Part shown: positions 1 to 64,000 of the stretch, piece after piece | Layout of the letters: each line of letters starts with the position of its first letter | How positions within the stretch are numbered: the stretch's first letter is position 1 | Assembly: GCA_946699065.1 (NCBI GenBank) | Contig: CAMPDV010007660.1 | Coordinates: forward strand, 24,826 to 88,825 | DNA from: Loxodes magnus | Lineage: Eukaryota; Ciliophora; Karyorelictea; Loxodida; Loxodidae | Length of the DNA: 64,000 bases | Reading direction: 5' to 3' | Notes under the pieces: model-generated | The model's database searches: none | What the model was told of the DNA's origin: nothing | Seen by the model: the letters and a program-made list of their open reading frames with translations, nothing else | Program-made: the position numbers and the translations under genes

Positions 1-1383
1 AAATTATACTTTCTTTCACCTAAGTTCACATTATGTTCTATTGCTTGCTTTTAATGCTTATAATTTTAATCTTTCCATTGTTGCTAGATCTTTAAAGGCA
101 AATAATTTCATTACTTTTTCCTAAACATTACTCTTTACAAAAAAAATATGCAAGCTATTACTAAATCTAGACTTATACATCTGATTACTGGAGATTTTTT
201 ACTTTAGATATCCCAAAACATGATACAAGTATCTATATTTAATACTAGATCATTATGAACCAAAATCTAATATCTGTGCTTTTACAATATTATCCAACGA
301 TATTTTAGAACTAACATATTTCTAACACTGATTCTCTTAGAAAGCATGTACTCTAGCAAAACATCATGTTTATACCAATCCAAATTTATTTAGTAAGAAA
401 GCTAAATTATTCTTTATATAGTGATTAAAATAAAACTGTAAGATTTAAATTCCATAATCAGATTTAAAGATAAAAACCATTTTATAAACCCTTTTTATAC
501 TCTGATGCTTCTTTTTTATATAGCAATTATTTTCTACTCAAACTTTCCTAAATACAAGCAATAATATTTTAGTTGCCTATTTTCGTCCTAATTTTATATT
601 TCTTCTACTAAAGCCACCTAATAATTATTAATTTTGCTAATTAGCTATCTAACTAGCAACTATTATGATAATTAGATAAACATTAAGCATAATTAATATG
701 AATCTATCATGCAATTATTTATTATGTTATTTCTTATTTCTAAAAATCTTACTTCAATATTAAATCATAAACTAACTCTTTCATCTACTTCCTAATTAAT
801 TAAAATACCCTCTAATCTATTCGCTTTAAATGTCTTTATCTTTTCATTAAACTATATAAAAAACTAAGAATTAAGTATAGATATTTATCTATAAATATTT
901 GTTATCGAATCTAAATTACATTAGCTCAGTAAAAAATAGCATTCTAGTAGAAAAATCCTAGCAAAGGAAAAATTTCAAGAAAATGAAATAGTGAGAAATA
1001 GAATAATCCTTTAAAAAAGGGCTAAATGCTATTATTCAATTTATTTTTCCTGCTATTAGTTAAGCCCATTAAAATAATATAACTACTATAAATTTATAAA
1101 GCTATTAGTATTGAAGCCATTTATTAAGTTATCAAAGTAGTAGCTACAGAAGTATAGACATTTAATAATTCATCATTAAATGTTCTTAAAATTAGATAAT
1201 AAAAGTTTGTATTTTATTGAATTAATATCTTGCTATAGCCATCTGAAAGAAAGTAATAAGATTGATATAGTACCATTCGGTTTATAAAAGATAGTGATAT
1301 TTATAAGCTTCGATTAAGAAGGTAGATATAGATAGATTTGTTTACTTTAAATTAGTTTTAATTCTATCTTTATTTATAAAAAG
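1..1383. other. AT-rich intergenic region, no gene recognised
   Basis: I see no conserved motif, RNA gene or repeat copy in this stretch. It is strongly AT-rich and includes poly-T and poly-A runs. The last 100-150 bases before 1384 presumably hold the promoter of the RING gene that follows, but no recognisable element was found. Confidence 0.4.
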
Positions 1384-3870
1384 ATGGGGCAATCTAAAAG
1401 TTGCATCAAATGCTTAGGTAGTTTTGACTCTTAAGAAATCATTCCTGTAACCCTTCCCTGCGGACATAATAAATGCTCAAATTGTGTTCAATAAGAATAC
1501 TTAAAAGATGGCTCTAACTAGTGTCCAAAAAGCAAGTGTAAAAATTTTTATTTCGGTGATAAAAAAGATTCAATAGACTAAAAAGTTAAATCAAAGGAAA
1601 ACAAAAAATAATGCAAATAACTTCATCAAGAAGAAGCTAAAAATTTGAAATTTTTATAAAAAGATTCAAAAAAAGTAAAAGTTTTGATTTTAACTGAGAT
1701 ATAAGAAAAAATAAGCTTAATAGTAGAAATAAGAGAAACAATTGAATAAATAAAATTAAAAATAGAAAAAGAAAAAGGACTTGATCCTGATTTTTATGAA
1801 CTTTATCATGAATAAAAAAAACTAGATTAAAAAAAAAGAATAAATAAAATGGTGGATTAAGAAAAAATTTTATTAAATCTAAGGTTATTACAATGTAATA
1901 AATTATACCTTTAGGAAGTAAGATAAATTACAATGTAGATGGTAAAAAATAAAGATAGAAAGTAATGAATAAAATAACAGTTTTTTAAAAAATGAGAAAA
2001 TAATACGGTATAAATGTAAGAATAGAAAGTAAAAATTATCAAAAATTAGAAAGGAACAAATAATCTAAAGAAGGAGAAAGTAAAAATTTAAAGAAGGTTA
2101 AAATGAATTCAATAAAGGTTAAGAATAAATATATAGGAGGTAACTTTTAAAAAAAGTATGTAAGTATTAAAAAAAGTGAGTAAGAAATAAAAGTTAGAAA
2201 GTAATAAAATTAAATTTTAAGAATGTAAAATTTCTAAAAAGATTGTAAAATAAATCATACAAAGGAAGTAAAATTTTAATTTAGAATGTAAAATGTAAAG
2301 AAGACAGTAAAAATATAACTAAAAGTCGGTGATATTTCAATCAAGAAAGTAAATTATTTATTTTATAGTGAGTAAAATTTATAAATTAAGGAGGTAAAAT
2401 ATAAAATAAGATGGCATAATATTTAATATAGAATGCAAGATATTTAAAAGTTATAGACTGTAAGATGTTTAAATGATTATAGTTTGTGAGATATTTTTAA
2501 TATTTATAGGAAGTAAATTGTTTTAAATACGATAGCTGGTAAGTTTTTCTATTTTATAGGTTGTAACATATTTGAAATATTTATAGTAGGTTTGGAATTT
2601 AAATATTTAAAGAAGGTTTGGAATTATAAATATTTATAGATTGTAAGATATTTGAAATGTTTATAGATTGCAAGATATTTAAAATATTTATAGAGGGTAA
2701 GATATTTTAAATATTCATAGATTGTAAGGTATTTGAAAGAATTATAGATTGTAATATATTTTAATTTATTATAGAAAGCAAGGCAATTTAAAATTTGCAG
2801 TGAGTAAGGTATTTTAAATTCTTATAGGAGGTAAGATATTTGAGATAATTATAGCGAGTAATATATTTAAAATAATTAAAGATAGTAAGCTATTTAAATA
2901 TTTATAGGGAGTAATATATTTTAAATATTTATAGAAAGTAAGGTATTTCAAATATTTATAGTGAGTAAGACATTTTAAATATTTATAGATTGTAATATAA
3001 TTTAAATATTTAAAGTTTGTAAGATATTGCAAATATTTATAGATGGTAAGATATTTTAAATAGAGGGTAAGATATTTTAAATTCTTATAGAGGGTAAGAT
3101 ATTATATGATTATAGAGGGTAAGATATAATATTAAATATTTATAGATAGTAAGATATATTAAACTCTTATAGGAGGTAAGATATTCGAAATAATTATAGT
3201 GAGTAATATATATTAAATGTTTATAGAAAGTAAGATATTTTAAATAATTATAGTGAGCAATATATATTAAATATTTATAGATGGTAAGATATTTAAATGA
3301 TTATAGAGGGTAAAATATTAAATGATAATAGAGGGTAAAATATTAAATGATAATAGAGGGTAAATATTTTAGATATTTATAGATTGTAACAGATTAAATT
3401 ACTTATAGTCTGTATACTAAAAATTATTATAGTTGGTATTTTTATAATAATAATAGATGGTATAAATTAACTCAGTCAGTAAATTTTTAATTAAGGTATC
3501 TTTTTAATTTAGATTGTAAGAATTTATTTTTGATGGTTTGATTTTGATTTAGCTTGTATTTATTCATATAAGTTTGTATACTTTAAGTATAGTCAGTAAT
3601 TATAATGATGAAGAATGTAATATATTTAAACTTCTAAAGGGGGTATTTATTTGATTTAAAGAAAGTAAGTAACTAATTTTAGGTATTTATTTATTAAAGA
3701 ATGTTACTTTGTAATAATTTTATACTTATCAGATTTTTATGATAGGTTGCTATTTATCTATTTATAGGATGTAAAACATTTTATCGAAGTCAGTTTATTT
3801 ATTATACAGAGTGTAATTTTTTACCAAAGCTGAGATCGAGATAACTATTAACTCTTATAAACATTTTATC
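1384..3870 (+). CDS. RING-finger / coiled-coil protein whose 3' part is a one-codon microexon array (gene A)
   Basis: The ATG at 1384 opens a frame that reads well with TAA/TAG as Gln. Residues 7-47 form a C3HC4-type RING: C-x2-C, then C-G-H-x2-C-x2-C, then C-x4-C, which suggests an E3 ubiquitin ligase (family knowledge). A Lys/Glu/Gln-rich coiled coil of about 130 residues follows, including the segment LDPDFYELYHEQKK. From about 1915 the contiguous frame gives way to the trinucleotide-exon array described separately. The terminal exon probably begins near 3830 (CTGAGATCGAG). No B-box or ubiquitin-like domain was found in the contiguous part, unlike genes B and E. Short introns inside the coiled coil cannot be excluded. 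The end is uncertain because TGA can be sense. Neighbour gene B, of the same family, lies 2.3 kb downstream on the same strand. Confidence 0.6.
1915..3812 (+). other. Microexon array 1: about 70 exons of exactly 3 nt separated by 13-45 nt introns
   Basis: The sequence is an almost uninterrupted series of ...TATAG|NNN|GTAAG... units. Introns near the start are 13-22 nt (for example GTAAGAAATAAAAG at 2161-2200); between about 2400 and 3400 they settle at about 24 nt with a shared sequence (GTAAGATATT...ATTTATAG); towards the end they vary from about 14 to 45 nt. Exon triplets include GAA, ATG, AAA, GAG, TAT, TGA, TTA, AAT, ATT, CTG, AGG, CGA and TCA. Several TGA triplets would be Trp under the inferred code. 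Read in phase 0 the last triplets spell S-N-G-K-N-V-D-S, related to the N-G-A-N-I-N ending of arrays 2 and 3. One junction, TTTTAG|GTATTT near 3681, has a zero-length exon and looks like a recursive splice site. Repeated AGG units (3061-3120, 3304-3361) look like tandem duplications of an intron-exon unit. Splicing itself is inferred, not shown. Confidence 0.75.
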
Positions 3871-4129
3871 TTAAATTATGCTTGAAATTTTTATTTATTA
3901 TTTAGAAGTTTTTGGAATTTTAGTTTCAAAGCATAAAAATTTAAATATCTCAATTTTTTTATTATTTTGATACTTTCCGAAAATTGCAGCTAAAGATATT
4001 AAATAAATTTATTTAGTATGATAACTACCCCAGACATAGTTCTTATTCTATAAATAATTAAAATAGCTAAATACTTCAATCATGTTTAAGTAATTTTATT
4101 TGTCTTTTACTTTAGAAATAAATATGGTG

Positions 4130-4900
4130 AAGAAATACTCTAGCAATAAAAAAGAGAGGTAAATAGGAAATATTCATAAAATGAATTGAAAAAATGGAAT
4201 TTGGCGGAAATTGGAAAATAATTAAGCATCTAAAAATTAACTAAGAAAGAATAGAAGAAAAGGCATGAAGAGAAGAAGTAAAAATCAAAATTTAGCTAAA
4301 ACTTCTTCTTATTTTAAAGGCAAACTATTACAAGGACCTTCAAAAAGTACTTTGCTAAAAAAGCTAGTGAAGTTACAAGAAAGTAGAATGTAAAAGTAAA
4401 ATAAACTTTAAATTCGTAGGATTAGATCATATTCAGTCGTTTGGAGGGAATAAGAGAATTAATGATAAATATCGAAGTTTAGTTTAAGAAACTACTTACT
4501 CTAGAAAATAACTAGTAATAAATAAAGTTAGTAGAAGAAGAGTAGTTAGACCATAATCACAATCCAACTTAATTTAGGAAGCATCAATGATAATTGATGA
4601 ATTTTAGAAAGAAAAAGCCTAAGTATCAGAAAAAGAAAACAGAGAAATTTAAAATCCAGAAATTAATAAGAGAATAGAAAATTAGAAAAAAATTATTCTG
4701 GGAATGATAAAATCCAAGAAATTGGTAAAAATTTTTACTCTTGTAAATCGTCGAAACTCTTACCCAAATAATGATATAGTTTAAACTAGAAAACGAAGTA
4801 GAATTAAAAGCATGAATAGATCTTATAAGATTATATATTTTAAATAATAAATTTACAAAAAAGAAATTGGAGATAGAAAAAGCCTTTTTAAGGAGGAAAA
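4130..4900 (+). mobile_element. Decayed ORF1-type retroelement, family E1 (third copy)
   Basis: Although frameshifted, this stretch aligns with the ORF1 proteins of the better copies at 9.0 and 21.2 kb. Near 4210 it encodes S-K-N-Q-L-R followed by a basic stretch, like the E1 start L-S-K-N-Q-x-R. Near 4445 it encodes G-I-R-E-L-M-x-N-I-E, matching E1 residues G-E-x-I-R-E-L-M-x-N-I-E. Around 4720 it has S-C-K-S-S-K-L-L-P-K, a degenerate version of the E1 CCHC knuckle whose ligands are mostly lost. No (ATT)n tail or target-site duplication remains. It lies between two RING genes. Confidence 0.55.
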
Positions 4901-5149
4901 TAAGTGACTACCACCTATTTTACAAGTATATTAAATGATGTAGTCTTTTATGCTTAACATTTTTTCGCAAATGTTTTAGAAAAACTATCATAAGACTCTC
5001 CGATGTTAAACTTTACTTCATTTCTAAATATAAAAGTATAAGAATAACTATTGCCAAAGAATTGAAATGTAATTAACTCTTTGTTTTAAGTTTATTTCTC
5101 TATCTTTAATTAAATTCCTTTATATAGGCAAGTTAATACTATCTCTTTA

Positions 5150-5960
5150 TATATCAAAAATCCCAGAAGAATCTCTGTTTTAAATCTCCATTAAGCATTG
5201 TATTTTAGATTTGTCAATAGTTAAAAGCAATTACTTCTTCATTGATACGTTAAAGCTTTGAATCTCTATATTAGTTAATTAATTAGAATAAGATTCAAAG
5301 TTAAATATAGAAGTCACATGTTTATAATAGTAGTTAAAACATGCAAGACTGAAATTATATAAAGAAGGAGATTAAATAATTTAATGATAGTTATTCATTC
5401 TGTACTGCATCTATCTCCATATGTTCCTTTTCGATGGCAATAGAAATTGAGCTTAATATAATATCATTCTTATTTCTTTATAAATTCTTGATTATTTTGC
5501 TCGTCAACTTAAAGCATTAAAGTTGTGCTAAAATTTCTGAATTTTCATGAAATCATTTAAAAGAGTTGCCTTCTACTCTATTTTCTATTAAGTATTCTGT
5601 GCTTATAAATAGTAAAATGCTTAGATTTATTGAATCTAAGTTTAAAAATTGACGGGAAGATTATTTCACTAATTCTGTAGATTAGCATTAATTTCTTCTT
5701 AACTAATATTAGCATTTAGAATATCACTCTTTGATATTTATTAGTAATTTTCTTTCCTTATCTTATTCAGTATTATTAGTACGAAATTACAATAAGCTTC
5801 TTGAGAGATTACGTTCTAATTAAAAAAATGTAATGGAGTTTATATATGGCAAATTTAAGTAAGTTTTTAATTATCCTTAACGAATTTTTCTAAAATTTTA
5901 ATTTCAAAGCGAGTGTTACAAATGAAAGTAATTCTATTTCTAGTGATTTATAGAGTCAAC
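5150..5960 (-). CDS. Possible Gln/Asn-rich coding segment, unrecognised
   Basis: On the minus strand, with all stops as sense, one frame keeps protein-like composition, for example I-S-Q-E-E-I-N-A-N-L-Q-N-Q-W-N-N (TGA read as Trp). It is rich in Gln, Ile, Asn and Lys and may form a coiled coil. I recognise no domain and could not fix either end. It is divergent from gene B, whose ATG lies about 230 bases away, so the gap could hold a bidirectional promoter. It may equally be noncoding, since open frames mean little in this code. Confidence 0.25.
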
Positions 5961-6187
5961 ATCTTTTGTTTATCATCTTGAGCTTTTATAAGAATCTAGA
6001 TACTCTTAAATATTTTAAAGATTATAGAGGAAAATTATTTTTCTTTGTATTTTAATTTTAATAGTATCTATACTTATGGTTAGTAAGTAATGCAAGAGCT
6101 ATTAAAAGAATCCTTATTTAGTTTTTTTAATTATCTCTTTAAACAAAAAATTAGTTTCTTTTAATTTTTAGTTTATTCTAAAATAAA

Positions 6188-8895
6188 ATGCAAGCAATTA
6201 AATGTGAAGTTTGTGAAGAAGAGTTCAACTAAGAACTTTGAAAGCCTAGAAGGTTGGATTGTGGATGAATTATTTGTGAGAGATGCTTAAAATATTACTA
6301 TAAAATATAAAAGAAGCTAATATTTAACAATCTTAACATTATCACTGATAAACCAATTGAAATATTAGAAATAGCAATTTCACATCTTTAAGAGATGTCA
6401 AAATAAAACTTATTGAGTGTATGTTAAAAGCATAACAAGCTTCTAACTTTGTATTGTCTATAGGACAGCATATTAATATGTAAAAATGTTAATAGAATGC
6501 GCATAAGGATCATCAATGTTGTAGATAAGAAGAGATAATTTCTATTATGTAAGCTCAAATATAAATGACTTTGAGTGGTATAAAGGAAAGGTTAAATCAA
6601 TATTGTTCTGTCTTAGGTCAATGTTAAAAGTAGTTGACTGAAGATTATATGATAAGTTTAAAATATATATTAAAAATCTATCATAATATAAAGAAAAGTT
6701 TATAATTAGCATGTGAAGAGGTGGTAATAAGAGTATAGGAGATAGCTGAATAGTACAGGTAGGAAATAAGTTAAAGCTAAAATAATATTTTTGTGATGAT
6801 TAAGAAAGTAGAGAGTATCGGATAAATGTAATAGGCTGCCATATAGTAAAGTGAGATAAGAAGGGTGAGATAGAGAGATTGGAAGCATAACTTTAAGAAA
6901 ATCAAATAAAGGAAGAATAAAAATATTCTAAGGTATAAGAATAATTTAATATTAAGAATATGGAAAGTTAATTATTTGAAAAAATATTAAAGGAGAGCTA
7001 GTTAAGTTAAGTATAAGAGTTGAATTTTAGATAGAGAGTATAGATATAGTCCAATTAAAGAACTATATGACTTTTATGATAGGAGATGTAGTTATAAGCT
7101 AAAAAATATGAGAGTGCTAATAAGGAAAGTAAAGAATAAATTTTAAAATTACTAAATTAAATAAGAGAGTAGGATTTAGTGCTGAATAACTTGAAAATAT
7201 AAATATCTCACTACCAGAAAGTAATAGAGGATCAAGAATTATAGCGAGAAAGAATATTCTAAAAGTAAAATGCTATCTTGAGTTAAAAGGAATATGATGC
7301 ATAAGACTTAAAAAATAAGATTGAGAAATAGTCTAAGAGTTTGAATTAATAAATAAAAAACTTATCGAGTGAGAGTGTTTAATATTAATTATAAATAAAG
7401 GAGTTGCTTTAGACTAGTAAAGAAAAGGATTAGTGAAATCTATCTTTATAGGAAAAGAAAGAGTAGTATGAAAAATAAGATTTATTAAAGAGAGTATAAT
7501 AAAATAATTGGAGAGCTAGCTTGACAGTTAAAGAAAGGATAATAACCTCTTAAAGGATTTTATTAATAATTTGAGTAAATTAAATAAGTAATGAGAGAAT
7601 AATTTGAATGCACTTTCTAAGGCTAACAATAATTATATGACATAAAATAAAGAGTTAAGTTAGTAAATTAAGACTCTGTAATAGGAGAGATCTAGCTTTG
7701 AAAAATAGATTAAAAGTTTATTTGATGAAAGAAAATAACTTACGTCTCAATTGAATGAGTTTCAAAGTAAGTAAATATAAATTTAATAAGGCTAGTAGTA
7801 AGTTCAGCAATAAGTATCAGTTAAATCTATTTAACCTTAGTAAAACCAATAATTATAAAGTACATAAAATATCTAAGAGTAAACTCCCAAATCTTTATCG
7901 AAGGAGATCATAAACTAAGAAATATAAATAATAATAGTATCTCCGAATAATAAATTTGTAAAGCTTACAGTTAAATAAGATACTGCTGTCTGACAAATAA
8001 AGAGTATGATACAAGTATAAACAAAATTATATTAATGATCATTGGATATTTTTAATAATAACATTAAGTTAGAAAACAAATAGACGATACGATCTTAATA
8101 GATCATGGATGGTTAATAGCTCTAAATGAAATGGAGTGAGTTAAATTTTTAAAATAATAATTATATGTAGATGGTAAGTTAAAATAAATTTTAAATAATC
8201 TTATTATAGGATGTACGATATATTTAGAAACCCCATTTGTAATATAGGTAAGTTGACATTTAATTTTCTTAACACATAGTTAGTAAGTAACATTAATATT
8301 CTTATCACATAGAATGTAATTTGACATTTTATATTCTTAACGTATAGGAAGTAAGTTGATATTTAATATTCTTAACTATATAGATGGTAAATAAACATTT
8401 AATATTCTTAACACTTAGTTGGTAATTTTGAATTAACATCCTAAACATATTGGTTGTAATTTGACATTAATATTCTTAATATCTAGGAGGTAAGTAAGCA
8501 TTTAATATTCTTAACACTTAGAATGTAAATAAGTATTTAATGTTCTAATAATCAAGATAGTAATTAAAAAATTCTACATATGTTTAAAGTTGGTAATAGT
8601 TATTTTAGTAATTACTATATTAGATAAAAGTATTTTAAGTTTGATATTCAAATATAGACTGTAATTGGAATTAATGCTATTAATAGTATGTAAGAGGTCT
8701 TTATAGGACAATATTTATAGATCGTAATTAGTTTTTAACAACTTTTCTTAATTTTAGGTGGTAATATTCTTAATTGATATTATAATAGAATGTATGCTAA
8801 TATGTAAATATATTATAGGGGGTAAATTTGCAGGCTAATATAAACCAAGGACTTATTTAAAATTCTGATAAATGTGAAATTTTCTGAGTATGAGA
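6188..8895 (+). CDS. TRIM-like RING / B-box / coiled-coil / ubiquitin-like protein with microexon tail (gene B)
   Basis: The ATG at 6188 opens M-Q-A-I-K-C-E-V-C, followed by C-G-W-I-I-C-E-R-C: a RING with C-x2-C and C-x-(W)-x2-C-x2-C, where the usual His is Trp (TGA). Near 6415 a B-box follows: C-Q-K-H, Y-C-L-Q-D, I-C-K-N-C, then H-K-D-H. Its second half is in the next frame, so one T appears to be missing near 6486. A long coiled coil with several apparent frame changes, then a Gln-rich linker, leads to a ubiquitin-like domain at about 7935-8150 (KLTVKQDTAVWQIKSMI ... KLENKQTIRSQQI-DGQQLQM). The C-terminus is array 2. RING plus ubiquitin-like domain suggests a role in ubiquitin signalling. 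Frame changes may be tiny introns, decay or assembly indels. Confidence 0.6.
8171..8821 (+). other. Microexon array 2: about 21 one-codon exons after the ubiquitin-like domain of gene B
   Basis: Units are ...CATAG|NNN|GTAAG..., with introns mostly 28-46 nt sharing a GTAAGTTGACATT...ATTCTTAACACATAG pattern. Exon triplets in order include ATG, GAT, GTA, TTA, AAT, GAA, ATG, TTG, GTT, GAG, AAT, ATA, then ACT, TAT, ATC, GTG, AAT, GGG, joining the terminal exon GCTAATATAAACCAAGGA at 8834. In phase 0 the tail reads T-Y-I-V-N-G-A-N-I-N-Q-G. Array 3, on the other strand 47 kb away, reads T-Y-I-E-N-G-A-N-I-N-Q-G. One or two middle units (8590-8650) are irregular. The conservation of spelled codons while introns drift supports protein coding. 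Confidence 0.78.
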
Positions 8896-8983
8896 GTGGA
8901 TTATCTATATACTTTATTAAAACTCTTATTAATTAAAAAGTATAAATAATGATATTATTTATACTTATGTCTTTATTTTAGTT

Positions 8984-9865
8984 TTAAGATATAATATTAA
9001 AAAAAAAAAAATGGATTAATCTCTTAGACTCTCAAAAAATTAACTTAGAAACCTAAAGAGAAAAGCGGCAAAAGAAATTTAGAAAAAATAATAACAATAG
9101 GAGGAGTCAAGCTCTTCTTCAGAAGGTAAAGTTATGGTAGGATAAATAGAGATAAGTTAACCTAAAAACGAAACTAATCAAAAACTTCAAATTTAATTAG
9201 ATCAAATGTAAAAGGTAATCTCAAATTATGAAGAAACAACTTACAACTTAGGCGAAAAAATACGGGAACTAATGAGTAACATAGAAGATTAGAACAACGA
9301 ATTACTAATACTTAGAAGATAACTTATTTGTAGCAAATTAATAACGGAAGAATAACTCTGAACTTAATCATAATAAAATTTTAAATACGACACAAAAATG
9401 GAAATAGAAAAAATACCAATAGAATTAAAAACAGAATTGAATCCAGAAAAAGAAATGATTGCTACAAGTTTCATTAAAAGATTAGAAAATATAGAAAATA
9501 AATTATCATAAAAAAGAACGAAATAAAGACAATAATACAAACTTTGCTGATGTTGCAAATCAACTTAACATATTTTAAAAAACTGTTGATAATGAAAGAA
9601 AATAAATGAATAAGAGCAGAAAAGAACATGGAGACAACTCAATAAACTATGAATAACTCCAACAGGGATCTACAAATAAAAGCTTTTTGCAAGACCACTT
9701 GAACGGTTACAGTGGTAACCTTCCACTTAATAAAAAGGTCGTGGATCACACCCACGTTAAAAAAACTGTCCGCAGGAACTGGTTGCAATTCCAGAGAATG
9801 CAAAACTCTACTAACTTTAAGTATATTATTATTATTATTATTATTATTATTAAGATATAATATTA
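8984..9865 (+). mobile_element. ORF1-only non-LTR-like retroelement, family E1 (best-defined copy) with 16-bp target-site duplication
   Basis: The element spans 9000-9849 and is flanked by perfect copies of TTAAGATATAATATTA at 8984-8999 and 9850-9865, so it inserted once and recently. It starts just before its ATG, encodes a single ORF1-like protein, has a GC-richer 3' UTR (about 9700-9805) and ends in (ATT)n at 9826-9849. No endonuclease or reverse transcriptase is present, and the whole element is under 0.9 kb. The design resembles HAL1-type ORF1-only elements, which depend on a partner LINE (established for mammalian HAL1; inference here). It landed about 100 bases after the end of gene B. 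Confidence 0.8.
9011..9690 (+). CDS. ORF1-like protein, coiled coil plus CCHC zinc knuckle (E1 copy a)
   Basis: ATG at 9011. About 225 residues: a basic N-terminus (L-R-L-S-K-N-Q-L-R), a Ser/Glu-rich patch (E-E-S-S-S-S-S-E-G-K-V-M-V-G-Q), a coiled coil (G-E-K-I-R-E-L-M-S-N-I-E-D-Q-N-N-E-L-L), then the knuckle C-W-C-C-K-S-T-Q-H-I-L-K-N-C (C-x2-C-x4-H-x4-C) near 9544. Trp at knuckle position 2 is TGA. The C-terminal T-W-R-Q-L-N-K-L-W-I-T uses TGG then TGA. The copy at 21.2 kb writes the first Trp as TGA, which is the clearest evidence for TGA=Trp. The likely role is nucleic-acid-binding chaperone of the retroelement. No frameshift is needed. Confidence 0.75.
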
Positions 9866-10169
9866 GAGAGTAGTAATATGAGTATTAGAGTAACAAGGGT
9901 AGTCTATATAAATTAGATAAATAATGAAATAATTAATTAGTTATAGTTTAAGTTTATTTAAGTGGGCATTAGAAAGTATATTTATTGTAGTTTATTTATG
10001 TATATGTATATTCTTAATGAAATAGTAAGTATATAAAAGATATATATTTTATGAATTAAGACTATTTATATAATTTATTACTATTTTGATATATTTTATT
10101 AGTATGCTTTTAAGAGTAGATTAGTGTAAATTATTTAAGATTAATAATAATGATAGTAATATATTGACG

Positions 10170-10900
10170 TGGCGTCACCTTTATTTTGTTTGCCACAAAT
10201 TGTAGTTTATGAAAGTTTTTTATCCTCAATAGGTTTCGTAGTCGAATTCTTATTACTTTCTTGTTTTCTCCTCTCGTTAATTATTATAAGTCAAAACCGT
10301 ACTATCATCTTTCGAATTGTCTCAGTGCATTCGTAAACTTTGGAGCTTCTAAATAAGGTTAAATTTTTTTTTTCTAATATAGTCTTCCATTTGGCATGCA
10401 GTAAATCTTAATTAAGTTGCAAATAACTTTTTCTATTGCTCAATCTTGCTTATATTAAAATTTGTAATCATTTTTTCATGTGGTCATATTTTTTGCAGTA
10501 TCATCATTTAATTTTGCTCTTTATATGAAGATTTAGGACGATTTTTGTTTTTCTCTTGATTCTGGATTAATTCATTTATTAATCTATATTTGCTACTATT
10601 GATTAAATCTCTGATCCAAGTTTTGTCTTAATCTTCTTTCGATTGTATAGAATTACATTTTCATCTATTAGAAGAGGGGTTATTAATTAATTTCTTGTTT
10701 GAGATTCTATTCATTTATCAATTTTTTGATAGTTAGCATAAGAGATTAATTTATTTATTTTAGATCTTAAACTTCTTTAGTTAGTTACTAATTGTCCAGT
10801 CGTAGCATGTACCAATAATTACTTAAGTCTGGTTAATTATTTATTTTTGTTAAATAAGTCTGTTATTTCTTAGGGGCCATTTTATTTTTATAATAAAAGT
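10170..10900 (-). mobile_element. ORF1-type retroelement remnant, family E4 copy 1
   Basis: Read on the minus strand, this region resembles the next element at 11.2-11.8 kb. Both contain a (D)-L-W-Q-T-Q/K segment with Trp as TGA or TGG, and a knuckle-like region. Here the knuckle is decayed: only the second Cys and the His survive in W-W-Y-C-K-K-Y-D-H-M-K-K (around 10490). No reliable start, tail or target-site duplication was found. Assignment rests on similarity to the neighbouring copy. Confidence 0.4.
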
Positions 10901-11219
10901 AATCATTTAAAGCATTTAAATATTTCCTATAAAATTAAAATTTTGATTTTATTAAAGGTAGCTAGATAAGCGAAAGTATTATATTTGGTAGTTTAGAATT
11001 GTATTAAAAAGTAATTTTTATTGGATATTTTTCAAATTTTTTTTAATTGGCATTAGTTCAAAAATATTTAATTTTAAATTTGAATGAAAAAATGTTTTAT
11101 TTAAAAATAGTTATAAAAAGGTTAATAAAAATATTATATTTCCTTTTTGAATTAAATTATGAGAAATAGAAATAAGAGTTATTTATAATAAAAATAAATT
11201 AACACTATTTCGCTTTTAT

Positions 11220-11830
11220 TTGGTTAATCACGAATTAAAAGTTTATTGTTAAAAAACATAACTTCAATTTGCTTGTGTTGTGTCTATCACAAGTCATCAT
11301 GATTTTTTTTTCTAATTATTTCCAATAGGTCGATTTCCATTCATTTCTTATTGAACTCGTTAATTGTATGCTAAATATTTGAGGCTTCTTTGTTTAGTGA
11401 GGGTATTTTTTTCTAGTAAATTTTATCTTCTTGAGAGCAATAGATTCTAAAAGTATTTTTCATTATTTTTCTATGATTCTCTTTTATCTTTATAAAAATT
11501 GGCAACAATTTCTTACTTTGCGTCCTGGTCGTTTGCAGTACAAGCATCTCATTATTTTCCGAAATAATATAGGTTGCTGGGATTCGCTATTCTACGTCCA
11601 TTGAATTTTTCATCGAAATCTTTGATTAGACTATGCTTTCCGTCAACTCTGCAAATTGGTAGAATTTTATTGCTAATAAGAACATTTTAACATCTTCTGA
11701 CTAATTATTTCCAATTTTTGGTTCATGTATATTGATCATCAGGAATTAGGTTTTTTTCAAGTTCTTATACTTTTTTTGATAACTAACAGTTTTCTTGTTG
11801 CATATTTTCAAATAAAACAGTATATTTTAT
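11220..11830 (-). mobile_element. ORF1-type retroelement remnant, family E4 copy 2 with zinc knuckle
   Basis: The minus strand encodes R-C-L-Y-C-K-R-P-G-R-K-V-R-N-C near 11535: a C-x2-C-x4-H-x4-C knuckle in which His is replaced by Arg (CAC to CGC). The C-terminal side continues with T-I-N-E-F-N-K-K-W-M-E-I-D-L-L-E-I-I and D-L-W-Q-T-Q, again with TGA as Trp. Upstream is D-F-D-E-K-F-N-G-R-R. A third relative lies at 37.1-37.5 kb. This is an inactive ORF1 fragment by the lost ligand. Confidence 0.5.
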
Positions 11831-13084
11831 TAATCTTAATATAGCTGATATGAAGCCTTTTAAGAAGAGAAATTTAGCAATAAATTTATATTTTTGTTTA
11901 TATACTATTAAAGTATAAAATTTTCTAATTTACTAATATTTTTAAATTTGCTAATAGAAGATATTGAAATTTAGTATTTTGATATTAATTAATTCTAAAC
12001 AAATCTTGATAGTTATTTAATGACCACTTATTAAAAATTATACAACTATCAAAATAAATAAGTTTAGATTTATGTTTAGTGCATGATAATATGAACTATA
12101 AAACTTTAAATAAGACAAAGTTAATTTTATTTTTTCAAGTCGTACAATTTAGGAAGTAAATTAAAAATAAATAAATGTTTGTATTACTAAGTAAAATATA
12201 CTTTTTTTAAATTTGAACTGCTTCTGTATAGATTCCATCTCATTGCATAATAAAAGGTACTTAATAGTTTTAAATTTAGATTTTTGAACTAAAGAGTTTT
12301 TGAAAAATTTGATTATAATAAATGCCTTCTTTACTAATAGATTTTTTAGGATTTTTTTAATTAACTAAGAATTAACTTAGAATGATTGAGAAATTTAGCT
12401 CTCATTGTGATGTTTTTTCTGAATGTAATTTATAATGGTCATAACAGGGATATTTGCTAATCAGTTTCTGCAAGCAGAGAATATATTAAGTAATTAATAT
12501 AAATTTGAAAATCATAAACTTCTAGCCTTATAAAAACCTGATAATCTTAAAACACGTTTTCTTATAAATCTTGGATCCAGCTCGGCTCTCTCTAAGATTA
12601 GAGATATAATCACAATCCAAAATTTGCTCCCTTTTTTTTATTATGCTCTTTAATCTCATCTCTAATCACTTGCTCTTTTTTTATTTCTGTGAAATATTTA
12701 TAAATGTAAATATAAAAAACTATTTATTCTAAATAAATGAATTTATGCTATTAGTAATACAAATAAGCAAAACTAAATGTTAATTTTGCATAATAATAAG
12801 TCATTTTATAAGATAAATATATAACTTAAAAACAAAAAAAATTTTGAGGATAAAAATAGAATAAGGTAACTGCCATGCCTTTCTAATATAACTAAAATAT
12901 AAGAAAAATTTTAATTGTTTTGCTTAAACTGGTTAAAACACGGATTAAATAATGTTGGATGTTTATTTTTAAAGAATTGGTTTTCATATAATCTTAGAGG
13001 AAAACAAAAGTATCGAAATAAAATGTTATAATAGCAAGGGAAATAAAAGATAAATTATAAATATCTAAATTATTTTAATTTTTC
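11831..13084. other. AT-rich spacer, no gene recognised
   Basis: No motif, knuckle, shared SINE tail or splice-like array is visible here. A small GC-richer patch at 12565-12600 (GGATCCAGCTCGGCTCTC) stands out but has no second copy in the window. Confidence 0.35.
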
Positions 13085-13523
13085 ATATTAAATTAATTAA
13101 ATAAATAAATAAAAATTATTATAGAGCGCTTATCACCTCGTGGGCGAGCAGCTCTTTCAATATTAATATTCTATATTAAAAAAATGTTCTCATACTTCTT
13201 GTTATCATTCTAGCTATCCAACAATTCACGTCACCTTCTCCAAATGGGGAATATGCTTATTAAAGATTATTCTCGAATTTTGATTCAAACATTCGAATCT
13301 TCTTGAATTAATTCATATAAGAATTAGTTAATGAGGCATTAGCAGGCCTTTTCAGAAAAACATTCATACTGTTAGCGAAAACCCTCGGTAAAATTAAACT
13401 TACCTCTTCCGAGTTTGACCACCTTTTTTCGTGGTGGCATCTAGCGTGATATTACTCACAATGCAGTATACACTGCACCAGACTATTTACTAATTCTCCT
13501 AATTGCAGCAGATATCCATTTTA
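13085..13523 (-). mobile_element. SINE-like element, family A, minus orientation
   Basis: The reverse complement starts TATATAAAATGGAT at about 13523 and carries the family A landmarks: GTGCAGTGTATACTGCATT, TGCCACCACG, a CGGAAGAGG block, a CCCCATTTGGAGAAG-like block, and the 3' hairpin AGAGCTGCTCGCC...GATAAGCGCTCTATA at 13120-13165. It ends in a (TTTA)n tail at 13088-13110. Other copies are at 22.8-23.7, 36.35 and 58.83 kb. It has no long conserved frame. The moderately GC-rich body against the AT-rich surroundings makes it stand out. Confidence 0.75.
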
Positions 13524-14379
13524 TATAATATAATAAAAATTAATTAAAACTGCTTATATAAAAATTGCTTTTTATTTTTCTAAGAGAAACTTTTATTGCT
13601 CCAAAATTTAGTTCCATTTTGTTAATAAAACAAATAAAATCCAAAACAAAAGTTTCATTATAATCATTTTATTATTTAGGTAGTTAAATACTTCAATCTT
13701 TTAAATAAATTGCTATAAAACCTTTAAAGAAAGCTGAGTATTAGATTCCAGCTTATAAGGAGACAGATAACCAACCATTTAAATTGATATTTTGTCGTTA
13801 AAATTTAATTTTTCTAGAGTAAGATAAATAATGAAATATAAACTTTGCTATTGAAATATGAAAGTATTAGAATAAAAGTTAGATAGGCAGATAAAATATA
13901 AAGCTTTTATCTTAATCACTGTTATTAATTGTCTTATAAATACTTTATGACCTCATATTAATAACTTAATAGTCAAACATAAAAAATATAAAAGCTCAAG
14001 TTGTTTTGTAGCATCTAGCATTTGGAAGGATATTATCGAAGTATTTACCATAATAAAAACTGGAAACTAAAAATTTAGAAAATTGACTAAGTAATTAAAC
14101 AAAATTAAGATAGTATTTCAAATAAAAAAATTTATTTTAAAGATGTAAATTTAATAGAGTATGTATAAATAAATAAATAAATAAGTATAGAATTATGTTT
14201 TGAAGAGAACATAGCAAAGAGATTAATTAAAATTAGCGAAGCTTAAAGAATTAAGCACAGTTTTGATTTTAGAAGAAAGAAAACAAATTAAAACTAGGAA
14301 TTATATCAATATTAATTATAATCATCAATAATAGACAGTATTAAAATAAAAACAGATGTATTTATACACAGTTTAAAAT

Positions 14380-15115
14380 ATTTATATTTCTAGCTTTTAT
14401 TAATTATTGTTAATTTACTAACTCTTTATTGCTAGCACTATAAAATTCTTTTAATTCATATCATAATAAAATTTAAATGGCTAATTTATTATTTAAGTGT
14501 TCAATTAATTTGTTAGCTTATTTAATCAAAAAATAAGCAATATTAATGCTATAAATGCTATAATTTAGTTAGAAAATTTAAAATAATTTATTTTTTAGAA
14601 ACTAGTATAAGCTTTTAAAACCTATTTATTTAAATTTTCTATTATTTATTAGTATCAATAATCATTTTAATAGTTCGCCCCTCAGTTAAAAGTAAAATTT
14701 GTTTTTTTTATATAATCAGTTCTTCTCCTAACTCCTCCTTGTTTTCATTTAATCTTAAATCTTGTTTTTTCTTCAGATTTTTTCACTTTTTTTTTTGTAA
14801 AATTAAGTAATTTTTTCTTTCAATTCCTAGAAGTTAATATTTCGTTAGATGTTACTCCTTATTCTTTTTGTCTTGGACATTTCTGTCACTATTGTCACTA
14901 ACTGTTGTAAATTTAGCATCTTTTTCTTGGTCTATGAAATGTTCTTTCTTGTCTTTCTATTTCCATGGAGATTTCTATTGAAGTCTACTTCAAATCTTTT
15001 TCAATTTATTGGATTCTCATACCTCATTTACTCATTTTCATTCATCTTGCTGTTTAATTTTCATTTACTAGCATATTTTAAGGTTATATTTGATCTCAAC
15101 TTATAATATTTTCTT
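14380..15115 (-). mobile_element. ORF1-type retroelement remnant, family E2 (minus copy)
   Basis: The minus strand near 14790-14830 encodes V-T-S-N-E-I-L-T-S-R-N-W-K-K, matching V-T-S-N-K-I-L-T-S-R-N-R-K-K at 60340 on the plus strand. Just upstream is a decayed knuckle, C-Q-I-Y-N-S-Q-W-Q-Q-W-Q-K-C, with the second Cys and His lost. The plus-strand frame 14849-15106 is an overlap artefact. No tail or target-site duplication was identified. Confidence 0.5.
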
Positions 15116-15444
15116 ATTCAATACGATGAATTTCTTAGTCCTTTAGTAAATAAGGATAAAAATGAGGAAAAGGATTGAATAAATGAAAGAAAGTAAGTTT
15201 ATCGAAAAAATGGCAGCAGTTGACTATAATTGATTTCTTTTAAATTAACTAAATTGGAATAATGGAGATAAGCAACTAAGGGTAATTCAGAGATTTGGTA
15301 ATTTATCTTTATAAGCAAAATTAATGATAAGCTAAGTTAATGCTCTATGCTCTTTTGTATTCTTTACAAGTAATAATGAAATAATTTTTAAATCTAGTAA
15401 ATCTAAATTTTACATTATTTATATAAACTAGTGCCATTATAATT

Positions 15445-15748
15445 TAAATTTTAAGGTTTTAGGAGTAGTACTTCATCTACTTCTAGATACAGGTCACTAG
15501 CATGTATGCAGCATCCTGATTCAAAGTAAATTGAATTATCCAGTTTACTATCGGTAGATGCTTGACGATAGGCAATCCATAGCGATGGAGCTCTCTGACT
15601 GCAGATATCCAAATATCAACTACCTATCCTCACACATGCTACTGGCAATCGTTAGTACTTATAGAACGTATACTAGGAGTTATGGCTGAGTAAAGCGCTG
15701 AGCTTCTGATCAGAATAGATTAAAAATTTAAGTTTGATAAATAAATAA
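15445..15748 (+). repeat. GC-richer structured island ending in (TAAA)n, probable SINE or ncRNA-derived unit
   Basis: This 300-base island has clearly higher GC than its surroundings, an inverted repeat CTATCG...CGATAG at 15550-15577, and a tRNA-like 5'-half motif at 15681-15700 (TATGGCTGAGTAAAGCG, as in the D-arm of tRNA-Leu/Ser). It ends with GATAAATAAATAAATT. I found no second full copy in the window. It may be a tRNA-related SINE or a structured RNA gene. Confidence 0.4.
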
Positions 15749-16274
15749 ATTAATATCTTTATTACTGTATCGTAAAGTAATTAAGTTAAAGGAGTATAAT
15801 TTAAATAAGCTCTAGAAGCTTATGAGTTTGCTTTTAATCAATTAAGATATGAGAAAAGATGATAGTTTGAAATTAATTATTTATATAGTGTAAAATGCCT
15901 TAAGCTAAATTATTAACACTAAAGCTTCTATTTTAGTTTAAAGGAAAGCCCATACCATTTCTATATATTATACCTAATTATGAAAGTTACTCTTAGCTGA
16001 TTCTATTTAAGTATGAAACTTTAAGTGATACTCTCAGTCAGTTATATCTTAAAGTGGTTAAATATGATTTTATCAAATGATGTAAAAAGAAGTTCATTAT
16101 AATTAAAAGTAGCTTAAGAACATACTAGTCTTAGTATAGAATAGTTAGTATTTAATTATAAATACCAACAATATGTTTCTTTTCTACCATCTACATTAAT
16201 TACTCAAGACTCTAATAAACATAACATAATAAATTAAAGTGGCTTCACCAATTTTAGGTTAACCACTTTTTAAA

Positions 16275-16585
16275 TGATCAATACTGATAAATAAATAAAT
16301 TTTGAAAATGGAGTCGTGGAAGGTTGGATCTCTTGAAACTACCAAGGCAGTATTCACGTATCACACCAAGTCAGATTTCAGGTCGCCACAGCCGAAGATT
16401 TTTCCGTTCCAAGGTTCCGAGGATAACCCAAAGCAGTGGAAGAAATAGTCGATCATGGGTAATTTATTTCCCTAACCTCTGATGAAGCTATCCTTTTCTT
16501 CGTTTATGGTTTTAATTCCTTCGGAGGTTTCTCCCACTAAAGCAAGCTAAAGTTTGGAAACCTCCATCTTAAAATTTGTTTAATA
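16275..16585 (-). mobile_element. SINE-like element, family B relative, minus orientation
   Basis: On the minus strand it starts with an inverted repeat GGAGGTTTCC...GGGAGAAACCTCC and continues with GCTTCATCAGAGGTTAGGG, shared with family B at 23.0 and 51.4 kb. It ends in an (ATTT)n tail at 16278-16295. On the opposite strand the shared block can be read as I-M-G-N-L-F-P-Q-P-L-M-K, similar to I-M-G-T-Q-L-P-Q-P-L-M-K at 51.4 kb, so a coding origin is possible. It lacks the common 3' hairpin of full family B copies. Confidence 0.55.
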
Positions 16586-16667
16586 TATAATATAAGTATA
16601 TATTAAAAGTCATTTATATTACAAGCACTTATATTTTAAGAAAGCTTTATTGTTATAATTTAATTTA

Positions 16668-16985
16668 AATAAGGAGGAAAAATTCTCTAACTGAGAATTA
16701 ATCGGACTCTGGTACCAGGAAGTACTCAATAGGCGAAGGACTGAAAAAAATACTGTTAGGAACCAAGAGAAGATAATACTGAAGAGGCGCCAAGTAGAGT
16801 TAAATGTTGAAAGATACCAGATACTAAAATCTCTTAGAGTAGATTCCGATCATGGCTATAGAAGACAAGACTCACAAGAGAACGTCAGCACTGTGAAAGA
16901 CTTCAGCAAAGGATTTTTTTAACTTTTAAAATTTTAAATAAGAACTGCTCGCCATTGAGACTTTACACGTTCTATAATCTTAGTT
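16668..16985 (+). mobile_element. SINE-like element, family C, copy 1
   Basis: It begins with a short inverted repeat (GGAGGAAAAATTCTCT) and shares CTCTGGTACCAGGAAGTAC, GAAGAGGC-CAAGTA, CCAGATACTAA and GACTTCA-CAA blocks with the copy at 54.08 kb. The 3' end carries a degenerate version of the common hairpin (GAACTGCTCGCCATTGAGAC...CGTTCTATAATC). The tail is T-rich but not clearly periodic. Confidence 0.65.
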
Positions 16986-17119
16986 TTTTTAATCTTTTTG
17001 ATTCGAAATTATAAAGTCTACTAATGTTGCTGCAATTTAGAATATGCATATAGCAAACTAATTTTAGTTAGAAAAGTCAGAGGATTAAGAGTTAAAGCAG
17101 ATAAATAGAAATGATTAAG

Positions 17120-17640
17120 GATAAAAGCTACTTAATAAAATATTAACGTAGCTAAAAAATGATAATTATAAAGGCTTTACTTGAATAATAAATAACCCAA
17201 GAAGAAATGATTGAAAGGATTCACTAATTGAGATTTACTCATTGGAAGTAGAAAGAAATTACAAAAATCTACCGAAGAGTTAAGGGCAAGTATTAGCTCT
17301 CCAGTTAATACTGTAATTTAGCTCTAAAACGAAAATTCTTGGTTTAAAATAAAAATTAAATTAAAGCCTTCAATTCTCTAGTTTAGCCAAAAATTCAAAA
17401 AGCCAAATTTAAAATCCAATAAATTGAAACATTAAACCAAGAAAAATTCCTTTTTATTCTTAAAAATGATCTAATGGACATAGAATAAAACTATTAGGAA
17501 ATTCTTGAAACAAAAAGAAAAAATCCAGTAAAATGTTAATCTTACAAAAAGATTGGACATACATAAAAAAACTGTTAGATTATATGGTGGTTTTGAAAAT
17601 AATAATATCTAAGAAGCTCAACTTTATCTTTTATCAGATT
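17120..17640 (+). mobile_element. ORF1-type retroelement fragment, family E5, with near-intact zinc knuckle
   Basis: One plus-strand frame stays protein-like for about 150 residues and ends in D-L-M-D-I-E-Q-N-Y-Q-E-I-L-E, then K-C-Q-S-Y-K-K-I-G-H-T-Q-K-N-C near 17540. This is a C-x2-C-x4-H-x4-C knuckle with the canonical Gly-His but with the second Cys changed to Tyr. No tail or duplication is seen, and it is separated from gene C (minus) by only tens of bases. Confidence 0.5.
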
Positions 17641-19240
17641 TTCAAGATTAGGAATTACTTAAAACTTAGCATTTATATCACCTTTTAATTTTTCAACAAA
17701 TTATTAAATATTTTCTGAAAATTCACCATAGACACTATCATTTATTAGATATTCCCTCAAAGGAACTTCTTAATGATGACCAAAGGAACCAAAAGCTCCT
17801 TTTATTATTTAATTTTATCTAATTGTCTATTCATTCATTATGCCTTGCGTTCTTTCATCCTGCATTGCTTTATTATTATACATAAGTTCGCAATTTATTA
17901 TTGAAATACCTTATTTTTATTAAATAATGCATTTAACATATAAAATAGTTGAAGAGGGAGAAACTGTTATCATAAAAGTTCTACCTGTAAAGCTTTAAAC
18001 AAAGATACTAATTTTTTTGAAGCATTTGATTGATTATTCTCATAAGAAACAATTTACTGAATCAACTTATTCGTTAATCCTTCATAATCCTATTTTGTCG
18101 TCTATACAATCATATAATAGCGCTAAATCTAGATATTAAATTCTTATATTTGATTCTCTAATGTCGTAGATTACTCAATTTCTTATTCATTTTGTTTTTT
18201 AAAGCCTGATTTTATTACTCTCTTTCCTATAACAAAGTCTGTAATAAACTCAGCTCTTTTTTATACTATTTTATAATCTTATTAAACTCATCTACTCTGT
18301 CATTTAAAGCTTTATTCTCTTATTTGAATGCAGTTAATTAATTGGTAAGATCTTTTGCTTAACTCTCTTTAGCAGCATCTTATTGTCTCAATACCCTTAA
18401 TAATTAATTGTTCTCCATATTTTTCTAACTTAATATTTCTGCGGTTATAACATTACTTTATATCTTTGAATTCAAATCTTAAATTTGATCCTTTAATCTC
18501 CTTGATTGCTCAATTTCTTATTCATTTTATTTCTTTAAAGCCTGATTCTATTACTCTTTTTCCTATATCGATTTCATTAATAAGCCTATCTATTGTTCAT
18601 AATATTTAACTATTGAAAATGTTTCTCAAATTCCTTTCTTAATTGAACAATCTTTCTTCATTCCTCTTATACTATATAGTTATATTTTTCTCTTAGCATT
18701 TTGTTTATCAAATTACTTTATTCTTATGTTAGCCTCTCTCTTGATACTATATCTTATCATTTTTCTAATTAATGATTCTTAATTTCTTAGATTTGCTTTA
18801 TTTACTTTTATTACTTTTCATTCTTTTAGCCACATTACTCCAAAGTATTCTCTTACATCCTCTCCAGCTCCTTTATATTTATTAACTTAATATAGCTTAC
18901 TTTTCTATTAATTAATTATTTAATTTCCACTCTCTTTCAACTTATTAATCTAGGCGAAAAGAATTTCCTTACATCCTCTCTCTATCAAGTTTTATTACTC
19001 TTCCTAAAACTTAAACATCTAATTGATGCAAAGCATTTAACTCTCCTTTAGCTATCTATTTCTCTTACTTAAACTATTTATATTCAAAATGCACTCTTTA
19101 TTTAAAAGCAAAATGTTTTATTTAATTTCAGTCTTCAACTGCATAATTGCTTCTTCTATCGATACCTCACGTCCTTAGTTCTGACTTTACTTAAAAGCTT
19201 ACATTTTACTTTATAACAATAGAAGAAAATCCCCTTTTAA
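17640..19240 (-). CDS. Coiled-coil protein with C-terminal ubiquitin-like domain (gene C), no microexon array
   Basis: From about 19170 downwards one minus-strand frame reads as a coiled coil for over 1 kb, for example R-E-V-S-I-E-E-A-I-M-Q-L-K-T-E-I-K-Q-N and D-A-A-K-E-S-Q-A-K-D-L-T-N-Q-L. Two segments repeat almost verbatim (E-R/K-E-Q-Q-N-Q-A-L-K). After a one-base frame change near 17985 comes a ubiquitin-like domain: V-S-P-S-S-T-I-L-Y-V-K-C-I-I, G-I-S-I-I-N-C-E-L-M-Y-N-N-K-A-M-Q-D-E-R-T, close to ubiquitin's beta2, helix and beta3-4 pattern. The domain order matches genes B and E. RING and B-box were not recognised upstream (19240-20090). Unlike B and E, I see no trinucleotide array. The start is uncertain. 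Confidence 0.55.
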
Positions 19241-20090
19241 TATTCTTAACTTATTTTAAGAAACCTTAATAAAATAAAAAATTAGCTTTATAAATGGTAA
19301 AAGCTTTAACTATACTTATATATATCATTACTTTTGCTTATAAAATAGACTCAACTTTTAATTATTCCCCATTTAGCTGGATCTCTATGCTATTATTTTA
19401 CTACTACCATATAGAAACTATCACTACACTTCTATATCCTACTAACTGAGAACTCTTATATTAAAAGGACTTATTCTGAATGACTGCTACATTTTATTTC
19501 CCATTTACTACATGGCACATTATAAATCCAGATCACCAAATAAATTATAAAAATAATAGAGTATAATTTTCTCAGCAGTAGTGTATTAATCTTCTTCTTT
19601 GTTAATTATTCATACCTTGTTCAATTATTTAAGTTATATACTCCTAAACTATTTACTCATTAGTCTTTTATATATTAGAAGCACTATTATTTATTAACTA
19701 GTGGTCTTCTTCATGCGAGAAATAACCCATTAGTTATTCTCTGCATATTCTAAATTTTTCGTTTATTTGTTCTTCTTCCTTTAGCCTATATTAACTATAC
19801 TGATAAAATTGAATTAATATACTAATTTTTTATTTGCCAAAGCTATTAGAAAAGCAGCATTTGAAAATTACTCTGCTGCTATTCTACCTAAATTTTGATT
19901 CTATTTCTTTAATTATTTACCTAATTCCATTTATCCAATAAAAGTTTAAGGAATCACAATTTTGGTTCCATTTTATATTTAATTTTAAAAGGAAAAAGTT
20001 GCTAGTAATCATAAATTATTGATTAAATAAACAGTTTATAAAAGGAGTATTTTTAATTACAGTTAGTTGCTTTTGTAATTTTAGTAGATA
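19241..20090. other. Unassigned region upstream of gene C
   Basis: Minus-strand frames here look partly protein-like but show no RING or B-box that would complete gene C. It may contain a decayed N-terminus, a promoter, or nothing. The neighbouring gene D runs divergently from about 20120. Confidence 0.25.
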
Positions 20091-20119
20091 TTAAATTAAT
20101 TTTTGGCTTTAACTTGGGA

Positions 20120-21164
20120 AAATAAAATGTGAGTCATAAAGTTATAGACATGTGAAGAAGAGTTCAATGATTTGGATAAAAGACCTAGAATATTGGACTT
20201 TAGATGTATTCTTAGTGGGAATGCATGAAAAGCTACTATAATCTTCATAATTAGTTTAAGTGTAACAATCATAATATCATCAGAACTAGAGCTAGAAGTA
20301 AAACCTCCAAAAATATATATCAGATTCATTAGCAGCAGCTAAGTCTTTATTGTAACCTGGATATTCAACTAATCTTTGATAAATGTAAATATGAATCATA
20401 TCTAGGACACAGATGTATATATTAGGAAGATTCAGCTGCCAATTACAGAGTTAAATCTAATCAAATCTAAGAGTGATTAAGAAAAAAAAAATATACTGTA
20501 AATTATGAATCATCGTTCGAGGCAACTAAAAGTATAGATTGCTACTAGAAATTAAAAGATCTTATTTAAAAAAAAAAGCCAAATAAAATACTGAGCAAGC
20601 ATTTAAGAGACAGCAATTAGTTAATAAATCTAGGCTCGATAGCGAAAATAGCATATGAGACAATTTTAAGGTTTGCATCAAGAGATCAACAATTAAGTAG
20701 ATATCATATTCAAACAAATGTAAGACACTAACTAGCAATGTGGAAATAAAAAGAATTAGGTAAATATGCATGAACTTTAGAAATTAGAGTAAGAGTAGAT
20801 TCAAGAAAAACAAGGTTTAGAGAGTATGCAAAATTAAAAAATGGATAAGCTTATGGGAGAGAGCTAGATAAAATAGATTTAGTAAAATAATATCAGTTAA
20901 AGAATCTAAATCTAATATACTAATTTAGTATCAAGCTTTTTTTAAGAAATTTAAGTACAAATTAGACAAAAAGAATGCTAAGATAGAATATAATAATAAA
21001 ATTAGATCAATTAGTTTATTATTTAGAATATTGACTGAAGTTAAAACATATAGAATTTCAATAAGTAAATTATAAGAATCAATTAATAAAAGAAAACAGC
21101 AATTAATTAAAAAAAAACTGAGATGTAAAATAGGTTGGATTTTAAGGAAGATTATTTACAAAGT
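20120..21164 (+). pseudogene. Decayed RING/B-box/coiled-coil family member (gene D), interrupted by a retroelement
   Basis: At 20150 the peptide C-E-E-E-F-N-D-L-D-K-R-P-R-I-L-D matches gene B's C-E-E-E-F-N-Q-E-L-W-K-P-R-R-L-D, but the following RING cysteines are largely replaced (L-D-F-R-C-I-L). A B-box second half is visible near 20350-20430: L-Y-C-N-L-D, K-C, and L-G-H-R-C. A Lys/Gln/Asn-rich coiled-coil-like part follows. An E1 element with an 18-bp target duplication is inserted at 21165. The sequence after it (21992-22110) shows no ubiquitin-like domain. Loss of RING ligands suggests a pseudogene. Confidence 0.5.
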
Positions 21165-21991
21165 ATAATAAAATAAATTTATAAAAAATGGAAATGGAAT
21201 AGAATATTCGACTATCTAAAAATTAGGCAAGGAACACAAGAAGAAGAGCTAACAAAGAACTAGAGAAGAAGTAGAAATCAATGGAACACTTATCAAGCTC
21301 CTCTTCAGAAGGCAAAGTAATGGTTGGACAAGTTAATGAGAGCACTTCGCTTTCAATTGAAATGGAAAAGATGAAAAAATTAATTTCTAAATATGAAGAA
21401 GAAACATATAATCAAGGAGAAAGAATTAGAGAGCTTATGAATAATATTGAGGATCAAAATAACGAACTATTAATTCTTAGGAAATAGCTTATATAAAACA
21501 ATATTGTGACAGAACAATAGCTCTATACTCAGTCTTAAAATTATTTCAAACAAGGGGTAAATATGAGTATTGAAGTCCTCCCTTCTTAAGCAAAAGATTA
21601 AGAAATAAATATAGAATAAAATGTTGATAAAAGTTTAATTAAAAGAATAGAACAAATAGAAAAATTAGTTTTGCCTTAGTTGAATAAAAAAAAATAGACA
21701 AAAAATTGTTGATGTTGTAGGTCGAAATATCACTTATTAAAAAATTGTTAAAAATGATAAAAATTGAAAAAAAGAGAAGAAATAAAAACATGAAGGATGT
21801 TAAACAAACTTTGAATAACCGACTCAGGAATTTATAAATAGAAATTATTTAGTGGTAGCATGGAAAATTCATTGTGGTATACATCCACGTTAAAAAAAAG
21901 GCGGAGCGAAATCGGTTGGAATCCCGAAGAACTCCAAAACTCTTAACATTTAGTTTACATTATTATTATTATTATAATAAAATAAATTTAT
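21165..21991 (+). mobile_element. ORF1-only retroelement, family E1 copy b, with 18-bp target-site duplication
   Basis: Perfect direct repeats ATAATAAAATAAATTTAT lie at 21165-21182 and 21974-21991, flanking an element that starts just before its ATG and ends in (ATT)n at 21957-21973. The 3' UTR carries the same ending as copy a (GGTTGGAATCCC...CAAAACTC against GGTTGCAATTCC...CAAAACTC). It has no endonuclease or reverse transcriptase. It interrupts gene D. Confidence 0.8.
21188..21850 (+). CDS. ORF1-like protein, coiled coil plus CCHC zinc knuckle (E1 copy b)
   Basis: ATG at 21188, about 220 residues. It matches copy a along its length: L-S-K-N-Q-A-R, L-S-S-S-S-S-E-G-K-V-M-V-G-Q-V, G-E-R-I-R-E-L-M-N-N-I-E-D-Q-N-N-E-L-L, then knuckle C-W-C-C-R-S-K-Y-H-L-L-K-N-C near 21713 and T-W-R-M-L-N-K-L-W-I-T near 21790. 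At E-Q-L-W (copy a, TGA) this copy has E-Q-Q-L-Y, a conservative aromatic change. It is one uninterrupted frame when TAA, TAG and TGA are sense, so the copy may be functional. Confidence 0.72.
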
Positions 21992-22139
21992 GAATCAAGT
22001 TAGGAGAATAAGATGTTTTAAATAATATATGAGATTTAAATTAAGAAAAAGAGAAAAAACCTTTAAAAAATCAATCATTAAACAAATAGATGTAAGAGTT
22101 AAGTTAAAAAATTGATTTAAGTTTACGTAGCACCTCGAT

Positions 22140-22780
22140 GGTAAGCACTTTAAAAAGTTAATTGAATTCAAATTCTTCCTCTAAGATATCTTTTGGTAAT
22201 AAATATTCTTCCAGTGTTTTCTCAATCTCCTTTTGTTTTTTTCTTTAAACCTCTTCATAGTTTCACTATTTGTCCTTCTTCTTTTCTCTATACCTTCAAT
22301 ATATGCCTTTTAAATTTCTTGAATTTTTGTTTTATTATTATTTCTGTATTGTTTTTTTTAATGATTTTGTATATTCATACATATTTTCCTTTTCCGGACT
22401 GTAATCTTTTCCTATTTCTTTATTTCATACTATTCAACCTTTTTGATATCATTTAATTCCTTAATTTAATATTGTTTTTTGTGTAATCCATTACTTCCTT
22501 GTTTATTTATATTCTATTTTTTATCTCTTAATTTCTTATAAATTTTACAAAATAGTTTTAGCTCATATTACATCAAGAAGTTAAAGTTCTTAACGATTTA
22601 CTTCTATTTACTTTAGATTCCTTGTATATATTTCTCTTCCTTCATTACATTCTTCGTATTCTTCCATTAATATGCCTTTCATCTTCTTTTGAATTATTAT
22701 AGAAAGGATATTCACTTGGCCATTAGTTTCTTTCTTTTAAGCATTCTTGACTCCATTATATATTTTAAAATTTAACATAC
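22140..22780 (-). CDS. Unrecognised coding segment, Lys/Glu-rich
   Basis: A minus-strand frame from about 22680 reads G-I-L-M-E-E-Y-E-E-C-N-E-G-R-E-I and ends L-E-E-Y-L-L-P-K-D-I-L-E-E-E-F-E-F-N, using TAA/TAG as Gln and TGA as Trp. It is charged and could be part of a retroelement ORF or a short gene. The plus-strand hydrophobic frame at 22193-22456 is its overlap artefact. It directly abuts a SINE on its upstream side, so its 5' end may have been displaced. Confidence 0.35.
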
Positions 22781-22799
22781 TTCATCTTTTCTATGTTAG

Positions 22800-23725
22800 G
22801 AGGAATTGGTGCAATTTATTCTGCATTGTGAGTAATCTCGCCTTAAATACCACGACGGGGAAGAGTGACAAACTTGGAAGAGACAAGTTTAACTTTCCCT
22901 AGGTTCTCGCTAGCAGTGGGAACGTTTGACTGAAGGATCTGCTAATGACTTAATTACTATATATATAAATATTATTAAATTACCATAGTTGTTCGAGGTG
23001 AACAACAAGGAACGGCTTCATCAGAGGTTGGGGAAGTTAAGTACCCATAATCGCCTTTATGTCTTCCTCTGCTTTGGCTTGGCCTCGAGACATCTGTAGT
23101 TTGACCTTCTGCACTGACTTATTTTATTTTTTAATTCTGGAAATAAAAGGAAATTATTTTTACGAGCTTCATCAGAGGTGGAGAATTTAAGTACCCATAA
23201 TTGACACATGTCGTCCTCTGCTTTGGTGATGCAATGAGACGCAACCCTGACATGTCCTTGAACCTCCAACAAGTATTAAAGATTACGAGTATTCTGAAAT
23301 TATATCAGTATTGAACATTTTTATCAGTACTGAATAATTATACCAGTATTGAATAAGATTTATCAGTATCTGATAATTTTATCAGTAACAAATATTCTTG
23401 TCAGTATGAAACATTTATTTAAAGAGCTGCGCACCAACGAGAGTGCTACGCACTCTATAATCAAATATTTATTTATTTATTATTATTTATCTCTTATTTG
23501 GAACCTATTCAAGAAAACTTAAAAATTTTATTCAAGATTCAAGATTCGATAATAATCTTTAATAAGCAGAACCCCTATTTTGAGAAGCCGACGTTACTCA
23601 TTGGACAACTAGAAATATAGCAAGAAGTATGAGAACACTTTTTTTAATATCAAATATTAATATTGAAAGAGCTACACATCAACAAAATGCTACGTGCAAT
23701 ATAATTATATTTATTTATATATTTC
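22800..23725 (+). mobile_element. SINE-like element, family A, split by an inserted family B SINE
   Basis: The 5' half (22800-22987) has the family A blocks TATTCTGCATTGTGAGTAAT, ACGGGGAAGAGTG and TTTGACTGA. The 3' half (23492-23725) resumes with TCTTATTTGGAACCTATTC, ATTCAAGATT, the AACCCCTATTTTGAGAAG block, and the common 3' hairpin and tail (GAGCTACACATCAACAAAATG...). The 500 bases between are a complete family B element. In the uninterrupted copy at 58.83 kb the two halves are contiguous, so the order of insertion is clear. Confidence 0.8.
22988..23491 (+). mobile_element. SINE-like element, family B, nested in family A
   Basis: It starts GTTGTTCGAGGTGAACAACA (an inverted repeat), contains two related blocks with CTTCATCAGAGGT and TAAGTACCCATAAT (about 23010 and 23165), then a run of short near-repeats around ATCAGTATTGAA (23300-23410). 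The common hairpin GAGCTGCGCACC...GTGCTACGCACTC is at 23426-23456, followed by (ATTT)n. The copy at 51.42 kb is highly similar throughout. Minus-strand frames can be read across it but have no recognised domain. Confidence 0.8.
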
Positions 23726-23779
23726 TTAAATAGTTTGCAGGTCCTTTATGTTTTCATCAAATCATTATACTCTATATGT

Positions 23780-24450
23780 CACATCGTTATTGTTAGCTCC
23801 ATTCATCGTCTATCTTCTACATTTTTATATATTCTCATTTTTCCTTACTATTGTTTTCCTTCAATTTTTATATTTATTTTATTTCTATAAGCATTTCTTC
23901 ATTTTTGATTTGTAGTTCCTCTTTTATTATCGTGTAATTTATTAAAATATAAAATTATCTTCTCCATTGATTTTAAACATAAATCTATCCAATGCTTTTC
24001 CTCTTTTACCTATTAATTGCATCTTAATCTTAGTGTTTTTATCATAAATTAGGCTTAAAATTCATAAACTGCCATTAATGTTCCAATATCTCGCTATGAA
24101 CACAAAAAAGAGCATCCATTACTGCTCTTAATGATCTTCTCTATAGAAATTCTAGTTTTTCTGTTGCTTATTTTCCTGAAAATTATTCGTAATATGGAAC
24201 CATTTCAGTGCCAAAGCTAAACACTGAGCTCACAAACGTTTTTATCATTATTCCTGCACTAAACGGGGTTATTCCTACATTTATTGCATATTTTCCTATT
24301 GCCCATGCCTATATCTTTTATGCCGCCTCAAGTATATTTTCCATATACCTTTGTTAGCTAATATTCTCTTCTATAACATATCCAAAATATTAAAATTCTT
24401 TTACTCTTTCTATTTGCGCCACATAAGCACATAAAATGGAATTGATTGCG
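23780..24450 (-). mobile_element. 5'-truncated LINE: C-terminal part of a non-LTR reverse transcriptase
   Basis: The minus-strand frame reads V-K-E-F-Q-Y-F-G-Y-V-I-E-E-N-I-S, then A-A-Q-K-I-Q-A-W, then I-K-T-F-V-S-S-V-F-S-F-G-T-E-M, then L-Q-R-R-S-L-R-A-V-M-D-A. This is the characteristic post-catalytic thumb region of non-LTR retrotransposon polymerases (V-K-x-F-x-Y-L-G; then S/V-x2-Y-G-x-E; then R-R-x-L-R). The catalytic F-A/Y-x-D-D motif and fingers would lie upstream and are absent beyond about 24450, as in typical 5' truncation. A frame change near 24060 may mark decay. It is the only reverse transcriptase sequence I found here. Confidence 0.6.
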
Positions 24451-24559
24451 CATGTGGTTTAGCTCATGATAAACTTGATAATATATTTGAATGTACTTTA
24501 TATAAAGATGTATTTTAGGAATTATCTAATCTAAAAATATTTAATGACAAATGATATAA

Positions 24560-25010
24560 AAAAAGAATTATGTAAGACTAAATATATTTTAATTCAAACT
24601 TTGTAAAAAGTAAAACTCCTAAGATTGGCAAATATATTAAACATTTTCATCAAAAATTGCTTAAAAAAAGGATAGAAATTTTGAAAATTTGATAGTTGAA
24701 ACAAAAAGAAAAATTGATGAGAGAAAAGAATATAATTTAAGAAATAAACTTAAGTAATGGTTGTGAAAATAAATAAGAAGAAAATTGAAAATAAGAAGAG
24801 AGAGGAAATGCGAGAACACAATTTAGAACCAATATAGATGAAACAAAAGAACAAGAGCAGGAAATTAACTAGAAGTTGATAATATACTTAAATAAACTCT
24901 TATATTTAACATAATTCGCATGAAATATAACTATAAGTAGTGCATATATGTCCCAATACTCAAATTATTGAAACTTTTTTATTTTATTATTATCATTATT
25001 ATTATTATTA
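24560..25010 (+). mobile_element. Possible ORF1-element remnant ending in (ATT)n
   Basis: A Lys/Glu/Gln-rich stretch (24690-24890) is followed by a short UTR-like piece and an interrupted (ATT)n run at 24981-25010, the tail type of family E elements. No knuckle or other conserved motif is clear. The call rests mainly on the tail. Confidence 0.3.
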
Positions 25011-25389
25011 CCGTTTTTAACTGGTAAGAGAATGAATTATCAAAATTATCTTACTATGTAGAGGATATTTTTGATATGAGTGTCGAGACGGAGATGCCAA
25101 GCTAGTTTTTTTACCTATAAATATATTTTTGAGTCTTTAGAATATTGCTAGTTAATTTCCAGTTCTTAGAGAATTTCGAAGTAATTTTAACGGAATTGGA
25201 AGGAATTTGTTAACTGCAGATTAACTACAGCTATTTATTAAAGCTCTTAGCAAATTTATAATCTGCTTTACTGATTTGAGTAGAAATGAATCAGGATCAA
25301 TTTTTAGAAAGATGTCGAGCATCTACCTATATTCATATCTTTAGATGGTAGCTTCTTTATTTTTAGATAAAGATGAGTCGTCAAGATTT

Positions 25390-26040
25390 TAATCTTGCGA
25401 TATTTAGAAATCATCCATTTTTTTTACAATGAGAAGTTAAAGGAAAAACTTTAACTTGTAGAGAAATGAAATCGAAACTCATTACCTAAGAAAGATACCT
25501 TAACTCATTTTGAAATATTTCACAAGACTAAAGCAGTTAATCTCAAAACTAGCAATAGAAGTAGAAAGAACTGATTAACAAATTAGAAAAAATAGAAGAA
25601 AAATCAGTACAAATTGCAGCTTTAAATGGAACGGAAAGAATAAAAGAATGATACAATGATAATTGAAGATGAAAATAACTCAATACTTCAACTTAAACGA
25701 CAAGCAAAAAGATACTATTACTGTAACTCTCAAAAGAATTTGTGGAAAAGATGCTAGAAATTTCTCAATTTCAAGTAAGAATATTGAATTTAGAAGTAAT
25801 TGGAAAAAAAAAAAGAAGAGACATTAACAGCTAAAGTTATTAAGAGAAAGAGAAAAATTATATTGTTACAAATATGGGAAATTTTGCAAGAGAAAAGATA
25901 TCATGCATTTAGGCGAAAGAAAAATTAAAGGACAACATGTATGGCAAGGAGAAGTGTTGTAGAGATTTTCATACTTTTATATTTAGCCTCTTGTGCAATT
26001 TAGAGGCTGGCAGGAAAGAGGCTTAAATTCTTCCAAGAAA
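25390..26040 (+). mobile_element. ORF1-type retroelement remnant, family E3 copy 1
   Basis: Near 25705 the frame reads R-Y-Y-Y-C-N-S-Q-K-N-L-W-K-R-C-Q-K-F-L-N-F-K. The copy at 36.0 kb has C-Y-Y-Y-N-S-T-E-H-L-W-R-S-C-N-K-F-R-N-F-K. Together they define a knuckle C-Y-Y-C-N-S-x-x-H-L-W-x-x-C; each copy has lost different ligands (Cys to Tyr, His to Asn). The shared Trp is TGG here and TGA in the other copy. Upstream, a Gln/Glu/Lys-rich coiled-coil region is visible. Confidence 0.5.
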
Positions 26041-27284
26041 GCTAAACATTTAATTTTGTACTTATATTTGTATTTTTATTATTAAAGATACATAATCACT
26101 AAAATTAAACATAAAATTGATAAGATATCTTAAACAAAGTGTTATTATAGGTATATGACTGTGAAATAGCATCTTATCTAGTGAATTTCGCAACTATTTA
26201 GAAATAATTTGGTCGATTTAGAATATCTTCTAGTACTCTTTACTTATCAAAGCTCATTTTAATTTTCTCTTGTTGAAAATATTAAATTAGTTTGATTTCT
26301 AGAACTAAGTATGATTAAAAAATAAATAGTTTGATTATTTTTCTCCGCAGAACTTAAGTAATATTTATTAATAGAAAAGACGTCTTTTATTTTATAAAGA
26401 TCTATGCTATGTAAAATTGTAAAGATATAATTTATCTTAAGAGCTTTATTTTTTATTTTAAGGAGCTAGCTGTAATAATTCCAATTATCAAGCTCACTTT
26501 TTTTTCCTTCTAGTTGCTGGTGAGGCTATTATTATGAAAATAATAGACGTTTGAATAGATTTTAAAAGTAAATTTAGTTATTGCTTGAAATCAGAGTAGC
26601 TTCAAGCTTATTGAATCATGATATATATTACAATATACCTTTTTAAACTTTAAAATATTTTCTTTTCTAGAACTAGAAGCTCTTTACGTATTTTAAGCAT
26701 CAGATAAGTCTTAACTTTATATTTTACCTTATTTAATTTAAAATTATACAATCTTGAGACCTTTCCTGAATGAAAAATGGTTTTCTTAGATTGCTAAGAT
26801 TCTAATTATTACTCAATTTCTTTAAAAACGTCCCAAGACAATTTATCCATTAAGTGGGCTTTTACCTAAAGAAGCAAGGTTTTATCTTTTAATCAAACAT
26901 ATTGACTCGTATTTCCTCTAATCTATCTGCAATGATTAAGTGGTTTACTATATAGTTAACGCTTAGAGTCTCATTATATATTTGCTTTATATGATTACTA
27001 TAGTTACTTTATAAGCTTCTATTGTTAGAGCAGAATGATTTGCTCTTCATATTCTATATTATCACTTAAAAGATATTTTTATTATTCATTCTCCCTCCCT
27101 TGCACTAACCAGTTTTCAATCAATAGAATACTTAACTACACTTAAACATAAATATAGCAAGAGTAATTACATATCTCTCTTCTGTTATATTATCAAGCAT
27201 GATGATTATTTAGTTATATGATTATTGAGCAAAACATAGCTATAAAGCATTTTTTATAAAGTTTAGATATAAATTTAATTATTA
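26041..27284. other. AT-rich region downstream of G1, no gene recognised
   Basis: I see no knuckle, SINE tail, array or domain here. It contains whatever 3' UTR follows the minus-strand gene G1. Confidence 0.3.
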
Positions 27285-30200
27285 ATTGTCAAACTAAAAG
27301 TAACTATCATCTATCTACTCTTCTACTTCTACTTCTTTTTTTTTTCCTTTTATCCTTTCCATCATGTGGATAAAGCATTGCATCATTTTTCTTCTTCATA
27401 TAATTTTGATACTTGTAGGATAATACCTTTATCAACCCTTCAATTATAGCTCTTTTATACAGTCGCTTTGCTATATATCTTAGCCATCTACGTGAATACT
27501 TAGCTTTCTTTTAGATAAATATCAATTTTTATTCCTGATTTTTTAGCTGAGACTAGAGCTATATCTTATCCCTTAATCTTGTCTAGTTCTAGTTTTAATT
27601 TTACACAATATCTACCTTTTAAATTATAGAAACTTACCTATGTAGTATTCTGATTTTCAGATTATTAAAATTTTTTATTCTTATCCTTCTTAAGTAATAA
27701 GCGAGAACTATTTGCTAAGACTCGAAATGACTCATCACTACTAAGATCTTTCTGAAGCTTGTAATTATTTGGATCCTAGGGAAATTAAACTTTGCACTCT
27801 TCAATCCCTTAGTCTCTATTAGGCTTTATCTCTGATACATTTATAACCCAGTGATCTTATGCTTCTTGCTTCTTTTTCCCTGTTTTGCTTATATACTTTA
27901 TCAGATCTTTTATCATCGAAAAGAAACAGAAAACTAAGCCAATAAATAAGATACTATCTTACACTAGCACTATCACTTTTCCAATTGTCTTAGCTCTATC
28001 AGAATTTATTAGTTCTAGACTTCTTGCTTTTGTGATACTGTCTAAGGCTATGAAATAGAAATCAAAAGAGTATAGAATGGACATTCATATCTCTTAGACC
28101 ATGTGAACTTTGTTAACCAGTCTTGTTTCGAAAGGCTAGCATGTTAGTATGAAAATAAACTAAAATATACTCAAAACTAAGCATAGAGTCGTTTAGATTG
28201 AAGGATTATATCTAAGCCCTATCAAAAAGTAAGCTAACAAGAGTCTTCGAATCAAAAATAGAGGGTAGAATAGCAAAGACAACTTTTCGGTTCCAAGCTC
28301 ATCAAATACTGTAAAATACTTAATCTAATATCGCAAAAGCAGTTCTTTCTAGTCCTAGTTCTCAGGGTTTGTTTTATTCTTAATCTTTAAGAACTTAATT
28401 ACAACATAAAACAAGTATAGGATAACTGATATTTACAAAACCTAAAATGAAAGCTTACTATGCTTAAGCATGCTGCTATTGAGTTTACAGCAGATCATAA
28501 GTCTTTAAGACTAAAATTTTTTAGCTGTTCAATCGAGGAGTAACCTATCTTTAAGCTAAATACAAAATAAAGAGTAAAAACCAATCTGTAATGCAAGTAC
28601 TTGAGTCTAAAATTGCTTAATTTTCTGCTTTAAGTAAACTTAGAAATGAGCTGTAATAGCAAGTCAATAGTAATAACTACAAATATTTCTATGAAGTTTG
28701 CTGAAACGTTTGGTAAGAAAGAATTATCTCCTCATTTACTTATTTCAAGAAAATCGTTTTAGAGTAGATTTAAATCAACATCTAGATCCAATTACTTTGA
28801 TAGTTCATTCAGTAAATTCTGACTCTACTAATAATAATAAGCTTCTAATATTTCAGGCTTTTCAACATTTATTAAAGCATTTGAATAAAGCAATTCGTCT
28901 GCTAATATGAGTGTAAAGATATTTCCGGTTGATCCAATCTAAGGAAATACAAGACTTATTGCTGTTGCTGAGCCAATTCCCACTATCATAGAAATATCCT
29001 TTATATGTTAAGCTATTTTAATAGCTTCTTTTTCTGAATTTGTTATATTAAATATGTCAATACTTCGATACGTATCCTTAGCTTTCTTTTGATTAGATTA
29101 TTCTTCTCCCGATTCTACTTCTTGCACATTATTTGAATTGCAACTGTTCCTTTCAGTTAAACTATATGGAGGGAAGCAGGAGAAGCATAGGCTTCCATCT
29201 TCAGTACATTCTGAACAATTATCTATTGCTTAGCTGCAAGGACTACAAGCACCTGACTTTGATTAATCCTATTCTGTCGAAGGGCATTATTCAACACAGT
29301 TTCCTTTAGATAACTTTAAGCCTGAGCATAATGTACACTCAGTTGAATTTGAACACAAAATGCAACTAGGATTAATTTCTGAACATAACTTGCATTATCT
29401 GTCGTTATCTAGGAAATATCCACTTTAGCACCCAAAACATTATTTACTTTGCTGTTAACACTTAATACAATTCGATAGTTACTAACTACAAGGTAGACAA
29501 ACTTAGTCATTATCATAATCTTGCTCTGTGACATCGCATTAAGCTTAGCATGTATTATTAGAAAGCATAAGAGTTCTACATTATAGGCAAATGCCTTTCT
29601 ATTTACATTTGATACAGTCGAAGTGTATTTCACTGCATAGAAAGCACGTATTTTCGATTAGTTCATAGCTAGTAAAGCAAGCATCACATATTATTGTTTC
29701 GTTTGTCTCATGACATTTCTAACAGTTGTTGATGGTTAGATTGCAAGGCTGGCAAATATTATCTTTGTCTATGTCTTATTCAAACTACGAGCATTAGTCT
29801 TTACATTCATTTTTAGATAACTTTTCATTACAAAACTAGCAGATATTTTAAGCATCGTAATAATAGTTCTTAAAGCACTCATCAACACATATATTACTTT
29901 AAAGCTTTAAAGGTGAAAAGCAGCTAAAGCATTCTGATCCATTTAAAGAGCAAATGCTACAATTCTAAATATTCTGAGAGCATAACTCGCATTAATCTTG
30001 ACTATTAATATAAAACCCTTTTTAACAAGCTAAGCATATGATTCCATCTTCACTACATTATAGGCAATTATTAAGTTCCTAGTTACAACTTTTACAAACT
30101 CTATCATTATTACTGTCTTATTCTGAATTTGGACAATTATTTACGCATTTATTTTGTGAAAGCTTTAAAGGACTGCTGCATTCCGTGCATGTATTTTTGT

Positions 30201-31836
30201 CAGAGCAAATTATACAGTTTGCATCAATAGAGTTACAAGGATAGCACAACCCCTCTTGCTAGAGCACGCTACTTTAGCCACAGACTGAGCATTTAAGTCC
30301 ATCTTCAGTGCATTCGATGCAATTACTAAGTGCAGAACTACAAAGCTAGCATTTTCTGTCTCCATCTTTGTCTTACTCTGTAATAGGACAGCTACTAGAA
30401 CATTTGTTTATAACTTTTTCTAATTTTCACGGATTAAAACAGTCACTACAAGCAGTTCCTTAGTTTAAGCATGCTTTGCAATTAGTGACTAAACACTAAT
30501 GACATTGGAAATCCGTTCCTACATAAAACCCATCATTACATTTTGTGCATTGCAAACCATTCAATGAACATTCTAAGCAATTTGATAAGACTAATGAGCA
30601 ATCCTTACAAATTCGAACTCCGTTCTTATCTTATTAAGTTGAGGGACATGTATCTTAGCATTTACCAGAGTAAAGATATTTAGTTGAACACTTAGTGCAA
30701 GTTGATATGTCAGAACAAGTTACACAATCGTTAAGATAACTAGAACATAATTAGCAAGTGTTGGCTTAAATGAAATATCCTGTCTCGCATTAGTTACATA
30801 CTGTGCCAGCTAAATTGCAATCAAGACAGTTAGGAAGTGCTTAATTACATAGTTTACATTTGAAATCCCCGTCTTTGTCTTATTAGTTTGAACTACAATC
30901 AGCTTAACAAGTTCCATCTAGCCTAAGATAATAAGATAATTAGCATGATAAGCAAGCTGAACCACTAGTACAAGTTTAGCAGTTAGTCATGGATTATTTA
31001 CACTATTAGCATGTAAAAGGATTAGAACTTGTACTTCAAGAATCAGAGTTACAACTACAAGTATAGATTGTTGTATCTAAATATTAATTTACCCTACAGG
31101 TTAAGCAAGAATTAGATCTAGTACTCGAGCAAGTTAAGCATTTTGGATCACAATCATTAATACAGGAATTTAATAAAGGAGAAGTACAATAACCCTAAGA
31201 GCAACCTAAAACGCAGGGACTTTTTTAAGCAAGATCACTAAACTACTAATTAGTAATTCATTAGTTAAATCCTCAAAATCTTAAATCTAGCATTTATCCT
31301 TAAAAAGGTCAGGGATAAAATTTGCTACCTTTTCCAATTTTCATGACAGATGAAGATTCTAAATTAATTCAACCCGAAGGTTAACTTGCAGTTGCACAGT
31401 TGAAAGTTGTCTATGAATAGTATTATATACTATTGCATCATGATAATTTAGGTTAATTAGTCATTTGAATAAGATGGAAGTTTCAAATATCGCATCCAAA
31501 TTTATGATTAACTTCTTCATACCATATTAAGGAGTCTGGTAAATTCCAAGAAATTAAATTATCAGTTGTGCCAGATCTTATTCAAAAAGCCATTTTATAA
31601 CTTCCCGACTGAAACTCTATAATAGTATTATAATAAGATAAATCACATTTTATTTTTAATCAGCCAGTTACACCTCACGAAGTTTTTGAATTTAAACTGG
31701 GGTCATAAGAAAACTATGTAAAAGTAGCAGTAACTGCAGTACCAGTAAACTAGTAAGCAGTAGTAGAATCAATGAGCTGGCAATATTGAGAGCTAACTTT
31801 CTAGAGACAGATTAAGATAATTAGAATCACCTTCAT
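27285..31836 (-). CDS. Large Cys-rich (furin/GFR-like repeat) multi-pass membrane protein, G1
   Basis: The ATG at 31836 is followed by a signal-peptide-like stretch (M-K-V-I-L-I-I-L-I-C-L). Next is an N-terminal domain with a lamin-G/concanavalin-like segment (M-L-D-L-R-F-W-G-F-N-Q-W-F in G2; TGA Trp), then about 700 residues of C-x2-C repeats such as C-E-L-C-S-Q-N and C-S-E-C-T-E-D-G. From about 29030 the protein becomes hydrophobic with several membrane spans (Y-F-V-F-S-L, V-I-L-Y-L-F-Y-V-V-I, L-L-F-Y-P-L-F-L-I-R-R), then a charged cytoplasmic tail. This architecture is common in ciliate surface proteins of unknown ligand. A 17-nt intron restores the frame at 28442-28458. An in-frame TGA at 27362-27364 could be the stop; composition suggests coding may run to about 27285. 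It is paralogous to G2. Confidence 0.75.
28442..28458 (-). other. 17-nt spliceosomal-type intron in G1
   Basis: On the minus strand the sequence is GTAAGCTTTCATTTTAG. Before it the frame reads ...A-A-C-L-S-I, and after it V-L-Q-I-S-V-I-L-Y-L-F. Without removal the frame is lost, because 17 is not a multiple of 3. G2 has a 21-nt GT-AG intron at the identical protein position (L followed by V-L-Q-F-S-L-I-V). This is the best independent evidence that introns under 25 nt are spliced in this genome. Confidence 0.85.
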
Positions 31837-33252
31837 TTTTTAAATAAGTTATTTTTTATTTAGAAATTAAAGAAATTTTACATTCTACCATTAAATCTTA
31901 ATTCACACTAAGGAATCTTACAATTAAAACGATTTTGATTAAATACTTATTATTGCAAATTCTATCCTCAACTAATGCGTTTGCTTATTATTGTGGTAGC
32001 TTTTCTCATATTTACTTCTTGAACTCTGCATACTTTGAAAATAGGTACTTTATTATGAGAGCTTTATCAAAAGATTTAGTGCATCATTTACTTCTAAGCA
32101 TTAGCTCAACTTTCTTAGTAGGGATTGCTTTTATGATATTTCCCTTTCTCTTTTATTTTATCAATAACTTTTTGATAGATCGAGTCCTCTTTTACTAACG
32201 ATGGTCTCTTTCTTGTAACTGATAAGCTTAATCTTCCTTACCTTTCTTAAATTAACTCCATTTTAAAAAAGCTTTAAAGTTAAATATTTCCATCAAAGAA
32301 AATTTTCAAAAATGTATAAACCATCTAGCAGCTTGAAAAAGTAGATTACTCTATCGAGCATAGAAACAAAACCAATGATTATAAACTTAACTAAGAGACT
32401 AAGATTAAAATTTCAAAACTCACAGTAAACTTCGTAAGCATAATTGACAATTAAGTTCAACTTTCTATTCTTTAACTAAATCATTAATATGATATGCAAG
32501 AATTTCGTAAAATTAGCTTAAAGAATAGGATAAGAGAATGAGCTTAAACTAACAATTCGTAAGAACATTATTTTCATTAACTACCTTCAAGTTAATTATA
32601 CCACCTTTAGTAATATAATCACATCTCTATTAAACTGACTGGTTTTACAAGTTACAATCAAATTAATTAAATGAACACGCTTATCTTAATAAGCGAATAT
32701 TAATCTCCCTTTAGTTTTAAGAGGAAAGGTTTTAGTATAAACCATTACCGAGTATAAGTATCTCAATGCTTTTTAATAAGATTGAGAAAGATACTTATCT
32801 GAAGGTATTTAGCTAATATTCCATCAATTTATATGGTTATACACCGCTACCAGAATTATAGCTTTTAAATTTAAGTGATTGAGGTAAGATTGGCATAGAA
32901 GCTTTATTCCATTTTATTTTTCACAGAGAAAAATATGGAATTATCTCAGCAAAAGGCATATATATGCTTAATTAATTAAATGATAATGGTATATATTATA
33001 TAACTCTAGTTTAGATGTCTAAGCTAATTCTAGGATATCTAGTTAATATATATAGCATGCTTATTATAAAGCCTATATGCTTAAGTCTTATTTATAGATC
33101 TAAATTAATTTTCTTATTTCTATCTAAAGTCTAATTTCCTTTATGTCTTAAGAATTTAATTCAATTAGATAAGCGAGAATGATATAATGATATCAGTTTT
33201 GAATTGCTTAGACAAATAGGATTTTGGTAAATAAAATGATTCAGAGATGTGA
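31837..33252. other. Spacer with G1 promoter region
   Basis: The first 90 bases upstream of G1's ATG (31837-31925) are closely matched by the bases upstream of G2 (46692-46790), including TAAATAAGTTATTTTTTATT, so the duplicated or converted tract includes the promoter. Beyond that the two flanks differ. The small plus-strand hydrophobic frame at 31935-32198 has no other support. Confidence 0.45.
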
Positions 33253-35560
33253 ATGACAGAAAAGGCATACAATATAGCAGTTATTAGTGATGAAGAAACT
33301 AAAAAATGTTTTTTTTGTTTATTTGAAAGTTATTGAAGTGTCATCTAAGTAACTATTAACCTTTATCATATAAAAGGGTACTCGAAGCCAGCTATAGTGT
33401 TTACTCTAAGTAAGAATTTAATTTTTTAATATTTTATAAAAGGTAAATTTTGGCTTTCGTATAATCTTTGCTTAGTAAACCAATAATCTGATAATTATCA
33501 AGCAAAAATAGAAGAGAGAAAAATCTCTTAAGGACTGGATAAATAAAATACCTACTAATAAAGCCTTTAAATCTAGTAGTGTAATATGTGAAAGATAAAG
33601 GAGTAGAAAAAATGTATCAAAAGGAGCTAAAATTAAAGTTTATTGTCCTATTAAATGTGATAGTTCATAGATGTATTGATATTCATATAGTTAGAATTTA
33701 AAATTCATAGCATTAAACATATTTCTCTGTTTTTAAAATGAGAAGAAAGATAAAGCAGATCGTATTAGGTAAAGCATTTTCATAATTAGATAAAATAAAG
33801 TCGCTAGTGTATTAATGTCAGAGATAGACTTAAAATCTGTAAGTCTTCATAAGGACAATCTTGAAAAAATGAAAAGAAGCACAAAATATTTGTAGATTTA
33901 GAGAGAGTAAATTAAACTTGGATGAAGCAAAGATATTTCAAATTAGCTATCCTTTTTGTGATAAAATATGCTGTCAATTTAATTTGCTTAAAGCTATGGG
34001 ATTAAAAAAAATCCTTATAAAAATTCCAATAAAGTGAGATGAAATCTAATTTAATCACTTTAGATCTTCATTTAGAATACTCTAGTGCTTATACATAAAT
34101 TTTTGGCAAAGATAGGGACATTCAGAATGAATTTGCAGGTTAAAAAATAAATGTTTAATTAATTTAAACTATAATAGCCCTTAAATTAATTCCTTATTTT
34201 TATTTCATAATAGAGATAGAATAAGAAGGAGAGGATAATTATCTTATGTTTATAATTATAGAAAATTAAAGAAATATAAGGAAAATCAATTTATAATTTA
34301 TCGCATAATAATAAATCGATATCTACTTTACTAGAAATATGAAGAAGCTAGAAAAATAGATTTTCCTCCTTGAACTGCTTAACTAATTGAGTTGCTTTTT
34401 AGATTGAATCATAGATTTAGTGTAAAATTTTATCTTTTCTTCTTCATTTTAAAACATAGATTTTGACATTCTTTACTAATTCAATCTTTATGTCAAAATT
34501 CTGAAAATTAAGATTTAAGATTGCAACTTGACGATTGAAAAAATCAATTTTCTAAATTTCTTGAATCTGGCTTAAAAACAAAAGCTTAAGCCCTTATTTT
34601 ACCAAGATAAGCACTTCTATCATTCTTTTTATCATTTTTAGATCTCTCAAAGAATTGCCTTAAGGAATTTATCCCAGCATTTTGTCACATCAACAGAAAT
34701 TTTCTCTTAGCATGACGGAACCTACTAATTCTGTTTTATGTCATTCTATATCTTTTGATATAGCTTTAATATTTTTTTCATTCAGTTTTTAAAAAGTAAA
34801 GAAATAAGTTTAAGAACTATTGATAGCATTGCTATATAGTAAATCTAGCTTGCTAATTGAATTTACCCTTCTAAATTTGCATCCCATTTTATCTGAAAAT
34901 ATTGATTTGGTAAGCTTTTATTTCTAGTTAAGACAATACTTTATTATTTTTGATATACCAACTAAAACAAAATTACAAGTTTAAGATCAGATTACAACCT
35001 TCAACTTGGTATAATATCCAATCAGTCTTCATTCATTCCTTTAAATAGTTCAATATTTGAACAGGTTGTTTGCTAAGTAGCATTGATTGCTATTTTTTTG
35101 CTTCAGATAAATAGCAATTTTTAGTTTATTTCGCATATAGTAGCTAAATAAATAAGTTTCCATTGTAAGCAACAATTAGAAATTTAAATGAAAGGGATCT
35201 TATAAGATAAATAAAGTTGGATAAAGAAGAAAAAACAATCTTAGCGGTTAAATAGTTTCCTATAGAAGCAAAAAAAGTAATGCTAGTCTATTAATAATTT
35301 GCACTTTCATTTTTTCAATAAGGTTTAGCAATTTACATCAGATAAGCAAGAGAATATAAGTCTTAAAAATAAAAGGATATAGATAAAGCTAATAAGTTAA
35401 GTATAGAAATTACCCAAAATTAGTAATAAAGTTCAATTATAGGTTCATAAATTTCAGCAACTCAAGAGTCTATAGTTATTTTCTTTTCTAAATTATAGGA
35501 ATTAGAGATCACAAATTGGAATATTTATTAAGTTATACAAAGAAACCAAAAAGTGAAAAT
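33253..35560 (+). CDS. Long hypothetical protein with hydrophobic segments
   Basis: From the ATG at 33253 one frame keeps protein-like composition for over 700 codons with all stops as sense. It begins M-T-E-K-A-Y-N-I-A-V-I-S-D-E-E and includes L-E-Y-S-S-A-Y-T-Q-I-F-G-K-D-R-D and several hydrophobic stretches: L-I-P-Y-F-Y-F-I-I-E, F-M-S-F-Y-I-F-W-Y-S-F and V-A-L-I-A-I-F-L-L-Q. The last part is Gln/Lys-rich. I recognise no domain; a membrane-associated protein is the most that can be said. The end is not defined, and a middle portion (33550-33900) reads less convincingly and may contain introns. Confidence 0.4.
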
Positions 35561-35699
35561 TATAAGAGTTAAACGAGTAGATAAGATAGTTAATCTATTA
35601 TTAGTGTTAAAAGTAAAGAATATATATCTATGAAATATAGGCATGAATCACTATTATATATATTTGACTCTAATGCTCAGCTAATATTTTTAAATTAAA

Positions 35700-36345
35700 A
35701 TAGATATTAGTCAAGATAAGTCTTCTTTATTAAACTTTCCAATTAATAAATAGCCTATTATGAAGAATTTGATAAAAAGGGACCTAAGAAATAACAGTCA
35801 TTTCGTAATTAGCACCTAAAAATATAAGAACAATAAACTAATTTGATTGATAATCATATTTATATGATAATGGAAAATAATATCAGGAATCTTTTGTTGC
35901 ATCAGTGCATAAGAGAAGATTAAACCTACGATAAGAATTAATATAAAGTAGTTAAAAGACCAAAAGGAAAACTAAGTTAACCACAAAAAGTAGTGAAGAT
36001 ATGTTATTACTACAATTCGACAGAACACTTGTGAAGAAGCTGCAATAAATTCCGGAATTTCAAGGTGGGTATTGGAATAGATAAAGAAGAATAAAGCACA
36101 GCTGAGGAAGAAAAAATTAAATGTAATAGAGACAAATGAGAGAAAGATTTTTTTTTTATTAATTAGTATGCAACTACAAGAGAAATCTAATTAGAAATAG
36201 AGATAGAATTGGAAATGACAAGAGTAATGAGGAGAGAGGAGTAGAGACTTTTAAAACTATATTTTTAATGCCGGAGTTTTCTGATGTCGAGCATGAAGAG
36301 GTGAAAATTGTCTATAATTGCTAAACTTAATTTATCCTATTATTA
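35700..36345 (+). mobile_element. ORF1-type retroelement remnant, family E3 copy 2
   Basis: Near 36000 the frame gives K-I-C-Y-Y-Y-N-S-T-E-H-L-W-R-S-C-N-K-F-R-N-F-K, the partner of the knuckle at 25.7 kb; here the second Cys is Tyr. Trp is TGA. After the knuckle the sequence is Glu/Lys-rich. The 5' limit is unclear because the hypothetical frame from 33253 may run into it. A family A SINE follows immediately. Confidence 0.45.
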
Positions 36346-36350
36346 TATAT

Positions 36351-36792
36351 AAAATGGATGTCAGCCACGTCAAAAAATCTAGTAGGTAATCTGACGCAGT
36401 GTATACTGCATTGGAATAATCTCGCAATAGATACCACCACGGGGAAGAGTGGATAAGCTTCTTTGAAACAAGCCTAATTTACCCCAAGGGTTCTCTCTAG
36501 CAATATGAAAGTTTGACTGACAGGCCTTTAAATAATGATTTATTAACTAATTCTTATTCGGACCTTATTCAAGAAGACTGGAACATTTTATTCAAGACTT
36601 GTGAATAATTTTTAATAAGTAGATTCCCCATTTGGAGAAGCTAACGCGATTCATTAGACTAGAAGAATTTTAACAAGAAACATGAGAACATTTTTCTTAA
36701 TATTAAATATTAATATTGAAAGAGCTGCGCGCAAATGAGATGCTACTTCTCTATAATAATCTTTATTTATTTTTTATTTATTTTATTTATTA
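36351..36792 (+). mobile_element. SINE-like element, family A, uninterrupted copy
   Basis: It starts AAAATGGATGTC after a TATATA run and contains GACGCAGTGTATACTGCATT, CCACCACGGGGAAGAGTGG, GGGTTCTCTCTAGC, TTCCCCATTTGGAGAAGC and ATATTAATATTGAAAGAGC. The common hairpin (GAGCTGCGCGC...GATGCTAC) and a long (ATTT)n tail (36760-36792) end it. About 440 bases. The nearest relative is the copy at 58.83 kb. Confidence 0.8.
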
Positions 36793-37089
36793 TAAGAGAG
36801 TTGAAAATTTGAATAGATATTAGAGAAAATAAGTGAAGAACTAAACTTATATATTCTATCTATAGAGAAAACAATCAGTAAGATATTGTCATAAATTGGA
36901 TATAAATTGAACTAGATTGAGAAATAGTTTAATTAAACCCTTCAAATGCTTCTTATTTCTAATATTAAATGAAAGAAATCTAAGAAAAATAGGCACTAAT
37001 ATATGAAATTATTTAAAGAATCAAAAGATAGCAGGGAATTATAACTATGGATATTGAAGAAATTAATAATATAATAATTAATTAACGTG

Positions 37090-37510
37090 ATTCCACCTAT
37101 ATTTGGTTCATCACTAATTAATAGTTTAATGTTGAATAAAAGCATTATCTTCAAATTTGCTTGGATCATGCATCTAATTATTTCCCAATATGGAATATAA
37201 TTTATCGTAGACTTTTACTTCACATCCATTGGATCATTAATCTATATCTTTTAGATGAATATGCTTTTCATCCGTTTTGCAAATTGGCTGGACTCTGTTT
37301 CTAATTAGTCGATTCTAATATTCTCTACCTACTTATTATCAGTTTTTGTACATTTGCTTTAATCATCAGATATTCAATTTTTCTTTCTTGCTCTTTTATT
37401 AGTCTTAAATGGCTAAAATATTCTTATTTCATAACTTTAGATCTTAAAGTATTATTTACTGATCGTAGTTTGGTTGAGATGAATCCTTTTAACAATAGCC
37501 TTTTTTAAAG
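37090..37510 (-). mobile_element. ORF1-type retroelement remnant, family E4 copy 3
   Basis: The minus strand shares blocks with the 11.2-11.8 kb copy: CGGATGAAAAGCATA against ACGGAAAGCATAGT, and AATAATTAGATGCATGATCC in the knuckle position. The knuckle itself is decayed. No tail or duplication was found. Confidence 0.35.
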
Positions 37511-38228
37511 AAATGTTCCATTTTATTTATAATAAAGTATAATAAGAACGCTGTTATATATGTCAAAAGCAGCATCCTTATAAGAGATGCTAGTGAAGAT
37601 CCTAATTTCATGAAAATAACACAAAAACCATAATAAAACCTATTTAAATATGACCAGGTAAATCAGGCTTAATATATAGTAACTATTTGGATAATAGCAA
37701 ATTTAGCATTTCAAAAATAACTTTTAGATGTAATAAACTTAACTGTAAGTACAAAGTATAATAAGGACGGCGGATTAAGAAAGTCCAAAACCGATCTTTA
37801 GTTAAAAAAGAGACATTCTCAAGATATAAAGAATCAAAAGTAAATTGTTGAACTATAAATTCCTCTTAATTTAGCTTTAAAATGAACTGAAATTAAGGAA
37901 AATAAGTTTAACCATTTTTCTTTTAATTGATATGAGATGGTTTTGTTGTTTAAAGCTAGCATCTAATCCATCTGATTTTAGCTATTTCACTTCTTTCTTA
38001 AATTCTACTTTTAATGTCTTTTTGGGCTAATAATTAGATAATAATTACCTAGTGAAAATGTTAAGCTGTATTATAGTGATATCGATGAGTTTCCATTATT
38101 TTACTATTAATTTGCTTAATAGCAAACTCTTTATATCCTTATGCTTATCTTAATTCTCATCTTAAAAAGGAAAACATTTTTGACCTAAATAGTAAAATAA
38201 ATTTGTACTTGGTAAGAAGAATATTACA

Positions 38229-40124
38229 ATGCTAAGGAGAGTCATTAATGAAGAAGAGGGTATGGCATGGCAAAGGATTGCAAAGATATAAGAAAAAGAT
38301 AAGAAATCTTAGTTTTAAGCTTTTAGGTAATTAAGATATAGAATGAAAGGATTTAAGAGTTCTTTAGGATTAAAACTTCCTTTTATTATTCATAATTCAA
38401 TGTAGGAAGATATAACATCAGATGATGCATCTTTGGATGAACTTTACTTATATATCTCATTGGATTCAGAGTAATATAATAAAGCAAATCGTAAAGCTAA
38501 AGATTAAAAAAATCCATAATAACCCTAAAATGCAATAATGTATATAAATAGCATGAATCAACTTCAGTTAATAAATATCCTATTTTAACAGACATGAAGA
38601 TAGCTAATTGAAGGATATATATTATAAATTAAATTGAGGATAAAAAACAAATTAAAAGAAGAAAAATTAAATTGTCGAGCACTAAGTTTCCAGACGTTGA
38701 TATATCAAAGAAGACAATACTGACCAAAAATTTAAAATTGTGATGATATACTAAAAACGATTTACATTTATTTGAGTATACTAATTAGTAAAAGAAACTA
38801 ACAAGATAAAAATAAAGCAGTATTAAGGATTTTGTTTTTATTTTAGATTTCTAGGAAAATTAAAATAAAAATCCAACCACATCTTAAATAAGTGGTTGCG
38901 TAAATACTTGCTTCTCTAATAAAATTATAGGTAATAAAGCTTTAGTTTAACGTATATAAAAAGTAATTAAAAGTCATATATAATAAAGCTTCCGATATAA
39001 ATACTTGCTTAAAAGCAAAAATATAAGATCATGCTAACTTTATTTATATCAAGCTTAGAATTTAAAATCGCATTAAAGAAATAATAAACTTAATTTAAGT
39101 AAATAATTAAAATCAATTACAGACGAAAGATATCAAGACTGTAAATTAAGTGAGTAAGAAAATGAAGAACGAATTCCTTTTTAACAGAAAAGCACAAAAT
39201 TTGATGACACTATTTGTTAATTATCTATAATAATGAAAGGAGCTTAAAATTAAATCATAAGCAAATACTAAAAAAATTAGCTTTGCAAAGCAAAATTCTG
39301 AAATATCCTTTAACTTAAAAGACTTTAGTGCATTTAAAAATTTAGCTATATTATTCAAAGGAAATTTATTCGTTGTGTTTTTCATTTATTTCACTCGGAT
39401 GAAATGGAATCACATAAGTATCCTTTTACTTTAAATTGGCCTTTAGAAGAATAAAGCTAAGTAATTAAGCCTAATAAATGAGACTGACTTTTTAATTAGG
39501 AAGTTAGAGTTAAGTTGAAAATATGGTAATTAACATTAATTGAAGCTAAAAGAAAAAAGCAATCTCTTTATGAATCAGTCTATAGTAAAAAGCTTATAGT
39601 AAAGCACTTAGTTCTCAATAAATCAAATAGTTACTTTAAAAGAAATTTAAAGCTATTAGATTGAGTAGAAATATGTTGAAAAAGATAAGGAATGGCATAA
39701 TCATAGATTATAAGACAAATAAGAAACTAGTTGAAAGGTTAAGTTCATTTCCAAAAGTTCTTAACTAGCTTATATTTCTTAATTTTGGTAAGGAAATTAA
39801 AAAATTTTAATTAAACTGCAAATATTAAAATGCTTGAAATACTTAATCATGCTTATCTATCTTAAATGATTTAAAAATGGATAAAACAGACTTAGATCCA
39901 TAATAACTAAACTAGCAAATTTGATAAATGATATAAAATGAAATTAATTTAATACCTCAACTTTTAATTCACTAAATATGGAATAAGATTAGATTTATCT
40001 TGTGATATAGAGTAATTATACCTTATCAATTTAAAACTAAATTACGTTTAATATAAATTTTAGTTAAAGAGGAATGATAAACTTATTTTAATTTAGCGAA
40101 TATACGAGAAATTAGATAAAATGA
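38229..40124 (+). CDS. Long hypothetical Lys/Gln-rich protein
   Basis: The ATG at 38229 opens M-L-R-R-V-I-N-E-E-E-G-M-A-W-Q-R-I-A-K, and one frame remains protein-like to a TGA at 40122-40124 (632 codons including it), reading TAA/TAG as Gln and internal TGA as Trp. It contains an acidic patch (D-I-T-S-D-D-A-S-L-D-E-L-Y) early on, a long Lys/Ile/Gln-rich middle, and one hydrophobic run near 39370 (L-F-V-V-F-F-I-Y-F). I recognise no domain or catalytic motif. The start is the first ATG in the favourable frame. Short introns may be hidden inside. Confidence 0.4.
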
Positions 40125-42559
40125 TTTAAATATTTAAATTATGAAAATATTTGTTATTTTTCATTAAAGTTTTGTCTATGAAATTTAAGAAACTAAACAA
40201 TTCTTTTTTAATTTTATATCTTAATATAGAAACTTGATTCCAATGTATCTCTATAAAAATAAACAATAAATTATTATTTCCTCTGTTTTTTTTCTTCTAA
40301 ATTTATCTATCTTTTAGGCATTTTTCAAAATAGGTCTTGGTGTTTTTTTATATTCTTTTAATTAAATTTAATTACAATAAATATTTTTTAAACTTGATTT
40401 ATCTGGGGAGAAGCTAATGACAAGAAGACATGAAATTCCTTTTATTTTTTTAGTTTTTCAGAAAAAAAATGAGTTTCTGTTTATAATACTTTTTCTTTTC
40501 ACTACTTCTTGTGTGATTTTTATTTATAAGTATCAACAAAATAAATTTAATAATTTCCTAAAAAAGTTCTTCTTTCACTATGTAGCTACTTTCACTCTTT
40601 TTTCATACTAAAGTAGATGGAATTTTGATATAAGATAAGAGCTTGATTTTTCAATTTAAAATAAGTGCTATACACAATTTAATTCTTAACGCCTTTAGTA
40701 CTATATCTCATTTTTCCTTTGTGCTTCTTCCCTTTTAATTAAGCTTTTCCAATTTTTTGTTATTTAAATGAGAAAAAGTTTCTGCTCTTACTCTTATTTC
40801 TACTTTTGTTTTTCTTTTATTAGAATCATGATTCCTTTTATCATTATCATAGCACTTAAACTCTTTTTGCATAAATATAAGCAAAATTTAATAATTATGA
40901 TGTAAATAATTAAACCGAAGAAAGTATCTTAGTTATAGCTTCTCATTTAGTGAATAATAGTAGCAAAAGAAAGAAAATAGAGTAATTAAAAATAGGTAAA
41001 AATGAGTCTAAATTTGTGGTAAATATAAAGGTTTTAATTTTTATATTTGAGATGATTATAAACATTACTAAACTTAAGGTTTGGCTTAAAACTATTTAAA
41101 CTAGAATTGAATATTTAAGCTAGTCAAGCAAATTAAAAAATATTTTAAGGTTTTACTAAAATTTAATTTTTGGATATTCGAAAGAGTTTTTTAATAGTAA
41201 AATGTGGAAAAGAAAAAGATGAATAGTAATCTAATTTCATTAGAAGGGATAAAAAATAATAAAATAAAGCTTCTAATGAGAGGTTATACATCATCCATCA
41301 CCAAATTTTGATCTAACTTAAAGAAGAAAGAATGAATAAGATATGTGCTATTTAAAAAATAAAATATTAAGATGAGCTGATATTGATGCACTCCTAATCA
41401 TTAGCATCGCAAATATAACAAAACTTTGAGCTTCTATTTGATTTAGTTTTATTTCAGAATAAAAACTCTTTTAATAAATTTAATAAATTACACAACCCAT
41501 TTGCTTGTATTGAAATTATAAATTTTGATTGACAAGTATTTGAAAATTTAAATGTTCTTAAAGCAGAAATCTTTCTATCTTCTATATAGAATCTACCTTA
41601 TTCACGAAGCTGATTTTTCTTCCCTTCTGCATCTTCTCTTGTTTTTATTAAATCTTTATTTCCTTTTTTAAATAGAATAAAAAATAAAATTCTACTCATT
41701 TTTGCTCCTTTTTGGACAACTTTTTATCTCTAATTCTTAATCCTTCAATTTTTCCTTTTAATTGATAGCTAAATATCAGTCCTATTAAAAATCTCTTAAA
41801 AAAGGCTAATTTATTTTAAAATAAGAACTAGCTTATCTATATAATTATTTTTGCTAGCATTTTTCTGACTTTTGTATACTATAAGCCATAACTATCTCCT
41901 CTCTATAACTAAGATTAATTTGCAAATAAAGGTTTTATTAACTTTCATATTTATTCATTTAAAACTAAGATTCATATCTAACTAATATAATTTAGACTAG
42001 GTTTAAATAACCTTAAAAGTTGAATTTTTAGATTCATTCTTTATTTTTTAATATTAAGTCATACATTCATCAAGCTTTTATACCAGCTAAGTTATTTTAT
42101 TTTTAGCTTATTAAAGAAATAAAATGAAAGGAGATTATCTATGTAAAAGCAGTCACCTTTGCCTTAACAATAGTTAATATATACAACCACCCTTTTAGGT
42201 TCTATTTTTGCGATTTCCTAGTAAAACTTAATATATAGAACTAATGTATTTGATTATAGTGAAATTTGAGGTTTTATTAGATAAAGATTTTCTTTATCTT
42301 CAATTATGAAAAACCATTTAAATATAATAGAGTTATTATTGCTCATGTTGCTCCTTTTTAAATTTTATGCTTCGCATTTGGAAAAACGAATTTTTACTTT
42401 TTCTTTGTTTCTACATTTGTCTTTAATTTTTTTCCAGATTACTATTTCTTATCTTTTTAATTGGCCTGATTTTCTTAGGATATTTACTTCTTGCTTTCAA
42501 AATCAAATTCTTTATTATATGTCATCAATTGTCCAGGTAATTACTTCTCTTGCAAGACT
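40125..42559. other. AT-rich spacer with small hydrophobic frames
   Basis: The short plus-strand frames at 40417-40611 and 42306-42575 are rich in Phe/Leu/Ile, as expected from T-rich DNA. The second overlaps a Lys/Gln-rich minus-strand frame that may be the very C-terminus of G2. No RNA gene, repeat tail or motif was seen. Confidence 0.3.
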
Positions 42560-45500
42560 TCTAAAGAAAACATAGTTTCATCTCTTGAATTCCTATATTT
42601 CTCTTCTATCTTTTTTTAGCTGTTTTAACTATTGTCGTACTCCTATATACTTAAATAATTACCACTATATTGTCTATATCAATTTTTAGTGATCTTTTAG
42701 TCTTTTTCTTGCCTTTAAAATATCTAGAACTAGTTTCCTGGTAAGAATTCTATCTCTTTAATACAAAAGCACGATCAGAGGGATCCAAGTCTTGCATTCT
42801 TGCCTATTATATATCTTTATTATTTTCTAAGTCTTACAGCTTTCATTCATTTGTTTAAAAAACTAAAGTACTCTACTATGGAATTTTATTTGATGAAGTA
42901 CTTTTATTTTTCATTTTTCTTATTTTCTTCACTATGTCTCTAATCATAAATATAACTCCAAAAAGCATACCAGCAAACGTTATTATACTCGATATCACTA
43001 TAATACTTAAACCTAACTTCCGTGATGCTGAGGATTCCACTGAAGTTAGATTCCTTAGAGTTTAGTCTTAGTCAAGCTAATAGAAATAGAAATTGAAGGA
43101 AAATAAAATGATTAATCATATCTCATGCAAAACTTGGACTCTATTAAGCAATTTAGATTCAAAAGACTTACTTTTTAGGATATATATAAGCATCAAAAAA
43201 CTTAAGGCTATGCACAAAATTATTTGAGGTAGAGGTGATTCTTTGAAGCTTATCAAGATAATAGAGAATAGTAATCTTCTAAGTAAGAACAAGGGGTAGA
43301 AAATTAAGGCTTTCTTCTCATACTTTAACTCGTCAAATAAAGAAAAATACTTTTAAATGTATTATTCTTAATTTTCCTCTTTGTCTTAACTTTCAGGTTT
43401 CACCTTATTTTTTAAGTCAAAATATTTCTTTATGATAAAGAGAAACCTAACTATCAAAGAAAATTGCAACACCTAAATAAAGTAAAAAATTACCAAACAA
43501 AAAATAGCTGCAAGCGTATTCATTTTAGATAACCCATCATCAAAGTTCGAATGCACAATTTGAAGAAGAGAGGAATAAGATATCTGAAGGTTGAATAGTA
43601 AATAAAAAGTTAAGGGAAGTCGATAATGTAAATATTTAAGTCTTATGTTAGAAAGAATTTTAGTACATGCAAACTTTTATATCTGACTTAGGGATATGTC
43701 TAAGAGTATAATGGAAAGAATAAGTAGCTAATATAACCATGAATTTTCTAGGAAACCGTAGCTATTATATCCTAGAACTCTTCAGCCTTCATCTTAAATT
43801 GATTGTTTACCACTGTTGAAATCTAATTTTTTCTATAAATTTTTGATGAAATTTTAGTTTTGTTCAAAATAGTAAGCCAATAAAATAGCTGGCTTATTAA
43901 CTTGAATATAAGCATTTGCTTAAAATAATTCGGTCATTATCATTAGTTAAAATCAATATCCTAGAGAGTTTGCTTATGCTATAATTAAACTGACAGTAGA
44001 AACGGCACAAATTCCAATTATGCCTCCATTTTTTATTTATGAGATTTAATTGATTATTTCTTTTTACTGATCTGTTATATTAAAACTATCTAGTGATGTT
44101 TCTTATTTACTTTAGTCTTCATTTTCTTCTTCCATTATTTTCTAGCATGTATAGCTCTCTGAAACTATAAAAGTCTAAGAGCATTTTAAGCATTTATTTT
44201 GATCTTCACAGGAAATACAGTTCTAATGTATTTCTCAGCATGGTTTACAAGTTTTGCTAGTATCTAAGTAAAATCCATTTTAGCATTCATAGCATGATCT
44301 TTCAATCTCATCACATTTACTACAATTTGATATTTCTTAACTGCAAGGCTAGCAAATTTTATCCCTATTATAATCTTGTTCTGTTTCATCGCATTGAGCC
44401 TTACACTAGTTCTAGGAAAGGTATAAAGTTCCACATTATAAGCAAGTGTTTTAGTTTTAACAGCTAACACAATCTTAAAAGAAAAATTCGCATTCTTAGC
44501 ATTTATTTTCATAGAGAATTTAATTTTCATTGCAAGCATCACATATTACCGTTTCATTTGTCTCACGACATTTCTAACAATTGTCGATGGTTAGATTGCA
44601 AGACTGGCAAATATTATCTTTGTCTGTGTCTTATTCAAACTACGAGCATTAATCTTTGCATTCATTTTTAGATAACTTTTTATTACAAAACTAGCAGATA
44701 TTTTAGGCATCATAGTAATAGTTCTTAAAGCACTCATCAACACATATATTACTTTAAAGCTTTAAAGGTGAAAAGCAGCTAAAGCATTCTGATCCATTTA
44801 AAGAGCAAATGCTACAATTCTAAATATTCTGAGAGCATAACTCGCATTAATTTTGACTATTAATATAAAACCCTTTTTCACAAGCTAAGCATATGATTCC
44901 ATCTTCACTACATTATAGGCAATTATTAAGTTCCTAGTTACAACTTTTACAAACTCCATCATTGTTACTGTCTTATTCTGAATTTGGACAGTTATTTACG
45001 CATTTGTTTTGTGAGAGCTTTAAAGGACTGTTGCATTCCGTGCACGTATTTTTGTCAGAGCAATTTATACAGTTTGCATCAATAGAGTTACAAGGATAGC
45101 ACAACCCTTCTTGCTAGAGCACGCTACTTTAGCTACAGATTGAGCATTTGAGTCCATCTTCGGTGCATTCTGTGCAATTACTAAGCACAGAACTACAAAG
45201 CTAGCATTTTCTGTCTCCATCTTTGTCTTACTCTGTATTAGGACAGCTACTAGAACATTTGTTTATAACTTTTTCTAATTTTCACGGATTAAGACAGTCA
45301 CTACAAACAGTTCCTTAGTTTAAGCATGCTTTGCAATTAGTGACTAAACACTAATGACATTGGAAATCCGTTCCTACATAAAATCCATCATTACATTTTG
45401 TGCATTGCAAGCCATTCAATGAACATTCTAAGCAATTTGATAAGACTAATGAGCAATCCTTACAAATTCGAACTCCGTTCTTATCTTATTAAGTTGAGGG

Positions 45501-46691
45501 ACATGTATCTTAGCATTTACCAGAGTAAAGATATTTAGTTGAACACTTAGTGCAAGTTGATATGTCAGAACAAGTTACACAATCGTTAAGATAACTAGAA
45601 CATAATTAGCAAGTGTTGGCTTAAATGAAATATCCTGTCTCGCATTAATCACATACCGTGCCAGCTAAATTGCAATCAAGACAGTTAGGAAGTGCTTAAT
45701 TACATAGTTTACATTTGAAATCCCCGTCTTTGTCTTATTAGTTTGAACTACAATCAGCTTAGCAAGTTCCATCTAGCCTAAGATAATAAGGTGATTAGCA
45801 TGATAAGCAAGTTGAACCACTAGTACAAGTTTAGCAGTTAGTCATGGATTATTTACACTATTAGCATGTAAAAGGATTAGAACTTGTACTTCAAGAATCA
45901 GAGTTACAACTACAAGTATAGATTGTTGTATCTAAATATTAATTTACTCTACAGGTTAAGCAAGAATTAGATCCAGTACTCGAGCAAGTTAAGCATTTTG
46001 GATCACAATCATTAATACAGGAATTTAATAAAGGAGAAGTACAATAACCCTAAGAGCAACCTAAAACGCAGGGACTTTTTTAAGCAAGATCACTAAACTA
46101 CTAATTAGTAAATCATTAGTTAAATCCTCAAAATCTTAAATCTAGCATTTATCCTTAAAAAGGTCAGGGATTAAATTTGCTACCTTTTCCAATTTACATG
46201 ACAGATGAAGAATCTAAATTAATTCAACCCGAAGGTTTACTTGTAGTTGCACAGTTGAAAGTTGTCTATTAATAGTATTATACACTATTACATCATGATA
46301 ATTTAGATAAATTAGTCATTTGAATAAGATGGAAGTTTCAAATATCGCATCCAAAATTATTGTTAACTTCCTCATACCATGTTTTGTTGTTTGGTAAATC
46401 CCAAGAAATTAAATTATCAGTTGTACCAGAGCTTACTCAAAAAGCCATTTTATAACTTCCTGACTGAAACTCTATAATAGTATTATAATGTGATGAATTA
46501 CATTTTATTTTTAATCAGCCAGTTACACCTCACGAAATTTCTGAATTTACACTGGGGTCATAAGAAAACTAGGCAAAAGTAACAGTAACTGTAGTATCAG
46601 TGAACTAGTAAGCATTAGTAGAATCAATGAGCTGGTAATATTAAGAGTTAACTTTCTAGAGACAGATTAAGATAATAAGAATAACCTTCAT
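42560..46691 (-). CDS. Large Cys-rich multi-pass membrane protein, G2 (paralog of G1)
   Basis: ATG at 46691. The first 2.15 kb (to about 44540) is nearly identical to G1: signal-peptide-like start, lamin-G-like segment (M-L-D-L-R-F-W-G-F-N-Q-W-F) and Cys-rich repeats. The remainder is strongly diverged and has fewer Cys repeats, yet keeps the same membrane architecture: K-A-L-I-F-Y-P-L-F-L-L-R-R and H-E-I-W-L-I-I-L-F-S-F-N-F-Y-F, against Q-E-I-W-M-S-I-L-Y-S-F-D-F-Y-F in G1. These Trp residues are TGA in both. A 21-nt intron lies at 43473-43493. The C-terminal end is uncertain; coding-like sequence may continue to about 42320 in another frame. The probable function is a surface receptor or adhesin-like protein. 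Confidence 0.72.
43473..43493 (-). other. 21-nt spliceosomal-type intron in G2, same position as in G1
   Basis: The minus-strand sequence starts GTAATTTTTT and ends TTTATTTAG. It sits between A-A-I-F-C-L and V-L-Q-F-S-L-I-V, exactly where G1 carries its 17-nt intron. Since 21 is a multiple of 3, retention would only add seven residues, so the paralog comparison is what reveals it. Confidence 0.75.
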
Positions 46692-47008
46692 TTTTTAAAT
46701 AAGTTATTTTTTATTTAGAAATTAAAGAAATTTTGCGTTCTATAGTTGAATTTTTTTTCACACTATGGAATCTTACAATTAAGGTCAACTTTACCTGAAT
46801 CGATTGAATTTCTTTTCTTCCAAGCCTTTTCTTTCGTCAAAGTAAAGTTTTTTTCTTTATTTAAATTTTTCTTTTAAGTAAACTACATTTCTATAAGAAT
46901 AATCTGCATCTAAATAATTTGAAAGGAAGAAGTTGAAATATTAAGTCTTTATGTACTAAAGATGATAAGTTGTATGAAGGATTTGAGATATCGCGAAAGC
47001 ATTCTCAA
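46692..47008. other. Intergenic region with G2 promoter
   Basis: The G2-proximal 90 bases match the G1 promoter region. G2 (minus) and the next gene (plus) are divergent, so this 300-base gap may serve both. No other signal is visible. Confidence 0.4.
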
Positions 47009-47914
47009 ATGAAAGGAATAAACATTGTTTATACCTAGTACTTTTAGATTCCGCATTTAATAACTTAAAATGAATATATTAAAACGGATAATCAGAATGA
47101 AAAGAAGTGAGTTTTAAAGCAGTTAGAATAATATAGAGATAAGACTCATTTCTTTACTAAATCATAGTTAATAATGAAAGCAATAAGCTTATATTACGAA
47201 AGATTACTTATAAAGATAATATTTAGTGAAGATAAAATCGTTTATGTTCTAGGAAATATAAGGTAGTCAGATTTAAAAACATAGCAACTTCATCTTCTAT
47301 CTTAATCGAGAGATTTTTCTTTCTATAAAGCTAAATATTATCTAAACTTTTGTAAAAATGCTTTCAAGCAATTGAAAGATTAAAATTGACTTTCTTGTAA
47401 ATTCTTCTATTGTAAGAAGCTTTAAGATTCATAATAAAAGACTACTGGTAAATAAAGTGGATTTAAGTTGCAGGTCTATAAGGATAAAGAATTCTATGAT
47501 TGTCATTTATGTTTGATTAAGCTTCTAAAAATAACTTCTATTGTAAAAAATTTCTTTAAATTTTAAAGTTGCTACATCTAAGAAATGCTTGCATTTTTAT
47601 CAGATATTTGCAACAATTTTGGAGAATTTAAATATAAGAAATATAACGTGATCGAGATTCGATTATTTAGATTTGATTATTTTCAAAGGTTAAATTTTAT
47701 AACTCGAAAGAAAAAATTATTTTAGCAAGAGAAAAACGAAAAAACAAAATGTAATAGAATAATAGTTCAGCTATAATTCAAAGACCGAATTTTTAATAAA
47801 TTCAGCATTTTACTTAAATAAGTTTAGAACTATTTAGCATTTCTCTATTTATCTCATATGTCTATAATTATTTTCTATTTTGATATTATATTTCCTTATT
47901 TACATTTAAATTGA
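47009..47914 (+). CDS. Hypothetical protein with Cys pairs
   Basis: From ATG 47009 to a TGA at 47912-47914 one frame gives 301 protein-like residues, starting M-K-G-I-N-I-V-Y-T-Q-Y-F. It includes D-K-I-V-Y-V-L-G-N-I-R-Q-S-D-L-K and two Cys-pair regions (C-K-F-F-Y-C-K-K-L and Y-D-C-H-L-C-L-I-K) that might form a small metal site. The C-terminus is hydrophobic (S-I-I-I-F-Y-F-D-I-I-F-P-Y-L). No family is recognised. TAA/TAG are used as Gln throughout. Confidence 0.42.
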
Positions 47915-49987
47915 TTGCTTTTCTCAATATTCTGAATTTAAGTTCTATAACTTAAAAAGAGATCTCCAGGGAAATAATTTATTAGTTAAAGTTGAAAAAC
48001 AATTAATAATATAACGTCAATCAGTTACTAAGCTGCTCATTAACTTTAATTTCATATAGCATCTTTAATATTTTTAAGTTAAACCTATCAAAGGGCATTA
48101 CAATCTAAACCTTATTCTAATATTTATAAACTTATTTGTAAAATACTTATTAATCTATTACTTATAGAAGACATCCTGAAACATGTTTCCTTTTTATCAG
48201 CTTAGAATAGAAATTAAAGATGCTCAATATTAGATATTCTAAAGCAATCTAATCTTACCTTATTATTAGCTTTATTGGTAAGTAAAAGCTATGTATTTTA
48301 TAAGATTAAATGCAATCATATTTATAGATAGCTCATTTCATTAAAGCTTTATAAGTATCTCATACGAAGCTTTTATCAAATACATAGCATAGACATACTT
48401 ATATATAATCAAAAAGGAAATAAGGGTATAATATTCAAGGTTAAGCTTTTTAATTTAAACTAGGAGTCTAAATTTATACAATATAGATAAAAGAATGATC
48501 ATAGTGAGAAAGCTGGTATAAGTTTTTAATTATTATAAATTTAGGTATTTTAGTTAGCGAAATTTATAGTGGTAGATGATGCAAAAAGAATGCTTGTAAC
48601 TTTGAAAAAAATTAACTTGAAATAAAGATATTATAACTAAAATTTTGGCTTATAGCTATTCTTCAACAAAGATTATAGCTCCAATTTCTATTCAGATAGA
48701 TTTTTTAATAATATATTAATTTCATCAAACAAACAATCTCCATTTGATAAACTCAGTTATTACAATATCCTAGATTTTCACTTTTAAAATTGGGTAATTC
48801 CTTTACTAGCTGTCGCAAACTAAGAATTCTGATCTTCTTTTAGTAACTATCTGTGAAGATGCTTCTACTTAGATACTCATTTACACTCTGAACACATTTT
48901 ATTTTTTTAAATGATAATTAACTTTAAAATAATTTTCAAATCTTTGTTTAATACTCACTCAAATTCTTAACTCTTTTTAATTTTAGCTAAGAAACTTATT
49001 TTTTTAATATATTAAGTCAATTTTTTCTAAAGACTTTAAATCATAAATTTGCTAAATGAAGCTTATACATTTCTCTAAATATTTTGGTTCTTAAAGTAAT
49101 TTGAAAGCTTTTGCTTATTTAAAAAATTTCAATTATTAATCTTTGATTTCCTTTTGTTTTAGTCTCTTTATGAAAATTCTATTTTTTATCGTTTTCTTCC
49201 TTTTATATGATATTCTTAAATTAGCTTTAGTCTTTATTTGAAATTATATCTATTTTTTCTTAATCACTAATTAAATTTTCAATTTGTTTTATTTCCCTTT
49301 TATTTACCTGTAAGTATCCTTATAGATCCAGCAGATATTATTTTTTCGTTACAGAGTGGTAGGATTTGAACCCGTTTATAGATAATTTTAATAACACAGA
49401 ATATATTGTTTAGTCACCAAAGATGAAAGCCCTATAAATCTATGTTTCTAACTTTTATAAATATTTCCATCCACTCTTGTATAAAATATCAACCAGTCGC
49501 ATTATATACCGCGAATGCTACACATATAATATTACTATTCTAGAAACCCTAAAAATAATATATGTAATATGTTTTTCTTTTTGATTTAAAATTTAAAATT
49601 GTTTAGAAATCTATTTCACACTTGCAGCTTAATAAAGTTTTTAAATTTTATCTCTCCTCCATTTGCTTTAATCCTTGTTATCTTCTTCCTTTAAATCTTA
49701 TTGTAAACAGCCTCAGTGTATCTTGATTCCCTATTCTCCTGCAAATTCCTTTTTCCCAAACTGCTTTTTATTTAACCAAAAGTTCTAATACTCCCTTTAT
49801 CTTGATAATATAAAAGATTGTGCTTTGTCTAGCTTTTTTAATTACTTAAAGCATTCTAATTTCTATCTATTTATATTTAAAGAATTGCTTTAAAATCCTT
49901 TTAATATCTCCATATTGCTTTTATTTACATTTTACCCACTTTTTATTTATAAGATTTTTTTATTTAATATAATATGTAAGAAAAAAA
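47915..49987. other. Gene-poor AT-rich region
   Basis: No domain, array or SINE tail was seen. A degenerate tRNA-like T-arm (GGATTTGAACC at 49362) is discussed among the rejected items. Confidence 0.3.
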
Positions 49988-50935
49988 ATGGAAGGTTTCA
50001 AAAAGGACTTCTATACCACCTCCTTGAAGAAGGAGAGGAAACCAGAAGTAAATCTCAGGCAGTCTTCTTATATTTAACCTTAACCCTTTTCTTAATAATC
50101 TTAACAGCCTGGAATATAATTGAGCTATGAAGAACGGAAGCAGACTCAGAAAAGTATTTATGTGCTTACTCCAACGTCGGAGGAGAAGCCTAGAAAACAG
50201 GCGATGTCTGTTTTGCACCAGGAGGTATCAGAGTTTAACCCTTCTGGCAAGATGAGCATGGAGTAGCTCATCAAAGTGGTAATGAACCTCCAGGAAGAGG
50301 TCAAAAGATTGAAGAGGACAATGATATGCTGATGGTAAAGCTAGACCTAGCAGAAGGAATTGAGTCAAGACTTATGTCCTAGGAAAGAGATCTTAACACC
50401 TTTTAGAATATCTCACAAAGTTAGACTAACTAATCCTAAAATTAGTTTTAGAAACAGACTGAACTGGATAACAAGCTCGAAAAAATAGAAAAGAAATTGT
50501 AAACTTTTAAGAAAGAGTAAAGCGAAACTGGAGCTATACAAACGGAAATCGAAGCCTAGAAAGAGCAAACAAATCAAGGAAAATAATTCAAAATAAAAAA
50601 GAAATGTTTCTGCTGTTGAAGCATATGACATTTTTATCGGAAGTGTTAGAATTCTAATAGAAATAAAGAAACTATTGGATAAAAGAACAATAAAAGAAGA
50701 AGCAAGAATGAAAAGAATGTATTGCAACCCAGATGGTTCAATATACAAGATCAAGAAGGAGCCAAAGCAAGTTAAAGGAGGGAAAACCTGGATAAATCCA
50801 AGTTTCCAATCTCGCTTAAATTGGGCAACCCGAACTTTTATATTTAACAGCAGGGAGCATGAACTGCTGTATTCCTGACGGGGTTGGAAATCCCTAAAAC
50901 GGAAAACTTAAAATTAATATTATTATTATTACTAC
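49988..50935 (+). mobile_element. ORF1-only retroelement, family E2 copy a (one frameshift)
   Basis: ATG at 49988 opens M-E-G-F-K-K-D-F-Y-T-T-S, matching M-V-E-G-F-K-K-G-F-Y-T-T-S at 57861. A coiled coil follows, with a one-base frame change near 50310, then a second coiled coil and the knuckle C-F-C-C-W-S-I-W-H-F-Y-R-K-C near 50610 (C-x2-C-x4-H-x4-C; two Trp as TGA). The 3' UTR ends GGGTTGGAAATCCC, related to other E elements, and the tail is (ATT)n at 50917-50933. No clear target-site duplication. The small frames on either strand here are overlap artefacts. Confidence 0.7.
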
Positions 50936-51419
50936 GATAAAAATAAAGGTAATTCTTTAATATTTGATAAATATTCCAAGGACATTCTGGTCCAATATAC
51001 TTTTAGTGATATCAAGTGACCGGAAATGAATTTTAATGGGAAGTCATGATAAGATGTTCAGTAAATGAGACTTTACACTTGGTCAGATATTTCGAACTCT
51101 TCAAAGTCATTCAAATACTGTATTAAATATTCAACTTAGTAATGTCTCAAGCGTTAAAATTTCTAGATAATAGGGTAAATCAGTCAAGATATGCAATTTT
51201 AGTACAGGTAAATACATAAAGACTTTTTAAGGCCATGAAATTATATAAATTCTATAGCATTGAGTAAGGACAACAAATGAATAGTATCTGGAGGATATGA
51301 TATTACTGTGAGAAGGTGAAAAATAGTAAGGTGAGCGAAAGTAATAGCAATTAAAACTTTTAATTTCAAAACTTAAGAAGTTTATTATATATAAAATTTT
51401 TTATTAAATTGCTTTGCAA
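50936..51419. other. Spacer between retroelements
   Basis: Moderately AT-rich with no recognised feature. Confidence 0.3.
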
Positions 51420-51915
51420 ATTGTTCGAAGGTGAGCAACAAGGTCATCTTCATCAGAGGTTGGGGAAGTTAAGTACCCATAATCGACTTTATGTCTTCCT
51501 CTGCTTTGGCTTGGCCTCGAGACATCTGCTAGTTTGACCTTCGGTACTGACTTATTATAATTTTTAATTCTGGAATGAAAAAGAAATAATATTGCGAGCT
51601 TCATCAGAGGTGGGGAATTTAAGTACCCATAATTGACACATGTCGTCCTCTGCTTTGGTTATGCAATGAGACACAATCTTGCCATGTCCTTGGACCTCCA
51701 ACAAGTATTAAAGATACGAGTATTCTGAAATTATATCAGTATTGAACATTTTTATCAGTAGTGAATAATTATACCAGTATTGAACAAGGTTTATCAGTAT
51801 CTGATAATTTTATCAGTAGCAAACATTCTTGTCAGTATGAAACATTTTTTTTAAAGAGTTGCGCACCAACGAGAGTGTTACGCGCTCTATAATCAAATTT
51901 ATTTATATATTTATC
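51420..51915 (+). mobile_element. SINE-like element, family B, uninterrupted copy
   Basis: It is highly similar to the nested copy at 22988-23491: start TTGTTCGAAGGTGAGCAACA, two CTTCATCAGAGGT/TAAGTACCCATAAT blocks, ATCAGTATTGAA repeats, and the hairpin AGAGTTGCGCACC...GTGTTACGCGCTCT at 51853-51888, then (ATTT)n. The hairpin differs from the nested copy by paired-looking changes. The minus-strand frame 51404-51604 lies within it and has no recognised domain. Confidence 0.8.
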
Positions 51916-51919
51916 ACAA

Positions 51920-54070
51920 TTAAGTAAAATATACTATGTATTCAATTATGGAAAAAGGCTTCAGAAGATATTAAGCAATTAATTATTAAGATATTTACGC
52001 AAAGTTTAAGAGTATATTTAAGTTTGAATTAATTTATATTTAAGTATTTCATATTAAAGATTATTAATATATGGCAATATACTCTTACTTAAATTTAGTT
52101 AAGCCTATAAAATAAAACATCATTGAGAAATTGAAAACATTTAAAAATTGTAAGTGCTTGAAATAAAAAGTATTAATCAATTTATTTAATTAAAAGACAA
52201 TAAAATAAAGGTAATCAATTTAATGTATTTATTAATTAATATATTAATCCTTTTTAGATTCTTTTTTACTCATAGTTTTATATATATGGCATTTTAATTT
52301 TCGAATTAAAAATATATAAAGAATTTTATAAAAGAAAGTGTATTTTATTTATACTTAATTTAGGAAGGTTAATTAATTTTTGTACCTTATATAACAATTT
52401 TTTCTTAAGTTAAAAAGATTTATTTATTTTTTAATTTTATATTCACATTTTTAAAGCACGATAAAATCTCAAACAGTTGTTTATTTTAAATTGTTTTAAA
52501 AGATTAATGAGATTTGAATGGTTTAAATTTATTAAACTCAAAGTCATTAAAAGTTAAAAATAATTATCTTTTTAGTAAAATTAAAAAAATTGCTTTTGTT
52601 AAGCGTGTCATATTAAATAAGATTTTGTGCACTGACTAAGAATTTTAATTTTGGATTAAAAAAAAAAGAAATTGATTATAAATAGAAAATTGGCTGTAGA
52701 TTCAGAGTGAATATTTTTAATAAAAATTAAAAACTATTAAGTATAATAATTAAATCTTATCTCATTTTAGGAAATATTAAAATTAAGTGAAAGTTCATTT
52801 TATAAATACTTTTATTTTACTATTTTTAATTAAAAACAGAGTAGAATAAAATTTATTAATTAATTTAGATATTTTTACATTTCTTTTAATTTTAAAACAA
52901 AATTTGAAAAGTCAAAAAATAAAAAAGTTTAAAAACATTTTCTGCGTTTTTTTTGATAAAATTTTAAGGAAAGGTAAAGCTTATATTTGAAAATAAAAAA
53001 AGGAGTTAGAATTAAATTTTTTAAAATCAAATAATAATAGAGTTGAATTTTTTAAAGTAAATCTAATCAAGAAGAAATGTTAGAAATTTATTAAAAAATT
53101 AAAAGTTAAATCAGATTATTAAATCTTTTTTTAATATGTTTATCATTAATTTTATAGTTCAGAATTTAATTTTTTATTCAATTCTCCAATTTTTTTCTCT
53201 TTTCAAATTTTTTTAGATTTTTTTAAAATTTTGTTAACAAAATAAATTACTCTAATTCTTCTTCTATTCTTAATTAAAATTTTCACTTTTTAAAATCTAT
53301 CACTACTTCTACCCTTTAATCTTTTTATATTATTTCTAATATTTTATCTCTTTTTTCACAAACTTATTTAATTTCCCACTACTACAAAATGCTGGATAAA
53401 AATTTTAAAAAATGTTCACAAATTTTAATACCTTAGAAAATAAAATAAAAGCTTTTTGTAACAATTCTTAAAATTTATTCTCATAATAATTTTTATAAAT
53501 ACTTTGATATTCATTTTTTATAAAAAATTCTTATATTTTACTTTTATATCAATTCTTATAATTTTTAATTCCAAATTAAAAAAATACAATATTAATTTAA
53601 CATTATTTTATTCGTACTTTAAAAATAAATTAGTTTTTTTGTAATATTTGATTAAAAAAATTTCAATCTACTAAAAAAAGTATATAATTTAAAAAAAAGT
53701 TTAATTTTTTATAATAAATAATCTAAATAGCAGAAAATATAAAACATAAAATATAAATAAACAACTTTATTTAAATTAAGCATTATAATTAAACTTTTAT
53801 TTGAATCAAAAATATATTTTAAACAACTTTATAGTTTTTTTTTATTTTAATTTAAAAATTAAAAATTTTTTTATTTTATTTTTTTAATTTGCCATATAAA
53901 CTTTTATTTTCTTTGCTGAAATTAATGAAAATGTATACGAAAATGAAATTAATCGACTTTTTAAATATTTATAGCTTTATTATAAAATTAATTTTCAAAC
54001 CCTTCATTTATAAAGTCTACTAGCGGAATTAATCACTACAGCAAAATAAATTTTTTGGTTATCTACTAAG
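51920..54070. other. 2.1-kb extremely AT-rich, gene-free block
   Basis: Almost the whole stretch consists of A/T runs and TTTTAA/AATTTT words with very little G or C. No motif, repeat tail or conserved frame was found. It could be a matrix-attachment or replication-associated region, or simply relaxed sequence; nothing in it decides. Confidence 0.5.
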
Positions 54071-54074
54071 CTTC

Positions 54075-54430
54075 ATTTTTCTTTTATTATATATAAATAA
54101 ATAGGGAGGAGCAATCCTCCAACTGAAACTTACTTAAACTCTGGTACCAGGAAGTACCCCATAGGTGAAGAACCAGCCAAGAGAAGAGAAGAGAAGACAA
54201 GATCGAAGAGGCATCAAGTAACATTAATGACGAAAGATGCCAGATACTAAGGTCTCTTTGGGTAACATTCTGATCGCGGCCCTATAAAAGACAAACTTCA
54301 CAAGGCAATGCTAGGACTGTGGAAGACTTCAACAAGGAATTTTTTAACTTTAAAAATCTTTATTAAAGAGCTGCGCACCATTGGGGTGCTACGCACTCTA
54401 TAATCTCATTTATTTATAAATAATTTTTAT
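54075..54430 (+). mobile_element. SINE-like element, family C, copy 2 (best copy)
   Basis: It begins with a perfect short hairpin GGAGGAGCAATCCTCC and shares CTCTGGTACCAGGAAGTAC, GAAGAGGCATCAAGTA, GCCAGATACTAAGGTCTCTT and GGAAGACTTCAACAAGGA with copy 1 at 16.67 kb. The 3' hairpin is GAGCTGCGCACC-ATTGG-GGTGCTACGCACTC (54364-54394), followed by an ATTT tail. It is isolated in AT-rich DNA. Confidence 0.75.
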
Positions 54431-55399
54431 TTCCATTCTCATAATTTAACTCTAAAATAAAAAATAATTTTTTCATTAAATCTTTTTAATCTTTAAGGAC
54501 AAAATTTTTTATTCACCTTTTAAAAAGGATATTTTTCGACCAATGCGAATCAAAAAGAATAATTTATAAAAAATATAGAAAATTGAAAATTAAAAGAAAA
54601 TTGAATTTTTTATATGCAATACAGTGCAATTCAATTTTAAACTAGCAGGAAAATTACTTAATTTTAACTTTCTACCTTTTTAAATCAGAAAATAATTAAC
54701 TTTAATAAACTCTAAAGCTTTTTCTTTGTAAAAAGCATTTAAATGCTTTAAATAATTATTTTTATTACCAACATAATACACTCGACTATTTACACATTCA
54801 TATAACCAAACCACAGTTTCTCATACCATCTTTTAATAAATATTTTGCCATAGATCGAAAAATCTACTTTAACATATTAATTACATAATAGAAATGGAAA
54901 TTTATATTTGCACTCATATATCTCTAACCTTTAAGTAAATAACAAACATACAAACTTCTAAACTACTCAATTTGAAAAATATTCACAGGAACTCATCAAC
55001 AAATACAAACATCTTAACCGATCTACTCCTACAAACACCCAAATAAAGCATTACAAACATAGAAATAAGTTAACTTATATAAATAAAACTTGAATCAATG
55101 AATATAAATATTTAATGCCCTTACTATTTTCATTAAGAATATACACATATATAAATAATCTACTATAATATACTTTCTAATAGTCACAATAAATAAAAAC
55201 TTAAAATAAAGCTAAATTATTTAATTATAATATTAATATAACTTAGCCTTGCTAACTCAAATTATTATTTCTCCCTAATATTGTATCTTAAACTAAAATA
55301 AAAAAGTGAATTGAAATATAAATATTAATAATATCATGTTTATTATTTTTTAATTAATAAGAGTTATAATTAAATATATAGTTAGTTCACTCTCAGACT
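54431..55399. other. AT-rich spacer downstream of gene E
   Basis: No feature recognised, apart from any 3' UTR of the minus-strand gene E. Confidence 0.3.
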
Positions 55400-57400
55400 C
55401 ACAAATTAATAACTATAGGAATGATTCTTACAGCCTTGATTAATATTAGCCTGCAACTTACCCCCTTTCATTTTTAAATATAAACATACATTCTATAAAA
55501 ATAACAGTTAAGAATTTTACTTCCTAAAATTAAGAAAAATAGTTAAAAACTAATTACGATCTATAGATGGAGGATATCCTATAAAGACCTCTTACATACT
55601 ATTAATTAAATTCAATTACAGTCTATATTGGAATATCAAACTCAAAAATACCTTTATCTAATATTGTAAAATGTAAAATAACTATTATAAACTTTAAGAA
55701 GTCAAACTTTAAATTACTATCTTTATTAGAATTTTAAATGTTAATTTACATTCTATATGTCAAGAATATTAATTGTTTACTTACCTCCTATGTATTAAGA
55801 ATATTAAATGCCAACTTACCAACTATTTGTTTAAAGCATTAAATATAAACTTACATTCTAGGTGTTAAGAAAATTAAATGTTAACTTACTAACTATGTAT
55901 TAAGAATATTAATTGTCAAATTACGATCTATGCGTTAAGAATATTAAATGTCAACTTACTAGCTATGTGTTAGGAATATTAAATGTTTACTTACTTTCTA
56001 AATGTTGAGAATTTTTTAAAATAAACATACCTATAATAAAAATAAAGTTTCGAAATGTGTACCTCCTATAATAAGATTATTTTAATTATTTTCAACTTAC
56101 CATCTACATATAATTTTTATTTAAAAAATTAACTTACTCCAATTTATTTAGAGCTATTCTCCATCATTTATTTCATAAGATTGTAACGTATTGTTGATTT
56201 ATAACTTGTTGTTATTCTTAAAGATGTCCATTGACCAAAAGTATAGATCTGTTTTTTTTTCTATCATTTTTTTTAGTTATTCGATTGTAGTATCTTATGT
56301 GACTGTAAGTTTTAAAGAACTATTATTCGGTGACACTACCAATATTGAGATTTCTTAATTTTTTCTTATTTAGTTAATTGTTACTACTATTATTATGACT
56401 TTGGCATAACCCAAGCGCTTTATGCCTCTTAAGGAATAGTTCGTTTCTCTAGATACTACTACTAAACCTTAAATAATTATTATTAACACTTGCGATACTA
56501 AGCTTTACACTCTTTCAACTATGTCGTAAGTGCTTAGTTCTCATTTACTAGATCTTAAACCAATTTCTCAGCATTAATCTTGTCCTTTTATAGATCCTAC
56601 AACTACTAACTCATCTACTTGATCTATCTGTCATTATCTTCATTAGTTTGACTAAGCTTTCTCAAACTGTCCTTATTGTTAACTAACTCATTTGCTATAT
56701 TATCTTTATCCTACTAAATATTCGAAACATTCTAACTCAACTACTGAATCTAAGTAGCGTAGCTACTGTTAGCCTGATTTATCGTATTTATTTAGGTTCT
56801 CATATTATTACTCTCCTCAAACACATTAGACGATATCTAGGAGGTCTATTGAAAGACTTCTTAAGCTTCCATCACTATTTTTTAAACCATCTACTCCAAA
56901 TTAGGATCAATAAAACTTTCTTAGATGTCTTATTGAGCATTGCCATATTTACTGACCTATACTTTCTAAATCTTGAGATAACTTAACTAACTACCAAACT
57001 ATTCAACTCTCTCTATTTAATGAAACTATTCTTGAAAACGTATTTTTTTAGGTCATTTATTACTTAATGGAAAAAGCTAGTCTGTTACTCGGCCAACAAA
57101 GTATATGCTAAACGGATTTTATCCTAATAACCTTCAAGCAAAGTAATGCTATTTATTAACACCTTCTACTCTAGAGATTTTAACAACTGAGTATCTTCTT
57201 GTAGCTAATAAGGGCGTAACTTATGGATCATTTAGCAAGATTAATTGAAACATTTGATGTTCATATTTTTCTAGAAATACTCAAATGCACAGGTGACACA
57301 AATATTGTGCTAACATGGAAGGATCATCGGGATTTTCATCTAAGCATCGAAATCTCCATTACAAGATTGACATTTAACAACCTAGGACATTTCTTTTATT
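55400..57400 (-). CDS. Coiled-coil / ubiquitin-like protein with microexon tail (gene E), close paralog of gene B
   Basis: Minus strand. A possible B-box remnant (L-C-H-L-C ... E-H-Q-M-F) lies near 57260-57290. A coiled coil follows (K-L-Q-E-D-T-Q-L-L-K-S-L-E; later D-L-Q-K-D-K-I-N-A-E-K-L-V-Q-D-L), then after frame changes a ubiquitin-like domain at 56110-56320: KLTVTQDTTIEQLKKMI, then K-L-Q-I-N-N-T-L-Q-S-Y-E-I-N-D-G-E-Q-L-Q-I, matching ubiquitin-fold landmarks (T-I-x2-L-K, T-L-x2-Y-x-I, D-G). Gene B has the same domain residue for residue in many places. The C-terminus is array 3. The start and RING were not found. The plus-strand frame at 57223 is an artefact. Confidence 0.58.
55462..56103 (-). 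other. Microexon array 3: about 20 one-codon exons after the ubiquitin-like domain of gene E
   Basis: On the minus strand the array starts TATATGTAG|ATG|GTAAG, as array 2 does, and continues GAG, GTA, AAA, CTA, ATC, TTA, AAT, TTG, GAG, AAT, ATA, then ACT, TAT, ATC, GAA, AAT, GGG, joining GCTAATATTAATCAAGG (terminal exon at 55450 downwards). The tail reads T-Y-I-E-N-G-A-N-I-N-Q-G. Introns are about 20-46 nt and resemble those of array 2. One middle unit (55640-55700) is irregular, in the same place as the irregular unit of array 2. Confidence 0.78.
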
Positions 57401-57838
57401 ATTATTTTTACTAAAAAGCAACACTTAAAATCAGAAACGCTTATAAGGCAAAATTAGTACAGTTACCAGAATTAAACAAAAGTAATAACAAAATATTAAA
57501 CTTACAATGCTATTTAATGAATTATGTCTATTAATAACAAACAAATATGGAGTAAGCTATTAGAATATCCTTTATATAATATTAAACATAACAATATAAT
57601 TTAAAACAGAAATATAAGATTAATTCTAATAATATTAATAACCAAATTAAATTAAATAATTTCAGAAACTAAAATTTAATAAATCTTTAATTAATATTTT
57701 CTAAAGAAATTTAATTTGGAAAAATTTACAATAATTCTATAAAATATAACTATTTTAAGTTCAAACACTAATATAAATATAAGCATTAACTAAATTATTT
57801 TATTTCTAATTTTTGTGTAAATAATTTGTTAAAAAATT

Positions 57839-58818
57839 AAATTATATTATATTAATAAAAATGGTAGAAGGGTTCAAGAAAGGCTTTTATACCACCTCCT
57901 AAAAAGGGGAGAGAAAGTAAGAACCCTCATCTTTAAATCACACATCTTCTTCCTAGAAATAATCTTCTTCTCAAAACCTTCAAGAATAATAGACTCAACT
58001 AGGAACTTCCAGACCAACCTAAAAGATGGGACAAAAGCGCCAAAAGGTTACCCCGATGACACCAACTGAAGAGGAAGGATCTAGAAAGGTGCTGGAGACG
58101 CAAGAAGCAGCAGCCATGCGATAATTTGCGATGCTATAGTTCCAGGAAGAACAGGCATAAATTTTAGTCGCATTCTCTGACCTGAAGGAGGAAGCATAGA
58201 GGCTACGATTAGAGAATAGAGCTCTAAAAAATCAAGTTATTGAGCTCAAGGAATGGAAAGAAAGCTTCTGGGAAGTCTACGATCGAGAGCAAAACACTTT
58301 CTTCAGGGAAATGGGATTGCTGCAGCAGAGAACAACTGTGCTTGAAGAGAACAGCAAGTAGCAACAGTAGTAGGAATTCAAAGTTAGGACAATTCAAGAT
58401 CCAATGGACATAGAAGGAGCTACTACGTTATCGAGGAGTCCAGACAAGAAATGAATTAGGAATAAACCAAGATGCTTTGTATGCAAACAAACTGGACATA
58501 AATATAGACAATGTTAGAAATTGAAATTAATTAAATAATAGTACTGGAATAGAAAATAATAAGAAAAATAATAGTACTAATATTAGGATAAGATTAGACG
58601 AGAATTCTGTAACTAATTTTATCCGTCAGTAGGTCAAATCTCAAACCGAAGTGGTATACAATCTAAGGCGACTGAAGAAAGAGTCCTGAAGGGAGCTGGT
58701 TCCTGCCTGGTTATCAAACTGGTCCTGTGAACACGAGTTTGAAAGTCCTCCAAGTTCACTAAACTCCAATTTAAACTTTTTAATTTAATTTAGTATAGTA
58801 TAAAATTATATCATATTA
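57839..58818 (+). mobile_element. ORF1-only retroelement, family E2 copy b (intact frame)
   Basis: It is flanked by AAATTATATTATATTA (57839-57854) and AAATTATATCATATTA (58803-58818), a 16-bp duplication with one mismatch. Between them are one ORF1 frame and a 3' UTR. Unlike E1 copies there is no obvious (ATT)n tail. A family A SINE begins 14 bases after the duplication. Confidence 0.7.
57861..58731 (+). CDS. ORF1-like protein, coiled coil plus canonical CCHC zinc knuckle (E2 copy b)
   Basis: ATG at 57861. The frame is intact for about 290 residues with TAA/TAG as Gln and one TGA as Trp (D-K-K-W-I-R-N-K). It opens M-V-E-G-F-K-K-G-F-Y-T-T-S. A Ser/Gln-rich region follows, then a coiled coil (L-K-E-E-A-Q-R-L-R-L-E-N-R-A-L-K) and the knuckle C-F-V-C-K-Q-T-G-H-K-Y-R-Q-C near 58473, a textbook C-x2-C-x3-G-H-x4-C. 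A basic Gln-rich tail ends near the TGA at 58729-58731. It is noticeably more GC-rich than its surroundings, consistent with recent arrival. The likely role is retroelement RNA binding. Confidence 0.75.
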
Positions 58819-58831
58819 TTATATATATTAT

Positions 58832-59270
58832 AAAATGGATGTCGGCAGCATCAGAAATACTAGTAGGTAATCAGGTGCAGTGTATACTGCATTGCGAGTA
58901 ATCTCGCACTAAATGCCACCACGGGGAAGAGTGGATAAGCTCCGTTGAGACATACCTAATTTACTCCGAGGGTTCTCTCTAGCAGTATGAAAGTTTGACT
59001 GACGGGCCTTCTAATTATAAACTTAATAACTATCTCTTATTTAGACCTTACTCAAGAAGACTGAAGCGTTTGACTCAAGATTTTAGAATAATTTTTAATA
59101 AGAAGATTCCCCATTTGGAGAAGCTGACATGACTCATCGGACCTCTAGAATTTTAACAAGAAACATGAGAACTTTTTCTTAATAGTAATTATTAATATTG
59201 AAAGAGCTGAGCGCCAATAAGGTGCTACGCGCTCTGTAATCATTTTTATTTATTTATATATTTTTAACAA
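58832..59270 (+). mobile_element. SINE-like element, family A
   Basis: It starts TATAAAATGGATGTCGGC and contains GTGCAGTGTATACTGCATTG, CCACCACGGGGAAGAGTGG, GAGGGTTCTCTCTAGCAG, TTCCCCATTTGGAGAAGC and ATTAATATTGAAAGAGC. The common hairpin GAGCTGAGCGCCAATAAGG...CTACGCGCTCTG at 59206-59240 is followed by TTTATTTATTTATAT. A clean copy of about 440 bases. Confidence 0.8.
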
Positions 59271-59562
59271 TTTAGACTAATTTAAAAAATAAATATTTAT
59301 GAATATATTTTAATAAACAAAAAAATAAAAAAACATTGTATTCAACTAAAAAATTAAAATATTTGTTTAAATTATTATATCAAATCAATTTAATGGACAA
59401 AATAAAAATTTTAATTAATTATATTTAAAAAAAATAAAAAAAAGGAAATAAAATTAAAATAACTAACCATTTTAATGATAATCAAATTAAAAAAAATAGT
59501 AAAAAACTAATGAAAATAATATAAAAAAAATTTTAATATTTAAAAATTAATATATAATATTA

Positions 59563-60600
59563 AGGTGCAATCTTCAATAACAGTCTTTTTTACAACCTCC
59601 ACAAAATAGGAGAGAAAGCCAGAAGAATTTCTATGAATCTCCAAGTTTTCTTAAAATTAAAATTTTCTATAATAAATTTAAATAATAACCCAATAAAATG
59701 GAAGAACTTAAGAAAAGTATGAACCACTAAACTAGCAATACAGTAGATCTCTTTCATTAAAGAGCAAGTAAGAGCTGAGAAAAAATTCCAAACAGAAAAG
59801 TTAGCAATACTTTTAATACAACTATTTTTAAAACTGAAAAAACAGAATTTCGACAGAATCATTGCAGAAAATTGATAGAAAATAAAAATAAAAAAAAAGG
59901 AAAATAACGAAAATTCATAAAATAACTGATATTTTAATTTAGATGATAATGAAATAGAAAAAATGGACTCTTAATAGATGAAACAAGTAATTTATACACT
60001 TATCAAAAAACTAAAAATCTCAAAGGATTACTTAAACTCATGAAGGAAGAAATATTTGAAATAAGAAAGACTTAATAAATCTTGAAGATGATGATGAAGT
60101 TCATATACCAGACCGAAGAGTTAAAGCTGGATTCTTTGAATGAATGGCATACTAGAGAAAAAAAATTTAAAAATAAGAGCAAGACGAGAAAATTTGAATT
60201 TAATTGGATTCAAACTCTAATAAATTAAATAAAAAATTTTAAATTCTTCAAAGAACCCCATGAAATTAGAAAAGCAAAAAAGAATAATTTATAGAAAAAA
60301 AGATGTTACATTTACAGCAGTCTTTGACATTTGTGTAGTAACATCTAACAAAATATTAACTTCTAGGAATAGAAAGAAAGAGCTACTAAATTTTACCTAA
60401 TATGAATTGGAAAAATCTGGAGAAAGAAGCAAGATCTGAATTAAGTGTAAGACAGAAAAAAGTTAGGAGAAGAGCATTTTATAATTATATAAACAAAAAA
60501 ACTTTAACTTATAAGCAGAAAATTGAACTTTATTAATGATTCATAAAAAAATTCTTTAAAAAAATTATTTAAAAAATCTTATCCAAAAAAATAATATTTG
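59563..60600 (+). mobile_element. ORF1-type retroelement remnant, family E2 copy c
   Basis: The start encodes F-F-T-T-S-T-K-Q-E-R-K-P-E-E, matching the E2 N-terminus F-Y-T-T-S-L-K-K-E-R-K-P-E-V. Near 60300 is a decayed knuckle C-Y-I-Y-S-S-L-W-H with TGA as Trp before His, followed by V-T-S-N-K-I-L-T-S-R-N-R-K-K, shared with the minus copy at 14.8 kb. Acidic stretch N-L-E-D-D-D-E-V-H-I-P near 60080. The minus-strand frame 59590-59862 is an artefact. The sequence after 60600 remains Lys-rich, without motifs, to about 60790. Confidence 0.55.
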
Positions 60601-60799
60601 AAAAAGCTGAAGAATATAAAATCACATAAATTAGCAAAGAAAACATAGCAATCTATCATAAAAAAGAGAACTTACATTAAAACGTTTCCAAATTAAAAAT
60701 TTCTACTTTTTAAGCATAATAATTTACGCAAAATTTAATTTGATAGAAACTTATAAAAAATAAGAAATTAAACGCATAGCATCTCAATGTTGCCCATCT

Positions 60800-61080
60800 C
60801 TTAAATTAAGTTTAAAGAGTTCTATTGATGGTTATCCAAGTGCTAATATTCCCTTAAAAATCCTGTCTTACTATAAGGTAAAAGGCGGAATGCTGATCCA
60901 ATAGATCTTATTGTCTGAGTATCTTTTACCTATAGCATTAATTGGAACCTCCAGTCCTATCCTTCTTGACTTTTCAAGATTTATGAGTTCTTAACATCAA
61001 GGGAACTTCCTTGACTCAAAGTTTTGTTGATCTCATTTAGAGGATTTCTTCTCTCTATTTAATTTAATGTCCGATGGTTT
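60800..61080 (+). repeat. GC-richer segment with inverted repeats, possible element 3' end
   Basis: It contains TATAAGGTAAAAGGCGG...CTTTTACCTATAG and GATCCAATAGATCTTATTG, both self-complementary, which suggests a structured 3' UTR or a SINE remnant. No other copy was found in the window. Confidence 0.3.
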
Positions 61081-61084
61081 AATT

Positions 61085-61400
61085 TAAATAGAGAGAGTAA
61101 TTCTCTCACGAGATTGACGAAAACTTTAGCATCAGAAAATCCCCATTGTGTGAGGAAAAGATCAAAATCTTAGCAGAAACCAAGAAAGATTACAATATTA
61201 ATTCATCAAGATACAATAAATTGAAGATGCTAAGACACTAAAGTTTCTGAGGGAAGAATTTCGATTACAATCCTTTAAAAAGCATGATAATTAAATGGAA
61301 TGCTATCACAGAGAATATTTTCAAATAACGATTCAATTAAAAAGAAATTTTTTATAAAAAAAGCTGCATGTCATTGATGTACTACTCGCTCTATAATGTA
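61085..61400 (+). mobile_element. SINE-like element with the common 3' hairpin, family C-like (diverged body)
   Basis: It opens with the hairpin GAGAGAGTAATTCTCTC after TTTAAATA, as family C does with a different stem sequence. The 3' end has AAGCTGCATGTCATTGATGTACTACTCGCTCTATAAT, a decayed common hairpin. The body does not obviously match family C. It may be an independent family using the same two ends. Confidence 0.5.
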
Positions 61401-61530
61401 AATTTTTTAAATAGCATTAAATAAGAATATTTATAAAATAAACATTTTAAAATATTTTTTATAAACAGAAAATCAAATTATGATATGTTTAAAATAGATG
61501 AAAAACTATAATAACTTAACCTAAATAGCA

Positions 61531-62531
61531 ATGAATAATCTAATTAAAAAAATTCACATAATTTGCTTTAACATTATAGATAAGCAAGAAATTTATTTTA
61601 AAATATATAAATTTAAAAAATTATATAATGGTGGTAAAACGATTTTTAATGTAAATATTAAGTTGATAAGTGACGGTACGATTTTTATCTGTAAACTAAA
61701 AGTGTTTTGGACATTTTAAAATGCAAAAATTGATTTCTTCATTTTCATGGGTTAAAACACTAATAATGAATTCAAATGAATAAATAAAAAAAGCTCCAGC
61801 TATTGTAACTAATCTAGCAAGAAAAATAAAAATAAATAAAAATAATTCATGTTTATGGCAAAGTCAATGGAGGGGAATATAAAGGAATCTATTCTAATCA
61901 AAAATGATCTAACTTGAAATTTTTGCTGTCCAACAGTTGAATTTATTGCTTTTGATATTTTCATAGTTTATGCAAACGAGGATGCAGAATATTTAGATTG
62001 GGATTCATTTATTAGAATAATGGCCTAAGCAAAGATAACTTTTGTTCCAGAAATGTATAGAGGAACTTTGGCAGAATTGACTGCTCAAATCCTTCATTTG
62101 ATTCATAAATTTATCTATTACATAACTTGCAAAAAATAGATAATAACATATCGGAAAGTTTCGTATTTAAGCCAGTCCAATCTAAATTCGACTAGTAGGG
62201 CTAAAGAATTTGCATCAATCATAAAAGCCCTAAATTTCAGGAGATTCATAAACCTCCTAAATCTAAGGGATAAAAAGTTTAGCAAGAAGAAGATTAGATA
62301 GATTTGAATATTCTTAGATACGTAACTATTCATAGATTTTAAAGATCTTAAATAGGAGAAGTAAAAAGCAAATATAAATATATAACTCCCTGTTGTAAGG
62401 ATATAATTGAAGACTTTTAAAAAGATTTTCCTGAAGTAGATTTTTTTTTAAAAAAGTGTAAAAGCTTTTTTAGAGAAAATAAAAAGTGTAATGAGAAATT
62501 GGAACAAGAATATCAGAAGAAGAAAGTTTGA
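61531..62531 (+). pseudogene. RNA ligase (Rnl2/DRB0094-type, PF09414-like), frameshifted
   Basis: Conserved nucleotidyltransferase motifs appear in order but in different frames. A motif I-like K-L-I-S-D-G-T-I-F is at about 61657. Motif III is H-V-Y-G-K-V-N-G-G-E-Y-K-G at 61848. The F-I-A-F-D-I and Y-L-D-W-D-S-F ... F-V-P-E-M-Y-R-G-T-L-A-E-L block spans 61945-62085. Motif IV is E-S-F-V-F-K-P at 62154 and motif V is I-N-H-K-S-P-K-F-Q-E at 62216. The C-terminal region ends near 62530. The catalytic Lys of K-x-D-G is not in place, and motif IV Gly is Ser. At least four frame changes separate the motifs, and none looks like a GT-AG intron, so I call it a pseudogene. Confidence 0.6.
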
Positions 62532-63104
62532 TCTATAAGCAAATATCTGTAAATAAACCTTAATTAAATATACTAGTTAATTTATTTAAATAAAATTCTC
62601 ATGATAATACTAAATCGAATAAAAAGAAGAATATATTAGCAATTAAAAAAAAAAAAAAATTTAGATTTATAATATTTATATAACTTGCTGTAAGTTTTAA
62701 ATTATAAGCTTTTTATTTCAGTAAATAAATTCTAAACTTTCGTTTATTATTTAAATCCCTAAATTTCTTTTTAAAGTTAAGATTGATGAATTTTTATTTA
62801 TAAGATTATTTAAAATTTGTTTTTTATTTAGACAGTTTATTAATGTCTTCTATCAACAGTTTTTATTTTCTATAAAACCATCTACTAAGATTTATCTTAT
62901 AGATATAAAAATTATTTTTAATTTTTCAGTTGCTTAATTGCTGTCTAGGAGCAATTGCATCAATTTATTTTTATAATGTTTTTATTAACACAGTTAGACG
63001 TTAAACTTAAAGAATTAGGGATTTAATTTTTTATAAAATTAAAAATATCCTTTTTAAATTGTGCATAAATATTATAACTCATTATCATTTTTCTTATAGA
63101 GAAA
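62532..63104. other. AT-rich spacer
   Basis: No feature is recognised. An acceptor-like TTCTTATAG lies at 63090-63100, immediately before the next coding segment. Confidence 0.3.
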
Positions 63105-64000
63105 ACAAAAGTTTCCCTGAACTGCAAGATATGCATCGATCAATACTTGTTTGGGAGATGAGCAATCAAGATGATATGATTTAGAAGGTTTAGTATATGT
63201 ATACTTTCTTAGAAGTAGAGTAGCTTGGTAAAATTGATAATGCTGGTACTAAACAAAAGAAGTACCATAAAATAATGGAGAAGAAGATTTCGACTCATGT
63301 TGAAAGTTCATTTTAATTGACTCTTACTTAAAGGTTACTGCAATACTCTGCTGTTAATCTACTTAAGCTCGCTTGATATAATTTCTCCTTTTAATCTTCT
63401 TTAAATCATAAAATCCACTTCTACTATTGCTAAAGGAAATATAACCTTGAAATTATTAACTTTATTTTTTATTATTCTTTATAGTCTGGAATCGAGTCTT
63501 CAAAATTTTATAAAATGCTCGTAACGAATTTTCTATACATCCAAGAATCCTCTTTTTTTTCTTGTTTTTACTTTATTTGTGTACTTATATCATAGTAAAA
63601 GATAAATTTTTTTATTTTTCTTAAATTTATCTTGAATAACATTTTCCTTCCTATTTTTGATATATCTGATAAAAAAGCATAACTATTTCACTTTATCTCT
63701 TTTAAATGTTTCATTCTAGAGTTCTTTATTTGAAGAAATGATATAGATTAAATTAATTTTATAATATTCTTTATCTATTTTTTTTATTTATAAAGAATTT
63801 TACCTTACGCTTCAATAATTTTCTTTAAAATAACTTAATTTTAAGTATTATATCTAAGGATTCTGGACTTTTACTTAAAACATTTTGGTTATTTAAGTTC
63901 GCTTAAGATTAGGCGATTTCCTATAATTTTCCTTTCAAATCCCTTTGAAATTTTGTTTCTCTCAGTTTATTTTGTTCTAAGTTTTTTTTCTTATAAAAGA
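63105..64000 (+). CDS. Partial hypothetical membrane protein, runs off the window
   Basis: One frame reads E-L-Q-D-M-H-R-S-I-L-V-W-E-M-S-N-Q-D-D-M-I, then E-V-E-Q-L-G-K-I-D-N-A-G-T, followed by a long series of hydrophobic segments rich in Phe/Ile/Leu (such as F-F-S-C-F-Y-F-I-C-V-L-I and I-I-F-F-I-Y-F-F-Y-L) to the end of the window. The start may be an exon boundary (TTATAG just upstream) rather than an ATG. It looks like a soluble N-terminal part followed by several membrane spans. The family is unknown. Confidence 0.42.

Follow-up and report, generated by a model that had tools for sequence, protein, structure and literature searches.

How is a gene to be read when, over almost two kilobases, AG, three bases and GT recur at short intervals? 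This question is raised by a locus of the karyorelict ciliate Loxodes magnus in a window of 64,000 nucleotides (the whole stretch of DNA that was analysed), in which AG-N3-GT occurs 66 times between positions 1915 and 3812, as against 4.6 times per equal length in 3901–64000. In the same 1.9 kb, there is no enrichment for AG-N2-GT (1) or AG-N4-GT (3), and some excess of AG-N0-GT (15 vs. 4.0) and AG-N1-GT (8 vs. 4.5), so that the original prediction of an AG/GT interval of almost always three bases is borne out. The answer that we favour, with a probability of roughly 85%, is that the C-terminal tail of a protein with a RING finger and a ubiquitin-like (Ubl) domain owes most of its coding sequence to 72 spliceosomal exons of 3 nt, all in phase 1, which would be spliced in order. 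The predicted parts of this gene, together with the two other arrays in the window, are as follows.

1384–1894, forward strand: exon 1 (511 nt), coding for a RING finger plus a ubiquitin-like domain and ending in phase 1 (from domain profiles, gene model and alignment).
1895–1914, forward strand: intron 1; the codon spanning it is TGA (T at 1894 plus GA at 1915–1916; from gene model and alignment).
1915–2434, forward strand: conserved 5′ block of 3-nt exons with internal exons of 27, 30 and 21 nt; its peptide is kept among paralogs in the ATG frame.
2435–3411, forward strand: variable region, a minisatellite whose unit is mainly one 24-nt (22–24) intron plus one 3-nt exon.
3412–3829, forward strand: conserved 3′ block of 3-nt exons, with the peptide ...F-K-W-E-K in 10/10 aligned genes.
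3830–3885, forward strand: coding part of the terminal exon, with a predicted stop TGA at 3883–3885.
8168–8824, forward strand: array of a second-family gene (RING, coiled coil, Ubl), units of ~35 nt.
55429–56106, reverse strand: array of a further second-family gene, also with units of ~35 nt, which can be aligned to that at 8168–8824.

The hand-curated gene model comprises 76 introns and, besides the 511-nt first exon, the terminal exon and the internal exons of 27, 30 and 21 nt, 72 exons of 3 nt, in agreement with the ~70 exons of single-codon length that had been proposed. Its introns measure 16–43 nt rather than the 13–45 nt of the original prediction; their donors are GT (70) or GC (6), and one ends in TG in place of AG. 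Since this intron lies in the 3′ block, where some introns also abut with no exon between them, the model is less secure there. The places concerned are 3479–3512 and 3665–3699, where AG seems to be followed directly by GT, as at a recursive splice point; paralogs have at the former place either a 21-nt exon or an intron, and one base decides which. A splice-site parse of nine arrays, which used no exon-length prior and whose site matrices were trained on these same arrays, makes 506 of 647 internal exons exactly 3 nt long, and the other 141 fall into 90 multiples of three and 51 that are not; the antisense control gave zero 3-nt exons. As for introns, 640 of the 651 parsed in seven full arrays are 16–27 nt long and seven are shorter, and lengths that are multiples of three are found in 395 of the 651 (256 are not) and in 34 of the 76 in the window model. 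The most frequent length is 24 nt in the unit region, and in the 5′ block of 36 distinct genes, where introns span 16–26 nt, the mode is 19. The layout is far from confined to the window, the unit TATAGNNNGTAAGATATTTNAAAT being matched 13360 + 13619 times genome-wide (26,979 exact), as against 0 + 3 for a reversed-pattern control, and a two-unit pattern 16045 + 15460 times (control 890 + 808).

These putative introns resemble those defined by RNA-seq in L. magnus, which have a mean of 19.3 nt and a mode of 17 nt, with 93% up to 25 nt and a negligible share below 16 (PMC11441545), as regards both their GT/GC-AG borders and their length range. They differ in that most array-unit introns are 24 nt long, whereas introns with a length divisible by three are described as depleted genome-wide (PMC11441545).

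Arrays of this kind are found in two large families of genes with RING and ubiquitin-like domains; conserved blocks on the 5′ and 3′ sides enclose a minisatellite that changes fast. When the assembly was searched with a first-family protein, the best 150 of 2722 candidates were scored and 150/150 match (E <=3.9e-72, identity 76–94%); the 2722 are not a gene count, as copies may be haplotypes. The array is present at the same offset in 30/30 first-family loci retrieved in this way, of which L016 coincides with the locus L010 and several do not differ in their first 900 bases. Conversely, 7/7 loci located by the unit pattern alone (first listing) each have one array behind a RING/ubiquitin-like ORF, which is degenerate in L011 (G000:C52:34500–44499); this locus, with a degenerate RING and some splice sites lost, is probably a decaying copy. 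The second family, which accounts for the two other arrays of the window, combines RING, a coiled coil and a different ubiquitin-like domain; here, the best 150 of 603 candidates were scored and 150/150 match (E <=3.5e-11), and in 12/12 retrieved loci, which include the window's own (L051) and some near-copies, the array lies directly behind the Ubl exon. A second-family-like locus (L063, G000:C41:6800–11300; domains judged by eye) has a different array unit, GTAAGTTAAAGTTTAAGGTGAAAATGAAG plus triplet, so that at least three unit types, all with the AG-N3-GT layout, are found at the same place behind a Ubl domain.

Both domains of the first family are recognisable. RING exceeds the curated Pfam cut-offs in the paralog L010 (zf-RING_UBOX 25.8 bits for a cut-off of 25.2, zf-C3HC4 25 for 21) and is just under them in the window protein (24.3 and 20). 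For the ubiquitin-like domain, a seven-member profile matches PDB ubiquitin chains over residues 94–168, with 19–23 bits for single domains in polyubiquitin and ~28–31 bits for single ubiquitins; Pfam ubiquitin matches were obtained in 6/7 members (best E 1.2e-05), and single hits in another scan are below cut-off. A search of the protein database with a partly inexact query gave 59 candidate relatives, none at E 1e-3. Elsewhere in the window, coiled-coil-like open frames adjoin the second-family genes at 9012 (forward) and 58044 (reverse), and are perhaps parts of retroelements. Two related tandem repeats of 38–39 nt (TATCAGTATTGAA...) lie far apart at 23288–23387 and 51729–51849, and a strongly AT-rich stretch (52001–54000, GC 0.14–0.16) is flanked by ordinary regions.

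In which frame would the triplets be read? The phase 0 of the original prediction had to be dropped once the first exon was found to run for 511 nt from ATG to first donor, since every triplet is therefore in phase 1, completing one codon with its first two bases and opening the following one with its third. The first donor is equidistant from the ATG in 34/36 distinct genes. It is also in this frame that the spliced 5′ peptide is best conserved: among nine diverged genes, the synonymous ratio of the 5′ block is 2.94 in the ATG frame vs. 2.24 and 1.51 in the others, the BLOSUM score of the changes +0.28 vs. −0.45 and −0.70, and of 200 column-permuted controls two match the synonymous ratio and none the BLOSUM score, figures that overstate independence because the gene pairs share ancestry. 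The resulting peptide shows conservative changes (e.g. R-V-L-K-K-Y-W-K-Y-F-E-T-R), and one of its tryptophans is TGG in six of the nine genes and TGA in three. In the terminal exon of six genes, BLOSUM is again best in the ATG frame (0.01 vs. −0.75 and −1.33), while raw synonymous counts do not favour it (12 vs. 28 and 16). An alternative stop within the 3′ block, at AAT|GAT, was considered and dropped, as the alignment shows a further triplet between the two and the terminal exon keeps the ATG frame with conservative changes. What became of the original prediction is thus that GT-AG intron removal around frame-keeping 3-nt exons stands as the best explanation, and the assignment of whole codons to the triplets does not.

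TGA deserves separate treatment, UGA being reported as both stop and tryptophan in L. magnus (PMC11441545). In the arrays, in-frame TGA accounts for 10/2073 codons, as against 302/2164 and 224/2073 in the other frames. This rarity is as marked at lags 2–8 as at lag 1, and among unique pairs TGA is not depleted (7/287 vs. 2.3% expected), so that the rarity stems from triplet composition; the idea of TGA avoidance between neighbouring exons was therefore dropped. The rarity fits the ATG frame without proving ordered joining. The codon that spans intron 1 (codon 171) is TGA, never TGG, at a fixed position in 34/36 distinct genes, the remaining two having no donor at position 511, and by alignment also in 9/9 diverged genes; it sits 2–3 residues past the last residue aligned to ubiquitin. 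Because the codons behind it are conserved in frame, this TGA would be read as tryptophan, and a regulated stop giving a short form is possible. The window model requires four in-frame TGA read as tryptophan, the last of which precedes the stop by only 21 codons, at the margin of the ~20-codon zone ahead of stops in which coding UGA is reported to be depleted (PMC11441545).

What is held constant in the 5′ block is length and borders. Among seven diverged genes (without L011, the picture being the same with it), there are zero gaps in exon columns and 5.7% in intron interiors, and GT differs in 3.4% and AG in 2.0% of comparisons vs. 24% for interiors. The three triplet positions differ in 17, 26 and 25% of comparisons, and since exon columns thus change about as often as intron interiors, constraint on the residues is modest. 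The larger sample of 36 distinct genes has GT or GC donors in 780/792 intron instances and AG acceptors in 788/792. Ninety-two of the 792 introns are off their modal length, 92/92 by a non-multiple of three, and 37/792 exon instances were scored as changed; the 20 displayed are all in one column, which was opened by an extra base in L021 and would explain 36 of the 37.

The variable middle behaves differently. In the 27-nt units of seven arrays, splice sites are near-identical and mean site diversity is 0.57–0.68 in triplets vs. 0.13–0.39 in intron interiors. Among 23 near-identical pairs from 15 genes (pairs with gaps of at least 5 bases, with introns below 99% identity or with zero differences were left out), 408/732 triplets differ in the variable region vs. 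9/381 in the 5′ block, while introns differ by 0.05% and 0.7%, respectively, and exon 1 by 0.9%; an earlier comparison of triplet and intron change (37.1% vs. 2.6%) was discarded as inflated by unit misregistration. Aligned as strings of triplets, the pairs yield 449 matches and 176 substitutions; there are also 216 unit gaps, to which L021, with a contig that ends early, contributes at least 40. Changed triplets differ at one, two or three bases in 106, 94 and 208 cases; on this ground, and given the unit-level exchanges and indels, point hypermutation of triplets was dropped as an account. Gain, loss and exchange of units would best account for this pattern, and we attribute the likeness of introns whose triplets differ to selection on splicing. 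A few triplet types form most of the pool, so there may be few founder units behind it. The arrays of L018 and L019, on separate contigs, are identical, which suggests that triplet order is not assembly noise, but the two may be haplotypes of one locus, and the assembler is reported to have collapsed reads at 96% identity (PMC11441545).

A mechanism consistent with these observations would run as follows. GT/GC-AG introns of 16–43 nt would be removed, each 3-nt exon adding one residue. As two spliceosomes hardly fit across 3 nt, recognition would be by intron definition, and the introns would probably be removed in succession, the upstream exon growing at each step before the next donor comes into use. 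The conserved exon blocks would flank a minisatellite with one intron and one 3-nt exon per unit, and the gain or loss of units and their exchange between copies would cost little, 24 of every 27 bases being spliced out with no shift of frame, which would allow the minisatellite to expand inside a coding region at one residue per unit. The genome was searched twice for spliced copies, and the absence of any find is little informative; in the second search, 40 of 150 candidates were scored, of which 39 start at the terminal exon, while the remaining one extends by a further 8 bases, a match that we took for chance.

Other readings have to be weighed against ordered splicing into a protein tail. 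The nearest, which we consider unlikely, retains splicing and makes inclusion stochastic, with triplets often skipped and many different tails per gene: the frame survives the skipping of a 3-nt exon, unit splice sites are near-identical and the lag test does not separate ordered joining from skipping, but paralogs have kept the residues of the flanking blocks, which points to regular inclusion of the triplets in those blocks. More improbable still is a protein that ends at the intron-1 TGA, with the array spliced as a 3′ untranslated region or skipped. The near-invariance of this codon and its place just behind the ubiquitin-aligned part are what such an early end would predict; however, the in-frame conservation of the codons behind it speaks for translation, nothing in an untranslated region would call for exons of exactly 3 nt, and 3′ UTRs are reported as short in this species (mean 53 bp; PMC11441545).

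Readings that dispense with splicing fare worse. That the array is read through as protein repeats of nine residues (27 nt) might be entertained since the commonest unit has this length and, with TAA and TAG as sense codons, few stops occur in the unspliced frame, but it is made very improbable by the 256 of 651 introns that are not a multiple of three, by homologous introns that differ by non-multiples of three, and by GT and AG conserved far above intron interiors. We give just as little credit to a non-coding, unspliced satellite resembling splice sites by chance or for some other function, which would suit a tandem repeat with fast turnover but leaves unexplained why three unit types share the AG-N3-GT layout behind the same domain in related genes, and why conserved non-tandem blocks show it too. 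Removal of the GT..AG segments from DNA during nuclear development comes to mind in a ciliate, many of which remove short segments, and has next to no probability here: unlike the internal eliminated sequences of ciliates, which are absent from the macronuclear genome, these segments are present in a 705,730,643-base assembly that we infer to be macronuclear and whose size, AT content and sense use of TAA and TAG agree with the published macronuclear assembly (published sizes are 706 Mbp for the macronuclear and 848 Mbp for the micronuclear assembly; PMC11441545), and the published account describes no classical internal eliminated sequences in L. magnus (PMC11441545).

If the tail is indeed encoded by 3-nt exons spliced in order, a further, tentative idea, which we think has a lesser but real chance of being correct, is that the exons act as codon cassettes. 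Each residue of a hypervariable tail would be carried on its own 3-nt exon, recombination in introns would re-deal residues in a frame-safe manner, and RING-Ubl tails could be constantly renewed in a genome that is free of DNA editing; the near-invariant TGA could then switch between short and tailed forms by context-dependent termination.

How does this compare with known systems? LRR genes in Tetrahymena, a fast-evolving ciliate family, consist of tandem 90-bp exon-intron units coding a repeat motif; they share the tandem array of exon-intron units with the genes described here, in which the exon is, by contrast, only one codon's length. Microexons in animals and plants are single, lie between ordinary exons and have long introns. 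They too consist of a few nucleotides and are missed by standard aligners (PMC8831610, PMC7821500, PMC11463390), whereas the 3-nt exons in L. magnus run consecutively and uninterrupted. The micro-exon genes (MEG) of Schistosoma mansoni likewise string together large numbers of very short exons, whose lengths are mostly divisible by three, and a role in protein variation has been proposed for them; they are described as 35 genes with 10–20 short exons, mostly of 15 bp, and introns of 0.1–5 kbp (PMC10526429). Here, there are instead very many genes, with dozens to more than 100 exons of exactly 3 nt and introns mostly of 16–27 nt, and the families are characterised by RING and ubiquitin-like domains rather than by signal peptides as in MEG. 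Recursive splicing in flies (PMC6110457) and stwintrons in fungi (PMC5639578) also involve splice sites so close that order matters, and their abutting AG|GT occurs in the array as well, but they leave nothing in the mRNA, whereas nearly every step here would leave 3 nt.

Among the matches listed in full-text literature searches, with supplements outside their scope and subscription papers and bioRxiv thinly covered, we found no description of such arrays of 3-nt exons. Genes of this kind are presumably easily missed, and appear to have been missed in the published work on L. magnus, which is described as masking long tandem repeats and using a standard spliced aligner for reads, in a macronuclear assembly with 231 Mbp of low-complexity tandem repeats (PMC11441545).

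The key implication, if our reading is true, is that one genome uses 3-nt exons in bulk, with at least tens of thousands of them (26,979 exact unit matches) and perhaps a total of the order of a hundred thousand, an estimate obtained from candidate genes times triplets in which haplotypes are not all merged. Such exons would leave no room for exon definition, so that splicing would be strictly intron-defined and its order directly testable, and a series of them would put exon recognition by the splicing machinery to an extreme test. The arrays would also illustrate the growth of a satellite within coding sequence, with each added unit costing a single residue.
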